DNA of 64,000 nucleotides. Origin: an uncultured Opitutales bacterium (GTDB lineage Bacteria > Verrucomicrobiota > Verrucomicrobiia > Opitutales > Intestinicryptomonadaceae). The notes under the pieces were generated by a model. The model had not been told where the DNA came from. It saw only the letters and a list, made by a program, of their open reading frames with translations, and did not search any database. The stretch is taken from NCBI GenBank assembly GCA_944389175.1, contig CALXLK010000002.1, positions 62,001 to 126,000 on the forward strand, given 5' to 3'. The position numbers and the translations under genes are program-made. This document shows positions 1 through 64,000 of this stretch, one piece after another (the first letter of the stretch is position 1; every line of letters starts with the position of its first letter).

Positions 1-261
1 AACTACGTCAAAGAGATATACGACAGATGCACTACCGAGCAGATTTCCAAAAAGATAGCCGAGCTCGTGTATCCCGCCAATGGAGATTGGCACGGAGAGC
101 TTGAGATAGTTTACCAGAGCATAGAAGATTTGCACAAGTCTATCACCTCGTGTACCGGCGACTGGTATTTTACCGGCGACTATCCTACGCCCGGCGGCTA
201 CATGGTTCTCAACAACGCCTTTATAAATTACTACGAGAATAGAGAGGGGCGCAGCTACTAA
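1..261 (+). CDS. purF: Amidophosphoribosyltransferase, C-terminal end (partial)
   Basis: This is the last 86 codons of a gene that begins before the window; the reading frame is open from base 1. The tail contains a GDWYFTGDYPTPGGYMV motif and ends NYYENREGRSY. I recall this kind of tail from PurF-like amidophosphoribosyltransferases of Bacteroidetes and PVC bacteria, enzymes that make phosphoribosylamine from PRPP and glutamine at the start of purine synthesis. The catalytic Cys and the PRPP loop lie outside the window, so the call rests on the tail alone. A hairpin terminator follows 15 nt after the stop, so it is the last gene of its transcript. Confidence 0.6.
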   Translation, partial: NYVKEIYDRCTTEQISKKIAELVYPANGDWHGELEIVYQSIEDLHKSITSCTGDWYFTGDYPTPGGYMVLNNAFINYYENREGRSY

Positions 262-275
262 AAGGGTTAAACTAA

Positions 276-310
276 AGGCCGCGTTTTGAAAATCGCGGCT
301 TTTAATTTTT
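276..310 (+). terminator. Rho-independent terminator after purF
   Basis: GCCGCG at 278-283 pairs with CGCGGC at 294-299 across a 10-nt loop and is followed by a T-rich run at 300-310. It lies between the purF stop and the malQ start, so malQ probably begins a new transcript. Confidence 0.75.
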
Positions 311-320
311 AGGATTTCTT

Positions 321-1853
321 ATGGATTTTTCTTGGATAAAGCGCAGGGGATCTGGCGTGTTTTTGCACGTAAGCTCTTTGCCGTCTGAATTCGGCATAGG
401 CAACATTGGGCGCGCCGCCGACGCGTTTTTGGATTTTGCGCAGAAGGCGGGTTTTTCGTATTGGCAGATATGCCCGCTCGGGCCGACCGGCTATGGAGAT
501 TCGCCCTATCAGTCTTTTTCGGCGTTTGCGGGCAACACTTATTTTATAGACTACGAAGAGCTCGCCGAAATGGGGTTTATTGACGCGCGCGATTTGGATA
601 GTCTGCGCGCCTTGCCCAGGGACAGGTGCGATTACGGGGCAATATACGGAATACTTCCGGATATTTTGCGCAAGGCGGCGGCCAAATTCCCGTCGGCGGC
701 CGCAGAGCAAGACAAGTCCTCTTTTAAGAAATTTTGCGACGATAACGCCCAATGGCTTGACAGTTATGCGTTGTTTTGCGCGCTGAAGAGAAAGTTTGGC
801 GGGCGCAGTTGGCTCGAGTGGGAGGACGAGGCTTACCGAAAGTATTCCCACGCCGTTTTGAATATACCCGCCGACTGCCGCGATGAAATTTTTTCAATAA
901 AATTCGGGCAGTGGATATTTTTTAGGCAGTATGCCAAGTTTAGGGAAAAGGCGCATGCGCACGGGGTGGAGATATTCGGCGATATACCGATATTTTTGTC
1001 GCTTGACAGCGCCGACGTATGGGCCAATCCCGATTTGTTCGAGCTGGACAAGAAGACGCTAAAGCCCAGGAACGTCGCCGGTGTCGCGCCCGACTATTTT
1101 AGCGAGAGTGGCCAGCTTTGGGGAAATCCGCTTTACGACTGGAAGAATCGCAAGGGGGAGCTTTTTGATTTTTGGGCAAGGCGCATAAAGGCGGCGTCGG
1201 CCATGTACGATGTGATTCGCTTCGACCATTTCAGGGGGTTTGCCGATTACTGGTCGATACCTGCCAAATATGCCGACGCGCGCAAGGGTTCGCTGAAAAA
1301 GGGCCCGGGCATGGAATTTTTTAAGTTTATAAAGGCGAAATTTCCGCGGCAAAAATTTGTGGCCGAGGATTTGGGCTTGCTCTCAAAAGCCGCGCATGCG
1401 CTGCGCGGGGATTTGAATATTCCGTCGATGGCGGTGTTGCAATTTGCCTTCGGAGATACGCCGAAGAATCCGTACTTGCCGCACAATATACGCCGCAACT
1501 GCGTCTTTTACACCGGCACGCACGACAACGATACGTCGATAGGCTGGTACGAGGCTGCGAGCGAAGCTGCCAAAGACGAGGCCCGCAGGTATTTCAGGGC
1601 GTCCGGAGAGGCGATCAATTGGGACATGATACATGCGGTTATGTTGAGCGTGGCGGGCGTCGCCGTCTTTCCCATGCAGGATATCATAGGGCTTGGGTCT
1701 TGGGCGCGGACGAACACGCCCGGCAAGCCCGACGGCAACTGGCAGTGGCGCATGACCGTGGCCCAGCTGCAGAAGGCGCTGCGCGACAATGCGGCGTATT
1801 TGAGATCGCTGTGCGAATTGTCGGACAGGCTCAAAAATAGTATTGAAAAATGA
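321..1853 (+). CDS. malQ: 4-alpha-glucanotransferase (amylomaltase, GH77)
   Basis: A 510-residue cytosolic enzyme that transfers alpha-1,4-glucan chains in maltodextrin and glycogen metabolism. Length is normal for GH77. The nucleophile region RFDHFRGF (near residue 300), the acid/base region AEDLG (near 349) and GTHDND (near 399) carry the three expected acidic residues. The N-terminus shows the family's GVFLHVSSLPSEFGIGNIG pattern. The ATG at 321 has an AGGA sequence about 8 nt upstream. Its stop is only 6 nt before the ptsI start, so the two are probably cotranscribed, linking glucan turnover with a phosphotransferase component. Confidence 0.95.
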   Translation: MDFSWIKRRGSGVFLHVSSLPSEFGIGNIGRAADAFLDFAQKAGFSYWQICPLGPTGYGDSPYQSFSAFAGNTYFIDYEELAEMGFIDARDLDSLRALPRDRCDYGAIYGILPDILRKAAAKFPSAAAEQDKSSFKKFCDDNAQWLDSYALFCALKRKFGGRSWLEWEDEAYRKYSHAVLNIPADCRDEIFSIKFGQWIFFRQYAKFREKAHAHGVEIFGDIPIFLSLDSADVWANPDLFELDKKTLKPRNVAGVAPDYFSESGQLWGNPLYDWKNRKGELFDFWARRIKAASAMYDVIRFDHFRGFADYWSIPAKYADARKGSLKKGPGMEFFKFIKAKFPRQKFVAEDLGLLSKAAHALRGDLNIPSMAVLQFAFGDTPKNPYLPHNIRRNCVFYTGTHDNDTSIGWYEAASEAAKDEARRYFRASGEAINWDMIHAVMLSVAGVAVFPMQDIIGLGSWARTNTPGKPDGNWQWRMTVAQLQKALRDNAAYLRSLCELSDRLKNSIEK

Positions 1854-1859
1854 GGTGTC

Positions 1860-3647
1860 GTGGTAAAAACTGTACGGATAATGAGCCAGGACGGGAAAGT
1901 TGAGAAGTTTGCGCAAGGCATAGGGGTGTCTAAAGGCATAGCCCTGGGCGACGCCTTTGTAATGCTCAACCGTGAGCTCAAGACGCCCGTATACGAGATT
2001 CGCGATTGCGACAGACAGTCGGAAATCGACAGGTTCCGCGAGGCGATTTTGAAGACTCGGCAGCAGATAAACGTCATAAAGGAGGAACTCGATTCATTTT
2101 TAGGCGATGCGGAGGGGTCGATTTTTGACGCCCACATAATGGTGCTCGACGATGTGGCCATAATGCAGGAGACGAAGGCGGTTTTTGACAGGGAGCACTA
2201 CAACATAGAGTACTGCTACATGACCGTGGTCGAAAATTTCATAAAGGCCTTCGAAAAGATTGACGACCCGATCATAAAGGAGCGCATAAACGACCTGCGC
2301 GACGTCTCTTCGCGGGTGTTGCGCAATCTTTTGGGCATAGAATCTGTAAAGATAGGCGCCAACGCCCAGCCGCGGGTGCTCGTCAGTTCCGATTTTGCCC
2401 CGTCGGACTTCGCAATGGTCGACAAGAGCAAGATACTGGCCATAGTCTCGGAGAAGGGTTCGGCGACGTGCCACACGGCGATTCTGGCGCGCTCTCTGGG
2501 CATACCGTGCGTCGTGGGCGTGCAGAAGGTTGTGGATTTCGTATCCTCCGGAGAGCCGATGCTCGTCGACGGATACAGCGGAAAGGTGTATGTAAACCCG
2601 ACGGAACAGACGCAGGGCTCCTACAACGACATAGAGTCTGTGCACCGCCGCAACCAGAAGATTTTCGATACCGCGCTTGGCAAGCCTGCGAGGACGCTCG
2701 ACGGCATAGACGCTTACGTGGGGTTGAATATAGGCGGGGCTTCCGACATCTCCGGGGATATCATGTCAAATTGCGACGGAATCGGGCTGTTTAGGACGGA
2801 GAATTTTTTCCTCAACGTGGCGTCTTTCCCCGACGAAAATTCGCAGTTTGAGGCGTACAAGGCCGCCGTTGTGGCGGCGAAGGGAAAGCCGGTGATATTG
2901 CGCACCCTCGACCTCGGCGGCGACAAATATATTGCAAATTTCAAGGACGTCAACCGGGAGGAAAATCCGTTTATGGGGTGTCGGGCGATTCGTTTTTGTC
3001 TGGATCATCCCGAAATATTTTTGACGCAGCTTAGGGCCATTTTGAGGGCGAGCGCCTTTGGCACGGTGAGAATTCTCTTGCCCATGATATGTTCCATACG
3101 CGAAGTCGAGCGTGCGCGCGTTTTCATAGACGAGGCCAAGAGGCAGCTCAAGGAGCGAGGTCAGGCCTTTGACGGCGATATAAAAGTGGGCGTGATGATA
3201 GAAATTCCGAGCGCCGCGCTGACGGTCGACATAATTGCCGACTCCTGCGATTTTGTGAGCATAGGCACCAACGACCTCGTGCAGTATCTTTTGGCCGTCG
3301 ACAGGGTCAATGAAAACGTGGCGCATTTATACGAGCCGTACCACCCCGCTGTGGTTAGGACTCTCGATATTATTGTTTCGCAGGCGCTGAGGAAAAATAC
3401 GCCCGTTAGCATATGCGGAGAGCTTGCCGCAGACCCGATATTTACGCCGCTTTTGTTCGGCATGGGTGTAAGGTATTTTAGCATGGCGGCCAATTCGGTC
3501 AGCGAGATAAAATTTACGCTTTGCAAGCTGACCAAAGACAAGGCGGTGGCCTTGAAGGACGAGATTTTGAAAATGACGCGTTCGCGCCACATAATAAACC
3601 GCCTGCGGGAGTTTCACAAGGAGCTCTTGGCCGAATACATCAAGTAG
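1860..3647 (+). CDS. ptsI: Phosphoenolpyruvate-protein phosphotransferase (PTS enzyme I)
   Basis: Enzyme I takes phosphate from phosphoenolpyruvate onto a histidine and passes it to HPr. The 595-residue product has the EI N-domain, the phospho-histidine segment GSATCHTAILARSLGIPC (His near residue 205, with the usual TSH written TCH), and the C-terminal PEP site with GTNDLVQYLLAVDR and the CGEL cysteine segment near 519. The GTG at 1860 is used here; an ATG at 1881 (MSQDG) is an equally possible start because neither has a clear ribosome site. No HPr or EII gene is visible in the window. In PVC bacteria such orphan EI proteins often serve regulation or a single permease. Confidence 0.93.
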   Translation: MVKTVRIMSQDGKVEKFAQGIGVSKGIALGDAFVMLNRELKTPVYEIRDCDRQSEIDRFREAILKTRQQINVIKEELDSFLGDAEGSIFDAHIMVLDDVAIMQETKAVFDREHYNIEYCYMTVVENFIKAFEKIDDPIIKERINDLRDVSSRVLRNLLGIESVKIGANAQPRVLVSSDFAPSDFAMVDKSKILAIVSEKGSATCHTAILARSLGIPCVVGVQKVVDFVSSGEPMLVDGYSGKVYVNPTEQTQGSYNDIESVHRRNQKIFDTALGKPARTLDGIDAYVGLNIGGASDISGDIMSNCDGIGLFRTENFFLNVASFPDENSQFEAYKAAVVAAKGKPVILRTLDLGGDKYIANFKDVNREENPFMGCRAIRFCLDHPEIFLTQLRAILRASAFGTVRILLPMICSIREVERARVFIDEAKRQLKERGQAFDGDIKVGVMIEIPSAALTVDIIADSCDFVSIGTNDLVQYLLAVDRVNENVAHLYEPYHPAVVRTLDIIVSQALRKNTPVSICGELAADPIFTPLLFGMGVRYFSMAANSVSEIKFTLCKLTKDKAVALKDEILKMTRSRHIINRLREFHKELLAEYIK

Positions 3648-3650
3648 CCC

Positions 3651-5069
3651 ATGGCCTCAAACTCATCGGATCTGGCGATAGAGAGAATGCGCGCGGCCGG
3701 TTTGGACGTAAGGGTCGACGCCGATTCTTTGTTTTGGCATTCCCTGGACCAATCCCGCTTCAGCGTCAAGCCCGCCGCTGTGGTTGCGGCCGGATGCGCC
3801 GATGATGTCGGGGCTGTTTTAAAAATTGCCAACGAGTGCGAAGTCGGGCTTACCGTGAGGGGCAGGGGAACGGGGTGTTGCGGCGGGGCGGTGCCGATAG
3901 ACGGCTCGATAGTGCTCGACGTATCGGGCATAAATTTTATAGAAATAGATCCTGTATCGAGGGTGGCGCACGTTGGAGCCGGCGCGGTAAATGCCGACAT
4001 AGACGCGGCAGCCCGCAAGCACGGCCTTTTCTACGCCCCCGATCCGTCCTCCAACAAGTATTGCTCGATAGGCGGAAACATAGCCTGCAACGCGGGGGGA
4101 TTGCACGCTTTAAAGTACGGTCTTACGCGCGAGAACGTGCTGGCTCTTTCGGCCTATACGGGGGCGGGCGACTTTTTGAAGTGCGCATTGCCGCTAAAAA
4201 AATATTCGGTCGGTTTGAACCTCCGCGATTTTTTCATCGGCTCGGAAGGCACGCTCGGCGTGATAACTGAGGCCTGGCTTAAGCTCTTGCCCGTGCCCCC
4301 CAGGCTCGGCACCATCGCGGCCTTTTTTGATACCGATTTCGACGCGTTCGACGGGGCGGCGGAGCTGATGAAAAGCGGGCTGAATCCGTGCGTGCTCGAG
4401 TTCATGGACGCGCTGACAGTATCGTGCGTGCGCAGGAAGGCGCCCGATTTGCCGATACCCGAGGGAAAGGCCTGCCTGCTGATGGAATTTGACGGCTGCC
4501 TTGAAGATGTTGAAAGTTCGCTTTCGAGGGCGCGGGCCATGTTTAAGGATGCGCGCGCCGCCTCCGAGGAGCGCCGGCGCGAAGTATTGTGGAATATCCG
4601 CCGCTGGGCTTCGTCGGCCATGTATTTGCTCGCGGACAGCAAGGTCAATCAGGATGTGGTTATTGCGCAGGGAGCCCTGAAGGAATTTATGGCCTTCTAC
4701 AAAGACCTCGGCCGCAGGGTTGGCCTGCCTACACCTACGTTCGGGCATTGCGGCGACGACAACTACCACATACACTTTATGTACAACAGTTCCGATCCCG
4801 GGGCGAAGTCGCGCGCCAGAGGCGCGATGGCCGAGTCTATAGCAAAGGCCATAGAGCTGGGCGGCGCTGTATCCGGGGAGCACGGCATAGGTTTTCTCAA
4901 GACAAAATACATGAAGTTGCAGCATTCGCCCTATGAGCTCGAGTTGATGCGCCAAATAAAGCGCCTTTTCGACCCAAAAATGATTTTAAACAATGGGAAG
5001 GTGTTTTATGATAGCAACTGCGCCGACGGGCTTGAGCCGTTAAAGGGGGTGAAGCTGCCTTGGGATTGA
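3651..5069 (+). CDS. FAD-linked 2-hydroxyacid oxidase (GlcD / D-lactate dehydrogenase family)
   Basis: A 472-residue flavoprotein. The FAD_binding_4 domain is seen in GRGTGCCGGAVP and DPSSNKYCSIGGNIACNAGG (residues about 66-150), and the FAD-oxidase C domain in GHCGDDNYHIHF and SGEHGIGFLKTKY, ending LFDPKMILNNGKVF. The family oxidises glycolate, D-lactate or similar 2-hydroxyacids; the substrate cannot be read from sequence. It begins 3 nt after the ptsI stop, so malQ, ptsI and this gene look like one operon. There is no GlcE or GlcF partner nearby, which favours a single-subunit D-lactate dehydrogenase-like enzyme. Confidence 0.85.
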   Translation: MASNSSDLAIERMRAAGLDVRVDADSLFWHSLDQSRFSVKPAAVVAAGCADDVGAVLKIANECEVGLTVRGRGTGCCGGAVPIDGSIVLDVSGINFIEIDPVSRVAHVGAGAVNADIDAAARKHGLFYAPDPSSNKYCSIGGNIACNAGGLHALKYGLTRENVLALSAYTGAGDFLKCALPLKKYSVGLNLRDFFIGSEGTLGVITEAWLKLLPVPPRLGTIAAFFDTDFDAFDGAAELMKSGLNPCVLEFMDALTVSCVRRKAPDLPIPEGKACLLMEFDGCLEDVESSLSRARAMFKDARAASEERRREVLWNIRRWASSAMYLLADSKVNQDVVIAQGALKEFMAFYKDLGRRVGLPTPTFGHCGDDNYHIHFMYNSSDPGAKSRARGAMAESIAKAIELGGAVSGEHGIGFLKTKYMKLQHSPYELELMRQIKRLFDPKMILNNGKVFYDSNCADGLEPLKGVKLPWD

Positions 5070-5238
5070 TTCCCGATGGTTGCGCATTTTTTGTTTTGTT
5101 TGTTTTGGGTTGAAAAATCTTTATAGTTTTGCAACCATGTCGGGCGCGGAAGTGGTTATATTGAAAGTAGGCGGATATGCCGTCGTATAAGCGCGGAAAA
5201 TTTTTATGTTTTTAACAGTATAAGGAAAGGAAATAAAT

Positions 5239-6249
5239 ATGCTTACAGTGACATCGTACCCGATAGCGGTCGTAATGTGCGTGATAACTATGATATGCTG
5301 GGGCTCGTGGGGAAACACCCAGAAGTTGGCCAGCAAAGAATGGAAGTTTCAGCTTTTTTACTGGGATTATGCGCTGGGAATGTTGCTTTTCTCGTTGCTA
5401 ATGGCCTTTACGGCGGGGTCTTTTGGCGATAGCGGCCGCCCCTTCATAGAGGATTTATTTCAGGGGAAAAAAGATCTGATTATGTCTGCGATTATCGGTG
5501 GCGTAGTCTTTAATATTTCGAACATACTGCTTGTAATAGCAATAGACATAGCCGGCCTTGCAGTCGCCTTCCCCATAGGCGTAGGTCTTTCCCTCGTAAT
5601 AGGAGTCGTCCAGAACTACAAGCCGGGCTTGTACGATCCCGTACTGCTTGGCACCGGGGTTGCGCTGATAGTTTTGGCGATACTTCTCAATGCCGTGGCT
5701 TTTGCGCTCAAGGGCTCTTCCGAAAACGGCAAGTCGGTGCTTAAGGGAATAATAATATCGATATTGGCCGGCGCACTCATGGGATTGTTTTACAGCTTTG
5801 TGGCAAGCGCCATGGTCGGACCCGACGGCGAGGGAAAACTCGTTTTCGAGGCTGGAAAAATGACCTCTTATACGGTAATGGTGCTATTTGCCCTGGGCGT
5901 ATTTGTGTCGAATTTTGTGTTTAACACCCTCAATCAACTCTTCCCGATAGAGGGCCCGAGAGTTCCCCTTGGCGACTACTTCAAAAAAGGGACGCCCAAG
6001 ACGCACCTAATAGGCATTCTGGGCGGTTCGATATGGTGTCTGGGCACAAGCCTGAATTTCCTCTCCTCTACCCTTGCCGGCGTATCGCTTTCGTGGGGAC
6101 TGGGGCAGGGCGCCACTATGGTTTCTGCATTCTGGGGCGTTTTCATATGGAAAGAGTTCAAGGGCGCGGGGGCGAAGGTGAACGCTTTGATAGCGCTGAT
6201 GTTCATATTCTTTATAGCCGGTTTGGCCATACTGATCGTGTCGCGATAG
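5239..6249 (+). CDS. GRP/DMT-type sugar transporter
   Basis: A 336-residue integral membrane protein with about ten hydrophobic segments. The opening CVITMICWGSWGNTQKLA and the later FPIGVGLSLVIGVVQNY resemble the glucose/ribose porter (GRP) family of the drug/metabolite transporter superfamily. It lies tail to tail with ribokinase, and in Bacteroidetes similar porters sit beside ribokinases, so pentose or nucleoside-sugar uptake is a reasonable guess. A GGAAAGGAAATAA ribosome site precedes the ATG. A strong terminator follows at once, so it is a single-gene transcript. Confidence 0.75.
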   Translation: MLTVTSYPIAVVMCVITMICWGSWGNTQKLASKEWKFQLFYWDYALGMLLFSLLMAFTAGSFGDSGRPFIEDLFQGKKDLIMSAIIGGVVFNISNILLVIAIDIAGLAVAFPIGVGLSLVIGVVQNYKPGLYDPVLLGTGVALIVLAILLNAVAFALKGSSENGKSVLKGIIISILAGALMGLFYSFVASAMVGPDGEGKLVFEAGKMTSYTVMVLFALGVFVSNFVFNTLNQLFPIEGPRVPLGDYFKKGTPKTHLIGILGGSIWCLGTSLNFLSSTLAGVSLSWGLGQGATMVSAFWGVFIWKEFKGAGAKVNALIALMFIFFIAGLAILIVSR

Positions 6250-6262
6250 ACTGTCAAAAAAA

Positions 6263-6292
6263 CCGCCCCAACTTAGGGGGCGGCTTTTTTTG
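6263..6292 (+). terminator. Rho-independent terminator after the sugar transporter
   Basis: CCGCCCC at 6263-6269 pairs with GGGGCGG at 6277-6283 and is followed by CTTTTTTTG. The A-run on the 5' side means it could also work in the opposite direction. Confidence 0.85.
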
Positions 6293-6374
6293 CGTATGCG
6301 TATACTAAAGCGCCGCCGCGCGCTGCGGCAAAGCTTTATTCTCATTGATAGGCGTTCTTTTTCATCGGCAGCAA

Positions 6375-6400
6375 AAGCCCCGGACTCTCGCCCGGGGCTT
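6375..6400 (-). terminator. Terminator of the ribokinase transcript
   Basis: Read on the minus strand, AAGCCCCGG and CCGGGGCTT form a stem around a short GA-rich loop, followed by TTTTGC. It lies 32 nt past the ribokinase stop. Confidence 0.75.
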
Positions 6401-6431
6401 GGCATAAATGGAAATTATTACATGTTGTTAT

Positions 6432-7340
6432 TTATTGCTTGTTAAGACCGGAGAGAGCCAAAACTTCGTCAAAAGTGCCAAAGTTTTGCGCCCCGGGTTT
6501 GGAGACGGCAATCGAGGCGGCGGCCGTGGCAAATGTAATCGCCTTTTTTATGTCGCCGTTAAAGAGCGCCAGACCCGCCATGAAAGAGCCCGTGAAGCAG
6601 TCGCCCGCGCCAACGGTATCGACCCTAGGGGTATGGAAAGTTCCAAAATCGTATCTGCCGTCGGCGTTGAACAGCGCCGAGCCCTTTGAGCCGAGCGTGA
6701 TTATTACATTCTTAACTCCTTTATCAAGCAGCGCTTTCGCCGCGGGTTCGGCGTCGTTGTATCCGTCTTGGATAAGTAAAATCTCGTGTTGGTTTGGCAC
6801 TATAAAGTCTAGCAGAGGGAAAATCTCCTCCGGGAGTTTCTGTGCAGGCGCCGGTGTAAGTATCGTCTGGCACGAGGCCTCCTTGGCCCTTTTTAGACCT
6901 TCCATCACCGTGGGAATCTCGGTTTCAAGCTGAAAGGCCGCGTGCGAGAACTGGGAAAAGTCTATATTGTCCATGTCGCTTGGCGATAGAGCCAAATTTG
7001 CGCCCGCGGCGACTGTTATGATATTTTCCCCGCCGTCGTCGACCGTGATGAGAGCCACGCCCGAATGGAGGCTGTCGTGGCGCTTGACAAGCGAGGTGTC
7101 CATGCCTTTTGATTTCAGATAATTGAGGTAGTCTTCCCCTATGGAATCCTTGCCGCACATCGATGAAAAAAGCGTGTCGGCAAAGAGCGCCTTTGCGGCC
7201 ATAGCCTGGTTTGCCCCCTTGCCGCCGAAGAATCGGCTGAAAACCCCGCCCAAAATAGTCTCGCCCGGACTTGGAATCCTCGGGGCTTTGACAACCATGT
7301 CAACGTTCATGCTTCCAACAACAAGTAGTTTTTTTTGCAT
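6432..7340 (-). CDS. rbsK: Ribokinase (PfkB family)
   Basis: A 302-residue cytosolic kinase that phosphorylates D-ribose at O5. The N-terminal signature VVGSMNVDMVVKAPRIPSPG, the substrate loop GGKGANQAMAAKALF (near residue 42) and the ATP/anion-hole motif DTVGAGDCFTGSFMAG (near residue 250, catalytic Asp in GAGD) are all present. PN(Q)HE near 190 matches the PfkB metal and phosphate motif. Length is typical. It converges with the GRP porter, which may supply its substrate. It has its own terminator and no cotranscribed neighbour within 140 nt. Confidence 0.93.
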   Translation of the reverse strand: MQKKLLVVGSMNVDMVVKAPRIPSPGETILGGVFSRFFGGKGANQAMAAKALFADTLFSSMCGKDSIGEDYLNYLKSKGMDTSLVKRHDSLHSGVALITVDDGGENIITVAAGANLALSPSDMDNIDFSQFSHAAFQLETEIPTVMEGLKRAKEASCQTILTPAPAQKLPEEIFPLLDFIVPNQHEILLIQDGYNDAEPAAKALLDKGVKNVIITLGSKGSALFNADGRYDFGTFHTPRVDTVGAGDCFTGSFMAGLALFNGDIKKAITFATAAASIAVSKPGAQNFGTFDEVLALSGLNKQ

Positions 7341-7450
7341 CTTTATCCTTTAAGTTCGCTATTACTTTACTGCGTACCACTCTAATTTTGGCTCCTCCTT
7401 TGTCAAGATTTCAAGCGGCATTTGGGATATTTGACGATGCTGCAAAAAAA

Positions 7451-7471
7451 CGAACGCCTGCTGGGCGTTCG
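7451..7471 (-). terminator. Terminator of the small exported-protein gene
   Basis: GAACGCC (7452-7458) pairs with GGCGTTC (7464-7470). On the minus strand the stem is followed by seven T (A-run at 7444-7450). It lies 14 nt past the stop of the 7485-7907 gene. Confidence 0.85.
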
Positions 7472-7484
7472 CTGCAAATTAAAT

Positions 7485-7907
7485 TTATTCGTAGTATAAA
7501 ATTCTCGTGCCGTCTGGCTTTATTTCCTCTCTTACAACCTTCCTTGGCGGAGTTTGATCAGCGGCGGCGGCCTGCGTCTGGTCAGTCTGCTTAGCGGCGG
7601 TTTGCGGCGCCGTTTGCACTACTGTTGTTGCCGGCTGCTGCACGACGGTAGCCGGCTGTTGGACGACAACCGTCGTAGTTGCGGGTTCTTTTACTATGAC
7701 AGTCTCCCTCTCCGACGCCGCCGACGCTATCGCCGAAGCGGTGACGGCGCCGGTAAAGACGGTTGCGGGAATCCACCAGCATCCACTCGGATGGCAATGG
7801 TAGTGGTAGGGCCTAAAGGGGCGCGGATGCCCCCACGGGCGGGCGGCGGCAATACCCGATACGGATATGCAAAGAGCCGATATAAGCGCAATTTTTATAA
7901 ATCTCAT
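7485..7907 (-). CDS. Small exported protein with Val-Gln-Pro-Ala-Thr repeats
   Basis: A 140-residue protein I do not recognise. It has a signal peptide (MRFIKIALISALCISVSGIAAA), then a His/Pro/aromatic-rich stretch ending CHPSGCWW with two cysteines, a short hydrophobic Ala/Ser segment (TAVTASAIASAA type) and a low-complexity region with VVVQQPATVVQQPATTVV repeats. The end KPDGTRILYYE resembles short periplasmic tails seen in PVC exported proteins. It has its own terminator. The coding call rests on the clear signal peptide, terminator and codon pattern. It is probably periplasmic or surface-anchored through the hydrophobic segment. Confidence 0.7.
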   Translation of the reverse strand: MRFIKIALISALCISVSGIAAARPWGHPRPFRPYHYHCHPSGCWWIPATVFTGAVTASAIASAASERETVIVKEPATTTVVVQQPATVVQQPATTVVQTAPQTAAKQTDQTQAAAADQTPPRKVVREEIKPDGTRILYYE

Positions 7908-7968
7908 AACCTTTAATTGTTTTCCTCAACTTAAACGCGATATTCGCGAAAAAGTTTAAAGTTTTTTA

Positions 7969-9054
7969 CTATTGGAAGAAAGCCCCTCCCAATACGGTGG
8001 TCTGGTCGGGAGAATGCATTGCCACGACTTGCCCGGGGGCAATGGCGCGCTGTGGCTCGTCAAAGTCGATTCTCGCGCAGCCGTTTCCAAGAGGCGTAAA
8101 CAGCGCCCGGGTAAGGTCGTCGCGGTAGCGCACCCTAACGAAAATCTTTTCGGGTCTTTCCAAGGATTTGTTAATCCAGTTTATCCCGTTTACGAGAGCG
8201 CTTTTTGAGTAGAGGTTTGGGGCGTTTGGAGAGTCGAAATCTATGACGAGGGCGTTGTTTTTAAAATCCTTTGCCACGACTACGTAGCGCTTATTGTCGG
8301 CATTTGATGGAACGCCGATGCCTTTGCGCTGTCCGATTGTGTAGTTGAAGAGGCCCTTGTGGCGCCCGAGCACCTTGCCCTGCGGATTAATTATATCGCC
8401 GCCGCTTTCGGGTATGTAGTGCCCCAGAAAATCCTGAATTTTGATTTTTCCCAGAAAACATATGCCCTGGCTGTCTTTTTTTTCCGAATTTGGCAGGCAG
8501 TGCATTCTGGCGACGTCTCTTACCTGCGTTTTTAGCAGCGATCCGATGGGAAAAGAGGCGCGCTGGATTTGTTGTTGGGTTATCATGCACAGGAAATACG
8601 ACTGGTCTTTACTCGGGTCGGCGCCCATCTCCAAATCTCTGGAACCGTCGGAATTTTGGCGTATCTGGCAATAGTGTCCGGTTGCCACGCTGTCAAAGCC
8701 TCTCGAGAGCGCAAAATCGAGAAATTTGCCGAATTTCATGCGCCTGTTGCACATCACGTCGGGGTTGGGCGTTCTGCCGCGCCTGTATTCTTCGACGAGA
8801 TATTCGACTATTTGCTTTCTGTATTCTTCTATAAAATCGACGACCTCGAATTCCACGCCGAGGTTTTCGCAGACATTGCGGCAGTCCCGTATGTCTTGAT
8901 GCCACGGGCAGTCGCCGAATACGTCGATGCCCTCTTCGTTCATCCATGTTTTCATGTAGGCGGCGCAGACGCGGCACTGCTGGTCTTTGAGCAGCGCCAG
9001 CGCCACAGAGCTGTCCACCCCGCCGGAAAGAGCCACTAAGATATTCTCAGGCAT
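7969..9054 (-). CDS. mnmA: tRNA-specific 2-thiouridylase
   Basis: MnmA places sulfur on U34 of tRNA for Lys, Glu and Gln. The 361-residue product has the PP-loop ALSGGVDSSVALALLK near residue 8, the catalytic Cys in VMCNRRMKFGKF near 100, GHYCQI, DQSYFLCM, and the persulfide Cys in SQGICFLG near 200. The end, ALFTPLGNGCARIDF...GQVVAMHSPDQTTVLGGA, is the expected beta-barrel. It starts one nucleotide after the stop of the NifA-like gene (9056), so the two appear cotranscribed, an unusual pairing. Confidence 0.96.
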   Translation of the reverse strand: MPENILVALSGGVDSSVALALLKDQQCRVCAAYMKTWMNEEGIDVFGDCPWHQDIRDCRNVCENLGVEFEVVDFIEEYRKQIVEYLVEEYRRGRTPNPDVMCNRRMKFGKFLDFALSRGFDSVATGHYCQIRQNSDGSRDLEMGADPSKDQSYFLCMITQQQIQRASFPIGSLLKTQVRDVARMHCLPNSEKKDSQGICFLGKIKIQDFLGHYIPESGGDIINPQGKVLGRHKGLFNYTIGQRKGIGVPSNADNKRYVVVAKDFKNNALVIDFDSPNAPNLYSKSALVNGINWINKSLERPEKIFVRVRYRDDLTRALFTPLGNGCARIDFDEPQRAIAPGQVVAMHSPDQTTVLGGAFFQ

Positions 9055-9055
9055 A

Positions 9056-10582
9056 TTATTTTGTGTTTTTGTACCACGACGGCACGATGGCGTAGCGCTT
9101 TATCTTGTAGTTTATAATCCGCTGCGTAAGTCCGAGCTTTCTGGCCGCGTCGGCGGCGTTCCCCCTGGAAAATTTGAGAGCCTCGGTTATGAGTTCCCTC
9201 TCGAATGATTCCACCATCGATTCAAAGTCTATGTCCTCGCCGTAGGGTAGGCTTCTCTGCGAGTAGGCGGCCGACCTGACGGCCGGGGGCAGGTTGTATC
9301 CCGATATGGCCGAGTCGTTTGAAGATATGACGGCGCGCTCCATGCAGTTTTCAAGTTCCCTGACGTTTCCCGGCCACGAATAGATGCTCATCATATTGAT
9401 GGCGGGAGTGGAGATTCTTTTTATGTGCTTGCCGTGCGCGGCGTTAAATTTTTCCAGGAAGTGTTCGGCCAGGAGCATGATATCGCTCTTTCTGTCTTTT
9501 AGAGAGGGAATGTGGACGCAGTTTTTTGAAATCGTCCTGTAAAACGACTTGTCAAACGCGCCGGATTCTACGAGCTTTTCGACGTCGAGCGAACTTGCAA
9601 ATATGGCTCTTGCCTTGACATTAGTCGGCGTGTTTTGCCCGAGTTTTACGAATTTTCCCGTCTCAATTGCCTTTGAGAGCTCGCGTTGAACTTCTGGTGA
9701 AAGCGCGGCGGCCTCGTCGAAAAAGATCGTCTGCGGTTTTTCCAGGCCTATGTGCCACAGCGCTGCCGATTTGCTTGGAAGGCCCGCGCAGTTTAGTATT
9801 TTTATTTCCCTGCAGTCTTGGGACGCCTCGGCAATGGCGCGGGCGGCCAATTCTTTGCCCGTTCCCGATTTTCCCCTGATGAAAACGCACTCCGATGTCT
9901 TTGATGCTTTCGATATAAAATCGTAGACGTTTTGCATGGCGCCGCAGTTCCCGACCATTGAGGCGGGGCGGTTGGTTTCAAAGATGGCGTCCCCGCGGCG
10001 GTATTCGGCTCTGAGCTTGTTGCTTTCCTCCTTGCGCATGTAAAGCAGGGCGACGGAATCGGCGATTATGTTGGAGATGGTTTCCAAGAGCTCTATGTCG
10101 GCGGCGAGGCGCTTTTTATCGGCGTTTTTTCGTTCCGCGCTTATAGTGCCGATTACCTGTTCCATATAGATAATCGGGGAACAGAGGAAGGAAATGTTTT
10201 CAAGAGGCTCGGTGTGCGAGCCCGTACGGTTGAGAAAGTCTTTGCATTTTGATATGTCGGGCTCGACAATCGAATGCCCCAGAGCCGCGGCTTTGCCGGT
10301 AAGCCCCTCTCCTATCTTATAAACGCCTTTTTTTATTTCTTCGCGGTCGAGGCCTTTTGCGTCCTCGATAAACAGATAGTCGCCGTTGCGCAGGGTCATT
10401 GTCGCCCTGATAAACATGGTTTGCCAGAGCAGCTCGAGCGTGGTCGAAATAATCTCGGATACTTTTTTGCGCTGGACGGTCATGGAGCTGATTTTTTCCA
10501 GAATCTCCATTTCCCTCTCTTCGTCAAATCCGCACGAGTGTTTATCTGAGGCCTTTCCCATTGTCGGCCGACTCTCGTACAT
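9056..10582 (-). CDS. NifA-like regulator: GAF + degenerate sigma-54 AAA domain + Fis-type HTH
   Basis: About 508 residues from ATG 10582; another ATG at 10561 is possible. The open frame runs further upstream to 10783, but this would overlap divergent dnaX and looks non-coding. Domains in order: a GAF domain (about 25-185) with the NifA-like core KIGEGLTGKAAALG and ENISFLCSPIIYMEQVIGT; an AAA+ domain with Walker A RGKSGTGKELAARAIA (near 235), Walker B TIFFDEAAAL and the late SWPGNVRELENCMERAV motif; a C-terminal helix-turn-helix GNAADAARKLGLTQRIINYK. The stretch between NCAGLP and FFDE is only about 17 residues, where sigma-54 activators have about 50 including GAFTGA. It probably binds DNA and ATP but may not activate sigma-54. 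Confidence 0.8.
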   Translation of the reverse strand: MYESRPTMGKASDKHSCGFDEEREMEILEKISSMTVQRKKVSEIISTTLELLWQTMFIRATMTLRNGDYLFIEDAKGLDREEIKKGVYKIGEGLTGKAAALGHSIVEPDISKCKDFLNRTGSHTEPLENISFLCSPIIYMEQVIGTISAERKNADKKRLAADIELLETISNIIADSVALLYMRKEESNKLRAEYRRGDAIFETNRPASMVGNCGAMQNVYDFISKASKTSECVFIRGKSGTGKELAARAIAEASQDCREIKILNCAGLPSKSAALWHIGLEKPQTIFFDEAAALSPEVQRELSKAIETGKFVKLGQNTPTNVKARAIFASSLDVEKLVESGAFDKSFYRTISKNCVHIPSLKDRKSDIMLLAEHFLEKFNAAHGKHIKRISTPAINMMSIYSWPGNVRELENCMERAVISSNDSAISGYNLPPAVRSAAYSQRSLPYGEDIDFESMVESFERELITEALKFSRGNAADAARKLGLTQRIINYKIKRYAIVPSWYKNTK

Positions 10583-10663
10583 TTTGGGCAAAGTTTCAAT
10601 AAATTTCGGGTGGGAGGAAAAAAAACTTGTCTTGGCAAATAGCGGGTGCATTATCGGTAAAAA

Positions 10664-11794
10664 ATGAGCACATACCAGGTCATAGCGCGCAGATACCGCC
10701 CGAGACAGTTTTCCGAACTGGTGGGGCAGGAGCACATTGTCAAGACGCTCACCAATGCCATAACGAGCGGGCGGATAGGGCATGCGTACCTGTTTGTGGG
10801 GCCGCGCGGCACCGGAAAGACGACGGTTGCCAGGCTGTTTGCAAAGGCGCTAAACGCCAAAGGCGGGCCGAATGTACACCCCGAAGACGACGAAATTTCC
10901 CAGGCGATTATGAACGGCTCGTGCATGGACGTCGTGGAAATCGACGGAGCATCGAACCGTTCCATAGACGAGATACGCAAGCTCAGGGAGGATTGCCGCT
11001 ATGCTCCGGCGCAGTGCACCTATAAAATATACATTATAGACGAAGTGCATTCTCTTACCCAGGATGCCTTTAACGCGCTGCTTAAGACATTGGAGGAGCC
11101 GCCGGCGCACGTGAAGTTCATCTTTGCCACTACGGAGGCCCACAAAGTTTTGGGCACGATAACTTCCCGCTGCCAGCGCTTTGAATTTCACCCGATACCA
11201 GAGGAAAAGATAGCCGCCCATCTCAAATACATAGCCGACAAAGAGCAGATAGAAGCCTCCGACGAGGCGATAAGAGCCATAGCCCGCCTTGCCAACGGAG
11301 GCATGCGCGACGCCCAAAGCATACTCGACCAGATGATATCCTTCTGCGGCAAAAAAATCGGCATAGACGACGTTATCGGTGTTTACGGGCTTGCCAGCGA
11401 GGCCGAGATAAAGGGAATTTTGCAGAGCATGGCTCGCGGCGACTATTCGGCGATAGTTGAGGCTGTCAACGGCCTTGTCGAGCGCGGTTGCGATCTCAAC
11501 AGGGCGCTTTCGGACATGCAGAATTTTCTTAGGGAGGCCATGATAGCCTCGTTTAAGGACGGCTACTACGCCTTTGGTGACAAGTCTTTGACGACGGAGC
11601 AGATTATGCATATGCTCGACGTTCTTCAAAGCGCCGGCAAGGGGGTCCGGGGCGGGCTTTCCGAAAAGGCGAATTTTGAGGTGGCGTTGCTCAAGGCCGT
11701 GGAGGAGAGCAGGGCCCGGGCGATAAACACACTCATAAAGGAACTCGACAAGCTTTCAGCAGCAGGCGCCGAAACTCAAAAAAAAAATAGCTGA
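10664..11794 (+). CDS. dnaX: DNA polymerase III gamma subunit (short dnaX product)
   Basis: The clamp-loader ATPase of DNA polymerase III, 376 residues in the zero frame. Walker A is [18 protein letters not shown] (near residue 46), Walker B is [10 protein letters not shown], followed by [21 protein letters not shown] and the sensor/arginine-finger segment TSRCQRFEF. Domain III continues to about residue 365. The zinc-binding CxxCxxC element normally placed after the P-loop helix is missing: the segment from KALN to VVEIDGAS has one Cys. Translation ends with TGA at 11792 just after a run of ten A, and a longer frame continues beyond it (next two entries). It is divergent from the NifA-like gene. 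Confidence 0.93.
11778..11787 (+). other. A10 slippage site inside dnaX
   Basis: Ten consecutive A lie at the exact point where the dnaX frame changes. The zero frame reads CAA AAA AAA AAT AGC TGA (stop at 11792). The -1 frame hits TAG at 11788. The +1/-2 frame reads on as [15 protein letters not shown] for 119 codons. An mRNA with nine (or twelve) A would encode the long tau form. Thermus thermophilus dnaX is known to use transcriptional slippage on an A run for gamma/tau. A one-base homopolymer sequencing error is the alternative. Confidence 0.75.
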
Positions 11795-12146
11795 ACTGCT
11801 CAGGGCGGTGCTCGACGAGAACAAGGCCTTCGGTTCGGCTTTCGCCTCGGCCGTGGTTCAAAAGCAGAAACCGCGCCACATACTTGAAGAGTCCGCCCAG
11901 CAAGACGCGGCAAAGAAAGTTTTTGACAGCAATTCTCCGGCGTTTAAGGCCGCCGTCGGGCTTTTGCCCAAAGAGCTTTTGGCCCTCATATACGACCAGC
12001 TGAAAGTTTCCCCCAATAGGCTTGTGGAAGTGCTGGACGGCGGAGGGGAGGAGGCCGTGGCGGAAGACTCGTATGTCGACGACGCATCCGCGCCCGTCGA
12101 TGCTCCCGCAGATTATTATCCAGATTCAGATTCCGACGACGAATAA
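11787..12146 (+). CDS. dnaX: Tau-specific C-terminal extension of DnaX (reached by frameshift)
   Basis: An open frame that joins dnaX in the +1 frame at the A10 run and gives a fused product of about 493 residues. It encodes [15 protein letters not shown], a helical region, [25 protein letters not shown] and an acidic tail with many Asp and Ser. It has no ribosome site of its own and its first in-frame GTG lies at 11808. The downstream gene rmuC starts 3 nt after its stop, so the frame is under translational spacing constraint. I read it as the tau C-terminus, which in other bacteria contacts the polymerase and helicase, rather than a separate gene. Confidence 0.75.
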
Positions 12147-12148
12147 TC

Positions 12149-13534
12149 ATGAGCGAAAATTTTTATCCACTGTTGGCAATTTCCATGCTTGCCCTTTACG
12201 GGGTCTGCGTTTCGGCGGCGTGTTTTTGGCTGGCCGGGCGCAGGAGGCGCGACGTGGCCGAGTTGGAGGGCAGGCTCAGCGATTCTGACGCGGCCCGCAT
12301 CGAGGCTGAAAGGCGCCTGCACGAGGCCGGGGTTAGCGCGGCCGTCAGCCGCGCGCAAAGCGACGGCGCGCAGGTTCGCCTGCGCGAAGTCTCGGAAGAG
12401 TTGGCCAAGACCCAGCACGAGTTGGCCCGGGTCCAGCAGGATCTGGCCGCATGCCGTAGCCAGAGCGAGATTCTCGAGCGCACAAACGCCCAGACGCAGG
12501 AGCGCTATGCCGAACTTCGCACGCGCCTCGACGCCGATTTTCAAATTTTGGCAAACAAAGTTTTTGACGAGGCGCGCGCGAAATTTGTGGATCAGGGCTC
12601 GCAGAGGATTAATTCGATAGTGGAGCCCTTAAGCTTGAATCTCCAAAGGTTCCGCGAGAGGGTCGACGCCGTCCACGATGCCCAGACGCGCGCGTCCGAA
12701 GGCGTCAAAGTGCAGATTGAAAACCTGCTTAAAATGAACGAAAGGCTTTCCGAGGACGCCGAGAATCTGACCGCCGCGTTGCGCGGAAACAACAAGGTGG
12801 CCGGGAACTGGGGAGAGGCTGTTCTGGAGAAGATTTTTCAGTCGTGCGGTCTGATAAAGGGGGTGCATTACCGCGCGCAGGAGAGTTTTTCGGACCCGAC
12901 GTCGGTCCAGAGCCGTCTCGTGCCCGATTTTATAGTCGATCTTCCGGACAGCCGCTCGATAATAGTCGACTCTAAAGTGTCGTTGTTGGACTATGTCGAC
13001 TATTGTTCGGCGACCGACGCGGCGGCCAAGCGCGAGAGTCTGTCGAAATTCAAGAAATCGACGCGCGCGCATCTGAAGGAGTTTGCAAAGAAGTACGATT
13101 GCCTTTCCGGCATGGCGGGCTTCAAGTTAATGTTCATACCGATTGAGCCGGCGTATAATTTGATTGTCGAAAGCGACAAGACGCTGCTTTTCGACGCCTA
13201 CGCCGACAACGTGATAATAGTATCGCCGACGTCGGTTATGGCCATTTTAAAATACGCGCAGATAGCCTACCGCAACGAGGCCGTATCGAAAAATCTCGGC
13301 GAGCTGTCGAAGTGCGGCAGGCTGCTGTGCGACCGTATAAATGGCTTTTTAGAGCGCTTTAGCGCCATACAGACCCGCATAGATGGTTTGCAAAACGCCT
13401 ATAACGCGTCAAAGACGGCCTTGAGCGAAGGCACGCAAAGCGTGTCGAAGACGGCGCGCCGCTTTTACGAACTTTCGCAAAAATCCTTGGAGGGGCAGAA
13501 CAAAGAAATTGAAAAGGAGCTTGAAAATGAATGA
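12149..13534 (+). CDS. rmuC: DNA recombination protein RmuC
   Basis: A 461-residue RmuC-family protein. It has one N-terminal membrane segment (LLAISMLALYGVCVSAACFWLAG), a long coiled coil (about 30-200) and the RmuC core: NNKVAGNWGEAVLEKIFQ, then VPDFIVDLPDSRSIIVDSK and PTSVMAILKYAQIAYR. The core belongs to the PD-(D/E)XK nuclease fold; the VPDFIVDLPD...VDSK region carries the expected Asp and Lys. RmuC limits inversions at short inverted repeats in E. coli. It is cotranscribed with dnaX and overlaps meaB by 8 nt. Confidence 0.93.
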   Translation: MSENFYPLLAISMLALYGVCVSAACFWLAGRRRRDVAELEGRLSDSDAARIEAERRLHEAGVSAAVSRAQSDGAQVRLREVSEELAKTQHELARVQQDLAACRSQSEILERTNAQTQERYAELRTRLDADFQILANKVFDEARAKFVDQGSQRINSIVEPLSLNLQRFRERVDAVHDAQTRASEGVKVQIENLLKMNERLSEDAENLTAALRGNNKVAGNWGEAVLEKIFQSCGLIKGVHYRAQESFSDPTSVQSRLVPDFIVDLPDSRSIIVDSKVSLLDYVDYCSATDAAAKRESLSKFKKSTRAHLKEFAKKYDCLSGMAGFKLMFIPIEPAYNLIVESDKTLLFDAYADNVIIVSPTSVMAILKYAQIAYRNEAVSKNLGELSKCGRLLCDRINGFLERFSAIQTRIDGLQNAYNASKTALSEGTQSVSKTARRFYELSQKSLEGQNKEIEKELENE

Positions 13535-14645
13535 CGAACACCGTCCGGAATGGATACCCGAAAATGCCGATCCGCACCTGTTTACAACGAGTGTGGTATC
13601 CGGAATTGACCTAAAGAAAAACGCCGACGATCCGACCGTATCGAAAGCGCCCAGGCCGAGGAAGCGCGCGCTTAGTCTCGAGGATTACCGCAAGGGCATA
13701 CTTTCTGCCGACCGCACGGTTCTAGCGCGGGCAATAACGCTAATAGAGAGTTCCAATCCCGACCATTTTAAGCTCTCGCAGCAGTTGCTTACCTCGATTC
13801 TGCCGTATGCTGGGAAGTCGTACCGCATAGGCATAACTGGAGTTCCCGGCGCGGGGAAGTCGTCGTTTATAGAGACGTTTGGAATGATGCTGTGCGAGAA
13901 GTTCGGCAAGAAGGTGGCAGTTTTGGCTGTCGACCCGTCGAGCAGCATCACGGGCGGAAGCGTGCTTGGAGACAAGACCCGCATGGAGAATCTTTCGCGC
14001 TGCAAGAATGCCTTCATAAGGCCCTCGCCCTCGGGTGGAGTTCTCGGCGGCGTCGCCCGCAAGACGCGCGAGACCATGCTCCTGTGCGAGGCGGCCGGGT
14101 ACGACGTCATTTTGATAGAGACTGTCGGCGTCGGCCAGAGCGAAGTTTCCGTGCGTTCCATGAGCGACTTTTTCATGCTCATACAGCTGGCCGTTCAGGG
14201 CGACGATTTGCAGGGGATAAAAAAAGGCGTCATAGAGCTTGCCGACGGCATATTGGTCAACAAGTGCGACGGCAATCTCGTCGAAAAATCGAAGCTAAAG
14301 CAGGCCGAGCTTCAAGGTGTTTTGCATTATCTTTCGGCGCCCGTCCCGGATTGGCGGCCGTTTTGCCAGACGTGCTCAGCCTTGACGGGCGAGGGCATTG
14401 AGGAGGCTTGGGAAAGCCTGGAGCGTTACCGCAAGATAACTGTTGAAAACGGTTATTTCCACAGGCGCAGGGCCGAGCAGAACGTCGAGTGGTTTACGTC
14501 TCTGCTTGAGAGCGAAGTCCTTCGCAGATTTTTTGCCACGGCCGGGATGGAGAGTTCCATAGAGCACTACAAGAAGCTCGTTGAGAATTCCGAGATAAAC
14601 CCGACTTCGGCGGCCTACAATGTCATCGAAGAGTACCTGAAGTGA
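13527..14645 (+). CDS. meaB: Methylmalonyl-CoA mutase-associated GTPase MeaB (ArgK family)
   Basis: A 372-residue G3E GTPase that protects and reloads cobalamin-dependent acyl-CoA mutases. Motifs: P-loop GVPGAGKSSFIETFG, switch region VDPSSSITGGSVLGDKTRM, and IETVGVGQSEVSVRSMSDFF; NKCD supplies guanine recognition and LTGEGIEEAWESL is typical near the end. The ATG at 13527 is preferred over an upstream TTG because AAGGAGC stands 8 nt before it. It overlaps the rmuC stop. No mutase gene lies in the window, so its partner must be elsewhere. Confidence 0.93.
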   Translation: MNDEHRPEWIPENADPHLFTTSVVSGIDLKKNADDPTVSKAPRPRKRALSLEDYRKGILSADRTVLARAITLIESSNPDHFKLSQQLLTSILPYAGKSYRIGITGVPGAGKSSFIETFGMMLCEKFGKKVAVLAVDPSSSITGGSVLGDKTRMENLSRCKNAFIRPSPSGGVLGGVARKTRETMLLCEAAGYDVILIETVGVGQSEVSVRSMSDFFMLIQLAVQGDDLQGIKKGVIELADGILVNKCDGNLVEKSKLKQAELQGVLHYLSAPVPDWRPFCQTCSALTGEGIEEAWESLERYRKITVENGYFHRRRAEQNVEWFTSLLESEVLRRFFATAGMESSIEHYKKLVENSEINPTSAAYNVIEEYLK

Positions 14646-15607
14646 ACAGGCCAAAAAAAACTGGTCTTAGCAGGGCCGAGCAGCTTGCCAGGCTCCCCCA
14701 AGGGTTCGTATGCGCCATTGACGATTTTTCCGCCTATTTAAAGATGGAGCTTGGGCGGGGGCCAAATACCGTTTCTTCGTATATCGGGGATGTTTTGCAG
14801 TTTTGCCAAAGCGCTGTGGCCGAGGGGAAGACTTCGTTTTTAGACGTCGACGCCGACACTATTTCCGATTGGATAAGCGATATTTCAAAACGCGTAAAGA
14901 CGACGACCCAATCGCGGAAATTAAGCGCCCTGGCCACTCTTGCAAATTTTCTCATAGACGAGGGCATATGGGATAAGAATTTTAGCCGGCTCGTGGCGCG
15001 CCCCAAGGTTGTCAGAAGCCAGCCCGAAGTTCTCGAGGCCGGGCAAATAGACGATATTATAAACGCGCCCGACGGCGGTTCGGCGGAATCAGCGCGCGAT
15101 AGGGCGATGCTTGAGCTCGCCTATTCGAGCGGGCTGCGCGTCTCGGAACTGTGCAATTTGAGGGAGAGCGATATCGACTATTCCGGGCGCATAATACGCG
15201 TAAAGGGCAAGGGGGAAAAGACGCGCCTTGTGCCCGTCGGGGTTCCCGCAATCGAGGCCATAAACGCTTACCGGGCGCGCAGGGCCGAGCTTCTAAAAGG
15301 CGGAACATGCCCCGAGCTTTTCGTGACGCGCCGCGGAAAGAAGATGTCGCGCAAGACGTTTTGGTTTAACATAAAAAAGTACGCGCAAAAGGCGGGGATA
15401 GATGCGCATGTCAAGCCGCACGCCATGCGGCATTCGTTTGCGACGCACATGCTAAGAAACGGCGCGAATTTGTTTTCCATAAAAGAGATGCTTGGCCACA
15501 GCGATCTTTCCACTACGCAGATATACACGCAGCTTGTCCGCGACGACATTGCAAACGAATATTCGGCCAAGCACCCACGCTCAAAAATGGACGTGGAGAT
15601 GGATTAG
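14642..15607 (+). CDS. Tyrosine recombinase, XerC/XerD type
   Basis: A 321-residue site-specific recombinase. An N-terminal SAM-like domain (FSAYLKMELGRGPNTVSSY) precedes the catalytic domain with the first Arg in LAYSSGLRVSELCNL, Lys in VKGKGEKTRLVPVG, HAMRHSFATHML, LGHSDLSTTQIYTQL and the nucleophilic Tyr. Length and layout match chromosome-dimer resolvases rather than phage integrases. XerC and XerD cannot be told apart here, and no dif-like site was located. The GTG start overlaps the meaB stop (GTGA). A G-poor, gene-free tract follows. Confidence 0.9.
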   Translation: MNRPKKTGLSRAEQLARLPQGFVCAIDDFSAYLKMELGRGPNTVSSYIGDVLQFCQSAVAEGKTSFLDVDADTISDWISDISKRVKTTTQSRKLSALATLANFLIDEGIWDKNFSRLVARPKVVRSQPEVLEAGQIDDIINAPDGGSAESARDRAMLELAYSSGLRVSELCNLRESDIDYSGRIIRVKGKGEKTRLVPVGVPAIEAINAYRARRAELLKGGTCPELFVTRRGKKMSRKTFWFNIKKYAQKAGIDAHVKPHAMRHSFATHMLRNGANLFSIKEMLGHSDLSTTQIYTQLVRDDIANEYSAKHPRSKMDVEMD

Positions 15608-16232
15608 CGATGTTTTCCCGGGGCGGCGGGCTCGAGGCAATTTTTGTCTCTCTTCTATTTTATATTCGTTTTTTTTGCTTGTGCGGCGATATTTTCCCAC
15701 ATTCTCCCCCCTCTCTTGTTTTTTTTCTCTTTTTTTCCCTCTCTCCCCCCCCCAGTGGCGCGCCATTGAAACTTAAGGTTATTTTTTCTTTTCCGCTTTG
15801 AGAAATTTTTTTTATTTCCCTCTTGCATCTCCTTTCTTTTGCCCCATTTTCCCCTCTTTCTTTTTTTCCCTTTTCCCCCTCCCTCTCCCACACACGCCAC
15901 CACAAACATACCACCATCGACAACAACAATTATATATACTAGCATACTCAAGCCGTGCAAAGCGCTCCATAGGCATACAAGAAAAGAAAAACACACATAC
16001 TCCACTCATCGCATACGCATTTCGGAGAGGCGGCGCGGAGATCTGTTCTATTTTTTTCCTGGAGATGTCAGTCGTTATTTTTTGAATGTGTGTCGCTAAA
16101 AGAACTTGTCGTTTTTTTGCATAGGTGTCTTTAAAGGGCAAGATGCTAAACAGTGTCAATGTGCACGTGTATTAGATCTTCGTTTAAATATAAACTTGCA
16201 AAAAGGGACTGCTTTTTCGAGTATCTTGGGGA
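15608..16232 (+). other. Gene-free, pyrimidine-rich and G-poor region
   Basis: There is no convincing gene in 625 nt. Two long C/T tracts (about 15690-15755 and 15805-15892) include a C9 run at 15745-15753. An A/C-rich stretch follows to about 16020. From 15841 to 15900 the plus strand has 31 C and 2 G. Past 16020 the composition returns to normal and leads into mntP. The minus strand gives Lys/Gly/Arg-rich open frames that reflect composition only. A C-rich, G-poor, unstructured transcript after a gene is what Rho uses, so a Rho-dependent terminator for the xer operon is the most economical reading. Confidence 0.7.
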
Positions 16233-16790
16233 GTGAACATTTTTGAATTGATATGGGTGGCGCTGGCGCTGTGCGTGGACTCTTTTGCCGTGTCGGCGGC
16301 TGGCGGGTGCTCGAATTGCAAAATTCCCGTCGGGAACAAACTGTTCGGGGCTGTCATATTTGCGGCATGCCAGGGAGGGTTGACATTTGCTGGGTGGTTT
16401 GCCGGAGACAGCGCGCTGAGCCTCTTTGAAAGCGTATTGCGCGTGGCGGCGTTTATCCTCCTATTCGGGATAGGCGCCAAAATGTGTTTTGATGCCTTTA
16501 AGGGCGAAAGTGTGAGGCGGCGCAATTTTTTAAATCCGCTAAATGTTAAGCTGGCATTCGTATTGGGGATAGCCACCAGCATAGACGCCCTCGCCTTGGG
16601 AGTGTCGTTTGCGTTTGTCGGGGCCAATATTTTTGCGGCGGCTTTCATAATATCGGCGGTGACATTCTTTGCGTGTTTATTGGGCATGGAGCTCGGCAGA
16701 TCGGCCGCAAGGGTATCTAAGCGCCTGCCGGCGTTTGGCGGAGTGGTTTTGATAGTTATCGCGCTTCTTATGCTTGCAGATGTCGGGTAG
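16233..16790 (+). CDS. mntP: Manganese efflux pump MntP
   Basis: A 185-residue membrane protein with six hydrophobic segments in the two-repeat MntP layout. The N-terminus ELIWVALALCVDSFAVSAAGG matches the family's MDAFAVS motif, and the second repeat has ATSIDALALGVSFAFVG. The acidic residues in both repeats are those linked to Mn2+ transport. The GTG at 16233 gives a full family-length start; a GGGGAG run overlaps it, so the ribosome site is poor. No yybP-ykoY riboswitch could be recognised upstream. It stands alone between the G-poor tract and the sugar block. Confidence 0.9.
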   Translation: MNIFELIWVALALCVDSFAVSAAGGCSNCKIPVGNKLFGAVIFAACQGGLTFAGWFAGDSALSLFESVLRVAAFILLFGIGAKMCFDAFKGESVRRRNFLNPLNVKLAFVLGIATSIDALALGVSFAFVGANIFAAAFIISAVTFFACLLGMELGRSAARVSKRLPAFGGVVLIVIALLMLADVG

Positions 16791-16817
16791 TTGCGGATTT
16801 GCTTCTTTTTTATTTCA

Positions 16818-16846
16818 TTGACAATAGCCTTTGTATTGGCCAAAAT
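16818..16846 (+). promoter_or_regulatory. Sigma-70-like promoter for the Gfo/Idh operon
   Basis: TTGACA at 16818-16823 and CAAAAT at 16841-16846 are separated by 17 nt, 33 nt upstream of the ATG at 16879. The -35 is perfect and the -10 matches four of six. It supports the downstream start over the longer open frame from 16831. Confidence 0.55.
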
Positions 16847-16878
16847 CACAGGCTCAATCAAACGGAGTTGTTAAAAAG

Positions 16879-18186
16879 ATGAATAGAAAAGAATTCGTAA
16901 AATCTGTATCGTTGATGGGAGCGGCATCCATGGTTTTGCCAAAGTATTCTTTTGCGGCCGTAAAAGGCAGCGACAAGATAAAAGTGGCGATTGTGGGCAT
17001 GGGCAACCGCGGCAGAGCCGCGTTGATGAACATGTTTGATGCCGATAACAATGTAGAGCTCGTTGCAGTGGGCGACGCTTATTCGTACCCGATCGAAAGC
17101 GGGAAGAAAGTGCTCGAGCACGAAATAAAGAAGCGCAAGGCCGACTTCAAAGACTATTGGAAAGTAGGCGACAATGCGTTTGTAGGCCTGGATGCCATAG
17201 ACAAGGTCGTCAAGACCGACGCCGACATAGTGGTTTTAACCACGCCACCCATCTTTCGTCCGGAGCATATAAGGAAATGCCTCGAGAACAATAAGAACAT
17301 ATTTGCGGAGAAGCCAATTTGCATAGACGCCACGCAGCTTCGCCAAGTGTACAGCCAGCTAATTCCGCTTGCCGATCAGAAGAAATTAAACGTCGTTTGC
17401 GGCACGCAAATGCGCTACCAGGAGGCCATTGCCGAGGCGGTCAAGCGCGTGCAGGACGGCCAAATAGGCGATGTCATAAGCGGTCAATTTATACGCTACG
17501 AGACGAAATATCTCATGAACTCGGTTTGGAGAGGCCATGTCGAGGCGTCTTTGCAGCCCGACGATGTCGATTTTCAGCTGAAGAATTGGCTTGGCTTCGT
17601 ATGGCCGAGCGGCGGCCAGTTTGTGGAGCAATACATACACAATCTCGATATGGCTCTTTGGGTATTCGGCGGGCTTCCCGACGAAGTTGTAGGTTCCGGA
17701 GGGCGCCAGAACGATTTGCCGTTCCCCCTCATGGGCAACCGCTATTCAAATATTCACGCCCAATACGATTACGCTGACGGAAAGACGCTTACGGCGGCCT
17801 GCCGCCAGGAGAATGGGGGCACTGGCTATGCTCCGTTCAAGGTGTATGGGACGAAAGGCATACTAAATATGTCGTTTGGGCGCCAGGTAATTACCGGAGA
17901 CAAGCCGTGCGTAATTGACACGCCGAAAAAAGAGGCGCTTGTTTGCGAGCACAAGGCGCTTATCGACGCCCTGCGCAGCGGCAACCACATAAATACGATG
18001 AAGACCTGCGCAGATTCCTGCTACATAACAATAGCCGGCCGCGAGGCGGCCGCATCGGGCAAGCGCTTCAAGTGCCGCTGGATATTGGAGCGTTCCAAGC
18101 AGAATTTAATGCCACAAAAATTGGAATTGGGCGGAAAACTGCCGATAGCGCCCGTTCCGTCACCGTCAACTTATAAATTAGTATAG
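16879..18186 (+). CDS. Gfo/Idh/MocA family oxidoreductase, exported
   Basis: A 435-residue NAD(P)-dependent sugar dehydrogenase-like protein. The N-terminus MNRKEFVKSVSLMGAASMVL is a Tat-like leader of the kind seen on PVC and Bacteroidetes members, but with only one Arg of the twin pair. The Rossmann motif VAIVGMGNRGRAAL lies near residue 35, and EKPICID (catalytic-site Lys) near 140. The C-terminal half, with IHNLDMALWVFGGLPDEVVGSGG, is the substrate domain. It is followed at 3 nt by two exported TIM-barrel isomerase-like genes, implying a periplasmic oxidation and isomerisation or elimination route for a glycoside or polyol. The substrate is unknown. Confidence 0.88.
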   Translation: MNRKEFVKSVSLMGAASMVLPKYSFAAVKGSDKIKVAIVGMGNRGRAALMNMFDADNNVELVAVGDAYSYPIESGKKVLEHEIKKRKADFKDYWKVGDNAFVGLDAIDKVVKTDADIVVLTTPPIFRPEHIRKCLENNKNIFAEKPICIDATQLRQVYSQLIPLADQKKLNVVCGTQMRYQEAIAEAVKRVQDGQIGDVISGQFIRYETKYLMNSVWRGHVEASLQPDDVDFQLKNWLGFVWPSGGQFVEQYIHNLDMALWVFGGLPDEVVGSGGRQNDLPFPLMGNRYSNIHAQYDYADGKTLTAACRQENGGTGYAPFKVYGTKGILNMSFGRQVITGDKPCVIDTPKKEALVCEHKALIDALRSGNHINTMKTCADSCYITIAGREAAASGKRFKCRWILERSKQNLMPQKLELGGKLPIAPVPSPSTYKLV

Positions 18187-18189
18187 AAT

Positions 18190-19050
18190 ATGAAATTTAG
18201 ATTGTTTTTATCAATAATTGTTTCTGCCTTTGCGTGTGTATTGTGCGCATGCAACGAAAAGAAAGACGTTAAATTGGCTGTTTTCGACGCCAGCCTGGGT
18301 GAAGGGTATAGAACCAGCGTTGCGGCTTTCGACAAGGCCAAGGAACTTGGCCTCGACGGCGTCCAAGTATCGAGGAATTATGCGGCGGGGAAACCGTATC
18401 TTACCAAGGAGCAGATAGTAGCGCTCAAGCAGAAGTCTGAGGAGACTGGTTTGAAAATTCCGTCGATAGTTGTTGGCGGATTGCCCGTTGTGGGCAATCC
18501 CGGAGCGCCTGAGTACATCAAGGCGGCCATAGATGCCGCGAAGGCCCTCGGCGCCAAAAATGTCTTGGTATCATTTTTCGGTCGGGACAAGCTTTCCGAC
18601 GACAACTGTAAGCTTGTCGAGGCGAAATTTGCCCCGCTTGTGGCGCAGTTGAAGCTCGTAATGCCGTACGCCGAGAAGAACGGAGTACAGATATGTATGG
18701 AAAACACTCTTTCAAGCGACGAAAACAACCGCGTTATTGACGCCGTTGGCAGTCCGAACCTCAAGGTGTATTTTGACTCGTTCAACATAGTCTATTACGG
18801 GCACGAGGAGGTTTCATCCATAGAGAAGCTCAAAGGCAGGATTGGCGAGGTTCACTTGAAAGACAAGGGGCACAAGCTCGGCTCTTCTAAGGAAATGCCC
18901 AAGGATTTTTCGGCCTGCATGGCGGCGTTGAAGCGCATAGGCTACGACGGTTGGTATTGCTTTGAAACTCACCGTTTCAACTACAAGAAAGACGACATAG
19001 CCGACACATTAAAATACAATATTAAACTGACCAAAGAGCTGGCGAAATAA
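18190..19050 (+). CDS. Sugar phosphate isomerase/epimerase-like TIM barrel, lipoprotein
   Basis: A 286-residue protein of the xylose isomerase-like TIM-barrel family (AP_endonuc_2). The leader ends at a probable lipobox (VLCAC near residue 20), so it is likely an envelope lipoprotein. Family motifs include LGLDGVQVSRNY, CMENTLSSDEN, VYFDSFNIVYYG, IGEVHLKDKG and YDGWYCFETHRFNY, supplying the Glu, Asp and His metal ligands. It starts 3 nt after the oxidoreductase. Relatives act as 3-keto-sugar lyases, hydratases, epimerases or isomerases; the exact reaction cannot be read here. Confidence 0.82.
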   Translation: MKFRLFLSIIVSAFACVLCACNEKKDVKLAVFDASLGEGYRTSVAAFDKAKELGLDGVQVSRNYAAGKPYLTKEQIVALKQKSEETGLKIPSIVVGGLPVVGNPGAPEYIKAAIDAAKALGAKNVLVSFFGRDKLSDDNCKLVEAKFAPLVAQLKLVMPYAEKNGVQICMENTLSSDENNRVIDAVGSPNLKVYFDSFNIVYYGHEEVSSIEKLKGRIGEVHLKDKGHKLGSSKEMPKDFSACMAALKRIGYDGWYCFETHRFNYKKDDIADTLKYNIKLTKELAK

Positions 19051-19053
19051 CAC

Positions 19054-19854
19054 ATGAAAAAGCTCTTAATTTTATTTGTCGCGGCGCTCTCAATTGCCGC
19101 GGCCGCGTTTGCAAAAGACAGGAAGGTGGCGGTACAGTCGTATACGTGCTATTCCTACAATCTGGCCGACATGTGCGACTTATTCGAAGCCGCCGGCGTC
19201 GAAAATGTCGAGCTGTGCCTTGGGCAGCTTATCGGCGGCGATTATCCCAAGACGCGCTTTGACGAAAACATTATGGAAAGAGATCCCAAGGCCTTTGAAT
19301 ATGCGAAAAAAATGTTTAAGGATCACGGCTTAAACATAATATCCGTCGGGGTCAACTACCCGAAAAACGAGGCTCAGATAGAGAAATTGTGCCGCCTGGC
19401 GAAGGCTCTCGGCTGCCAGTATATATCTGCGGAAAGCAAGCCCGAGATTATAGAGTTGTGGTTGAAGCATTTGGGAGACCTAAAATTGACCATACACAAC
19501 CATCACTCTTTGCCGTTTGCCGATTACAATTACGTCGCCAAAATCATTGCCCCGTATTCCAATGTTGGCGCCTGCGCCGACAACGGGGGGTGGACTCGCG
19601 CCGGTTTTGACAGCATAGAAGGCCTGAAGGTCTTGAAGGGTAAGATATTTACCGTTCATCTGAAGGACCAGGAAAAGCTGGGCAAAACTGACAGCAATGC
19701 CAAAATATACGGCACGGGTTGCATCGATTTGAAGGGAATGCTAGCCGAGCTCGATGCGCAGAATTTTGACGGCTACCTCATCATCGAGCACGGCAATTAC
19801 GACGACAAATATCAAGTTATAAAACGCGATATAGAGTTTTTAAAAAACAACTAA
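19054..19854 (+). CDS. Sugar phosphate isomerase/epimerase-like TIM barrel, secreted
   Basis: A 266-residue second TIM-barrel protein with a standard signal peptide (MKKLLILFVAALSIAAAAFA). Motifs include VENVELCLGQLIGGDYP, LTIHNHHSLPF, GACADNGGWTRAGF, IFTVHLKDQEKLG and DGYLIIEHGNYDD, consistent with a metal site. It starts 3 nt after the preceding paralogue, which it resembles only in fold, so the two probably catalyse successive steps. The operon ends at a strong hairpin. A role in breaking down a periplasmic oxidised sugar is inferred from context. Confidence 0.82.
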   Translation: MKKLLILFVAALSIAAAAFAKDRKVAVQSYTCYSYNLADMCDLFEAAGVENVELCLGQLIGGDYPKTRFDENIMERDPKAFEYAKKMFKDHGLNIISVGVNYPKNEAQIEKLCRLAKALGCQYISAESKPEIIELWLKHLGDLKLTIHNHHSLPFADYNYVAKIIAPYSNVGACADNGGWTRAGFDSIEGLKVLKGKIFTVHLKDQEKLGKTDSNAKIYGTGCIDLKGMLAELDAQNFDGYLIIEHGNYDDKYQVIKRDIEFLKNN

Positions 19855-19900
19855 AATATAATGCGCTAACTTGCTATAAGTGACGTGCCCTAAACACAGA

Positions 19901-19932
19901 AAGGCCCCCGCGTATCGCGGAGGCCTTTTTAT
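19901..19932. terminator. Hairpin terminator between convergent operons
   Basis: AGGCCCCCGCG and CGCGGAGGCCT form a stem with a TAT loop, followed by TTTTTATT on the plus strand. It lies between the sugar operon and the P-type ATPase gene and can serve the plus transcript, and possibly the convergent minus one. Confidence 0.75.
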
Positions 19933-19953
19933 TGGATTCCACTTATTGAATTG

Positions 19954-22104
19954 CTACTTTCTATCGAGTGTTTTCGAATAAAGCAGCCTTGCCGAGTTTC
20001 CTACTACCGTCACAGAGGAGACGTTGTGCAAGAGCGCGCCCCAGACCGGCGAAATCAGGCCCGCTGCGCCCAGAGCTATGCCTATGAGGCTTATGACTAT
20101 AGAGAAAGTCATATTCGCGTATATCGTCTTCATTACCTGCCTTGAAAAATTTAACAAAGCCGGTATTTTTGTGAGGTCTGTATTAAGCAGCGCTATCTGA
20201 GCTGAATTCAGAGCGATGTCGTTTTTCAGGTCGGCTATGGCAATGGATACGTTTGCCGTGGCAAGCGACGGGGCGTCGTTGACGCCGTCTCCGCACATGC
20301 AGGCAAATTTCCCGCCTTCCTGGGCTTTGGATATTATGGTAAGTTTATCTTGAGGGAGAAGATTTGCATGGATGCTTTCTATGCCCACGGCTTTTGCAAC
20401 TTCCTTTACGCTATTTATGTTGTCCCCGCTTAGAATGCAACATTGGCAGCCCATCGCCTTTAGCGATTCGACGGCCGCTTTTGATGTCGGGCGCACGGTG
20501 TCGCTAAAGTATATTCTGGCAACTTTTTCGCCGTTTTCGAATACGTCGGAGGCAGTCGATGAAGAATCTTGGGCTTTGAGTATTTCGTATTGTTTCCCGT
20601 CTACAATGGCCCTTATTTTGCCATTTGCCTCGGATGTCACGTTTTCTGCGACCCTGCCGATTTTTTGGTTCAGATTCTCGAGTGCGTATTTTATTACCGC
20701 ATGCGCCAGCGGGTGGGCCGACGTCTTTTCGAGCGCTGCAGCGGCCTCCAGTATTTGTTTTTCATCGGCGCGGTTAAAGACTTCGAACTTTGAAACTGTT
20801 ACTTTGCCTTCGGTAAGTGTGCCCGTCTTGTCGAAAAACATGTTTTCGACTTTCGATAAAGCCTCGAGGGCCTCTCCGCTTTTAACGAGTATGCCGCGTT
20901 TTGCCGAATTGCCGATTGCAGCCGAAATTGCAGTCGGGGTTGCCAGCACGAACGCGCAGGGGCAAAATATTACAAGTATTGTCGTGGCTCTTACGACGGC
21001 TTCCGCAAAGCCCGTAGAAAGTATAAAATAGGCGAAGAGAAATACCAATATCGACAGGCCGAGAGCGCATTTTACCAACACTTTTGCCCACTGTTGGGCT
21101 GCCCTTGCAATGGGCGCGCGCTTGCCTTCGGCCTCCTTTACGAGCTCTATTGTTTTTGCAAGAGCTGTCGCGTTGCCGGGCCTTGTAGCTTTTATTTTAA
21201 GAAGCCCATTCTCGTTAAACGTCCCGCAAAGGACGTGGCTGCCGGGCTTCTTTTCCACGGGGACGCTTTCGCCGGTCATATTCGCCTCGTTTACAGAGCT
21301 TTCTCCGTCTATTACGTCGCCGTCTGCGGATATCATCTCATGGGGATTGATTACAACGATATCTCCAGCCCTTATCTCGGCGGCGCTTATTTCTTCTATT
21401 TTGCCACCCCTTTCGACTTTTGCAACTTTTGGCATTAGGGATGATATTTGCTTAAGCCCGTCCCGAGTTTTTGATACCGTGCGGTCCTCAAGCCACTCCC
21501 CAAGACTCATTAAGAATGCGATTTCTCCGGCCGCAAATAAGAAGCTGTGGCTGTGTTCTCCGCCTACATTGTATCCCAAGGCCTGGGCTATAAATAGCAC
21601 CAACGATGCGGTGATGGCGCTTGCAACGAGTATCGGAACGCTGATTTCCCTTCGCGCGATAGATTGTATGGCGCCTTTGAAAATCCATCCCGAACAAAGT
21701 ATTAGCGCAATCCACGACGGGTCGGAATAGGGAAAGAACGGAAACTTTACGTCAAAAAACGAAATGCAAAATCCCGCTATTAGGGCGATGAGCGAAATTA
21801 TGAGTTTCGAGCCCTCGCTTAGATAGGATTTCTCTCCCCTTCCGCAACAGCAGCACGAGTGTGCGTCTTCCATGTGGTCTTCGTGCTCTGAGTGGCAACA
21901 GCAGCCCGACTGTTCGTGTTTTTCACGACAGCAAGAGTCTGAGTGCCCCTGATGTTTGCCGTGCTCTGAGTGGCAACAACACGACCCTTCATGGCCTTTG
22001 TCGTAATTTTTTCCGTCGCCTTTTGGTTCATGGGGGCTGGTTGGGCAGCGAGAGTCGCCGCCGCAACATGCAACGCTTTGTTGATCTTTCCCGATTGTTT
22101 TCAT
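19954..22104 (-). CDS. Heavy-metal P1B-type ATPase with Cys/His-rich N-terminus
   Basis: A 716-residue metal pump. The start at 22104 (MKTIGKDQQSV) is chosen because longer frames overlap the upstream repressor gene. Residues 1-95 are a Cys/His-rich tail with CCCHSEH units 26 residues apart, and there is no GMTCxxC metal-binding domain. Then come membrane helices, TGESVP (near 275), the transport motif CPC (near 380), the phosphorylation site DKTGT (near 421), SAHPLAHAVI and GDGVNDAPSL. The last helix carries LLHNVSSVTVVGN where Zn/Cd pumps have an Asp-Gly pair, so metal choice (Mn, Zn, Cu or other) is uncertain. It lies 5 nt after the CsoR-like gene, which probably controls it. Confidence 0.87.
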   Translation of the reverse strand: MKTIGKDQQSVACCGGDSRCPTSPHEPKGDGKNYDKGHEGSCCCHSEHGKHQGHSDSCCREKHEQSGCCCHSEHEDHMEDAHSCCCCGRGEKSYLSEGSKLIISLIALIAGFCISFFDVKFPFFPYSDPSWIALILCSGWIFKGAIQSIARREISVPILVASAITASLVLFIAQALGYNVGGEHSHSFLFAAGEIAFLMSLGEWLEDRTVSKTRDGLKQISSLMPKVAKVERGGKIEEISAAEIRAGDIVVINPHEMISADGDVIDGESSVNEANMTGESVPVEKKPGSHVLCGTFNENGLLKIKATRPGNATALAKTIELVKEAEGKRAPIARAAQQWAKVLVKCALGLSILVFLFAYFILSTGFAEAVVRATTILVIFCPCAFVLATPTAISAAIGNSAKRGILVKSGEALEALSKVENMFFDKTGTLTEGKVTVSKFEVFNRADEKQILEAAAALEKTSAHPLAHAVIKYALENLNQKIGRVAENVTSEANGKIRAIVDGKQYEILKAQDSSSTASDVFENGEKVARIYFSDTVRPTSKAAVESLKAMGCQCCILSGDNINSVKEVAKAVGIESIHANLLPQDKLTIISKAQEGGKFACMCGDGVNDAPSLATANVSIAIADLKNDIALNSAQIALLNTDLTKIPALLNFSRQVMKTIYANMTFSIVISLIGIALGAAGLISPVWGALLHNVSSVTVVGNSARLLYSKTLDRK

Positions 22105-22109
22105 TGTCG

Positions 22110-22379
22110 TTACCTTAGCTTTTTTAAATAGTCGGCCAGTTCGTCTACGAGGGAGACGTCGGAATGTTTGAGGGAGTCTGCAATGCAGTGCTTTAAGTGG
22201 CTCTCCAGTACGCAAACCCACACGCCCTTGACCGCCCCGGATACCGAATTTAATTGCCTGAGGATGTCGATGCATTCTCCGTCGTCGTTTATTGATTTTT
22301 CAAGGGCGCGAATTTGGCCCTCGATTCTGCGCAGGCGCGCCGTCAATTTTTGTTTTTCATTTTCCGATCTGCACTTCAT
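22110..22379 (-). CDS. CsoR/RcnR-family metal-sensing repressor
   Basis: An 89-residue all-helical DUF156 protein. RLRRIEGQIRALEKSI is the family's DNA-contact helix, and the metal-site residues fall as expected: Cys in GECIDILRQL, then His and Cys in ESHLKHCIADSL, the C-H-C set of copper-type CsoR and related sensors. It would repress until metal binds. It forms an operon with the downstream P-type ATPase. A palindrome of the right type stands just upstream (next entry). FrmR (formaldehyde) is a related alternative, but the pump beside it favours metal. Confidence 0.88.
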   Translation of the reverse strand: MKCRSENEKQKLTARLRRIEGQIRALEKSINDDGECIDILRQLNSVSGAVKGVWVCVLESHLKHCIADSLKHSDVSLVDELADYLKKLR

Positions 22380-22393
22380 TTTGTTCCTTTGTT

Positions 22394-22420
22394 ATTATGG
22401 GGTATAGGGGTATACCCTAT
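22394..22420 (-). promoter_or_regulatory. Probable CsoR operator and promoter
   Basis: A perfect 10-bp palindrome GGGTATACCC lies at 22408-22417, beside a direct repeat of GGGGTATA (22399 and 22407). On the minus strand CATAAT at 22394-22399 is a fair -10, so the palindrome falls in the spacer. Such GC-rich centres flanked by TATA are typical of CsoR-family sites. Confidence 0.6.
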
Positions 22421-22562
22421 ATTTTAAAAAATCAACTTTTTTTTTAAAAAAAATTATTCGTCTTTTGTTTTTCTTATTTTCCTTTAGTTGTCGCAGTTAT
22501 GTTAATTTGGCTAAAATCGGCGAACAGCGGGGTAATTTTTTTATCGTCTTTATAATAAGGAA

Positions 22563-22587
22563 AGGCGCGGGAAAAATTCCCGCGCCC
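22563..22587 (-). terminator. Hairpin terminator of the pst-phoU operon
   Basis: GGCGCGGGAA and TTCCCGCGCC form a near-perfect stem with a short A loop. On the minus strand it is followed by TTTCCTT. It lies about 65 nt past the phoU stop and insulates the operon from the CsoR gene. Confidence 0.65.
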
Positions 22588-22652
22588 GTTTGTTAGGACA
22601 TACAAGCATACGCGCGCCGTGAGGTGCGCATATAAATAATAACCTTAGAGGC

Positions 22653-23333
22653 TTAAGAGTCTTCTTTTAAAGCTCTGATAGCGGCTTGAAGATTGTGCCT
22701 GACGATGACACTGTGGCGCATGTATATGACGTCTTCGGCTATGTTCGTGCATAGGTCTGCAATTCGTTCGAGGCTTTTGCAGACAAGCAGATAATTTACG
22801 CACCCCATTCCCTCGCCTTTTTTCAGAAGCTCTTCGCTTTTTAAGAAACACTCGCGCATGACCGAATCCACTTCTTCGTCGGCAGTGCATACTTCCAGCG
22901 CCAAATACTCGTTTTCGCTCATGAACGAATCTATTGCGTGTTTGAGCATGGTGATTGTCTTTGATGTCATGTCGCCCAAGTCGAATGGAATTGTAGATAT
23001 GGGCTCTTTCTTTAGGAAAGAAATCCTGCGGGCGATATTAGCGGCCATGTCGCCTATATGCTCGAGCTCGTTGTTGATTTTTAGCACCGTGATAACGAAA
23101 CGCAGGTCGCTTGCAACGGGCTGGTGGAGGGCGAGCACCTTGAGGCATTCCTCCTCCATTTCGACTTCCATCTTGTCTATTTCCATATCGGTTGTGACCA
23201 CGTCCGAGCCGAGTTCCGTCGACAGCGCGCCGAGAGCTTTGACACTCTTTAGCATATTTTCCTCTACGGCCGTGGCGACTTTCATTAGGCCGTCTTTTAA
23301 TTTTTCCAAGTCGTGTTTTAGATGCGAGTTCAT
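22653..23333 (-). CDS. phoU: Phosphate signalling protein PhoU
   Basis: A 226-residue cytosolic protein with two PhoU three-helix repeats. It links PstB activity to the sensor kinase PhoR and prevents toxic phosphate uptake. Characteristic stretches are TTDMEIDKMEVEMEEECLK with VASDLRFVITVLKINNELEH in repeat one and the equivalent LLVCKSLERIADLCTNIAED in repeat two; the acidic metal-cluster residues are present. It is the last gene of the porin-pstSCAB-phoU operon, starting 1 nt after pstB. Confidence 0.95.
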   Translation of the reverse strand: MNSHLKHDLEKLKDGLMKVATAVEENMLKSVKALGALSTELGSDVVTTDMEIDKMEVEMEEECLKVLALHQPVASDLRFVITVLKINNELEHIGDMAANIARRISFLKKEPISTIPFDLGDMTSKTITMLKHAIDSFMSENEYLALEVCTADEEVDSVMRECFLKSEELLKKGEGMGCVNYLLVCKSLERIADLCTNIAEDVIYMRHSVIVRHNLQAAIRALKEDS

Positions 23334-23334
23334 T

Positions 23335-24123
23335 TTAGCCGAACCTCCCGGTTATGTAATCGTTTGTTTCTTGTTTTTTTGGATTTGTAAATATTTTGGC
23401 TGTTTCGCCGAATTCAATAAGGTTTCCTTCGTAAAAAAATGCGGTGTTGTCCGAGACGCGCGAGGCCTGCTGCATGTTGTGGGTTACGATGGCTATGGTG
23501 TATTTTCCCGACAGTTCAGCGATCAAGTCTTCAATTCGCGCGGTCGACTTCGGGTCGAGGGCGCTGCACGGCTCGTCCATAAGTAGCACCTCAGGGCGTA
23601 TCGCCAGCGCTCGCGCTATGCACAGGCGCTGTTGCTGTCCGCCGGAGAGGCCGAGCGCGCTCGATGAAAGCCTGTCTTTGACCTCTTCCCAGAGCGCGGC
23701 GCCCCGCAGTGATTTTTCCACTATTTCGTCGAGGTCGGAGCGCGCAATTCTGCCCTTGAGGCGCACGCCGAAGGCGACGTTGTCGTAAATGCTTTTGGGG
23801 AATGGGTTCGGCCGCTGAAACACCATTCCGACGCGCCTGCGCAGCTCCGTGACGTCGAGTCTCTTGTGGTATATGTCGACGCCGTTTAGCATGAGCTTCC
23901 CCGAAGTCGTGCATCCGTCAACCAAGTCGTTCATTCGGTTTATGCATCTAAGAAACGTGCTCTTTCCGCATCCGCTGGGGCCTATTATGGCCGTCACTTT
24001 GCCGCGCGCGAAATCCACGTTTATGTTTTTTACCGCCTTGTGCGTTCCGTAATAGACGCAGAAGTCTCGCGCCGATACTACTGCGTTTGACTGCGGCGTA
24101 TTATCTTGAGTCTTGTTGTCCAT
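23335..24123 (-). CDS. pstB: Phosphate ABC transporter ATP-binding protein
   Basis: A 262-residue ABC ATPase that powers phosphate import. Walker A is [13 protein letters not shown], the Q-loop follows in [17 protein letters not shown], the signature is [16 protein letters not shown] and Walker B is [13 protein letters not shown]. The segment [18 protein letters not shown] and the closing [16 protein letters not shown] are specific to PstB. The first 20 residues ([10 protein letters not shown]...) are a polar extension. It is placed between pstA and phoU in the usual order. Confidence 0.97.
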
Positions 24124-24143
24124 AAATTATCTGCGTTAAGGTG

Positions 24144-25844
24144 TTATCTGCGTTGAAGTTTTGCCCTTATGATTATGGCCACGAGGTTTAGCGACAAAAC
24201 GATGCCCATAAGGGTGAAAACCATGCCGTACTGGACGTGTTCCACCATTTCGGCGGCCTCGTGTTCTGAGCATATGTTGTAAATGTTCCAGGGCAGGGCG
24301 GGGGTGGGGTTTGTGAAGATCTGGCTAAGGCCGAGGGCAACTCCCGTGCTTGTGGCGGCCGTAAATATTATGGGGGCGGTCTCTCCCGCTGCTCTTCCCA
24401 TTGATATTATTATGCCCGTAAGCATAGACGGAAGCGCCGCCGGCAGAATCACCGTGCAGATGGTGTACCATTTGCCGGCACCGAGGCCCAGCGAGGCCTC
24501 GCGGTATGTTTGCGGCACGCTCTTTAGCGACTCTGCGCAGCTTTGGACTATTGTAGGCAGAATCAACAATGCAAGCGTGGCAGAACCTGCTATTACGCTT
24601 TTGCCGTCCGATATTTTCAGCGTGTCGATGAGAAATGCCAGGCCGAATAGGCCAAAGACAATCGAAGGCACTCCGGCCAGCGTTCCCACGCACATTTTGA
24701 GAGCCGATGTTATTTTTGAAGGCTTTGCGTACTCGGAGAAATATATTGCCGCTATTATGCCAAGCGGAGCGGCTATAAGCATTGACCCTAGCGTCAGGTA
24801 AAACGTGCCCACAATCATCGGGAATATGCCTCCCAAGAGGTTGGAGTCTACCGGGTCGTTTGTGAAGAAGCCTCCATAGAAGACAAAATGCGGCTGCATT
24901 AGCGCATCGAAATTTTCTTCGATTTCGTCGAATATTTTTTCCACGGGCGTGCCCTTGAAATATTCTTTTGTCTGAACCGATTGGAAGGTGCTGTGGCCGT
25001 TTTTGTCGGTGGCGATAACGCGAATCTTACATACGGATTCTTCAAAAACCTTTCTGGCCATATCCATGCGCGATTGCCCGTATTTGTTTCTGGGCAGCTT
25101 TTCGGAGGCCTTTTGTTTTGCGTCGACGGGCCCGAGCAGTTTGTTGACGCCGGATTTAAACGTAAAATACGCCGCGTTAATTTCCGATAGCCTTTTTCTG
25201 CTCAGTTCCAGCTCGGAATTTGGAAGTTGGCATATCGAACGCCGCAGAGCCGCGCGCGCCACGGGTTTTATTTGGGCTTTGAGCGCTTTCGAGCCCGAGT
25301 ATTGCTTTGCTCTTTCGGTTACATCTTCGGAGCATTTTTCGAGAAATTTTTCGAAGGAAACAGCCGCGCCGTTTTTTTCGGCCATTTGCGTCGCCTCTTT
25401 TACCCGGCTTGCAAAATCGCCCCATATAGATGTCGAGATGTCCGCAAAAGCCTTGCGCCGTTTTGAAGATGTAAGCTTTGCCGCAGACAATACTGAATCT
25501 GTCTGCTTTTGGAGCTTGGCGAAGGCGGCGTCTATTTCGTCTGTTATGATTTTTTGCGCCTCCAAAGATTTGCGGTTTTCCAGTTCGAGAATTTCGGAGA
25601 AGATTTTTTCCTTTTGGATTTCCCCTCTTTTTATCCTTTCTTTTTGACCATCGCTTAGGTCTGCGCCGAAATTTTCCTCCAATATTTTTTCATGTTCGCT
25701 TGTGGCTGTGAACAGAAATGCGCCGGCGCCCTTTATTATAATGGGCAGTGTAAAGGCGGCCACGGCCGCGCACATCAACGCCAGCGAAATTTTTGCCAAT
25801 TTTGAAAACGAGGAATCGATGATTTTTCTGGATCTATCGTTCAT
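24144..25844 (-). CDS. pstA: Phosphate ABC transporter permease PstA with a large inserted domain
   Basis: A 566-residue protein, nearly twice the usual 280-300 residues for PstA. After the first membrane helix (about 18-45) comes a charged, mostly helical region to about residue 330, rich in Lys, Glu and Ala, with no clear membrane segment. The rest is ordinary PstA: GTFYLTLGSMLIAAPLG, GVPSIVFGLFGLAFL and the permease EAA-like loop TYREASLGLGAGKWYTICTV, ending with AGETAPIIFTAA. The extra domain should lie outside the inner membrane. Gene order and the small gap to pstC confirm identity. Confidence 0.93.
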   Translation of the reverse strand: MNDRSRKIIDSSFSKLAKISLALMCAAVAAFTLPIIIKGAGAFLFTATSEHEKILEENFGADLSDGQKERIKRGEIQKEKIFSEILELENRKSLEAQKIITDEIDAAFAKLQKQTDSVLSAAKLTSSKRRKAFADISTSIWGDFASRVKEATQMAEKNGAAVSFEKFLEKCSEDVTERAKQYSGSKALKAQIKPVARAALRRSICQLPNSELELSRKRLSEINAAYFTFKSGVNKLLGPVDAKQKASEKLPRNKYGQSRMDMARKVFEESVCKIRVIATDKNGHSTFQSVQTKEYFKGTPVEKIFDEIEENFDALMQPHFVFYGGFFTNDPVDSNLLGGIFPMIVGTFYLTLGSMLIAAPLGIIAAIYFSEYAKPSKITSALKMCVGTLAGVPSIVFGLFGLAFLIDTLKISDGKSVIAGSATLALLILPTIVQSCAESLKSVPQTYREASLGLGAGKWYTICTVILPAALPSMLTGIIISMGRAAGETAPIIFTAATSTGVALGLSQIFTNPTPALPWNIYNICSEHEAAEMVEHVQYGMVFTLMGIVLSLNLVAIIIRAKLQRR

Positions 25845-25848
25845 GATA

Positions 25849-26976
25849 CTACTTTCTTGATTTGTTTCCCCCTATGTATCTTCCGGCTGCGTTCATAAGC
25901 AGTGCCAGGAAGAGCAGGCACGTGCTCATTGCAAATAGCACGTGGTATCTGGCCGACCCCGTACTTTGATCGGCTTCGCCCATTTCTCCCGCTATTGTGG
26001 CAGTCATCGTACGCACGGGTTCAAGCACGTTGTAGAATGGTTCTGGAATCTTGAGGGAGTTACCGCTTGCCATCCAAACGACCATAGTCTCCCCGACGAC
26101 CCTCATCAGACCCAATATCACCGCAACTGCAATGCCGCTTTTTGCGCACGGAATAACGACCTTAAATATTGTCTCCGTTTTCGTCGCCCCGAGAGCCAGG
26201 GAGCCCTCGCGCATGTCTCTCCCGACGGAAGAGAGGGCGTCCTGCGAGATGCTTACTATTGTGGGGAGTGCCATAATGGCCAGTATTATCGAGGCATTTA
26301 GCGCATTGGTGCCGCTTGAAATCTGCAGCGATAGCGCATCGCGGGCGAGCAGTAAAACGGGAATACAAAGTAACAGGAATACCGCGGCGGAAACCGACAC
26401 CGACTTTATCGATGTCGCGTTGTCGCCCTTTAAAGATTCGCCCGCGCAAAGCGATGCCACAAGGCAAAGGGGTATTCCAAGCAGGGCGATTGTTCCGCCT
26501 ATGAGCGCCCCGCCGCTGTTTTGCAGCAGTGGCGCAAATACGACGATTGCAAAGAATCCGTAAACGACCGACGGTATTGCCGCCAGAAGTTCGATAACCG
26601 GCTTAAATATTCTGGCCGCCCTCGCCGAGACGATTTCAGAAAGGCAAACCGAGACCAATATTCCCAGTGGAACAGCCACGGCGCAGGAGACAATTGTCAC
26701 CATGGCAGTTCCGTAGAAAATGCTCAGCGCCCCGAAATGCGGATTGTCCGCGCTTGAGGGCGCCCAGTTTGTGCTGGTGAAGAATTCTTTGACGTTCTTG
26801 AGATTCTCAAAGAACGGGAGAGCCTCTCCGGCGATAAAAATTATCATGAAGACAATTGCCAGCGTCGGAATTGCGGTTATCGAGAAAAGAACCGCGCGCC
26901 CGAGCCATCCGGCAACGGCGCGGCCCATATTGCCCGCCTCGCCGAGAATTAGCGATTTTTCATGTTCGTTGTTCAT
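25849..26976 (-). CDS. pstC: Phosphate ABC transporter permease PstC
   Basis: A 375-residue inner-membrane permease with six or more hydrophobic segments. A polar N-terminus (about 25 residues) precedes the first helix. Family motifs are VSCAVAVPLGILVSVCLSE, ELLAAIPSVVYGFFAIVVF, and the EAA-like MREGSLALGATKTETIFKVV, followed by RVVGETMVVWMASGN. The periplasmic loop after helix one is longer than in E. coli, as in many PVC members. It is the second permease half of the phosphate transporter and pairs with PstA. Confidence 0.95.
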   Translation of the reverse strand: MNNEHEKSLILGEAGNMGRAVAGWLGRAVLFSITAIPTLAIVFMIIFIAGEALPFFENLKNVKEFFTSTNWAPSSADNPHFGALSIFYGTAMVTIVSCAVAVPLGILVSVCLSEIVSARAARIFKPVIELLAAIPSVVYGFFAIVVFAPLLQNSGGALIGGTIALLGIPLCLVASLCAGESLKGDNATSIKSVSVSAAVFLLLCIPVLLLARDALSLQISSGTNALNASIILAIMALPTIVSISQDALSSVGRDMREGSLALGATKTETIFKVVIPCAKSGIAVAVILGLMRVVGETMVVWMASGNSLKIPEPFYNVLEPVRTMTATIAGEMGEADQSTGSARYHVLFAMSTCLLFLALLMNAAGRYIGGNKSRK

Positions 26977-26997
26977 CGTCGAAGATCCTCTGATTAA

Positions 26998-27819
26998 TTA
27001 TTTGCAAACAGGTATGAAGCCGAGGTCCGATATAATCTCCCGGCCTTCCGGAGTCAGGCAAAGAGTCACAAAATTAAAGACGTGTCCGCCCATTTTCGGA
27101 GATCCGTTTGTGAACATATAAAGCGGGCGGGCAATCGGGTATTTGCCTGTGGCGACGGTCGAGGGAGTCGGCAGTACGGAATCCACGGAAAGGGCCTTCA
27201 CGGTGCTGTCGGCAAATCCGAGGCCCACGTACGCCACGGCGTATTTTGTGGAGTTGACCCTGGAACGAGCCTGTCCGTTAGAGCCAACGTATTCGGCTCC
27301 ATGCACGACAGGCGCCTTCTTTAGCACCAGTTCGTTGAATGTTTCGTAGGTGCCGCTGTTTGTATCTCTGCTTATGACCACAATTTTTGCGTCGTCGCCG
27401 CCAACCTCTTTCCAGTTTGTTATTTTCCCCGTATAGATGTCGGCAATTTGTTTCGTAGAAAGAGCCGATACCTTGTTCTGCGGATTTACAATTACGGCGA
27501 GTCCGTCGTAGGCCACCGTGTGGGCTACGGGCAAAACGCCCTTTTCCACGCAGCTTTTAAATTCGTTTACCTTCATAAAGCGCGACAATGTCGCAATCTG
27601 GCATGACCCGTTCATGAGGCTCTTTACCCCGTTGCCGCTGCCGGATTCGCTAATTGTTATGTTTACGTCAGGATTCGATTCCTTGTAGTATTCCGCAAAA
27701 GCCTTTGCTATCGGACCCACGGTAGTGGAGCCGTCTATAGATATGTTCGCCATCAGGCTCGTCGCTGCAAGCGCCGCTGCGGTAATTGCAATCTTTTTAA
27801 TAGTATTGTACGTTTTCAT
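26998..27819 (-). CDS. pstS: Phosphate-binding protein PstS
   Basis: A 273-residue periplasmic binding protein with a signal peptide (KKIAITAAALAATSLMA). Phosphate-contact segments are visible: ISIDGSTTVGPIAKAFAEYY, SESGSGNGVKSLMNGSCQIA, and VVISRDTNSGTYETFNELVL. The closing GHVFNFVTLCLTPEGREIISDLGFIPV is typical of PstS. It sits between the porin gene and pstC. Confidence 0.94.
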   Translation of the reverse strand: MKTYNTIKKIAITAAALAATSLMANISIDGSTTVGPIAKAFAEYYKESNPDVNITISESGSGNGVKSLMNGSCQIATLSRFMKVNEFKSCVEKGVLPVAHTVAYDGLAVIVNPQNKVSALSTKQIADIYTGKITNWKEVGGDDAKIVVISRDTNSGTYETFNELVLKKAPVVHGAEYVGSNGQARSRVNSTKYAVAYVGLGFADSTVKALSVDSVLPTPSTVATGKYPIARPLYMFTNGSPKMGGHVFNFVTLCLTPEGREIISDLGFIPVCK

Positions 27820-27843
27820 ATCTTTTTATGTTTTTTGTTAACG

Positions 27844-29085
27844 TTAAAATAATATTTGTATTTGGGTTCTAAAGGCATTTGCGTCTGCGCTACTGAAAGC
27901 CGAATTGTGCCCGCCTTCAAATCTTGCGTATTCGTATCCGAGCTGGTATTTGATTGCGTTTCCGTTAATGTACCAGTTTAGGCCCACGTATATGCTCTTG
28001 CCTCTGTCGAAGGTGTTTGTGGCGTTAGAGTCGCGTACGCCGTCGGATATTTTAACGCCTCTGCCGTCAGTGTCGAGCCAGCTTAGCCTTACAGTGGGAG
28101 CTATTTGACCGAGGTCTCCGGCGTCGAACTTGTATTCAAATCCCAGATTGGCGCCCATTGGGGTTGCGTTGACTCCGTCGCTAATGCCGTTTTCGACGTG
28201 TGCCATCAGGAGTTCCCCCCATATGTCGAGCCCCATTATCGAGGCTTTTATATACGGGTTGAAACCGAACATATCCCCGTATCTGTATCCGTCTTTTCCC
28301 ATGACGTTTGTACCGTTTGTGTAGGCGAGGTTTGCGCCCACTTCAATCTTTCCGCAATCAAACTTGGCCTTATAGGCTGCGTTTGCCGTATACATTAGAT
28401 TGTTCGTGTATCCTTCAGGCACGCCTATGGGGCTGTTGTTGTATGCGGTGGAAACCGACGCGCCGTAGTAGAGACCTTTTAGCTGGTTTACCTTGCCGTT
28501 CCAAAAGACTCCCGTATGGCGCCCCGCAAGGCCCAACTTGCGTTTGTCGGCTCCCTCTGCAAAATAGCGGGTAGCCAGCGAGCGCTCTACCGTCCACAAC
28601 TTTGAAGATGATTCGTATTCTTCAACAGCAAAGTTTATTTTCTTGTATCCGAAATCGGCGGTTCCGTTAAATATGTCTCCGTCGAATTCCTTGCTGATGT
28701 GGGCTTTTTCGATATAGCCGCCTTTTTCGTTTGCAAAGTCGGCCACTATGTTGGCCTTCCATCCGCCGCCGAGGTCCGCGCCCATTCCAAGAAATATTCT
28801 CCTGAGCAAAAATGTGCTTTTGGGGTCGGTGCCGGCGTCGTTGTTGTCGAGGTATTCGTATTGCACCTGCAAGCGTCCCTCCAATTTTAGGGATTTTATT
28901 CCTTTCTGGTTCGGTTTAATAACGGTGGCGCTTTTCTTTGCCACCGTATCGGCTTCGGCTCTGGATATGAGGCCTTTTGATACTAGCAGGTCTAGCGTTT
29001 GTTTATCCTGGGCCTGCAGACTCGCCGCCGCGCAAAATGCCGCGGCAAGAATTGTCAATGTAATGATGCTTTTGTTCATATGCAT
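27844..29085 (-). CDS. OprP/OprO-like phosphate-selective porin
   Basis: A 413-residue outer-membrane beta-barrel with a signal peptide ending LQAQ. A short helical or low-complexity head (LDLLVSKGLISRAEADTVAKK) is followed by LEGRLQVQYEYLDNND and many alternating hydrophobic and aromatic strands, ending with an aromatic residue (QIQILF) as expected for BAM recognition. The VSKGLISRAEAD head is common to the OprP/O family. It is the first gene of the minus-strand Pho operon, 24 nt before pstS, so it probably admits phosphate or polyphosphate. Substrate preference is not shown by sequence. Confidence 0.87.
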   Translation of the reverse strand: MHMNKSIITLTILAAAFCAAASLQAQDKQTLDLLVSKGLISRAEADTVAKKSATVIKPNQKGIKSLKLEGRLQVQYEYLDNNDAGTDPKSTFLLRRIFLGMGADLGGGWKANIVADFANEKGGYIEKAHISKEFDGDIFNGTADFGYKKINFAVEEYESSSKLWTVERSLATRYFAEGADKRKLGLAGRHTGVFWNGKVNQLKGLYYGASVSTAYNNSPIGVPEGYTNNLMYTANAAYKAKFDCGKIEVGANLAYTNGTNVMGKDGYRYGDMFGFNPYIKASIMGLDIWGELLMAHVENGISDGVNATPMGANLGFEYKFDAGDLGQIAPTVRLSWLDTDGRGVKISDGVRDSNATNTFDRGKSIYVGLNWYINGNAIKYQLGYEYARFEGGHNSAFSSADANAFRTQIQILF

Positions 29086-29276
29086 TTTTGATTCTCCGCG
29101 TATTTTTGCAGACTGGCGTTAGGTTATTATTAGCCTAAATGTAGCTTTTGGTTTATTTCGTGTTAGACTTTCTCATATTTGAATAAGGATTTTATTTGCC
29201 CAATGTTAGAAATTGGTTAAATGGATTATATGTGTTGACCGAGTGCATCTTGCGCGCCTATTTTCTGGGACCATCT

Positions 29277-31025
29277 ATGAAAAATCTCACAAATTCGATT
29301 TTTAGCCGCATATTCATGGCGGTATTTCCCACGTGCCTGTTGGCAATATTGGTTTGTTCGGCGATAGCATACAGAGCGCTCGACAAATCTGTGGAGCGAA
29401 ACACTATGAGGCTGCTCTCCGACTCGGTATTGCTGCTCTCGGCCAATATAGACGCCGGCGTTCCTGTAGGCAATCTCTCGAAGATTATCGGGAAGTTCGC
29501 CGGGGAGAGTGGAATTCGGACGACGATAATCGACCGCGCCGGCAAAGTGGTCCTCGATTCGGTCGCCGACGATTCGACCATGCTCAACCACCTCGACAGA
29601 GTAGAGGTAAAAGAGGCGCTCTCCGGCAAGACATACCAGTGCCTGAGATATTCGCAGACATTGAGGGCAAAATTCATATATGTTTCCGCGCCCGCGGGCA
29701 AGGGCGGCGATTCGGAGCCGCTTTACTGCGTGAGGCAGTCTATGAACTTAAAGTTGCTAGACGCCCAGCGCGGCATCTTCAGCAGGCAGATAGCAATTTT
29801 TGCGTTTGCGGCGACAGCGCTTGCATTGCTGATATCCCTTTACACTGCGCGCAAGATTTCTGCGCCTCTTATATCGCTTGCAAACGCTGCCACACATTAT
29901 GCTAACGGAAATTTTGATGCCGTGATAACTGATTGCAGCATATCGGAGATTCACGAGCTTTCCCGAGCCCTGTACGGAATGGGGAAGGACCTTCAGAAGA
30001 GGATAAGCTCTCTGTACAAGAGAAACTGCGAACTCGACGAAGTATTTTCCCAGATGCGCGACTGCGTATTCATCTGTTCCGACGACGGCGAGGTACGCCG
30101 CTACAACAAGTCGTGTTCGGAGATATTTGACATTCCCGCAAACGTCCACAATCCGCGCGTGGTTGGGCTGTTCCGCAATTCCGCAATTATTTCCGCGGTG
30201 GAAAGGACGTTTAAGTCAAAAGACAGCGTGGTCGTGGAATTCGAGCACTTCGGCAAAATTTACCGTCTTACGGGCATACCGCTTGCCTATGCGTCAAAGC
30301 ACGCAAGGGCGCTGTTTGTCATTAGGGATATATCGAAGGACAGGCAGACTGAAATGCTCCGCCGCGAATTTGTCGCCGGCGCCTCGCACGAGCTAAAAAC
30401 GCCCATTACCGCAATTAAAATGGCGGCCGAGACGATATCAGAAAACTTCGACGCCGAAACGGTAAAGCGTTTCCTTTCGACCATTGAGGACGAGGCCGAC
30501 AGAATGGCGGCTCTGGTCAACGACATGCTTTTGCTTTCCAAGGTTGAATTTTCCGATGCCGGGGAAAATTTTGTGAAGTTCAATATTGTTGACGTGCTAA
30601 AAATTGCCGTTTCCGACAATGAAAATTTGATACATTCAAACGGGGACAGCGTCGAGTTTGACTGCCCCGAAACAGTAGAAGTTATTGGAGAGCCCAAACT
30701 CGCGGAAATAGCCATTGGCAACCTCGTCTCAAACGCGTCGCGTTACGGCGGCAAGAATTGCAAGATAAAGCTTGCCGTCAAGGAAACCGAAAAAATGGTG
30801 GAGGTGTCTGTTTCCGACACGGGAATGGGCATTTCAAAGGAAAACCAGGCGCGGGTCTTTGAGCGCTTTTTCCGCGTCGACAAGGGGCGTTCGCGCGCAC
30901 TTGGCGGTACGGGGCTGGGGCTGGCGCTGGTCAAGCACATAGCGATACTCCACGGGGGCACAGTATCGCTTGAGAGCCAGTTGGGGAAGGGCTCCACATT
31001 TACAATAACCTTTAAAAAGGCGTAA
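29277..31025 (+). CDS. phoR: Phosphate sensor histidine kinase PhoR
   Basis: A 582-residue membrane kinase. ATG 29277 (MKNLTNSIFSRIF) is chosen because it places the first membrane segment at the N-terminus; an upstream TTG at 29196 adds 27 unlikely residues. Order: membrane helix, periplasmic sensor (about 40-175), second helix, HAMP (ISAPLISLANAATHYANGNF), PAS-like region, HisKA with FVAGASHELKTPITAIKMA (His near 370), and HATPase_c with NLVSNASRYGG and GGTGLGLALVKHI. It overlaps nothing, lies 2 nt before phoB and is divergent from the Pho transport operon. Confidence 0.93.
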   Translation: MKNLTNSIFSRIFMAVFPTCLLAILVCSAIAYRALDKSVERNTMRLLSDSVLLLSANIDAGVPVGNLSKIIGKFAGESGIRTTIIDRAGKVVLDSVADDSTMLNHLDRVEVKEALSGKTYQCLRYSQTLRAKFIYVSAPAGKGGDSEPLYCVRQSMNLKLLDAQRGIFSRQIAIFAFAATALALLISLYTARKISAPLISLANAATHYANGNFDAVITDCSISEIHELSRALYGMGKDLQKRISSLYKRNCELDEVFSQMRDCVFICSDDGEVRRYNKSCSEIFDIPANVHNPRVVGLFRNSAIISAVERTFKSKDSVVVEFEHFGKIYRLTGIPLAYASKHARALFVIRDISKDRQTEMLRREFVAGASHELKTPITAIKMAAETISENFDAETVKRFLSTIEDEADRMAALVNDMLLLSKVEFSDAGENFVKFNIVDVLKIAVSDNENLIHSNGDSVEFDCPETVEVIGEPKLAEIAIGNLVSNASRYGGKNCKIKLAVKETEKMVEVSVSDTGMGISKENQARVFERFFRVDKGRSRALGGTGLGLALVKHIAILHGGTVSLESQLGKGSTFTITFKKA

Positions 31026-31027
31026 AT

Positions 31028-31717
31028 ATGCAAAAGAAGAAAATTCTGATTGTCGAAGACGAGGACGCCATAGCCGAACTCGTCGAATTTAACCTGCGCA
31101 AGAGCGGGTTTGAATGCGTGCGCGTCGATTCCGCCGAAAAGGCGCTGGAGCTTTTCGAGGGCGGAGAGCATTTTGACCTCATACTTTTGGATCTCATGCT
31201 CACTGGCATGGACGGGACTGACTTTTGCAAAATGTACCGGGCCAGGGGCGATTTTGAACAGATACCCATAATCATGCTCACCGCGCGCGGCGAGGATTCC
31301 GACATTGTCAGCGGGTTTGACTACGGGGCCGACGACTACATAACAAAGCCATTTAGCCCGCGCGTGCTTATAGCCAGGATTCGCGCTCGTCTGCGCTCCA
31401 ATACCCAAGACTCAGAATCAAAAATATCGGTTCACGGCATAAGTCTGGACAGCGAGTTCCACGAGGCTAAAATCGGCAAGAAAAATCTCGATCTGACATC
31501 CAACGAATTTTCGATACTCGAGCTTTTTATGCGAAATACCGGCAAGGTTTATTCGCGCGATGCGATCATTAGAAATCTTCACGGCGAGGGGTATCCTGTA
31601 ACCGACAGGGCAGTCGATGTCCTTATTGTCAACCTGCGCAAGAAGCTCGGGGCAAAGGCCGACTTGATTGAAACCATACGCGGCGTGGGCTACCGCATGG
31701 CGCGCTCCGACGCATAG
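31028..31717 (+). CDS. phoB: Phosphate response regulator PhoB
   Basis: A 229-residue OmpR/PhoB-family regulator. The receiver has the acidic pair VEDEDA, the phospho-acceptor Asp in DLILLDLMLTGMDG (near residue 53), the Thr in PIIMLTARGED and the Lys in YITKPFSPRVLIARI. The winged helix includes LDLTSNEFSILELFMRNTG, YSRDAIIRNLHGEGYPVTDR and the closing VETIRGVGYRMA type. It should bind Pho boxes ahead of the porin-pst operon. Only 2 nt separate it from phoR. A terminator follows. Confidence 0.95.
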   Translation: MQKKKILIVEDEDAIAELVEFNLRKSGFECVRVDSAEKALELFEGGEHFDLILLDLMLTGMDGTDFCKMYRARGDFEQIPIIMLTARGEDSDIVSGFDYGADDYITKPFSPRVLIARIRARLRSNTQDSESKISVHGISLDSEFHEAKIGKKNLDLTSNEFSILELFMRNTGKVYSRDAIIRNLHGEGYPVTDRAVDVLIVNLRKKLGAKADLIETIRGVGYRMARSDA

Positions 31718-31763
31718 AGCCAGCCTATCTCAGCCTTTCTTGCCGCAGACATTGTCTAAAACA

Positions 31764-31797
31764 AAGGCTCCGCTAGTCTATGCGGGGCTTTTTTTAT
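31764..31797 (+). terminator. Terminator after phoRB
   Basis: AGGCTCCGC pairs with GCGGGGCTT (with G-T pairs) across a TAGTCTAT loop, then TTTTTTTATT. It also lies just past the addA stop on the opposite strand. Confidence 0.75.
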
Positions 31798-31837
31798 TCT
31801 TATCTTTGTTTTCTTATCCTTGTTGCGGGGATTTAGA

Positions 31838-34800
31838 CTATATTACTTTCGATACTTTGCCGTCGAGGTATCCTGCTATGTAGCAGGATACTTTTTCGGG
31901 ATTTACCCCGAAAATTTTTGCCGAGCATTCGGCGTATATTTTTAGCTGTTGGGCGTGTTTGGCTGAATCGAATGTTGTGGGCTTGTAGTCTATTATTTTG
32001 ATGCTTTCAAATTTGTCGCCGTCCCGTTTTGCGACTATTCTATCGATGAGGCCCCTTGCGATATTTTTATTTTCGAGGGCGCATTCAAAACTGAATTCGT
32101 TAGCGCAATAGGCGTTTTCGACGTCGAAAAACCTCCTAAAATCTGGATTTTCAAACAGCGGGGTTAAGGCTTCCCGCGCTTGGGAATCGCCGAGTTTAGG
32201 GAGTGACTTTAGCGAGCGCACGGTGGATAGAATTCTGTGTATGCGCGTTCCGAAATCGGCCAACTTCTCGTCGCTCAAAGCGCTCTTTGAGGCCTTTGAC
32301 GGCCTTACGACGGATATTTTTTGCGGGATTTTTTCAAGCTTAAACGAGCGTGGCGCGCGCGTTTTTGCGGTGGCGGAATCTTTTGTGAATTGTTCAAACC
32401 ACAATGGGTCTCCCATGCCTGCCTCTCCGCCCAGCTCAACAAATTTTTCGTAGGCTTTTTTTGCGTCTTTGTCTGTTTTTGCAGCGGCCATTTCCGGCAC
32501 GAATGCGTTTAGCAGAATGTGTACAAAAGAGGTTTCTCCGGCCGCCTTTGGGGAAAAACTGGACGTCTGCGGCGCCAATATGTAAAGCGCGCGCTCGGCT
32601 CGCGTCATTGATACGTAGTACTTGCACAGGGCCTCGAATTTTTCGCCCTTTGCCGGAATTTCGTAGGCGTTTAGCAAATCGGCGTTTAGCTGCGCGAGTT
32701 TTTTATCGGGGCACGGCATAATTGATTGGCCTATTGGCATGAGCCCGTCTCTTGCTCTAATCTTGTTTTTTACCGGCACAATCGTCATCGAAAAGGCGAG
32801 CCCTTTCGACTTATGGATTGTCATAACTTCGATTACCGAGGCGTCTGCCGATGTCTTAACGCTGGAGTCTGCTATGGCAAGCACAGCCTCGTCGATAGAG
32901 CATACGCCCGAGGCGTCGAGCTTTCCGCAGGCCTCTTTCAGCCATCTAAATTCAGCCGCAGCGGTATTGCCGAATTTCTCCATGTACGCTATATACTCGT
33001 CGGCAAACGCCTCAAAGCCGCCGCTGTAAATTTTGCAGATTGCCTTCGCGCAGAATTCGGCGGAGAAATCGTCCGTAAAATCGAGGATATTTGCCATGTC
33101 GCAATAGGCTCGGCTGGCGGAGTTTTCCGGGTGGGCCACTCCCTTTAATACGGCCGTAAAAAGAGACACGAGCGGCCTGTCCTCGGCGATGTTTTCTGCC
33201 ATTTCACCGACTGCGGGATATCCGTTGCCCTTTAGAAAATCTACAATCGCCTTTATGTGCGAGTTCTTGTAAACGAGGACCGCGCACGATATTCCGCGTT
33301 CAAGCGGCTTTGTCTGCCTTATTATCTGCAGGATTTTTTCGCACACTTGGGCCATGTCGTCTTCGTCGTTTTGCGAGGCTTTGTAGAGGCTTAGGCGCGC
33401 GTAGGAGGGGCGGGGCTTCTTGCCGGAGGACGGGTCAGTTTCGGCCGATATGTGGTCGGAAAAATCGCCGCTAAATATTTCCGCGGGTTCCTCCGTAAAG
33501 GCCCTTGCCAGCTGTGCCTTATCGCCAAATATTTTGTTCACCGCCCTTATCACATATTCGCCGGAGCGGTACGATTTTTTTAGCGGCTTTGCCTTTCGGA
33601 TGAGGATTCTATTTTTATTGTAGCGGTTTGATATTTCGTTAAAGAGTTCCGGGGTGGCGCCGCGCCACGAATAGATAGACTGCTTTATGTCGCCGACGTA
33701 GTAGAAGCTCTTGAGAGGGTCGACTATCGCCTCTTCCACCAAGTTTTCAAGAGCCCTCCATTGTACGGCGGACGTGTCTTGAAATTCGTCGAAAAGCCAA
33801 TGCTTAAATTTTGCGTCGAGCTTGTACTGTATTATCTGGATGTCGGTCTCCCTCGACGGGTCCGTAAGAATGTAAGGCATGTCGGAAAATGTTATTTTGC
33901 CCTTTGAGCGCATCTGCGATTCGTAGCTGCTCTCATACAGGGCGGCAACCGCGCCGAGCGCCCTGGCGGCTCGGCAGAGCTTTTGAAAGTGCGCGTAAGC
34001 GAGCATATCGAGCATTTCGTCTATCTGCTGGGCGCAGGGCAGCTGCAGAAGCGCCCTTCCGATTTCCAGGCTCGTTGTTTGAGCGAGCGTCCCGTCGCAT
34101 TTGGCCTGGCAGACTTTCCTGAGGGCGGCGCTTTTATCGTCGTTTAGAATCGAGGCGTCGGAGTTCTGCAGAAATTTCAAAAGCCCGGCAAATTGCCTGA
34201 CGCCGCCCAAATCCCCGGCGACGCTTTGCATGAGCTTTGCGTATCTTGCGGGGTCCCAGTCAACTTTTTTTATCCGCACTCCGGAGAGTTCGGGGTTGCC
34301 CCATAAGTTCAAATCCTTGCATTCCAAGTACTGTTTGTGCGACTTTTTTATTATCGATAGAAGCAGGTCGCGCGAATTTTTCGTTTCTTTGCCGAAGCTC
34401 GACTGTTTCAGAATCTCCGCAAGCTCCTCCACATTTTTCTGGCTTACGGCGAATTTCGACATCATGTCGGTTATCGTAAGCAGCGTGAATTCCCGCGCCA
34501 ATACGGAGTTTTCGTCCACTATTTCCACGGGCTCGAAAATGCGCAGCGCGTTTGCATTTTGCATGATGATGGACGAAAAGAGCGAGTCTATCGTCCCGAG
34601 GTGCAGTTTATCCAGGTTCTTTGCGCACAGGCGCAGAACCTCGCAAAAGCGCGCGCGCGTGAAGTTTTCGCTCCTAAAACCCGGCTCCGGCACAGATTGC
34701 ATTATTTCCTTTGCAAGCTTATCGGCGCCGGCTTGGCTGGAGGCTCCGTCGGCAAGGCGCTGGAGAATTTTGGCCATGAATTCTCCCGCCGCCTTTTTTG

Positions 34801-34960
34801 TGAATGTCAGGGCTATGATAGAGAATGGATCCGGGCCGTTCCCGTCAACGTCGGAGCATGCTATTGCTATAAAGCGCGTAGTCAGTGCGAACGTCTTGCC
34901 CGATCCGGCCGAGGCCGAGACTTTTTCATTGGAGAAAAATTTGTAGTCTTCGTCACTCAT
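31838..34960 (-). CDS. addA: AddA-like helicase-nuclease (UvrD superfamily)
   Basis: A 1040-residue double-strand-break processing enzyme. The ATG at 34960 overlaps the upstream stop (ATGA), so translation is coupled; longer frames are not used. Helicase motif I is SASAGSGKTFALTTRFIA, motif Ia ALTFTKKAAGEFMAKIL, motif II LFDEFQDTSAVQW, motif III DIKQSIYSWRGATPELF, and the late TIHKSKGLAFSMTIVPV and VSMTRAERALYIL. The C-terminal RecB-type nuclease has the Asp in LIDRIVAKRDG and IIDYKPTTF. It works with AddB to load recombinase at Chi-like sites. Confidence 0.9.
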   Translation of the reverse strand: MSDEDYKFFSNEKVSASAGSGKTFALTTRFIAIACSDVDGNGPDPFSIIALTFTKKAAGEFMAKILQRLADGASSQAGADKLAKEIMQSVPEPGFRSENFTRARFCEVLRLCAKNLDKLHLGTIDSLFSSIIMQNANALRIFEPVEIVDENSVLAREFTLLTITDMMSKFAVSQKNVEELAEILKQSSFGKETKNSRDLLLSIIKKSHKQYLECKDLNLWGNPELSGVRIKKVDWDPARYAKLMQSVAGDLGGVRQFAGLLKFLQNSDASILNDDKSAALRKVCQAKCDGTLAQTTSLEIGRALLQLPCAQQIDEMLDMLAYAHFQKLCRAARALGAVAALYESSYESQMRSKGKITFSDMPYILTDPSRETDIQIIQYKLDAKFKHWLFDEFQDTSAVQWRALENLVEEAIVDPLKSFYYVGDIKQSIYSWRGATPELFNEISNRYNKNRILIRKAKPLKKSYRSGEYVIRAVNKIFGDKAQLARAFTEEPAEIFSGDFSDHISAETDPSSGKKPRPSYARLSLYKASQNDEDDMAQVCEKILQIIRQTKPLERGISCAVLVYKNSHIKAIVDFLKGNGYPAVGEMAENIAEDRPLVSLFTAVLKGVAHPENSASRAYCDMANILDFTDDFSAEFCAKAICKIYSGGFEAFADEYIAYMEKFGNTAAAEFRWLKEACGKLDASGVCSIDEAVLAIADSSVKTSADASVIEVMTIHKSKGLAFSMTIVPVKNKIRARDGLMPIGQSIMPCPDKKLAQLNADLLNAYEIPAKGEKFEALCKYYVSMTRAERALYILAPQTSSFSPKAAGETSFVHILLNAFVPEMAAAKTDKDAKKAYEKFVELGGEAGMGDPLWFEQFTKDSATAKTRAPRSFKLEKIPQKISVVRPSKASKSALSDEKLADFGTRIHRILSTVRSLKSLPKLGDSQAREALTPLFENPDFRRFFDVENAYCANEFSFECALENKNIARGLIDRIVAKRDGDKFESIKIIDYKPTTFDSAKHAQQLKIYAECSAKIFGVNPEKVSCYIAGYLDGKVSKVI

Positions 34961-37674
34961 TTGAGAAGTTTTATTATTTGCTTGCCGGAGAGGTTGAACG
35001 TATCGGGGCACGGCGGATATTTCGGGGCGTCGGCAGTTGCGAATTCGCCGTTTCTTATTTTTGATATTATTTCGCGCATTTTTAGGACGGCGCTTTCAAG
35101 CTCTATATGGCTTATTTCCCATATGTCTATGTCGGTCGCCGTCACGTTCGTGGGGGCGACAAACAGCGCGGCGCGGCAAATGTCTTTTTTATTTGCAAGC
35201 TCCCTCGCAGCCATGACGTATATGGGCAATTGTAAATCGAGCCACTGCAGCGAACCGTCGGGGGCGTCTTTTACGTGTGTTTGGCGCGCGCCTTTTAAGG
35301 TGTCGTACGTCTTGTAGTCGATTACGGCGAAGTCGCCTGTTTTGGCGTTGAAGTCTATTCTGTCTATCGTGCCTACTATCTCCATTCCGTCGAGTTGCAT
35401 GGATATCTTCCTTTCGGGGCTTCCCCATATCCGCCAACCCTCCATTGCCCATTGAGCTTGGCGCTTTGCAACCGCCCTGAGGCGCTGCCTCATAGAGACG
35501 AGCTGCAGCCGCGTTTGGGCGGACATCTCGTTCTTAAATTTTTCGGCCGCGGCGGCGGAGAGCGCGCCGTCGAGATATTTGGCTATTTCGTCGGCGTCTT
35601 CCGAGCCGGCGCACTCCGATGAGGCCCAGCGCCTGAGTGTTTCGTGGAAGAGCGTGCCAAACTGCATTGCATCCATCTGGCTCTTGTCGCTCTGGATTTC
35701 AGATGCTTTTAAGACGTTTAAAATATAGAAAGTTACGGGCGAGGACAGATAATTCTTGAAGGCGGTAGCCGACATTCTAAAGCCCTGTGGCAGGGGTTTA
35801 TCGGCGCGAAGGGCGACGGGGGTCGAAGCAGTGGTCTCCGATGCGCTTTGGGGCGGCGTTTCAAGCAGAAAATTTATCCTTGAGGGGAGATCGCGGGCCT
35901 GCATTAATATTCTGGAGGGCATGCGCGGGTCTCCCGAGGCGTCCCTTACCGAATACATCACGCAGGCAAGCCCCCCCGGGCGGGAGTCGAGCATTGCCTT
36001 TAGCATATACGCGTCGCGCCTTCTTCTCCACTGCGAGTCTTTGAGCCCCATCCGCCTTTTTAACGACTGGCTCATAAATTGGTTTTGGTTCTCCGGCATG
36101 GGAACTACGCCTTCGTTCATATCGCAAAGCAATATTTGCGGGGCTCTACTCCAAAATATTTCAACCCAGTTTTGCAGCGCGATTGCATTTTCCATGTCCG
36201 GCTCGACCGTGCTTTTTGCGCCGAAGGCCCTCTGTATTAGAGCCATGGTCTGCGACTGGCTCGGCCGGTAATCTTTAAGCGATCCTACAGACTCGGCAAC
36301 GGCCCTCAATGCTTGGCATGCGTCGTTTTCCATCCGGCTTTCCCCCGCAAAACTTTCATAGTTTTGCACGAGCTCTTCCAGCGTCGATACAACATCTTCA
36401 ATGTCGGCAGACAAGAGTTTTTTTGCAATGCTTGCCGCCCTTTCAAATTCCTGAAAAAGCGGATTGTTCTCAAGCCTGAGTATCTTTAGTGCCGATTCCC
36501 CAGATACGGTTGCGTACTCCTCTCGCGTCCTGTCGGCGCACGCCAATATAGCGCGGGCTTTTTCGGGCGAATTCTCCGAGATGGTTGCCCATATCAGCGG
36601 GTTTTGCAGAAAGTCGAAGAAACTTGTAAACGCGCCGGTCTGTCCGAGCTGACCGACAATCCCGAAGAGCTTGGCCGATAGCGACACCGACAGGCTTTCG
36701 GCTTCCGGAATGCGCGCCGACAGCCCAATGCCGAGCTTTTTTGAGATGTTTTGAAAGGCCCGCTTAAATACGGGAGCGCTTTGTATCTGTTCGCATGCTA
36801 TGCCGACGGCCATCGTCTCTTGTCCGTATTCGGCGGCCACTTTGGCCGCCGCCGCGGCCTCTTCGGCCACTGAATCAAACACGAACGTGTTTTCGCCGTT
36901 TAGGGGAATTTCGACGTTTTCGAAGGCATCCAACGGCCTGCCTATGGCGTCAAAATCATTTTCCGATGCGCCGTTTGCAAGAATGAGCACAATCACGCGC
37001 GCGTTTTTCGAGAGTCTTTTTGCCGTTTCCTCCATAAACGAAGGCGCGTCGGCTAGTGCGGCAAGGACTATCGTCTTGTAGTCTGTCCGCGCCGTTTTTG
37101 CCGCATTGGCGAGGGCGTCAAAGGGGCAGGTTAGCCCCGATTTTGCGAGAAATTCTCTGTAAAGGCGCTCTATCTCGGCGAGGCTTTGCCACATTTGAAT
37201 TTCAAAGTCGGGCGAATCTCCGCCATTTTTCAGGAAGGCCAAGACATCGCCGAAATCCATGAGTTTGTCAGACAAGGCCGATTTGAGCGCGTCGAGCTCG
37301 GCCGCCGTCTCGATTGGAGGTTCGCCTTTCGGCCCGCCGTTTGGGAAAAGCTCCTGGGCGGCGGAGTTTTTTAGCGCGTACAGCCACGCCAAAAGTTTTT
37401 GTGGGGCGCTTGCTATGTTAGTACTCCCGCCTATAAGCTCGGCCAAAAACGTCTCCAGCGTTATCGAGCGGATGCCCGATACCCCCGGGCGGCCGTCATT
37501 TAGCGCCATTTCCAGAAGCTCCGCGCCGAGGGATCTGGCGCCCTCCTTTGTCGGGGTTAGAACCAAGACATCGTCAAAAAGCGGCCCGTTGCGGCCGCGG
37601 GAGAGGTTCTTGTATATCCAGCGCGCCGCAGATGCGGGTATAGATTGTTTGACTTCTGTTAGAACTTTCTCCAT
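34957..37674 (-). CDS. addB: AddB-like nuclease subunit
   Basis: A 905-residue partner of AddA. The N-terminal region (LVLTPTKEGARSLGAELLEM) has a helicase-like fold without a Walker A motif, as in AddB of some lineages. The central and C-terminal parts include LLCDMNEGVVPMPENQNQF, MSATAFKNYLSSPVTFYIL and the PD-(D/E)XK nuclease GTIDRIDFNAKTGDFAVIDYK. I do not see the four-cysteine iron-sulfur set of the Bacillus enzyme around the nuclease. It is followed by addA with an ATGA overlap, giving an addB-addA operon. Confidence 0.82.
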   Translation of the reverse strand: MEKVLTEVKQSIPASAARWIYKNLSRGRNGPLFDDVLVLTPTKEGARSLGAELLEMALNDGRPGVSGIRSITLETFLAELIGGSTNIASAPQKLLAWLYALKNSAAQELFPNGGPKGEPPIETAAELDALKSALSDKLMDFGDVLAFLKNGGDSPDFEIQMWQSLAEIERLYREFLAKSGLTCPFDALANAAKTARTDYKTIVLAALADAPSFMEETAKRLSKNARVIVLILANGASENDFDAIGRPLDAFENVEIPLNGENTFVFDSVAEEAAAAAKVAAEYGQETMAVGIACEQIQSAPVFKRAFQNISKKLGIGLSARIPEAESLSVSLSAKLFGIVGQLGQTGAFTSFFDFLQNPLIWATISENSPEKARAILACADRTREEYATVSGESALKILRLENNPLFQEFERAASIAKKLLSADIEDVVSTLEELVQNYESFAGESRMENDACQALRAVAESVGSLKDYRPSQSQTMALIQRAFGAKSTVEPDMENAIALQNWVEIFWSRAPQILLCDMNEGVVPMPENQNQFMSQSLKRRMGLKDSQWRRRRDAYMLKAMLDSRPGGLACVMYSVRDASGDPRMPSRILMQARDLPSRINFLLETPPQSASETTASTPVALRADKPLPQGFRMSATAFKNYLSSPVTFYILNVLKASEIQSDKSQMDAMQFGTLFHETLRRWASSECAGSEDADEIAKYLDGALSAAAAEKFKNEMSAQTRLQLVSMRQRLRAVAKRQAQWAMEGWRIWGSPERKISMQLDGMEIVGTIDRIDFNAKTGDFAVIDYKTYDTLKGARQTHVKDAPDGSLQWLDLQLPIYVMAARELANKKDICRAALFVAPTNVTATDIDIWEISHIELESAVLKMREIISKIRNGEFATADAPKYPPCPDTFNLSGKQIIKLLK

Positions 37675-37781
37675 CGCGTTTTTTTTATGGCGGTTTTATT
37701 ATCTTTCATTAGGCTTTAGCCTTCAATATTTTTTATAAAAAAAAGTTTAAAAACGCAATGAGCGTCTGTATAACTGTGCCT

Positions 37782-38837
37782 ATGAAGAAAAAATTGTACG
37801 CGGTAGTCTTGGCATGCATTATGCTATCTGCCTGCGCGACCGATGAGCGCGCCGTCTCCTCTTCCAAGCTCGAGCCCAAAATAGGGCTTATTTTGCCGAT
37901 AGAATCCTCGCAATGCGCGCGCGATATCTTGGACGCCTCCCGCATGGCGGCCGACGACTTCAACGCCCAAAATCCCGGCCTCAAGTTTGACATTGTGCCT
38001 TTCGATATTTCCAAAGTCTCCGTTCTCGAGGCGGTGGGAAGGCTGACTGACGAAGGTGTCAGGGTTTTCTGCGCAGGCTTTGACGCCCAGATTATTTCGC
38101 AGCATAACATGCTTTCGGGCATGAGGGGCGTATTCTTTAATTTCATGATGGCCTATCCGCCTGCGACGCTTCAGGGAAAAAATTCCACCAGAATATTTTT
38201 TAACGGGGCCCAAGAGGCCGACTTGTTGTCTGGAGAGCTTGAAAAAATCCACGCCCGCGGCGGGTTGGGCAATGTTGCCATACTTGCCGAAGACACTCCG
38301 CAGTACAAGTCGTTGAGCGACTACATAAGCTTTGCCGTATCGACGTCGCAAAGAAAGGTGTTTAGAGACTACTTTTCCCCCGGCGAGTCCCGCTTTGACA
38401 TATTCGCCCGCTACATAATTCCGTTTGGGGCCGATGCCATCATATATGTCGGGGCGGGTCCTGAATTTGAGGCTTTGCGCAGGGATATGCTTTCTGCATC
38501 TTATAAAAATACTATTGCGCGCATGCGCGGCATGGAGGTTTATCCCAAGCCGGTCAAAGGCGTGGTATGCCCGTTTTCGGCCTTTGAGAGCGGAATTTTG
38601 ACAGCCGAGGGCAGGGAGTTTGCCCAGGCCTTCAAAGGGCGCTATTTGCGACCGGCCAGCGCCTTTGCCGCATACGGATACGACAGCGCAATGTTGTTGA
38701 TGAAAGCCATCAAGGCCTCTGGCTTCGATGTATCCAAAATTCGCCGACAGTTTACGGAAAAAAGCTACGACGGCGCCTGCGGGTCAATCCGTTTTGATTC
38801 GAGCGCCGACTCCACCACACCGCTTGTAATTAGATAA
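37782..38837 (+). CDS. Periplasmic-binding-like lipoprotein (type 1 fold)
   Basis: A 351-residue lipoprotein with signal MKKKLYAVVLACIMLSAC (lipobox LSAC). The rest looks like a type 1 periplasmic binding protein of the LivJ or LpoA/PBP-activator kind: KIGLILPIESSQCARDILDA, EGVRVFCAGFDAQIISQHN, GNVAILAEDTPQYKSLSDYI and GADAIIYVGAGPEFEALRRD. No permease or ATPase gene lies nearby, so a free-standing sensor or cell-wall-linked role is as likely as transport. Its stop overlaps the first base of comEC. Confidence 0.75.
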   Translation: MKKKLYAVVLACIMLSACATDERAVSSSKLEPKIGLILPIESSQCARDILDASRMAADDFNAQNPGLKFDIVPFDISKVSVLEAVGRLTDEGVRVFCAGFDAQIISQHNMLSGMRGVFFNFMMAYPPATLQGKNSTRIFFNGAQEADLLSGELEKIHARGGLGNVAILAEDTPQYKSLSDYISFAVSTSQRKVFRDYFSPGESRFDIFARYIIPFGADAIIYVGAGPEFEALRRDMLSASYKNTIARMRGMEVYPKPVKGVVCPFSAFESGILTAEGREFAQAFKGRYLRPASAFAAYGYDSAMLLMKAIKASGFDVSKIRRQFTEKSYDGACGSIRFDSSADSTTPLVIR

Positions 38838-40510
38838 TGCAGTACTTAAGGCGCAGTTTTATTGCCTATCCAATTTTTGGCATTTGCCTTTCGGCTTTTT
38901 TGGGGACGTGGTTTGCATCGTCGTTTGAATCGCTGCGCCCGTCCATGCGGCTTTTTATACTGTGCGCGCCCGCGGCGTTTGCAATAGACGCGTTTGCGCG
39001 CATGTTCTATTATTTCGGAATTCCGGGCGGATATGTGAGAGTATTGCGCAGGGGCGTGTATGCGTGTTCGTGCTTTCTTTTGTTTGCGGGCTTGTTTTGG
39101 CTGAGGGTCCCGGAAAATCCCATTGAAAATTTCGCCCCGGCTGCGATTAGCGCCAAATGCCAAGTGATGCAAGTTTCGCGTTCGGAACGAACTGCCTACG
39201 GGGTTGCGCGCGTGGTTGAATCCGACGTTTCGGAGCTTTCGGGAAGCTATATTTGGTTTACCGTGGCAAGGCCAAAGCGGGGGAGCCACCCGGACGTCCC
39301 CCTCTTTTCCCAATCGGATACAATTCTCCTAAAAGGCATACTGAGGCCCGTGCGCATACGCCCGCCGGCGGCCTGGGGATACGTAAAAGACGCCCATTCC
39401 GAGGCCTCGTTCAACAATTATTTGCTCAGCCGCTTTATATACTTCAAGCTCTTTGCCAATTCCTACAATGCAAGTGTCTTATCCCGGGCTCCCGAGAGCG
39501 CCGGCTCAAAAATTTCCGCATTCATATCGGGCAGGCTATCAGATGCCATCTTTAGCGGGGGAGATTTTTCGGTAAGCAACAATATTCTTAAGGCTATGAT
39601 TCTCGGCGACAAGTCTCAACTCAGGGCCGAGGATAAGCAGATCTTTAAGGAAGTCGGCGCCATGCATATTTTTGCCGTAAGCGGCCTGCATGTGGGCATA
39701 GCGGCATTGGCGGCCTATTTCTTTTGTTCGCTCATATCCGTTCCTTTCAAGCTCAGGCCCTTTGTCGCGCTTCCGCTGCTTTTTCTTTATGTGTGGGCTT
39801 GCGGGTTTCCGCCGTCGGCGGTAAGGGCCTTTATAATGGTGGTATCGTTCTGGATAGCCCTCGTCTTTTCGCGCGGATCGAATTCGATGAATGCGCTGAT
39901 GGTTTCGGCTTTGGCGGCCATTATTGTTGATCCCAAAGTCATATTTACGGCTGGATTTCAACTCTCGTATGCCGTTACGGCGACGCTGCTGCTTTTCTCA
40001 ATATCGGCGGCGACCCAGATGGCAGTGGCTTTTTCCGCTATGGCGCCGCGCTCGGGTCTTTGGCGCACTTGTTTGAGAGCTTTCGAATTCGTAGCGGGGG
40101 GCTTTCTAATAGCCCTGGGAGGCGGTTGCGTGGCGGCGCCCATATCGGCGTACTGGTTCGGGGCTTTTTCCATCTCGGGCATTTTTGTATCTCCGTTTTT
40201 AGTGGGGCTTGCCACTTGCGCCGTATTCTTGGCCGCGGCCTCCATAATTTTGCCTTTTGGCTTGGGCGCGCCTTTTGCGTGCCTTGCAACATTTGCAACC
40301 TACTTGATGCTGGAAATATCGGCGATTACGGCGAAATTTATGCCGTGGCTTGTGGATGTGCGGCTGGATAGCCCGATTTTGTGCATTTTCTTTGTCGTCT
40401 GCGCCTTGGCTTTATTTTTGATTACCGGACAGTGCCGCTGGCATTGGCGCGCGGGTGCGGCGGCCGGATTCTTTACCTTAACAATGTTCTCTCTATGGAT
40501 TTTTCAATAG
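38837..40510 (+). CDS. comEC: ComEC/Rec2-type DNA uptake membrane protein, no lactamase domain
   Basis: A 557-residue integral membrane protein. The N-terminal membrane anchor and OB-like region (about 1-200) are followed by the Competence domain with LRAEDKQIFKEVGAMHIFAVSGLHVGI and ACGFPPSAVRAFIMV, and DPKVIFTAGFQLSYAVTATLLL. Full-length ComEC proteins of 700-800 residues end in a metallo-beta-lactamase-like nuclease; this one stops after the last helices. Uptake of DNA for transformation is the family role, but the missing domain makes it uncertain here. The next gene starts inside its last codons. Confidence 0.85.
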   Translation: MQYLRRSFIAYPIFGICLSAFLGTWFASSFESLRPSMRLFILCAPAAFAIDAFARMFYYFGIPGGYVRVLRRGVYACSCFLLFAGLFWLRVPENPIENFAPAAISAKCQVMQVSRSERTAYGVARVVESDVSELSGSYIWFTVARPKRGSHPDVPLFSQSDTILLKGILRPVRIRPPAAWGYVKDAHSEASFNNYLLSRFIYFKLFANSYNASVLSRAPESAGSKISAFISGRLSDAIFSGGDFSVSNNILKAMILGDKSQLRAEDKQIFKEVGAMHIFAVSGLHVGIAALAAYFFCSLISVPFKLRPFVALPLLFLYVWACGFPPSAVRAFIMVVSFWIALVFSRGSNSMNALMVSALAAIIVDPKVIFTAGFQLSYAVTATLLLFSISAATQMAVAFSAMAPRSGLWRTCLRAFEFVAGGFLIALGGGCVAAPISAYWFGAFSISGIFVSPFLVGLATCAVFLAAASIILPFGLGAPFACLATFATYLMLEISAITAKFMPWLVDVRLDSPILCIFFVVCALALFLITGQCRWHWRAGAAAGFFTLTMFSLWIFQ

Positions 40511-41943
40511 GAAAATACTCTTTTAGCGCCAAGTTGCGCCAAGACGCCCTCGACGAGGCGCGGCGTTGCTTCGAGTCGGGAAAACGCGTCGGAATCGGCT
40601 GCTCCGGCGGGGCGGATTCCCTGTTGCTTCTGCTGATTTGCTCCGAAGTCTTTGCAGACCATATTGACAAGCTCTTAGTTTTACACTTTAACCACAAGGC
40701 GAGGCCGTCGGCCGACGCCGACGAAAAATATGTGCGGGGCGTCTGCTTGAAGCTCGGCGTCAGCGCAATTTTTGGCTCTGCAGACAATCCCCCGAAAAAA
40801 AAGACCGAGGCCGAGTTTAGAGCCATGCGCCTCAAGTTTTTCGAGGAGGCTTGCGCGCGCGAAAATATCGCCGTCATTCTCCAGGCCCACCATGCCGACG
40901 ACGCGGCCGAGAGCGTTTTAATGCGCCTAAGCCGCGGGGCGGGTCTCGACGGACTGCGCGCCCCGTTCCCGATATCGCAGGCGGGCGCCCTGCGGTTTGC
41001 CAGGCCGCTTTTAGACATGCGCAAGTCTGAAATCATAAGCATATTAAAAAGTGCTGGATACTCTTGGTGCGAGGATGAGACCAATTTTGAGGACTGCCAT
41101 TTTAGAAACAAGATGCGCCTGCGCGTCTTGCCCGTGTTGGAGAAAGTTGCCAAAGGTTTTGTCGGCGGGGTAAGGCGTTCGCAAATGCTTCTTTGCGAGG
41201 ACGCGCAGGCGATAAATTCCGTTGCCGAGCCGTTGATTGGCGCGTGTTGCCAGACGCCGGGTTTTCCGCGCTCGATGCGCCTCTCGGGTGATATTCTTGC
41301 CCGGCGGGCGTTTATTCGGAGGGCGCTTATGCGTTTTTTGGCCTCGAACGGACTTTCCGAAAAAATGAGGGCTTCGGCTGTCGACAAATTTGTCGAATCA
41401 GTTTATGGGTCGTATTCCTCGAACGGGAAAAAGCCGTTGAAGGTCTCTGCGGGGGAAAATATCATAGTGTATTCACCGCAAGATTTCTCTCTTTATATTT
41501 CGCCGAGCTCCAACGCATGCTTTAGCCTCAAGACGGGCCTCGGGGAGGTTATCCTGCCCAGCGGGCTCGTATTCGCCGCGCGCCGGATAAATCTCGAGCC
41601 GGGGCAAAAACGGCTTTTGCTGGAGGGGAAAAATGACGATTCAACACGCGCGGTGTTGGATCTTTCGGCGGCCGCAGGCTGTCTTGATGGCGACTTTCTG
41701 GAGATTCGTACCAGGCGCGATGGCGACGCTTACGCGCCCATAGGCTCGTCTTCTCCCAAGCGCCTAAAAGCGCTTTTAAGTGGCAAAAAAGTGCCCGTTG
41801 TGCAACGAAAGTCGATTTTTGTTGTCTGTAACTGCAATGGGGAGATTTTGTGGGCGCCTCCTATCGGCCCCGCCTCAAAGTACAAAATCGCCGATTCCAC
41901 CGAAGTATTAGAATTGACGTTGAAAAATAAGGATATTCAATAA
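40495..41943 (+). CDS. tilS: tRNA(Ile)-lysidine synthase
   Basis: A 482-residue enzyme that converts C34 to lysidine in tRNA-Ile(CAU). The start at 40495 (MDFSIGKYSF) overlaps comEC by 16 nt; a longer frame from 40381 would overlap it much more. The PP-loop GIGCSGGADSLLLLLIC (near residue 36), HFNHKARPSADADE, QAHHADDAAESVLMRLSRGAG (near 135), the TilS substrate-binding region and a C-terminal domain with RDGDAYAPIGSSSPKRLKALLSGKKVP are all present. The genome uses many ATA codons, which depend on this enzyme. Confidence 0.93.
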   Translation: MDFSIGKYSFSAKLRQDALDEARRCFESGKRVGIGCSGGADSLLLLLICSEVFADHIDKLLVLHFNHKARPSADADEKYVRGVCLKLGVSAIFGSADNPPKKKTEAEFRAMRLKFFEEACARENIAVILQAHHADDAAESVLMRLSRGAGLDGLRAPFPISQAGALRFARPLLDMRKSEIISILKSAGYSWCEDETNFEDCHFRNKMRLRVLPVLEKVAKGFVGGVRRSQMLLCEDAQAINSVAEPLIGACCQTPGFPRSMRLSGDILARRAFIRRALMRFLASNGLSEKMRASAVDKFVESVYGSYSSNGKKPLKVSAGENIIVYSPQDFSLYISPSSNACFSLKTGLGEVILPSGLVFAARRINLEPGQKRLLLEGKNDDSTRAVLDLSAAAGCLDGDFLEIRTRRDGDAYAPIGSSSPKRLKALLSGKKVPVVQRKSIFVVCNCNGEILWAPPIGPASKYKIADSTEVLELTLKNKDIQ

Positions 41944-41950
41944 ACGGATA

Positions 41951-43954
41951 ATGAACAAAAACAACACGAGAAATTTTCTTTCAAAACCGTACGTGGTGTG
42001 GCTGTTGATAGCCGCCATAGTTGTGGCTCTTGTATCGCTGCCCGAGAATGCCGCGGGGAAGATTCAACAGTTTGACATAAAGAAACTTTCTTCGGCCATT
42101 AAGAACGACGACATTGTCGAGATGACCATACGCGGCGACCAGAAGGCCGGCAAGGACTGGTACGTTATAAACGGAAAGATAAAAAATCCCGTATTTGCGG
42201 CCGAGGCGAACACTAAGAACGCCCCGCGAACTCTGGATTTTACGTTCAAGGGGCGCATTACCGACGAACTCTACCGTAAAATTTCCGATCCGTCTTCCCC
42301 GTGGACGATAAAGGAGGAGCCTGCGAGCACCTTCTGGGGCGACTTCATTCTCGGCGTGGCGCCCGTGCTGATAATTGGCGTTTTGTTTTTTATATTTTTT
42401 GCGCGCCAGTTCAAAGCCGGCGGCAAGAGCGCCTTCGACTTCGGCAAGAGCAGGGCGAGGCTGATTTCTCCCGACGAAAACAAGACCACGTTTGCCGATG
42501 TCGCCGGGTGCGACGAGTCTAAGGAGGAGGTCGCCGAGGTTGTCGAATTTTTGAAGAATCCCAAGCGCTTTAGCGACATGGGCGCCAGGATACCCAAGGG
42601 CATTTTGATGGTCGGCCCGCCCGGGACGGGCAAGACGCTTTTGGCGCGGGCTGTCGCCGGCGAGGCGAACGTGCCGTTTTTTTCCATAAGCGGTTCCGAC
42701 TTCGTTGAGATGTTTGTGGGCGTGGGCGCGGCGCGCGTGCGCGACATGTTCGACCAGGCCAAGAGAAACGCCCCGTGCCTAATATTTATAGACGAGATAG
42801 ACGCCGTTGGCCGCAAACGCGGCGTTGGATCCGGCAACGGAAACGACGAGAGGGAGCAGACCTTGAATTCGCTCCTCGTCGAGATGGACGGCTTTGACGC
42901 CCATGCCGGCATAATTGTCATAGCCGCCACGAACCGCCCCGACGTACTCGACAACGCGCTCTTGAGGCCCGGGCGTTTCGACAGGCGCGTAACTATAGAT
43001 ATTCCCGATGTGCGCGGGCGCGAAGAGATACTGAAAGTCCACGCCAAGAAGCTCAAATTGGCCCCAGATGTGGACCTGGCCTTGATTGCGCGCCTTACCC
43101 CCGGAAGTTCAGGCGCCGACTTGGCGAACATGCTCAACGAGGCCGCCATAATTTCGGCGCGCCGCCACGAAAAGACGGTATCCGTCGACGCCATAAACGA
43201 GGCCAGGGACAAGGTGTTTTTCGGCAAAGAGCACCGCAAGATAATGGACGACGACCAAAAGCGCCTAATCGCCTACCATGAGGGCGGGCACGCCCTGGTG
43301 CAGGCGCTAATTGACGACGGCAAGGACAAAATACACAAGGTCACAATAATCCCCCGCGGGCAAAGCCTCGGTTCTACGATGTTCTTCCCGGTGAAGGACG
43401 AGTACACATCGTCGAAGAAGTCGCTGCTTAACTACATATGCATGTGCCTGGGCGGTCGCGCCGCCGAAGAGGTCGCATTGGACGACATTACAAACGGCGC
43501 CTCGTGCGACATAAAGCAGGCCACGGCCACGGCGCGCAACATGGTGGTCAATTTCGGCATGAGCAAGCTCGGTCCGGTCGACTTAAGCTACGATCCCGAG
43601 AGCTCCTTTGTGAAATCCGTCAGCGAGAAGACTTCCGAGGAGATAGACGCCATTGTTTTGGACATTGTCGAGCGCCAGCTCGAACGCGCCAAGAAATTGC
43701 TCTCGGACAACCGCGACAAGCTCGATTTAATCGCGTCCGAGCTTCTGCTTAGGGAGACCATCGACGGCGACGATATATACGCCATAGTCAAAGGTTCGTT
43801 TACTCCCACAAACAGGGAGGAATGGCTTGCAAAACAGCAGGCAAAAGCCCGCGAACTCGAGCGCATGAAAAAGGAGGACGAAGAGCGCGAACGCGCCGAG
43901 GCTCTCGAGTCGGAGAATACCACCGAAATGAAAGGCCAACCGCAGGGCGCCTAA
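41951..43954 (+). CDS. ftsH: ATP-dependent zinc metalloprotease FtsH
   Basis: A 667-residue membrane protease. An N-terminal helix (about 12-31), a short periplasmic domain and a second helix (about 135-155) precede AAA+ with Walker [19 protein letters not shown] (near 221), Walker [18 protein letters not shown] region [20 protein letters not shown], and the peptidase with zinc site HEGGH (near 443; the common form is HEAGH) and the third ligand Asp region. A charged, Glu-rich tail follows. It degrades misassembled membrane proteins and LpxC-like targets. Confidence 0.97.
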
Positions 43955-43976
43955 ACCAAAATCTATCTTTATTTGC

Positions 43977-44004
43977 AGGCGGATTTTTATCCGCCTTTTT
44001 TTTG
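43977..44004 (+). terminator. Terminator after ftsH
   Basis: AGGCGGA pairs with TCCGCCT across a TTTTTA loop, then eight T. It lies about 23 nt past the ftsH stop. Confidence 0.9.
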
Positions 44005-44055
44005 CTTGAGGAATCTCCGCAGTGAGATAGGTAGCCCGTACATCAATTGACTCTT

Positions 44056-44110
44056 AAGCAAGCCTCGTATGGCGAAACGGAATATATTCGGCGAGGTCTA
44101 TACTTTGCTT
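44056..44110. other. Possible two-part RNA hairpin in the ftsH/DTW-like gene gap
   Basis: AAGCAA (44056-44061) can pair with TTGCTT (44105-44110), and CCTCG (44063-44067) with CGAGG (44092-44096), with a variable inner loop between. The following T-run ATTTTT is on the plus strand. Sequence pairing is visible, but stability and function are not. Confidence 0.3.
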
Positions 44111-44157
44111 ATTTTTACCCGCGCTTAACGCGAGCTGAGGGGATATGGCAATTTATG

Positions 44158-44643
44158 CTATATCTGGATTGTTCCGTCGAAAAAACCGTCGGGGGCGTCG
44201 CATTGCCAGCCGTTTAATTCGAGAAATTTTTTGGCAAAGGGATATTCGCGCAACAATTCTATCCTCGTTTTTCCCTGGAGGCGAAACGCCGCATACAGAG
44301 CCTCGATAGAGGCGAGCCCGCCGTCGGGGTTTTGCGTCATTTTTGAAAGCCTCGGATACGCGGTTTTGACACTGTCGGGCAATCCGCGCGAAACAAAGTT
44401 TCCGCCGATTTTAGCGCGCAGGCCCGGGAGCAGAGCCCATGTTGAATCAAGCAGCAGGATAGGCCTGTGCGCGTCGGCGGGCGACATTTGACTGGCGCCC
44501 ATTTCAAGCACTGTGTAGCCCGTCGCGTCGAAATAAAACCCGGGTCGGGCGTTGTGAAATTCGAAATCGGGGAATGCGACGAGATGCCGCAGGGAGCATT
44601 TTTTGCGGTTTTCGCGCGGATGCCTTATTACGACGGTTTTCAA
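44158..44643 (-). CDS. DTW/Tsr3-like aminocarboxypropyltransferase (distant)
   Basis: A 161-residue protein that I link only weakly to the DTW/Tsr3 group, enzymes that transfer the aminocarboxypropyl group of SAM to RNA bases. The evidence is the segment PILLLDSTWALLPGL (DSTW motif) with a later GGLASIEALYAAFRLQGK stretch that fits the family's helix with conserved Leu and Glu. N-terminal cysteine zinc sites of DTW proteins are absent. It starts one base before the glmS stop, so translation of the two is probably linked. If it were an RNA enzyme, pairing with glmS would be unusual. Confidence 0.45.
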   Translation of the reverse strand: MKTVVIRHPRENRKKCSLRHLVAFPDFEFHNARPGFYFDATGYTVLEMGASQMSPADAHRPILLLDSTWALLPGLRAKIGGNFVSRGLPDSVKTAYPRLSKMTQNPDGGLASIEALYAAFRLQGKTRIELLREYPFAKKFLELNGWQCDAPDGFFDGTIQI

Positions 44644-46491
44644 TTACTCCACGGTGACGGCCTTGGCCAGGTTGCGGGGCTTGTCGACATCGCAGCCGCG
44701 CTCGAGGGCTATGTAATAGGCGAGCAGCTGGGCGGGAACGGTGTCGATAATCGTGCGTATGCTATCGTGAACCTTGGGCACTGTTATTATATCGTCGGCA
44801 ATATCTTTAAAGGCCTCCGGGAAGCAAGTTATCGCAATTACCGCGCCTTTTCGCGCCTTTATTTCCTGGGCGTTTGATACTATTTTTGCAAGCACGTCCT
44901 CGGCGCACGCAAAAACCACCGACGGGCATTCCGGGCAAATCAGCGCGATAGGGCCGTGTTTCATTTCTCCCGCCGGATACGCTTCGGCGTGTATATATGA
45001 TATTTCCTTAAGCTTTAGCGCGCCTTCCAGGGCGATGGGAAATTCGTCGAGCCTGCCCAAAAACAGGAAATCGTTTTTACATGCGTATTTCTTGGCTATT
45101 TTCTTAATCTGCGGCGCGGTCTTTAGCGTTTTTTCAATTGTCTCCGGCAGGCTTTTTAAAGCGTTTATTATGTCCTTGCCGACCGAGTACGACATATCGC
45201 GCATTCTGCCAATATATAAGGCTATGAGCAGGCAAATTGCCACCTGCGACGTAAACGCCTTTGTCGAGGCCACCCCCACTTCCTTGCCCGCGTATTGGTA
45301 AAGGCCGCCGTCCGATTCTCTCGATATGGTCGAGGCTATGGCGTTTGTTATTGCGAGTGTTTTAAAGCCTTTGCGCTTAGACTCCCGCAAGGCTTCCAGC
45401 GTGTCGATTGTTTCGCCGCTTTGGCTTATCACAAAAACGAGGGTGTTTTTCTCGATTGGAATGTTTCTGTATCTAAACTCGCTGGCGTATTCGACTTCCA
45501 CGGGAATCCGCGCGTAGCGCTCTATCAGCTGTTCGGCAACCAAGCACGCATGCCAGGCAGTGCCGCAGGCGCAAAATATAATGCGGTCTATCTGGCGCAT
45601 GTCGTTTGGGGTCATGTTTAGCCCCTGGAGAATGGCGGTGGCCTGGTCCTCGGAAATTCTGCCCCTTATGGCGTTTTCTATCGCCTTTGGTTGTTCGAAA
45701 ATTTCCTTTTGCATGAAGTGCTTTGCGCCGTTTAGATCGGCATTTTCAAGCTGCCAGTCGATTTCTTTTATCGTGTATTCTACGGGCGTGTTGCCTATGG
45801 AAATTATGTCGCAGTTGTCTTTTGTTATGCTGGCGACCTGACCGTCTTCAAGGTAAATGACGTTGTTTGCCCTCCCCGCGAATCCGAGGACGTCGCTTGA
45901 GACGAGCCGTTCGTCCTTGCCGATTCCAATCAGCAGCGGCGAGCCTTTTCGCGCGGCGACGAGCTCGTCGGGCTTGTCCTTGCACAAGACCGCTATTCCG
46001 TATGTGCCCTCGACGTGGATTAAGGCCTTGCGCACGGCTTCCAGAAACCTGTTTTCGTCTTTGTCGGAAGTGCGGTATTGGTAATGGTAGGCTATGAGGT
46101 TTACGAGGGCTTCGGAATCGGTCTGGCTTGAAAACGTGTAGCCTTTCTTTACGAGGAAACGCTTCATGTTTTCGTAGTTTTCAATAATGCCGTTGTGCAC
46201 GAGCGCAAACATGCCGTCGCTCGATACGTGCGGGTGTGCGTTTTCGTCGGTTACGCCCCCGTGGGTCGCCCAGCGCGTGTGGCTTATGCCCAGATTGGCT
46301 TTGAACGGATTTTTGCGCATGAGGCCGGCGAGCACGTCGACTCTGCCCTTCTTTTTACAGACTGTCATCTTGCCCTTTTTTAGGAGGGCTATTCCCGCCG
46401 AATCGTATCCGCGGTACTCGAGCTTTTTTAGACCCTCAATCAATATTGGAGTCGCGTCTCTTTTGCCGATGTATCCCGTTATTCCGCACAT
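44644..46491 (-). CDS. glmS: Glutamine-fructose-6-phosphate transaminase (isomerising)
   Basis: A 615-residue enzyme that makes glucosamine-6-phosphate for cell-wall and lipopolysaccharide synthesis. The N-terminal nucleophile Cys is exposed by MCGITGYIGKRD; the glutaminase site has THGGVTDENAHPHVSS and HNGIIENYE. Two SIS domains follow (FCACGTAWHACLVAEQLIER and SQSGETIDTLEALRESKRKG), with the C-terminal KSxAKAVTVE tail (NLAKAVTVE). No glmS ribozyme was recognised upstream. It is on the minus strand before the DTW-like gene. Confidence 0.97.
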   Translation of the reverse strand: MCGITGYIGKRDATPILIEGLKKLEYRGYDSAGIALLKKGKMTVCKKKGRVDVLAGLMRKNPFKANLGISHTRWATHGGVTDENAHPHVSSDGMFALVHNGIIENYENMKRFLVKKGYTFSSQTDSEALVNLIAYHYQYRTSDKDENRFLEAVRKALIHVEGTYGIAVLCKDKPDELVAARKGSPLLIGIGKDERLVSSDVLGFAGRANNVIYLEDGQVASITKDNCDIISIGNTPVEYTIKEIDWQLENADLNGAKHFMQKEIFEQPKAIENAIRGRISEDQATAILQGLNMTPNDMRQIDRIIFCACGTAWHACLVAEQLIERYARIPVEVEYASEFRYRNIPIEKNTLVFVISQSGETIDTLEALRESKRKGFKTLAITNAIASTISRESDGGLYQYAGKEVGVASTKAFTSQVAICLLIALYIGRMRDMSYSVGKDIINALKSLPETIEKTLKTAPQIKKIAKKYACKNDFLFLGRLDEFPIALEGALKLKEISYIHAEAYPAGEMKHGPIALICPECPSVVFACAEDVLAKIVSNAQEIKARKGAVIAITCFPEAFKDIADDIITVPKVHDSIRTIIDTVPAQLLAYYIALERGCDVDKPRNLAKAVTVE

Positions 46492-46528
46492 ATGTTTTAA
46501 AAATTAAACAAGCCCCAGAGAATCGCCG

Positions 46529-46542
46529 ATACGGGCCCGTAT
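46529..46542. promoter_or_regulatory. Perfect 14-bp palindrome between glmS and the LysM gene
   Basis: ATACGGGCCCGTAT is an exact palindrome about 38 nt upstream of the glmS start and about 40 nt before the promoter of the LysM gene. It has the size and placement of a repressor or activator site, but no known regulator matches it. Confidence 0.4.
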
Positions 46543-46580
46543 TGCAAGCTTATTTATTTTTGCAGACTTCCTAAAAATGC

Positions 46581-46608
46581 TTGTAATGCAAAAAAATCAA
46601 AATATAAA
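46581..46608 (+). promoter_or_regulatory. Sigma-70-like promoter of the LysM-parB operon
   Basis: TTGTAA (46581-46586), 16-nt spacer, TATAAA (46603-46608). It lies 33 nt before the LysM ATG in an A-rich region. Confidence 0.55.
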
Positions 46609-46641
46609 AAACGGCCAGAATTAACATAGCCAACCCGATAT

Positions 46642-47211
46642 ATGAAAAAAGTTTTTCTTTGCTTTTTTGCGGCAGGTTTTTCCGCGTGTGCATTCGGCCA
46701 GAATACGGTGCTTTTGGACATGCGCCAAGACGTCAATCTTCTCCGCAGAGAGGTCGGCCAGCTCCGCCTCGAGGTGGAGCAGCTGCGCTCGGAGAACCAG
46801 GCGCTCAAGGAGAGCCTCGATGCTCTTAAGAATTCGAGCGTGGGCGGCGAGAGCGTCCGCGCGCAGGTAGCCTCGGCAAAGGCCGCGATGGCGGCGCAAA
46901 ATTCCGCGCTAAAAAACGAGATAATCCAGTCTGTGAAGAAGGATATCGACAGCCTTGCCATGCAGACCGACGCTGCCATTCAAAAGCTTACGCGGGCCAT
47001 AAACGCCCAGCCCGCGGCGGCGCAACCCGCCAGGACATTCGGGACAGACTATCCGAAATCGGGCATTAAGTACGTTGTCCGCAGCGGCGATTCCATTTCC
47101 AAAATAGCAAGAGAACACAATTCGCGCCAGAGTTGGATTCTCGACGCCAACGAAATATCCGATCCGCGCATGCTTCGCGTGGGCGCAGAAATTTTCATTC
47201 CGCAGCAATAG
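46642..47211 (+). CDS. Exported coiled-coil LysM protein
   Basis: A 189-residue protein with signal peptide MKKVFLCFFAAGFSACAFG. A coiled coil follows (about 24-65, LRREVGQLRLEVEQLRSENQ) then an Ala/Gln linker and one LysM domain (about 142-187: YVVRSGDSISKIAREHNS and a closing LRVGAEIFIPQ). LysM binds N-acetylglucosamine-containing peptidoglycan, so it should sit in the periplasm near the wall. The cysteine near residue 16 lies within the signal and is not a good lipobox. It is cotranscribed with parB 11 nt on. Confidence 0.85.
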   Translation: MKKVFLCFFAAGFSACAFGQNTVLLDMRQDVNLLRREVGQLRLEVEQLRSENQALKESLDALKNSSVGGESVRAQVASAKAAMAAQNSALKNEIIQSVKKDIDSLAMQTDAAIQKLTRAINAQPAAAQPARTFGTDYPKSGIKYVVRSGDSISKIAREHNSRQSWILDANEISDPRMLRVGAEIFIPQQ

Positions 47212-47221
47212 GAGGACAGGC

Positions 47222-48157
47222 ATGGCACTAAAAAAAGCTTTGGGTAGGGGGCTGGGTTCGATAATAAATTCCGGCATAGTAAAGGCTGCCGCGCAGCCTG
47301 CCAAGGGCGCGCCGCAGGCGAAAGCCCAGATATCCGTCGGCGTATCCTCGTACGGCGTCTTCAGGGAGGTTCCCATTGAGCTTGTAGTGCCGTCCAAATA
47401 CCAGGCCAGGCGCGAATTTTCCGAGTCCGAGATTCAAAGCTTGGCCGATTCCATAGCCTCGGAGGGGCTTATCCAGCCGCTGATTGTCAGAAAATCCGGG
47501 GATAATTACGAGCTTATAGCCGGCGAGCGCCGTTTGCGCGCCTGCCGCAAGCTCGGGCTTAAGAAAGTGGCCGTTTGCGTGCAGAGTGCAAGCGACGCCT
47601 CTTCTGCGGCCAAGGGCTTGATTGAAAATCTCCAGCGCACGGATTTGAACCCGATAGACGCGGCATTGGGCATAGCAAGCCTAATGCAGAACTTCCACCT
47701 CACGCAGGACGCCGTGGCCCAGAGGCTGGGCAAACCGCGTTCAAGCATTGCAAATTCCCTAAGGCTGCTGTCCTTGCCCGATGAGGTTCGCGGGTTTGTG
47801 GCTTCGGGGTTGATAAGCGCCGGCCATGCAAAGATTCTCACCGGCATTGAAGACCCCGCAAAGGTTTTGATTCTCGCCAGGGCCATAATAGAAAAGGGTC
47901 TGAGTGTTCGAGCCACGGAGGAGGCTGCGCGGAAGGTAAAGGAGGGCGCGCCGAGGCGCTCTATCGAGGCCTTGCAGGCCGGAAAGGCCTCCGCGGCGAA
48001 GGAGGCCGTAATGCGCGACATTCAAAATAAGGTCGCCTCAAAGCTGCACGCCAGCGTGACGCTAAAGCAGAGCGGCAAGCGCGGCAAGATTGTCATTGAG
48101 TATATAGACAACGACGATCTCAGCCGGATTCTTGAGATTTTGGGCGTCAGGGTTTGA
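47222..48157 (+). CDS. parB: Chromosome-partitioning protein ParB (Noc/Spo0J family)
   Basis: A 311-residue DNA-binding CTPase-type protein. The ParB/RepB/Spo0J core runs PIELVVPSKYQARREFSESE, EGLIQPLIVRKSG, LIAGERRLRACRKLGL and LIENLQRTDLNPIDAAL (residues about 42-145), followed by the helix-turn-helix TQDAVAQRLGKPRSSIANSLR. The C-terminal dimerisation tail is present. AGGAGGACAGGC is a strong ribosome site. ParA is not adjacent, and no parS palindrome was found in a visual scan. It is followed by an overlapping exported protein. Confidence 0.95.
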   Translation: MALKKALGRGLGSIINSGIVKAAAQPAKGAPQAKAQISVGVSSYGVFREVPIELVVPSKYQARREFSESEIQSLADSIASEGLIQPLIVRKSGDNYELIAGERRLRACRKLGLKKVAVCVQSASDASSAAKGLIENLQRTDLNPIDAALGIASLMQNFHLTQDAVAQRLGKPRSSIANSLRLLSLPDEVRGFVASGLISAGHAKILTGIEDPAKVLILARAIIEKGLSVRATEEAARKVKEGAPRRSIEALQAGKASAAKEAVMRDIQNKVASKLHASVTLKQSGKRGKIVIEYIDNDDLSRILEILGVRV

Positions 48158-49017
48158 AAAAGGGTTTTTTAGTTTATTTTGCGGTTGCGCTGGCGCTTTT
48201 TGCGCCGGCTGTTTTGTCTGTCGCCCAGGTAAAGCAGCACGACTATACCCAGCAGAACAAATCAATCGGCAACAAGGAGATTCAGAAGAAGAGCTCAGAC
48301 CTTACGGAAAAATCTTCCTCCATGCAGGATAGGCAGTTTAAGACAAAGCAGTACAACAATACAAAAGACGCTTCCGCGCTGATTGAGAAATCGTTCTACA
48401 TTTCCCGCGACACAAAAAGCCCGTTTTCTGCAGACGACGAATTTTCCGATTCCCGGAAAGAATTTGAGGGCAAGCAATTCAATCCAAAGACGCGCGATTG
48501 GGCGGGTTCGGGAAAGATGCAGAAACTCTTCGACACCGAAAAAAATCTTTCCAGAGACTACAAGGGCTCCATAGACTTTGACAAAAAGACGAAGTTTTCC
48601 ACTGAAAGGGTCAGAGACGCCTACGAGGGCTTGCGCCAGATGTCCATGCAGGATATCAACAAGTACCAGTTCCGCAGGTCCCATCCGTTGACTCCCGGCT
48701 TGAAACACACGCGCGCCGGCGGGTCTATGACGGATATTTCCCAAGAGTCGAACAGCTTTTGGGGCGATATGCTTTCCCGCAAGCGCGTCGATATAGACGT
48801 GCCGAATGCGTCGTTTATGGGAAAGAAAAAAAACGTCGTTGATTCGCATCGGAGCGAAAAAGCGTCAAAGAAGCAACCCGGCATTCCGCAGAATAAAAAG
48901 TTGCAGTCTATAGAGTATCTCGACGAATCAAAGTCGAGCCAGTACGAGTTTTTGAGGGTTCCCAAGGGGATGAAGGCAAAGGGCAGGGCTGTAATCAAGG
49001 TTGAGACAGACGAGTAG
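48154..49017 (+). CDS. Exported Lys/Ser-rich protein of unknown function
   Basis: A 287-residue protein I do not recognise. The N-terminus (start TTG; KKGFLVYFAVALALFAPAVLS) is a signal peptide; mature protein is polar and rich in Lys, Ser, Asp and Gln with no membrane segment or clear domain. Short pieces such as KSPFSADDEFSDSRKEF and RAGGSMTDISQESNSFWGDML suggest a filament- or scaffold-like protein. TTGA overlaps the parB stop, so translation is coupled and the TTG is credible, though no better start is visible. No ATG lies near the signal. Confidence 0.6.
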   Translation: MKKGFLVYFAVALALFAPAVLSVAQVKQHDYTQQNKSIGNKEIQKKSSDLTEKSSSMQDRQFKTKQYNNTKDASALIEKSFYISRDTKSPFSADDEFSDSRKEFEGKQFNPKTRDWAGSGKMQKLFDTEKNLSRDYKGSIDFDKKTKFSTERVRDAYEGLRQMSMQDINKYQFRRSHPLTPGLKHTRAGGSMTDISQESNSFWGDMLSRKRVDIDVPNASFMGKKKNVVDSHRSEKASKKQPGIPQNKKLQSIEYLDESKSSQYEFLRVPKGMKAKGRAVIKVETDE

Positions 49018-49375
49018 GCGGCGCGCCTTGAACGAATGTTTGCGCGTTGCAAGTCGAATTTTTTTATTTTTCATGATTTTAATTCCTCCGGCGAGCGCCG
49101 TGTTATGCCGCCGTCTTCGAAAAGCCTCTTTAATGTTTTTGTTCCTTATCGGAATAGACTTTTCAGCGGTATGGCGGCTGGATTCTGCCGTGCAATTTAA
49201 ACAAAGGCGCGTTTTCATTGATGGGAATGCGCAATTTTTTTTGGGGGCAGACATGGCCGCTTTTGTGGCGCAGAGGCTCTCTCTTAAGTCTTTTCCCCGA
49301 TGGAATGGGGGCGGTGAAAAATGTTGACAGGGAGGGGGCGATGGGAAAGTATGTGGGTAAGTAAGAAGTTGTAAA
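49018..49375. other. Gap before valS without a recognisable gene
   Basis: A 358-nt stretch between the exported protein and valS. It contains one weak plus-strand frame beginning at a TTG (49001) with two hydrophobic patches but no family, no ribosome site and no homologue I know, and nothing convincing on the minus strand. No T-box or other riboswitch could be made out. A promoter for valS is likely here but not assigned. Confidence 0.5.
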
Positions 49376-52069
49376 ATGAGTCAGATATCCAAAGTGTACA
49401 ATCCTTCGGAAGTGGAGGACAAATGGTATAAAACGTGGGTTGAGTCGGGCTGTTTTAAGGGGAAGGTCGACTCGAAAAAGGAGCCTTATAGCATAGTTAT
49501 TCCGCCTCCGAATGTGACGGGAGTGCTCACGATGGGGCACGTGCTCAATAACACGATTCAAGACATACTAATCAGGCGCGCCCGCCAGATGGGCAAGTCT
49601 GCCGTTTGGATTCCCGGAACCGACCATGCAGGAGTTGCCACCCAGACCAAGGTGGAGGCGTATCTGCGCAAAGAGGGGCTTTCGGCAAAAAAGCTCGGCA
49701 GGGAGAAGTTTTTGGAAGTTGCCAAGCAGTGGCGCGACAAGCACGGCGGGATAATCATCGAGCAGCTCAAAAAGCTCGGGGCCTCCTGCGATTGGGACAG
49801 GCTCGTGCATACTCTCGACGCCGACTACTCAAAGGCAGTTTTAACCGCATTTGTGAAACTGTTTGAGCAGGGATACATTTACCGAGGCAAACGCATGGTA
49901 AACTGGTGCCCGGTCAATCTGACGGCGCTTTCCGACGAGGAGGTTATAATGACGCCGCAAAAGAGCAAGCTCTACAGAATGAAGTACGAGCTCGTCGACG
50001 AGCCCGGCAAATTCCTCGAGATAGCGACAACCCGCCCCGAGACGATAATGGGCGACACCGCGGTTGCCGTCAATCCCAAGGACGAGCGCTACAGCCGCTA
50101 CATAGGCAAGAAAATTTGGAGGCCCTTTCCGAAGGCTCAAATAATAATAATAGGCGACGAGTACGTCGACATGAGCTTTGGAACCGGCGTTCTGAAAGTT
50201 ACGCCCGCCCACGACCCGGCCGACTTTGAGCTTTCCAAGAAGCACAACTTGCCCGTAATAGAGGTGATGAATGCCGATGCCACGATGAACGGGCTTGCCG
50301 GTCCGGAATTTGAGGGGTTGGACCGCTACGCGGCGCGCGAAAAGGCCGTTGAGATGCTGCGTGAAATGGGACAGCTTGTAGCCGTTGAGGACTACGAAAA
50401 CAACATAGGCTTTTCCGAGCGCGGCAATGTGCCGATTGAGCCCAGGCTTTCCGACCAGTGGTTTTTGCGCTATCCGAAGGTTGCCGAGGCAAAGGAGGCG
50501 GTTGAATCGGGGGCGATAAAATTCTGGCCCAAGCGCTGGGAAAAGACATACGAGCACTGGCTTGACAACATAAGGGATTGGTGCATAAGCCGCCAGATAT
50601 GGTGGGGGCACAGAATTCCCGTATGGTACCGCAAGGGGGTGGCAAACCCCGACATGCATAATCCCGACGAGGTGTACGTCGGTGTCGAGCCGCCCGCCGA
50701 TCCGCAAAACTGGGTTCAGGACGAAGATTCGCTTGATACGTGGGCGAGTTCGTGGCTGTGGCCCTTTGCAACAATGGGCTGGCCCGATCCCAAGGCGCAG
50801 AAGGAGCGCGGTATGGACTATTTCTATCCGACCAGCGATTTGGTTACCGGGCCCGACATCATCTTCTTCTGGGTCGCCAGAATGATAATGGCGGGCATGG
50901 AATTTTTGCCCGGGGAAATGAAGGATAAAATTCCCTTTAAGAACGTGTACTTTACCGGCATCATCCGCGATATGCAGGGGCGCAAGATGTCAAAAAGCCT
51001 GGGGAATTCTCCCGATCCGCTGGCAATCATAGAGAAGTACGGGGCAGACGGCCTGCGTTTTGGGGTGATGAATTGCGCCCCACAGGGGCAGGATATCCTC
51101 TTTAGCGAGGAGCGCGTGGAGCTGGGCAGAAATTTCTGTAACAAGCTTTGGAATGCGTGCCGCTTCCGCCAGATGAGCCAGCCGCAGGACAACAGCAGCC
51201 TGGACAAGATTGTCAGGAGGCTCGACCGCTCCAAGATGGACGCCGACGACCGCGCGATTATTTCAAGCCTCATTAAATGTTCGGAGGAAATATCCAAAGA
51301 CTATCTGCTCTACCAGTTTAACAGCATAACCCAGAGGCTTTACTCGTTTTTCTGGAACGATTTTTGCGGCTGGTACTTGGAGGTTTCGAAATCGAGGCTA
51401 AACGACCCTGAGGCCATGCAAACGGTGCTGGCCGTCGAGGATTTGTGCATTAGGCAAATGCTGCTTTTGTTGCACCCGTTCATGCCTTTTATAACGGAGG
51501 AGCTGTGGCACAACATGGGCTACGGCGCAGATGGATCCTTCATACAGGACCAGTCGCCGTCGTTTGCCGGCGAGCTTGAAAAAGCCGGAATCGTCGTCGA
51601 CGCCGAAGCGCTTGAGCAGACCGAAAAGCTTAAAGATTTTGCGACGGTTGCAAGGGCCTTGAAGGCAAAATGCAATCTCGGGTCGAAGCGCGACGTTCGA
51701 TTGCTCGTCATGCCCGTCGACGACGGGAACTTGCTGAAGTCGAATACGGAGAAGCTGAAAAAGCTTATCGGCGCGGCATCCATAGAGCTCGTCGGCCAGC
51801 AGTCTGAAATGCCGGCCTCGCTTTGCGATCTGGGCACGGTCTATATTGACGTGCGCGGCAATGTCGATGCGGGGGCGGAGCTTGCAAGATTGGGCAAGGA
51901 GAGGGAAAAACTCGAAAACGCGATAAAGGCAGCCCGCGCGCGGCTTGCAAACCAGGCCTTTGTCTCAAAGGCTCCTGCGAATGTCATAGAGGGTGCGAAA
52001 AAACAGCTTTCCGAAAACGAGGCGAAATTGGCCGAAATATTGAAAATTATCGACGGCTTAAAGGCCTAA
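49376..52069 (+). CDS. valS: Valyl-tRNA synthetase
   Basis: An 897-residue class Ia tRNA synthetase. The HIGH signature appears as PPPNVTGVLTMGHVLNN, the editing domain as TTRPETIMGDTAVAVNPKD and DPADFELSKKHN (CP1), and the KMSKS loop as GRKMSKSLGNSPDPL. The anticodon-binding region and a C-terminal coiled coil (LARLGKEREKLENAIKAARARL) match ValS. Length is normal. A terminator follows, so it forms its own transcript. Confidence 0.97.
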   Translation: MSQISKVYNPSEVEDKWYKTWVESGCFKGKVDSKKEPYSIVIPPPNVTGVLTMGHVLNNTIQDILIRRARQMGKSAVWIPGTDHAGVATQTKVEAYLRKEGLSAKKLGREKFLEVAKQWRDKHGGIIIEQLKKLGASCDWDRLVHTLDADYSKAVLTAFVKLFEQGYIYRGKRMVNWCPVNLTALSDEEVIMTPQKSKLYRMKYELVDEPGKFLEIATTRPETIMGDTAVAVNPKDERYSRYIGKKIWRPFPKAQIIIIGDEYVDMSFGTGVLKVTPAHDPADFELSKKHNLPVIEVMNADATMNGLAGPEFEGLDRYAAREKAVEMLREMGQLVAVEDYENNIGFSERGNVPIEPRLSDQWFLRYPKVAEAKEAVESGAIKFWPKRWEKTYEHWLDNIRDWCISRQIWWGHRIPVWYRKGVANPDMHNPDEVYVGVEPPADPQNWVQDEDSLDTWASSWLWPFATMGWPDPKAQKERGMDYFYPTSDLVTGPDIIFFWVARMIMAGMEFLPGEMKDKIPFKNVYFTGIIRDMQGRKMSKSLGNSPDPLAIIEKYGADGLRFGVMNCAPQGQDILFSEERVELGRNFCNKLWNACRFRQMSQPQDNSSLDKIVRRLDRSKMDADDRAIISSLIKCSEEISKDYLLYQFNSITQRLYSFFWNDFCGWYLEVSKSRLNDPEAMQTVLAVEDLCIRQMLLLLHPFMPFITEELWHNMGYGADGSFIQDQSPSFAGELEKAGIVVDAEALEQTEKLKDFATVARALKAKCNLGSKRDVRLLVMPVDDGNLLKSNTEKLKKLIGAASIELVGQQSEMPASLCDLGTVYIDVRGNVDAGAELARLGKEREKLENAIKAARARLANQAFVSKAPANVIEGAKKQLSENEAKLAEILKIIDGLKA

Positions 52070-52089
52070 CCTCCTTAATTTCGTCTAAG

Positions 52090-52123
52090 GCGGCCCGCTA
52101 AAACAGCGCGCCGCTTTTTTTTT
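52090..52123 (+). terminator. Terminator after valS
   Basis: GCGGCCCGCT pairs with AGCGCGCCGC (one C-C mismatch) across AAAAC, followed by nine T. It lies 20 nt after the valS stop. Confidence 0.85.
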
Positions 52124-52156
52124 GTGGAATGGTGCTTGGCGTGCCTAAAGGGTGCC

Positions 52157-52170
52157 ATAATCATGATTAT
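52157..52170. promoter_or_regulatory. Perfect palindrome upstream of the small ribbon-helix-helix-like gene
   Basis: ATAATCATGATTAT is an exact 14-bp palindrome 90 nt before the ATG, with a half-match TCATAATTAT about 30 nt further on (52199-52208) in an AT-rich setting. This is a plausible autoregulatory operator. Confidence 0.45.
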
Positions 52171-52259
52171 AGCAATAAATAAGAAAAAATATTAAAATAT
52201 CATAATTATTTTATTGAAATATTAGTATCTTTGTGAGAGCATTCTAACCATCGAGTAGA

Positions 52260-52487
52260 ATGAGTACGCCAGTTAACAAGAAACAGATATCTCTTTCCAA
52301 TGAAATATTGCGGGAAGCGCAGAGGAATGCCGACGTGTATTTCAACGGCAATCTGAGTGCGTATTTATCGCATCTGGTCATATCTGCGCGGGAGTGTTCG
52401 CGCTGCAGAAATGCGGACGAAGACATGATAAGGCGCCGCCAACTTGCGCAGGATATGTCGTGCAATAACCTTGCAAACCAGAAATAG
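52260..52487 (+). CDS. Small protein with ribbon-helix-helix-like segment
   Basis: A 75-residue protein I cannot assign to a family. Residues 8-45 (KQISLSNEILREAQRNADVY then LSAYLSHLVISA) have the strand-helix-turn-helix look of CopG/MetJ-like ribbon-helix-helix DNA binders. Two Cys (CSRC-like) occur at residues near 48-51. The ATG follows GAGTAGA. A palindrome upstream could be its target. It could instead be an antitoxin, but no toxin gene lies beside it. The confidence covers its being a real gene. Confidence 0.55.
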   Translation: MSTPVNKKQISLSNEILREAQRNADVYFNGNLSAYLSHLVISARECSRCRNADEDMIRRRQLAQDMSCNNLANQK

Positions 52488-52506
52488 AGTTGCTGATTCA
52501 AAAGAA

Positions 52507-52542
52507 AGGGAGGGCGGGGGACGCGTTCCGTCCCCGCTCTCC
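52507..52542. terminator. GC-rich hairpin after the small gene
   Basis: GGGAGGGCGGGGGACG pairs with CGTCCCCGCTCTCCC across a short loop. No T-run follows on the plus strand, so it may be a weak or Rho-assisted terminator. Confidence 0.5.
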
Positions 52543-52707
52543 CGATAGTTTATGTTAGCGCAATAATCTTATATAGTCTCCGCTCTTTTCGCGATAGCGA
52601 GAATTCTGGAGTTATTGTAAAATACGCTTTTCTAAAATTAATTTAGGCCACTGCAACGCAGGCGCAGAGCGCGATATTTTGGGGTACTTGGCCATAAGAC
52701 GGTTTTG

Positions 52708-54120
52708 TCATATTGACTTGTCTCCGACAAACGAGGCCAATTTTATCGATGCGCCGACGCCGTCGTAGTTCTGCGCGAATGATCCGCCTATGCGTTTTGC
52801 GCTGTCCTCGGCGTCGGAAATTTTTTTCATGCCTGTGATGGCCTTGAGCTTTGCTATTGCCTGAAGAGCCTCGCCGACATAGCTTGGGCGCTCCTCGTCG
52901 GATAAAACTTTAACTCGGATAAATCCGGCGGATGGGGATCGGGAGGAATTGATGCTCCATAGCCCGTTTTGGCGGTAGTCGGCGTCGAGCTTAGATATTA
53001 GGCTTAGCGCGGCTTCCACGGCGGCTTTGTCTTTGTTTGCCCGCGCGTAGTCGCAGAGCGCGTTTGCCATTAGAGCCATATCGTAGGCGTCCGCCAGAGA
53101 ATTGCTGCCCTGGTAGGGCTGGAGATTGGCAGTGACCGGGTATCTGGAGAGCGCGCATTTGATGATTTTTGTGCGGATATCTCTTGCCTTCTGCCCGTAT
53201 TTGGGATTGCCAAAAATTTGGTCGGCCTTGACCAGGACGGAAAGGGCCAGGGCGCAGTTGCTTGCGCTTGAGGGTTGGAAATTGCCAAGGAGTTCGTCGG
53301 CCTGTTCTTTCAGGGGCGTTAAAGCTTCCGTAGGTACGGCGAAAGAAGCGTCGGCAAGTGCTCTTGCTATCAACATCTTGCCCTCCGGAGACTTTTCGCT
53401 TTGATAGCGCCGCATGAGAGCTTCAAACGCGCTCGAGGCCAACGCTTTCAGGCGGACGTCGTTTAACTTTTTGTAACGCGCAAAGGCGAGTCGGGCGTTT
53501 TCGGTTAGGAAGGCGATGGGCATGTCGCTTGCAATGGCGCCTTGAAACGGCCTCTGTTGCACCGAAAAACCGCATACGAGAATTTTGTTAAAAATGCCCG
53601 ATGAACTTATGGTTACTCTAGTTGAAGCCTCCTCGGCACGGTCGCGCAACTTCTGCCGCTGACTTGAATACGCCTTGGCGACCGCGGGCAAGAGCCTTTT
53701 GAGCTTGTCCTCGTCGAGCTTTGTCGAAATGTACACGGGTTTTAGCTTCGGGGTGAGTATGGCGCAGACAAAATCGTTTTCCGACTTTGACGCCCTTCTG
53801 AAAAAGCGGTTGTATATTTCAAAGTCTGCGGGATTTGCCGATTTGTCGATGTTTGCCCAAAGGTAATTGCCTGCTATTATCTTGCGCAGCGCCTTCGAGC
53901 ACGGCACATCGTCGACGGTGAGGAATATGAGTTTATCCTGCTCCCGCGCGGCCGACTCGACGCCGGAATCGAAATTGAGCGCGGCGGCCTCTGCGCAATC
54001 CTTGCCGGCCTTTTCGGCAAAGAACTGGTTGTGGATAGCTACCACGGCAAAGAATATGGATAGCAGACCGAATACAACCGCGCATGTTTTTCTAACGCCT
54101 TTCACGTTCATCAAAGACAA
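52708..54120 (-). CDS. YyaL/DUF255-like protein, divergent
   Basis: A 470-residue protein with an N-terminal membrane anchor (about 11-33). The first part (QDKLIFLTVDDVPCSKALRK, residues about 60-80, then GNYLWANIDKS) resembles the thioredoxin domain of DUF255/YyaL proteins, but the usual CHWC pair is reduced to one Cys. The C-terminal half (SLADAYDMALMANALCDYAR and related pieces) looks like the alpha/alpha six-hairpin fold that follows it. Function of the family is poorly known. No partner in the window points to a pathway. The call rests on fold-like resemblance. Confidence 0.45.
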   Translation of the reverse strand: MSLMNVKGVRKTCAVVFGLLSIFFAVVAIHNQFFAEKAGKDCAEAAALNFDSGVESAAREQDKLIFLTVDDVPCSKALRKIIAGNYLWANIDKSANPADFEIYNRFFRRASKSENDFVCAILTPKLKPVYISTKLDEDKLKRLLPAVAKAYSSQRQKLRDRAEEASTRVTISSSGIFNKILVCGFSVQQRPFQGAIASDMPIAFLTENARLAFARYKKLNDVRLKALASSAFEALMRRYQSEKSPEGKMLIARALADASFAVPTEALTPLKEQADELLGNFQPSSASNCALALSVLVKADQIFGNPKYGQKARDIRTKIIKCALSRYPVTANLQPYQGSNSLADAYDMALMANALCDYARANKDKAAVEAALSLISKLDADYRQNGLWSINSSRSPSAGFIRVKVLSDEERPSYVGEALQAIAKLKAITGMKKISDAEDSAKRIGGSFAQNYDGVGASIKLASFVGDKSI

Positions 54121-54151
54121 GTTTCGGCGTATTTTGTTCTAATTTTTTAGG

Positions 54152-54901
54152 CTAAGATATAAAATCGAGGGCCGCTATTACTTGCGAGAGGGTAGATACC
54201 GCGGCGGTATTGCTTTTTAGGACGTTTTTGCCCAGAGTCACGGGGGCAAATCCGCAGTTGCGGGCAAGGCCGTACTCGTCTGCGCTCATGTCGCCTTCCG
54301 GGCCAATTAAAACGGCGACTTTTTTCGGGGGGCATTTCAGCTCTTTGAAGACGGAAGAAATGTTTTTTGCGTCGGGCTCGAGGCTTGCGGCTATTTTTAA
54401 ATCGAAGTCGCTCGTTTCCGCTATGGCCTGCTCGAATGTTTGGGCTCCGGGCAATTCAAAGCCGTCAAAATTCGACGACTGCTTCACTGCCTCTATCACC
54501 TGGGCGAGCCATTTTTGGCGTTTTTTTTCGACTTCCTGCGGGGGTATTTTTACCTGGCTAAAGCGCGAAAGTATCGGGATTACACCCGCGGCGCCCAGCT
54601 CGACGCATTGCCTTATGATTTCGTCGAATGTTTTCCCCTTGGGCAAGCATTGAAGCAGCCATATTTGTGTCTGCCTTTTGGCGGGGCACACGCGCTGAAT
54701 TATTTTTAGCAGCGCCGATTTTGTGTCGGGGTGCTCAATCGTGCAGGAATAAATGTTGCCGCTTAGGTCGAAGGCATCGACAGCGTCGCCCTTCCTCGCC
54801 CTCAGAGAGCCGCACAGGTGGCGGCTTTCATCGGCCGACAAGCTGATTAGCCCGTCGGCATTGTCCTTTGTAAAATCGAAATACGCCCTGAAACCCGACA
54901 T
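54152..54901 (-). CDS. rsmE: 16S rRNA (uracil-1498-N3) methyltransferase RsmE
   Basis: A 249-residue SPOUT methyltransferase that modifies U1498 of 16S rRNA. The ATG at 54901 (MSGFRAYF) is used; the longer frame reaches into the divergent coaC region. The N-terminal PUA-like region ESRHLCGSLRARKGD is followed by the SPOUT core with GAAGVIPILSRFS and the SAM knot residues in VLIGPEGDMSADEYG and VTLGKNVLKSNTAAVSTLS. It lies about 45 nt from the divergent coaC start. Confidence 0.92.
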   Translation of the reverse strand: MSGFRAYFDFTKDNADGLISLSADESRHLCGSLRARKGDAVDAFDLSGNIYSCTIEHPDTKSALLKIIQRVCPAKRQTQIWLLQCLPKGKTFDEIIRQCVELGAAGVIPILSRFSQVKIPPQEVEKKRQKWLAQVIEAVKQSSNFDGFELPGAQTFEQAIAETSDFDLKIAASLEPDAKNISSVFKELKCPPKKVAVLIGPEGDMSADEYGLARNCGFAPVTLGKNVLKSNTAAVSTLSQVIAALDFIS

Positions 54902-54946
54902 GCAAAACAGCTTGCACTTTTTTGAAAAAATGTAAAAAATATTTTC

Positions 54947-55504
54947 ATGAAAAAGTGGGAAAAAGTTAGCGGTAAGAATGTCATATTGGGAGTGTGCAGT
55001 TCCATAGCCGTGTACAAGGCGTGCCAGCTGGCCTCCACGCTGACAAAAAACGGCGCCGACGTGCACGTAGTTATGACCGAGTCGGCCCGAAAGCTGATAT
55101 CGGAGAGGATATTTCAGACGCTCACGCGCAACCCCGTATGCACCGACATGTGGGAGAGCATCCCCGATTGGAAGCCCGAGCACATATCTCTAGCCCAACG
55201 CGCCGATATCATGGTGGTGGCGCCCGCCACGGCCAATGCCATAGGCCATTTTGCAAACGGCATAGCCGACGATTTTCTTTCGACTGTCTACCTGGCCTGC
55301 GCGGCCCCGGTGCTCATTGCCCCTGCGATGAACTGCAACATGTACCGACATCCCGCCGTGGCGCGAAACATAGGCGTGCTTTCCTGCGACGGAGTCGAAT
55401 TTGTGGGCCCCGATGATGGTTCTCTTGCCTGTGGCGATTCCGGGAAGGGCAGAATGGCCGAGGTAGAGGAAATAATGCAGGCCATTTGCAATATTTTGGA
55501 GTAG
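54947..55504 (+). CDS. coaC: Phosphopantothenoylcysteine decarboxylase
   Basis: A 185-residue flavoprotein that decarboxylates 4'-phosphopantothenoylcysteine in coenzyme A synthesis. The catalytic His lies in EHISLAQRADIMVVAPATAN, the APAMNCNMY motif binds substrate, and the active Cys is in LACGDSGKGRM. Most bacteria fuse it to the CoaB synthetase; here the protein ends after the CoaC domain, so CoaB must be encoded elsewhere. The udg gene starts 7 nt further on. Confidence 0.93.
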   Translation: MKKWEKVSGKNVILGVCSSIAVYKACQLASTLTKNGADVHVVMTESARKLISERIFQTLTRNPVCTDMWESIPDWKPEHISLAQRADIMVVAPATANAIGHFANGIADDFLSTVYLACAAPVLIAPAMNCNMYRHPAVARNIGVLSCDGVEFVGPDDGSLACGDSGKGRMAEVEEIMQAICNILE

Positions 55505-55510
55505 CCGCCC

Positions 55511-56443
55511 ATGAAGGAGATATTTGAAACTCTCGCCGAAGAGATGCGCCGCCGCGCGGCAAACGGGGAAGAGAGCGTGGAAATAACGGAAGAATCCATA
55601 GCCGCGCTCAACAGGCTCGCGGCGAAGTGGAATATCCCTTCTGAGTCGCTCGACGAGATTGACGAGATAAAATTTGCAACGGAAGAAGACGTAAAAAATG
55701 CCCGTATTCAAATGAAGAAAGCAGAGAAGAAACAAATTGTGGTAAAGTCTAAAACCCTCGAACAACTCGGAATAAAGCCGATACCCGAGCCCGAGCCGTT
55801 TGAGATGATACAGGGCACGAAGCTGGAGCGCTGGGAATATTTGCGGGACAAGGTGCTGGGAGATCCGGTCTGCAACGAACATTTGCATCCGGGCAAAAAA
55901 ATAGTCTTTGGCGTCGGCAATCTCGACGCAAAAATATTCTTCTGCGGGGAGGCGCCGGGCGCCGACGAAGAGACGCAAGGCGTGCCTTTTGTCGGGCGGG
56001 CGGGCCAGCTGCTGACTAAGATTATCGCGGCGATGGGGATCTCTCGCGACGACGTGTACATAGGCAATATAATGAATTGGCGACCGGAAGTTCCCAAGGG
56101 AAACAGAAAGCCCGAGCCCGAGGAGATGAACTACTGTTTGCCCTATCTAAAAGCGCAGGTTGAGATCGTGAAGCCCGATGTGATAGTTGCCTTGGGGGCG
56201 ACCGCCGTGACAGGTCTCTTGGGGGCGGTTCCCAGCGGCGCCATGAGCCGCGCGCGCGGCAACTGGTACAAGTATAACGATACCGACCTTATGATTACCT
56301 ACCACCCGTCGTTTCTTCTTCAATACGCTTCAAAGCAAATAAAGAGGTATGTTTGGGAGGATATGATGGCCGTTATGGAGAGGGTGGGCATACCCATATC
56401 ACAGAAGCAGCGCGGATATTTTATGCCCAAAGAGGAAGTTTAG
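55511..56443 (+). CDS. Uracil-DNA glycosylase, family 4-like without Fe-S cysteines
   Basis: A 310-residue uracil-DNA glycosylase of the type 4/5 group. Its N-terminal 90 residues are a helical extension. The active-site motifs GEAPGADEETQGVPFVGRAG (near 155) and YHPSFLLQY (near 257), with NIMNWRPEVPKGNRKP between, fit. The usual four cysteines for a [4Fe-4S] cluster are not present (only VCNEH and NYC nearby), as in alphaproteobacterial-type relatives with WRPPGNR in place of KCRPP. It follows coaC by 6 nt. Confidence 0.85.
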   Translation: MKEIFETLAEEMRRRAANGEESVEITEESIAALNRLAAKWNIPSESLDEIDEIKFATEEDVKNARIQMKKAEKKQIVVKSKTLEQLGIKPIPEPEPFEMIQGTKLERWEYLRDKVLGDPVCNEHLHPGKKIVFGVGNLDAKIFFCGEAPGADEETQGVPFVGRAGQLLTKIIAAMGISRDDVYIGNIMNWRPEVPKGNRKPEPEEMNYCLPYLKAQVEIVKPDVIVALGATAVTGLLGAVPSGAMSRARGNWYKYNDTDLMITYHPSFLLQYASKQIKRYVWEDMMAVMERVGIPISQKQRGYFMPKEEV

Positions 56444-56487
56444 CTTAAGCTATTCAACACTGAAGGATATTTTTGAATTTTCTATTT

Positions 56488-56513
56488 GCCTCCCGAGAGG
56501 GAGGCTTTTTTTT
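56488..56513 (+). terminator. Terminator after the uracil-DNA glycosylase gene
   Basis: GCCTCCC pairs with GGGAGGC across GAGA, followed by about nine T. It is the strongest hairpin in this part of the window. Confidence 0.92.
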
Positions 56514-56536
56514 TGCGAAAAATATTTTAAAAATGG

Positions 56537-56565
56537 TTGACTTTTGAATTATTGTTTTAAATATT
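56537..56565 (+). promoter_or_regulatory. Sigma-70-like promoter of the dhaK operon
   Basis: TTGACT (56537-56542), 17-nt spacer, AATATT (56560-56565). The -35 matches five of six and the -10 four of six; it stands 59 nt before the dhaK ATG in an AT-rich stretch. Confidence 0.5.
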
Positions 56566-56624
56566 AAATAAAAAAGCGCAGCAAACGCTTAAATTTGTCG
56601 ACCCTTAACAAAAGATTTCGCTAG

Positions 56625-57629
56625 ATGAAGATGAAAAAATTTATAAACGGGCCCGAAAACATAGTATCGGAAGTGCTTGAGGGCATGGCTGCAGCCTACG
56701 CGGATAAAATAAGGCTGGATGGCAATGTCGTTGTAAGGGCCAGGCCCAAGGACAAATCAAAAGTGGCCGTGATTACGCTTGGGGGAGCCGGGCACGAGCC
56801 GGCGTTGAGCGGTTTTGTCGGGTACGGAATGCTCGATGCGAGCGTCGTAGGCGATGTGTTTGCCGCGCCTAATGCAATGGCGGTGATAGGGTGCCTGCGC
56901 AAGTTTAAGGACTATGCAGGAATTTTGCTTGTGGTGCTCAACCACGCAGGCGACGTAATGAGCGCGAACATGGCCATGAAGATGGCCCAACGCGAAAACA
57001 TAAACGTAAAAAGCGTTCTCGTTGCCGAAGACATAAGCGCGGGCAAAGGCGCGCCCAGGCAAGACCGCCGCGGTTTGGCCGGCTGTATTCCGCTTATAAA
57101 GGTTGCAGGAGCTGCGGCCGAAGAGGGCAAGAGTCTCGACGAAGTATTAAAAATAGCCGAAGATTTCAATTCCGAAATAGCTACGCTTGCAGTGGCGCTT
57201 ACCGGGTGCACGCATCCGCAGACGGGAGAGCCCATAGCCGAATTGGGTTCAGATGAAATGGAGATTGGAATGGGCCAGCACGGGGAGGGAGGCGGAGGCA
57301 AAAGCGCCGTTTTAAGCGCCGACGAGACCGCCGAAATAATGTTTGGAAAACTGGCTGATAGCCTTTCCGTTAAGGCGGGAGACAAGTTGTATATAATAAT
57401 AAACGGCACGGGCGCCTGCACCCCGATGGAAATGTCGATAGTTTTTAGGGCCTGCATTGGGCTCTGCAAAAACATCGGGGCAAATCTTGTGGGCGGGATA
57501 ATAGACGAACTGCTTACCGTGCAGGAGATGGCGGGTTTTCAAATGATTATGTGCAGGGTGGACGATTCCCAGTTGGCGCGTTTGCGCGCCAAAAGCGCCG
57601 CACCATATTGGACGAGCCTCGGAGAATAA
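56625..57629 (+). CDS. dhaK: Dihydroxyacetone kinase subunit DhaK
   Basis: A 334-residue substrate-binding subunit of dihydroxyacetone kinase. GGAGHEPALSGFVGYGMLDA matches the family's GGGSGHEP region. The substrate-linked His lies in EIGMGQHGEGGGGK (near 215). A start at 56631 (MKKF) is also possible. No DhaM gene is present, so phosphate may come from ATP rather than the PTS, despite the orphan PtsI near the window start. Related pairs act on erythrulose, so a C4 ketose is possible. Confidence 0.92.
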   Translation: MKMKKFINGPENIVSEVLEGMAAAYADKIRLDGNVVVRARPKDKSKVAVITLGGAGHEPALSGFVGYGMLDASVVGDVFAAPNAMAVIGCLRKFKDYAGILLVVLNHAGDVMSANMAMKMAQRENINVKSVLVAEDISAGKGAPRQDRRGLAGCIPLIKVAGAAAEEGKSLDEVLKIAEDFNSEIATLAVALTGCTHPQTGEPIAELGSDEMEIGMGQHGEGGGGKSAVLSADETAEIMFGKLADSLSVKAGDKLYIIINGTGACTPMEMSIVFRACIGLCKNIGANLVGGIIDELLTVQEMAGFQMIMCRVDDSQLARLRAKSAAPYWTSLGE

Positions 57630-57631
57630 GT

Positions 57632-58252
57632 ATGGATCTGACACTCGAAAAGCTAAAGGTCATGTTTGCAGCGGCGGCCTCGAGGATAGCCGGCGAGCGT
57701 GATTATCTATGTCGTCTCGACGCCGCCTGCGGCGACGGCGACCACGGCGTGGCCATCAACGGCGCCATAAGCGCTGCCAGCGCCGCGGTGCAGGACGCCG
57801 CCGACCTCAAAGAGGCGTTTCTCGATGCGGGCATGGCGGCGATGTCAAATTCCAATGGCTCCACGAGTTCCATATACGGCTCGTTTTTTATGGGAGTATC
57901 GGATTCGGTGGCCGCCGGGGCGCAGTCCATAAATGCCGGAGAAATGGCCGCCGCTTTCAAGGCCGGGTTAAAGTCTATGCGCGACGTCGTCAAAGGCGAC
58001 GTCGGAGACAAGACTTGTTTTGATTCTTTAATTCCCGCAGTGGAGGCCATGCAAAATTGCGGCGACGTCGCTCAGGCTCTGTCTGCGGCCGCCGAGGCCG
58101 CCGAGCGCGGGGCATCGGGCACTGTCAATCTTCGGGCAAAATTTGGGCGGGCTAGAAATTCGGCCGAGGCCTCTGTTGGGACGTTGGACCCCGGGGCGGT
58201 ATCAAACGCAATGATTTTTGCCGAATTTGCAAAATCATTTAAAGGAAAGTAA
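57632..58252 (+). CDS. dhaL: Dihydroxyacetone kinase subunit DhaL
   Basis: A 206-residue nucleotide-binding subunit. The start at 57632 (MDLTLEKL) is 2 nt after the dhaK stop; a frame extending to 57551 overlaps dhaK. The metal-nucleotide motif DAACGDGDHG (near 32) is intact, with NSNGSTSSIYGSFFMG and GDVGDKTCFDSLIPA later. Its conserved Asp set binds the Mg-ADP or Mg-ATP. It and DhaK form a unit with the aldolase next. Confidence 0.92.
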   Translation: MDLTLEKLKVMFAAAASRIAGERDYLCRLDAACGDGDHGVAINGAISAASAAVQDAADLKEAFLDAGMAAMSNSNGSTSSIYGSFFMGVSDSVAAGAQSINAGEMAAAFKAGLKSMRDVVKGDVGDKTCFDSLIPAVEAMQNCGDVAQALSAAAEAAERGASGTVNLRAKFGRARNSAEASVGTLDPGAVSNAMIFAEFAKSFKGK

Positions 58253-58274
58253 ACGAACATAAATCATACGTAAT

Positions 58275-59150
58275 ATGGCAGACGCGGAAGGAAATATAGA
58301 GGCGAAAAATTACGCCGTCGATGTGGCGGCGAAAAACGGAGGTCCTAATGTAAAGGGAGCGGAAAATTTGGATTGGGGCGTGAAGGCGCGCTTATGGCGC
58401 ATATTCGACACCGCGAGCGGGAACACGCTCATGCTTGCCTTCGACCACGGCTACATAATGGGCCCTACAAGCGGGTTGGAGCGCATAGACTTAAGCATAG
58501 TCCCGCTGATAAAGTACGCCGACTGTATAATGTGCACTCGGGGTGTTTTAAGGTCGGTTATTCCGCCGTCGTGCAAAACGCCCGTGGCTTTGCGCTTTAG
58601 CGCGGGCTCTACGATACTTACCGAGCTCAACGACGAAACGCTCGTCGGGATAGAGGACGCAATTAAGCTCGACGCCGCCGCGATAGCGCCGATGGTTGCA
58701 ATCGGGTCTGAATTTGAGGCCAAAACGATTGCAAACTTGGCCCGCTGCGCCGATTTCACCGCCAAATACGGAATTCCGACGCTCGGGGTGACGGCCGTAG
58801 GCAAAAATCTGGCGCGTGATGCCCGTTATCTTGGGCTTGCCACGAGAGTGTGCGCCGAAAACGGAGCCACGTTTGTAAAGACATATTATTGCGACGAGGG
58901 TTTTGAGCGCGTCGTGGCGGGGTGTCCCGTTCCGATAGTTGTTGCGGGAGGGAAAAAACTTCCCGAGAATGAGGCTTTAGAGCTCGCGTACAAGGCTATT
59001 TCAAGCGGCGCGCGCGGTGTGGATATGGGCAGAAACATTTTTCAGTCGGAGAATCCCGAGGCTATGATTCAGGCGGTGGGGGCGGTCGTTCATCGGGGCA
59101 TGAAGCCCGCCGAAGCCTTTGAGCTTTACAGGGATTTGTCCGCAAGATAG
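58275..59150 (+). CDS. LsrF-like class I aldolase/thiolase
   Basis: A 291-residue protein I find very close to E. coli LsrF, which cleaves the phosphorylated AI-2 product with CoA to DHAP and acetyl-CoA. Shared stretches include LMLAFDHGYIMGPTSGLERID, MCTRGVLRSVIPP and ERVVAGCPVPIVVAGGKKLP; the Schiff-base Lys is kept in VKTYYC. The other lsr genes are absent. In this operon (dhaK-dhaL then this gene 22 nt on) a role as an aldolase making or splitting DHAP-type phosphates is likely. A GAAAGT then GGAAGA region precedes the ATG. Confidence 0.85.
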   Translation: MADAEGNIEAKNYAVDVAAKNGGPNVKGAENLDWGVKARLWRIFDTASGNTLMLAFDHGYIMGPTSGLERIDLSIVPLIKYADCIMCTRGVLRSVIPPSCKTPVALRFSAGSTILTELNDETLVGIEDAIKLDAAAIAPMVAIGSEFEAKTIANLARCADFTAKYGIPTLGVTAVGKNLARDARYLGLATRVCAENGATFVKTYYCDEGFERVVAGCPVPIVVAGGKKLPENEALELAYKAISSGARGVDMGRNIFQSENPEAMIQAVGAVVHRGMKPAEAFELYRDLSAR

Positions 59151-59192
59151 AAAGTTTATTGGAAGATTGCCCTATTGGGCGGAGGAGATGTT

Positions 59193-62100
59193 ATGAGAAA
59201 GAGTTTTTATATATGGGCTATCGCATTTTTTGCCCTTGTGGCGAGTTCTATCGCCCGGGAACAGGTATATCAAAAGGGTGAAACTTTCGCCGACACTATT
59301 ATTAAAACACGTCAGAACAACCTGAATTTTTTTAAGAGGGATTCTGCGGGCAATAACGGCATAACATTTGGGAAATGGTACGTTTCCCAGTATATGTCGC
59401 CGTGGCGCAAAAAGGCCATTAATTTTGCAAATCCCATAAACCACCCCGTAAGTCCCGACTATATTTACGGGCGCAAAAATCTTTGGATGAACTTTGACAT
59501 AGTCGACGGACAGCCTTTCCCGTTGCGGAAGGCAAATACTACAAAGCGCGGATCTTCGGCCTTTTTCATGTCGCGCGATATTTTTTCCGACAAAGATCGC
59601 GAATTCGTCTTTACCGTAGGTTCGACTTGCAAATTTACCCCGTTTCTAAATGGGAAAAAACTGGAGGCTCTCCCAGATATAAAGGCCGCCAAAGAGCTGC
59701 CCGTGCGCGTGTACAAATGCGCACTCAAGAAAGGGGAAAACAAGCTTACATTTGAAATGTTTTCCGTGGGCAGACTTGCGGAAGAGCCGTTTTATTTTGT
59801 CCCGCATCGCGACCCGGCAATAGAGGCCTTCAGCCGGCTGTTGAAAGACTATCCGATTAGGATGGCCACCCTATTGCGTAGTACCCGCTACTATTTTTCG
59901 GATTCGCCCGTTTTTGGCATTTACAGCGCCCTTACGTCTTCGGATTTCAACGAATCCGACGACATGATGCGTGCGCTCATTGAAAGCGCGCTTTTTTCGG
60001 CGGGGCGTTTCGAGGCCGAGTATAAAAGGATAAAAAATATTCCCGGAGAGGACGGCGCGCGCGCGCGGATAAAATTTGTCGGAGATATTATCGCTGCCAC
60101 CAGAGCCGAGAGCGCTCTCGGCTACGACATAAAGAATGTGCGCGCGGCCATGGAGGATATGAAAAAGACATTCCCCGAATACGACAAGGACGGCAAGCTT
60201 TTTGCGGAATTGTCCAAGTGGGAGTCGGAATGGAACGGGCTATACAAGGCGGTCTTTGACGCTGAGCAAAGGGAGCCGGCCATAATTCCCGAAAAGGCGC
60301 TTGAATTTAAGGAGTTTGCAAGGCATGCGCTGTTAAAAAATCCCCTTTTGCAAAAGAGCCGCAAATGGGTATGCATAAAGAGGCACAAAAATTCAAGCCG
60401 CATGGGGCTGCCGCAAAACTGGCAGGGGAACTCTACTTTAGCATGCAGGCCCGGCGCGGCAAACCACCTGCGCGACCGCCAAGTCTGCGACAGCTATAAG
60501 GACCAGCTTTTTGTTTTTGACCCGGTTTCGCCAAATTCGGGAAAACTTCTTTTCAAGCCGTCAAAAGACAATATCATATGCGATCTCGACATTTCTTTTG
60601 ACGGGTCAAAAATACTTTTTTCCACGCTCGACGACAAAATGTATTTTCGCCTCGACGAGCTCGACGTAAAGTCGGGCAAGACGCGCACGTTGACGCCGTC
60701 GTTTAACAAAGAGATAGACTATTACGACGGCATATATCTGCCGGACGGGCGCCTGATGTTTTGTTCGACGGCCTGCTGGGTGGGCGTGCCGTGCGTAGGC
60801 GGAATCGACAGCGTGGCAAATATCTATGTTATGGATCCCGACGCGGGGGACGAAAAGGCGGTAGATTCGACAATCAGGCAGCTGACTTTTGAGCAAGACG
60901 CCGATTGGATGCCCACTTTAATGGAAAACGGGCGCATAATGTACACGCGCTGGGAATACGTCGACAATTCCCACTACTTTTCGAGAATTCTCATGCACAT
61001 GAATCCCGACGGCACGGCGCAGTCGTCCCTGTATGGCTCCACCAGCTATTGGCCGAATTCGCTCTTTTACGCGCGCCAGATTCCCGGAGATCCTAACAAA
61101 TTTGTCGGCATAGTAAGCGGGCACCATGGCGTATCGCGCATCGGAGAGTTGCATTTGTTCGACATATCAAAGGGCACAAAAGAGGATCAGGGCAGAGTCC
61201 ACCAGTATCCCAGCTTCGGCAGAAAGTACGTGGCCGAAACAAAGGACGAGCTTGTCAGGGGGCGCTGGCCGCAGATAATACACCCGTATCCGCTCTCGCA
61301 AAACTACATAATAGCAAGCCTGCGCAGCGGCTCGCTTAATCAGTGGGATTTCGGGATATACCTAATCGATAAATTTGACAACATGACTTTGTTGCAAAGC
61401 TTTGCAGACTCGCACGCTTTCGAGCCCATGCCGCTTGCCGGGCGCCAAAAGCCCGCAGAGATAGCCGACAAGACAAATCCCGACCTCGATTACGGATACG
61501 TTTTCCTCAACGATATATACCAAGGGGAAGGGCTAAAGGGCGTGCCCCGCGGCACGGTGAAGGCCTTGAGAATACTCGAATACCATTACGCATACAGGTC
61601 TATGGGGGCCCACAACGTCATAGCAAACGAAGGCTCGTGGGACGTCAAGCGCATACACGGCACCGTGCCTGTGGCCGAAGACGGCTCAGCTCTTTTTAAG
61701 GTGCCTGCGAACCGCCCGATGGCGCTTCAGCCTTTGGACAAGGACGGCAAGGCGCTGGCGTTAATGCGCAGTTGGTTTACGGTAATGCCTGGTGAAGTTC
61801 AAAGCTGCGTGGGATGCCACGAAGGGCAGGGCATGTCGCCCACCTCGAAGCCTGCGTTGGCCTCGCGCTCCAGACCGTCCCAAATAAAGCCGTTCATAGC
61901 GGGTGTCAGGGGCTATTCTTTCATTAGGGACGTTCAGCCCGTTTTGGACAAGTATTGTGCCGGCTGCCACGACGGTTCAAATCAGAGGCTGCCAAACTTC
62001 AAACGCGGCGTTGGCGGAGATTCCGGTTTCCCGAGATCGTATTTGGATCTGGCCAGATACGTTCGGCGTTCGGGGCCGGAATGCAACCAAAATATGCTTT

Positions 62101-63422
62101 CTCCATTGGAATTTAACGCCGACACGAGCGAGTTGATGCAGATTCTCAAGAAGGGGCACAAGGGGGTAAAGCTCGACGACGAGTCGATGAAAATTCTCAT
62201 CACGTGGATTGACCTCAATGTCCCCTGCTACGGGACTTGGAGCGAGGTAAAAGGCGGCATAAAATACGGCGGCGATAAAATGCGCATGAAATACCTCGCC
62301 AAATACGCCAACCGCCACGAAGACCAGAACGCCATTACATACGACGGCGGCGTCCAGAAATTTGTGCGTCCGGCCCAGCCGAAGATGCATGCGGGCAAGA
62401 ATCTAAAAGTTGACGGGTTCCCGTTCGATTCGCTGGCCGCCGCCAAGATGATAGATGCGGCTTCAAAAGGCAATGCCGGTTTTTTGTCGCGGCTGTTTGG
62501 CGGGAAGCCGCTTCCCAAGGAGCTTGAAGCTGACATAGATGGGGAGAAAATTCGTTTTGTTCTCGTGCCTGCGGGCAGCTATGTGATGGGCAGCAATACG
62601 GGCTATTACGACGAGGGGCCGGCGGCTATCGTGAAAGTTGCCTCGCCTTTTTATATGAGCCGCTGCGAAGTTTCCAACGCCCAGTATGCAAAGTTTGACT
62701 CCCGCCATAACTCGGGCTACCAGGACAGGCAGTGGAAAGACCATGTCGACCGCGGCTATCCGGCAAATCTTCCAAATCAGCCGGTCGTGCGCGTCAGCTG
62801 GAACGAGGCCGTAGATTATTGCGCATGGCTTTCAAAGAAGCTCGGCGTAGGGGTGGGGCTGCCCAGCCAAAAGCAGTGGGAGTGGGCAGCCCGCGCAGGC
62901 ACGGCCTCCGATTTCTGGTTCGGAAAATCCAACTTTAATTACGGTAACTGCGAGAACTTGGCCGACTTTACAATAAGGGATCTCTCCGTCGACGGCGTCG
63001 ACCCGCAGCCGAGGGTGGACGATAGCCCGCTTAACGACTACACTCCGCACGACGATTTTGCCTACGACGGTTCTCTTACGGCCGCCGAAGTAGGTTCTTA
63101 CAAACCCAACGCATTCGGATTGTGCGACATGCTCGGCAACGTCAGCGAGTGGACTTCCGACGATTATACTCAGACGCTTTTCGGCAAAAAGGTTGAGGAT
63201 AAAAAGACCGTCCGCGGCGGTTCGTGGCGCGACCGCGCCAAACGAGCGCGCGTGACTTTCAGGCGCGACTACCACCCCTGGCAAAAGGTTTACAACGTGG
63301 GCGTAAGGCTCGTCATAAACGACGCCGCCGCGGCCGCCAAACGCCTAAAAGCGGTTCCCCCGTCCGAGCCCGCGCCCCTGCGGAACACCAAGATTCCATT
63401 GGACAACATTCCTCATAATTAA
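59193..63422 (+). CDS. Giant exported protein: beta-propeller-like region, two CxxCH haem motifs, FGE-sulfatase-like domain
   Basis: A 1409-residue protein. ATG 59193 (MRKSFYIWAI) has GGAGGAG 7 nt before it, and a signal peptide. Residues about 25-420 look like a beta-sandwich plus helical region; about 420-860 a TolB/hydrazine-synthase-alpha-like propeller (LDISFDGSKILFST, YYDGIYLPDGRLMFCSTAC). Two CxxCH motifs, CVGCH at 872 and CAGCH at 922, indicate c-type haems. Residues about 1115-1380 are an FGE/SUMF1-like domain (VLVPAGSYVMGSNTGYYDEG, MLGNVSEWTSDD, VRGGSWRDR) but lack the two active Cys of true formylglycine enzymes. Similar fusions occur in Planctomycetes; function is unproven. Confidence 0.8.
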   Translation: MRKSFYIWAIAFFALVASSIAREQVYQKGETFADTIIKTRQNNLNFFKRDSAGNNGITFGKWYVSQYMSPWRKKAINFANPINHPVSPDYIYGRKNLWMNFDIVDGQPFPLRKANTTKRGSSAFFMSRDIFSDKDREFVFTVGSTCKFTPFLNGKKLEALPDIKAAKELPVRVYKCALKKGENKLTFEMFSVGRLAEEPFYFVPHRDPAIEAFSRLLKDYPIRMATLLRSTRYYFSDSPVFGIYSALTSSDFNESDDMMRALIESALFSAGRFEAEYKRIKNIPGEDGARARIKFVGDIIAATRAESALGYDIKNVRAAMEDMKKTFPEYDKDGKLFAELSKWESEWNGLYKAVFDAEQREPAIIPEKALEFKEFARHALLKNPLLQKSRKWVCIKRHKNSSRMGLPQNWQGNSTLACRPGAANHLRDRQVCDSYKDQLFVFDPVSPNSGKLLFKPSKDNIICDLDISFDGSKILFSTLDDKMYFRLDELDVKSGKTRTLTPSFNKEIDYYDGIYLPDGRLMFCSTACWVGVPCVGGIDSVANIYVMDPDAGDEKAVDSTIRQLTFEQDADWMPTLMENGRIMYTRWEYVDNSHYFSRILMHMNPDGTAQSSLYGSTSYWPNSLFYARQIPGDPNKFVGIVSGHHGVSRIGELHLFDISKGTKEDQGRVHQYPSFGRKYVAETKDELVRGRWPQIIHPYPLSQNYIIASLRSGSLNQWDFGIYLIDKFDNMTLLQSFADSHAFEPMPLAGRQKPAEIADKTNPDLDYGYVFLNDIYQGEGLKGVPRGTVKALRILEYHYAYRSMGAHNVIANEGSWDVKRIHGTVPVAEDGSALFKVPANRPMALQPLDKDGKALALMRSWFTVMPGEVQSCVGCHEGQGMSPTSKPALASRSRPSQIKPFIAGVRGYSFIRDVQPVLDKYCAGCHDGSNQRLPNFKRGVGGDSGFPRSYLDLARYVRRSGPECNQNMLSPLEFNADTSELMQILKKGHKGVKLDDESMKILITWIDLNVPCYGTWSEVKGGIKYGGDKMRMKYLAKYANRHEDQNAITYDGGVQKFVRPAQPKMHAGKNLKVDGFPFDSLAAAKMIDAASKGNAGFLSRLFGGKPLPKELEADIDGEKIRFVLVPAGSYVMGSNTGYYDEGPAAIVKVASPFYMSRCEVSNAQYAKFDSRHNSGYQDRQWKDHVDRGYPANLPNQPVVRVSWNEAVDYCAWLSKKLGVGVGLPSQKQWEWAARAGTASDFWFGKSNFNYGNCENLADFTIRDLSVDGVDPQPRVDDSPLNDYTPHDDFAYDGSLTAAEVGSYKPNAFGLCDMLGNVSEWTSDDYTQTLFGKKVEDKKTVRGGSWRDRAKRARVTFRRDYHPWQKVYNVGVRLVINDAAAAAKRLKAVPPSEPAPLRNTKIPLDNIPHN

Positions 63423-63447
63423 TATAAAACAATAAAAAAGGAAATAA

Positions 63448-64000
63448 ATGAGAAAAATACTTGCAATATTAGCCGCCGTGTCCCTGCTTTTTTGCGGTTG
63501 CGCGACATGTCAGAAAGACCCGGCACCATCTTCTAATCAACAAAAATTGACAAAAAATATGTTCTACAAAAACGGAAAGTTTGATAGGGAGGCTGCAAAG
63601 AAAGCCTACTTTGAAATGATGGAAAATCTCGGGTACCCCATAAGCGAGAATCTTCGCCAAAACATGTGGGTTACCGATTTTGAGCTGGGCGATTTCCCGA
63701 ACGTGGGAATGGGGGGGATTTTTTGGGCCCATGAAAACGTTAACGGTGTATTCGGCCACGAGATATTTCTGCTGCCAAACCAGATATTGATTGAGCACCG
63801 CCATGTCGCGGGCAACGGTCTTCCCGCGAAAAACGAATGCTGGCAGGCGCGCGCAGGCAGCGCATATTGCTTCGGAGAGAAGGGTGAGGACGCCTCAAAG
63901 TATCCGCAAGTCAAGGTTCCCGAAAGCCAGAAAAATTTCGTAACCGTGCACAAGGTTACACCGATAGATGCAAAGAGGGGCAACATAGCCTGGCTTAGCC
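63448..64000 (+). CDS. D-lyxose isomerase-like cupin lipoprotein (partial)
   Basis: The first 184 codons of a gene that runs off the window. MRKILAILAAVSLLFCGC has a lipobox near residue 18, so this sugar isomerase-like protein is probably anchored outside the inner membrane. The body has NLGYPISENLRQNMWVTDF, GGIFWAHENVNGVFGHEIFL and the cupin metal site LIEHRHVAG with a later Glu in ECWQARAG, as in D-lyxose/mannose isomerases. AAGGAAATAA precedes the ATG. It follows the haem/FGE-like protein by 25 nt. Confidence 0.8.
   Translation, partial: MRKILAILAAVSLLFCGCATCQKDPAPSSNQQKLTKNMFYKNGKFDREAAKKAYFEMMENLGYPISENLRQNMWVTDFELGDFPNVGMGGIFWAHENVNGVFGHEIFLLPNQILIEHRHVAGNGLPAKNECWQARAGSAYCFGEKGEDASKYPQVKVPESQKNFVTVHKVTPIDAKRGNIAWLS

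Follow-up and report, generated by a model that had tools for sequence, protein, structure and literature searches.

An exported hydrazine-synthase-alpha-like dihaem protein with an FGE-like domain, and its probable beta-gamma partner, in Verrucomicrobiota

Hydrazine synthase (HZS) is the key enzyme of anammox bacteria and, to our knowledge, was long believed to be without relatives. The gene considered here (alpha-FGE) raises the question of what a protein resembling the HZS alpha subunit, and ending in an FGE-like domain, may do in a sugar operon of a gut-lineage bacterium. Its features are collected in Table 1, in coordinates of the window, i.e. the whole stretch of 64,000 nucleotides that was analysed. 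Alpha-FGE, here linked to a sugar operon, is probably the alpha-like subunit of a periplasmic HZS-homologous complex, its FGE-like domain serving for binding and not for catalysis.

Table 1. Coordinates of the alpha-FGE gene, of the features of its product and of the neighbouring genes
Feature	Residues	Window position	Strand	Description or basis
alpha-FGE gene	1-1409	59193..63422	+	1409 aa, exported HZS-alpha-like dihaem protein, C-terminal FGE-like domain
signal peptide MRKSFYIWAIAFFALVASSIA	1-21	59193..59255	+	sequence itself
N-terminal beta-sandwich-like and helical part	~23-390	59259..60362	+	AlphaFold2 secondary structure
beta-propeller	~392-785	60366..61547	+	AlphaFold2 model; Foldseek matches HZS alpha and TolB
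Cys534	534	60792..60794	+	present in all FGE-type (58/58) and all other alphas (9/9); not in anammox HZS alpha
His594	594	60972..60974	+	invariant in 58/58 FGE-type alphas
His644-His645	644-645	61122..61127	+	H645 nearly invariant across all alphas
HZS_alpha middle domain	787-877	61551..61823	+	Pfam PF18582, E 1.4e-32
CVGCH	starts 872	61806..61820	+	corresponds to haem alpha-I site
CAGCH	starts 922	61956..61970	+	corresponds to haem alpha-II site
His989	989	62157..62159	+	candidate distal ligand of second haem; conserved in 58/58 FGE-type and 8/9 other alphas
FGE/SUMF1-like domain	1122-1374	62556..63314	+	Pfam PF03781, E 1.7e-46
dhaK		56625..57629	+	dihydroxyacetone-kinase K-type subunit
dhaL		57629..58252	+	dihydroxyacetone-kinase L-type subunit
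LsrF-like class I aldolase		58275..59150	+	42 bases upstream of alpha-FGE; conserved neighbour
D-lyxose/D-mannose-isomerase-like lipoprotein		63448..64000	+	runs past window end; complete in L022:149-817

Domain layout and relation to hydrazine synthase alpha

The open reading frame begins with an ATG preceded by a GGAGG site, and full-length homologues of the encoded protein are 48-66% identical to it. Structures were compared with Foldseek, using AlphaFold2 models of alpha-FGE (pLDDT 89-90). The original prediction of an exported fusion of propeller, two haem sites and FGE-like domain was confirmed by the reading frame, the signal peptide, the Foldseek matches and the Pfam domains, both the HZS_alpha and the FGE-sulfatase profile being matched. 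The N-terminal part is lineage-specific, and other clades have a shorter or different one.

The region before the FGE domain is shown, by profile and by model, to be a full-length HZS alpha homologue (propeller, middle domain and second-haem region), which bears out the likeness first proposed. The alpha-family profile matched the chain 5c2v_A with an E-value of 1.4e-34, in four blocks (56-136, 164-396, 450-565 and 638-765), and the same chain was the top Foldseek match of the models (E 7e-29, TM 0.59-0.60 by target length). The FGE-type alphas form a single clade in the tree, with 100% support.

Given the composition of alpha-FGE, 0.005 CXXCH motifs are expected by chance, and two motifs were obtained in 0 of 20,000 shuffles; both are invariant in the 67 aligned alphas (58/58 of FGE type and 9/9 without FGE), and the proposal of two c-type haem sites is supported. 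The invariant His989 sits one column from HZS alpha His772 in an ungapped alignment to 5c2v_A, and haem alpha-II of HZS is a bis-His haem without assigned function (PMC12607021). A ccm or ccs system, whose absence from the genome had been named as an argument against haem attachment, was found as the system II genes ResB (E 2e-22) and CcsA (E 5e-16). Judged from sequence, alpha-FGE has the hallmarks of a c-type cytochrome, namely an export signal and CXXCH motifs, together with maturation genes elsewhere in the genome. Neither a cytochrome bd oxidase nor NrfA was found in this 93%-complete genome, and oxygen or nitrite respiration was set aside as electron sink on these grounds; the lack of the bd oxidase is consistent with a strict anaerobe.

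Two key residues of HZS alpha have no counterpart in alpha-FGE. Tyr591, the haem alpha-I ligand, aligns with Gly880 (position H+4, mostly N or G in the family), and Cys303, a zinc ligand, aligns with Thr617 (relatives mostly having N or T), Cys303 being missing in Scalinduaceae as well (PMC12758564). The score against the NCBIfam hydrazine_alpha equivalog was 48.8 bits, below the 800-bit cut-off. Hydrazine synthesis proper was rejected because Tyr591 and Cys303 are unmatched; as far as these alignments tell, the alpha-FGE complex is not a hydrazine maker in the manner of anammox HZS.

FGE-like domain and beta-gamma partner

The best Foldseek match of the FGE-like domain is PvdO (5hha, TM 0.75), and FGE relatives such as GldK/PorK have a structural role. 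The positions of the FGE catalytic cysteines are occupied by D1347 and A1352, and no aligned relative has a Cys at either. Formylglycine generation by alpha-FGE was rejected because the catalytic cysteine pair after RGGSW is missing in all these relatives, in line with the original expectation; the accompanying description of this part as cysteine-free holds for the two catalytic positions, but four other cysteines are present (C1158, C1210, C1253 and C1311). None of the EgtB, SenA and PvdO equivalog cut-offs was reached by the protein.

A fused homologue of HZS beta and gamma is encoded elsewhere in the same genome (G000:C10:18939-20747, motifs CITCH and CSYCH), and is 49% identical to the beta-gamma protein of the relative L017. 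Beta-gamma proteins consist of a propeller and a dihaem CCP/MauG-like part, with Pfam matches to CCP_MauG and RoxA-like domains, and the homologue of a relative matches the gamma subunit of HZS (E 6e-18) as well as the beta subunit (E 1.4e-14). In the alignment, the stretch of HZS gamma with Cys165 is an insertion that the beta-gamma homologue lacks, Ile or Trp mostly takes the place of gamma His144, and the Trp of CCP/MauG and of published clade I-III homologues is found at its column in 13/72 aligned beta-gamma rows.

In this genome, as in most of the genus, beta-gamma is encoded apart from the FGE-type alpha. The two genes adjoin in many relatives (L017, L020, L074, L078, L088, L155, L157, L163, L168, L171, L173, L174, L176, L178, L179, L190 and L193-L196), and in L197 all three parts (alpha, FGE, beta-gamma), with their four CXXCH motifs, lie in one reading frame of 3111 aa. 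Among 289 Verrucomicrobiota genomes, 57 have alpha and beta-gamma, 4 alpha only and 4 beta-gamma only (Fisher p 2e-50, n = 289, uncorrected for shared ancestry). A closed one-contig genome of the same genus (G009) is without HZS_alpha, beta-gamma, CcsA and the lipoprotein, all together. Gene content thus shows that homologues of alpha and beta-gamma co-occur, adjoin or fuse in many genomes, and disappear together. The self-contained electron-transfer sugar oxidase originally suggested is not supported, the family nearly always co-occurring with HZS beta-gamma, adjacent or fused. Since the partner subunit and the haem-attachment genes are encoded elsewhere in the genome, alpha-FGE is probably half of a widespread haem complex tied to sugar use.

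The FGE-type alpha is not the sole partner of beta-gamma, because in two genomes (G006 and G008) beta-gamma shares its operon with another kind of alpha, which has three CXXCH motifs and lacks FGE, and an exclusive pairing was rejected on this evidence. In another genome of the same family (G001), beta-gamma and the lipoprotein are kept without an FGE-type alpha. Most genomes have one or two beta-gamma genes (counted among no more than four scored candidates in each) against up to 16 or more alphas, so a common beta-gamma probably serves alphas that can stand in for one another and set the specificity.

In the proposed complex, alpha-FGE and beta-gamma would come together, as the HZS subunits do, in a tetrahaem alpha-beta-gamma unit. 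A small molecule may undergo redox chemistry at the gamma-like dihaem site, from which electrons or an intermediate would pass to the haem-I pocket of alpha. This pocket would be lined by the lineage-specific Cys534, His594, His644 and His645 in place of HZS Tyr591, Cys303 and zinc; the FGE-like domain would bind substrate or partner without catalysing. The substrate in this genus is probably carbohydrate-derived, because a ketose kinase and an LsrF-like aldolase share the operon with alpha-FGE, as does an exported lipoprotein that resembles sugar isomerases.

Sugar-gene neighbourhood and alternative readings

The position of the gene between an aldolase and a sugar isomerase-like lipoprotein proved correct, the first being LsrF-like and the second D-lyxose-isomerase-like (matches to 7nzo, E 1.7e-11, and 2y0o, E 6e-10, with the EHRH motif aligned). 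The operon (DhaK/DhaL-like kinase, LsrF-like aldolase, alpha-FGE and lipoprotein) is conserved in the genus and confined to it; beyond the genus, FGE-type alphas have varied neighbours. A neighbour survey of alphas (49 and 47 proteins, no background control) gave a loose carbohydrate theme and no single pathway. Genes found near other alphas include GH29/GH95 fucosidases, sulfatases, Gfo/Idh/MocA oxidoreductases and AraA, and one alpha paralogue carries a CBM-like domain. No literature was found on LsrF together with dihydroxyacetone kinase.

The proposed role in sugar oxidation keeps this genus-conserved context, but it is a guess from neighbours, and no dehydrogenase cofactor site was found in the protein. 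In its strongest form, alpha-FGE would act by itself in the periplasm as a dehydrogenase of sugars or polyols, of which the propeller binds sugar, the haems remove electrons and the FGE domain binds glycan. The operon, the glycan genes near other alphas and the CBM-like paralogue favour this reading, which we nonetheless regard as unlikely, given that a dihaem beta-gamma protein almost always accompanies the family and that neither sequence nor fold matches sugar dehydrogenases dependent on PQQ, flavin or molybdenum (the best matches being HZS alpha, then TolB-like propellers). Placed after it, and likewise doubtful, is a non-catalytic electron carrier or sensor/binding protein, whose haems link beta-gamma to redox partners or whose FGE domain anchors the complex at its substrate; the bis-His haem alpha-II of HZS, the invariance of His989 in FGE-type alphas and the structural role of GldK/PorK agree with it, but Cys534, His594, His644 and His645, invariant in 58/58, go beyond the needs of a carrier.

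Homology to all three HZS subunits would suit a nitrogen-oxide enzyme near HZS in chemistry (e.g. NO or hydroxylamine turnover or detoxification), but this is improbable in view of the replacement of Tyr591 and Cys303, the divergent gamma Cys165 and His144 positions, the lack of a detected NrfA, the gut-lineage host and the sugar operon. Least probable of all is a peroxide-using complex, in which alpha would present a substrate or residue, perhaps on the FGE domain, for oxidation with H2O2 by the CCP/MauG-like gamma part: the CCP_MauG and RoxA-like matches fit it, as MauG-type enzymes modify partner proteins, but the scarcity of the CCP/MauG-type Trp and the lack of a detected cytochrome bd oxidase, consistent with a strict anaerobe, speak against it.

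Significance and comparison with known systems

With the alpha-like subunit of an HZS-homologous complex as the preferred reading, a large FGE-fused HZS-alpha-like branch is now placed in Verrucomicrobiota, including gut lineages, and bears on the origin of hydrazine chemistry. This branch now comes with a partner gene and an operon, with a dependency on haem maturation and, in G009, with a natural knock-out, and the role of HZS-like complexes outside anammox is therefore directly testable. More tentatively, a new class of verrucomicrobial periplasmic haem enzymes can be imagined, in which a shared HZS-beta-gamma-like dihaem module and many interchangeable alphas, which differ in binding domain (FGE-like, CBM-like or other) and gene cluster, form a redox arm of carbohydrate use, and of which HZS would be one specialised descendant. 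No literature report was found of an FGE-fused HZS alpha clade or of the pattern of many alphas with one beta-gamma.

HzsA of Kuenenia stuttgartiensis (PDB 5c2v_A) and alpha-FGE share a propeller, a CXXCH-bearing middle domain and a second CXXCH domain; alpha-FGE differs by Cys534/His645, the extra N-terminal part, the FGE domain and the sugar-operon context. Like CCP/MauG dihaem enzymes, the partner beta-gamma has two CXXCH motifs and a CCP_MauG domain, but its chain also includes a propeller, like that of HZS beta, and mostly lacks the CCP-type Trp. With the FGE/SUMF1 superfamily (PvdO 5hha, GldK/PorK) alpha-FGE shares the fold and the RGGSW motif, whereas the catalytic cysteines are replaced by Asp and Ala.

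Homologues of HZS alpha and of fused beta-gamma outside anammox were described as clades I-IV, with function not known, by Hagglund et al. 2025 (December 2025, PMC12758564), whose main text covers Planctomycetota, Desulfobacterota and few others, with Opitutus terrae as the only verrucomicrobial name found and no mention of formylglycine or SUMF1. As in these clades, an alpha-like gene lies near a fused beta-gamma gene in many relatives of the present genome and the key HZS residues are not conserved, and clade I and alpha-FGE both have two alpha haems; unlike them, the present family comprises a large FGE-fused verrucomicrobial clade and a single alpha-FGE-beta-gamma chain.

Domains and genomic setting of alpha-FGE

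An exported protein of 1409 residues carrying two c-type haem sites had been proposed, and the open reading frame was found with its signal peptide and both motifs (CVGCH from residue 872, CAGCH from residue 922). The pair of CXXCH motifs is not due to chance (0.005 expected; 0 of 20,000 shuffles yielded two). Pfam profile searches, which the original prediction had named as a check, matched both HZS_alpha (residues 787-877, E 1.4e-32) and FGE-sulfatase (residues 1122-1374, E 1.7e-46). The FGE part is not cysteine-free as had been stated, since it contains four cysteines, yet its catalytic pair is indeed absent, being replaced by D1347 and A1352, and none of the aligned relatives has a cysteine at either catalytic position.

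Coordinates of alpha-FGE, its partner genes and related loci
Feature	Location	Strand	Remarks
alpha-FGE ORF	window 59193-63422	+	1409 residues; ATG preceded by GGAGG; signal peptide
Lipoprotein related to cytoplasmic D-lyxose/D-mannose isomerases	window 63448-64000; L022:149-817
Further HZS-alpha-like genes, own genome	L023:4688-7954; L024:5305-8619; L025:8999-11680
ResB/CcsA, own genome	L026:4976-7539		short system II ResB; CcsA with long N-terminal extension; next gene GH10 xylanase-like
beta-gamma, own genome	G000:C10:18939-20747 (L150)		CITCH and CSYCH
beta-gamma with overlapping alpha, two same-genus genomes	L237:6105-11172; L238:6604-11659		neighbourhood similar to that of L150
Possible TRAP-type transporter genes and IclR-like regulator, G007	L239:8307-11894		adjoin beta-gamma (judged by eye)
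alpha-FGE beside beta-gamma, Opitutales MAG	L017:3219-5777 (L041)		gene broken by in-frame TAG
alpha, FGE and beta-gamma in one ORF	L197:1997-11332 (G119:C36)		also autotransporter-like repeats and PKD domains

The predicted position between an aldolase and a sugar-isomerase-like lipoprotein holds and is shared within the host's genus (dhaK, dhaL, LsrF-like aldolase, alpha-FGE, lipoprotein), with an IclR regulator near the operon in several genomes. The lipoprotein is plausibly an extracytoplasmic sugar isomerase, because the EHRH metal motif of D-lyxose isomerases is aligned in it; a sugar isomerase located outside the cytoplasm would be unusual. In two more distant relatives (L012, L018) the lipoprotein is the only operon gene kept. 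Neighbours outside the family, listed with no background control, vary (fucosidases, sulfatases, Gfo/Idh/MocA oxidoreductases, AraA, iron alcohol dehydrogenases) and include unrelated genes.

Relation to the hydrazine synthase alpha chain

A profile built from 15 diverse alphas matched the hydrazine synthase (HZS) alpha chain 5c2v_A (E 1.4e-34), in blocks that cover propeller, middle and second haem domains. The same chain was the top Foldseek match (E 7e-29, TM 0.59-0.60 by target length) of AlphaFold2 models covering residues 23-1075 (mean pLDDT 89) and 210-1409 (mean pLDDT 90); for the FGE part the nearest fold was PvdO (TM 0.75), followed by FGE.

Numbering was based on the HzsA ligand positions Tyr591, Cys303 and distal His772 (PMC12758564, PMC12607021). 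In the profile alignment Gly880 takes the place of Tyr591 and Thr617 that of Cys303, and His989, invariant in 58 of 58 FGE-type alphas, lies one column off His772. Cys534, His594, His644 and His645 are likewise invariant in all 58, and in other alphas Cys534 is kept in 9/9 and His645 in 8/9; by predicted strand order these four occupy loops of three successive propeller blades, a face that would be turned towards the haem I pocket. Alpha-FGE is thus homologous to HzsA, but at the defining residues it does not qualify as a hydrazine synthase alpha; the family has an invariant set of its own.

FGE-type alphas form a single clade with 100% support, the sole FGE-less member being truncated by a contig end; the fusion therefore probably arose once, then spread through many families.

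The beta-gamma partner and haem attachment

In two Opitutales relatives (L017, L020) the alpha gene adjoins one for a protein of 609-619 aa with a propeller and two CXXCH; in L017 this single chain (beta-gamma) has matches to both HZS gamma (E 6e-18) and HZS beta (E 1.4e-14). Among some 60 beta-gamma loci drawn from across the phylum, an FGE-type alpha is adjacent in about 20 and another alpha in about 8, and one 3111-aa ORF with four CXXCH joins alpha, FGE and beta-gamma. A same-class genus with 2.7-3.5 Mb genomes has the adjacent pair in 6/6 examined loci (L088, L190, L193-L196), and each of its 13 sampled species carries both families. Across 289 genomes taken as a sample of the phylum, 57 have both families, 4 alpha only, 4 beta-gamma only and 224 neither (Fisher p 2e-50, uncorrected for ancestry).

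Opitutales MAGs make up most of the host's nearest named relatives, several being of animal-gut origin (e.g. sheep rumen, yak). Its 2.29-Mb genome (32 contigs, 93% complete) was searched for cytochrome c maturation genes, another of the checks named, and a system II ResB-CcsA pair is present; cytochrome bd oxidase and NrfA were not found in it. HZS_alpha, beta-gamma, CcsA and the lipoprotein are all absent from the single-contig genome G009 of the same genus; no other single observation points as strongly to alpha, beta-gamma and the haem system acting together as this combined loss.

The host has four alphas and one beta-gamma, the latter on another contig than alpha-FGE. Two of the three further alphas bear a third CXXCH; one has a CBM-like domain and lies near GH42-like genes, and one adjoins an IclR regulator and an SGL/NHL-type lipoprotein. 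Both families together with at least four alphas occur in 27 sampled genomes, and 19 of these gave one beta-gamma match, scoring being capped at 16 alphas and four beta-gamma candidates per genome. In two same-genus genomes beta-gamma overlaps a three-CXXCH alpha without FGE, whereas in a different genus within the family the adjoining alpha is of FGE type. Few beta-gamma per many alphas, with a partner type varying by genus, are read as support for interchangeable alphas that share a beta-gamma.

Proposed mechanism and comparison with known systems

Beyond the established homology, partner gene, maturation genes, co-occurrence, adjacency or fusion in relatives and joint loss, alpha and beta-gamma may form a tetrahaem complex in which the gamma-like dihaem site would carry out redox chemistry coupled to the alpha pocket, the FGE domain would serve as a binding module and the substrate, in the host's genus, would be carbohydrate-derived. 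The gamma-like site of the beta-gamma homologues lacks Cys165 and His144 of HZS gamma and mostly the CCP/MauG-type Trp, and hence cannot be presumed to reduce NO or to act as a classical peroxidase.

Among the open-access papers searched, none dealt with an FGE/HZS-alpha fusion. Homologues of alpha and of a fused beta-gamma have already been described from organisms other than anammox bacteria, with the conclusion that key residues were lost (PMC12758564), in a main text without "formylglycine", "SUMF1" or "Verrucomicrob".
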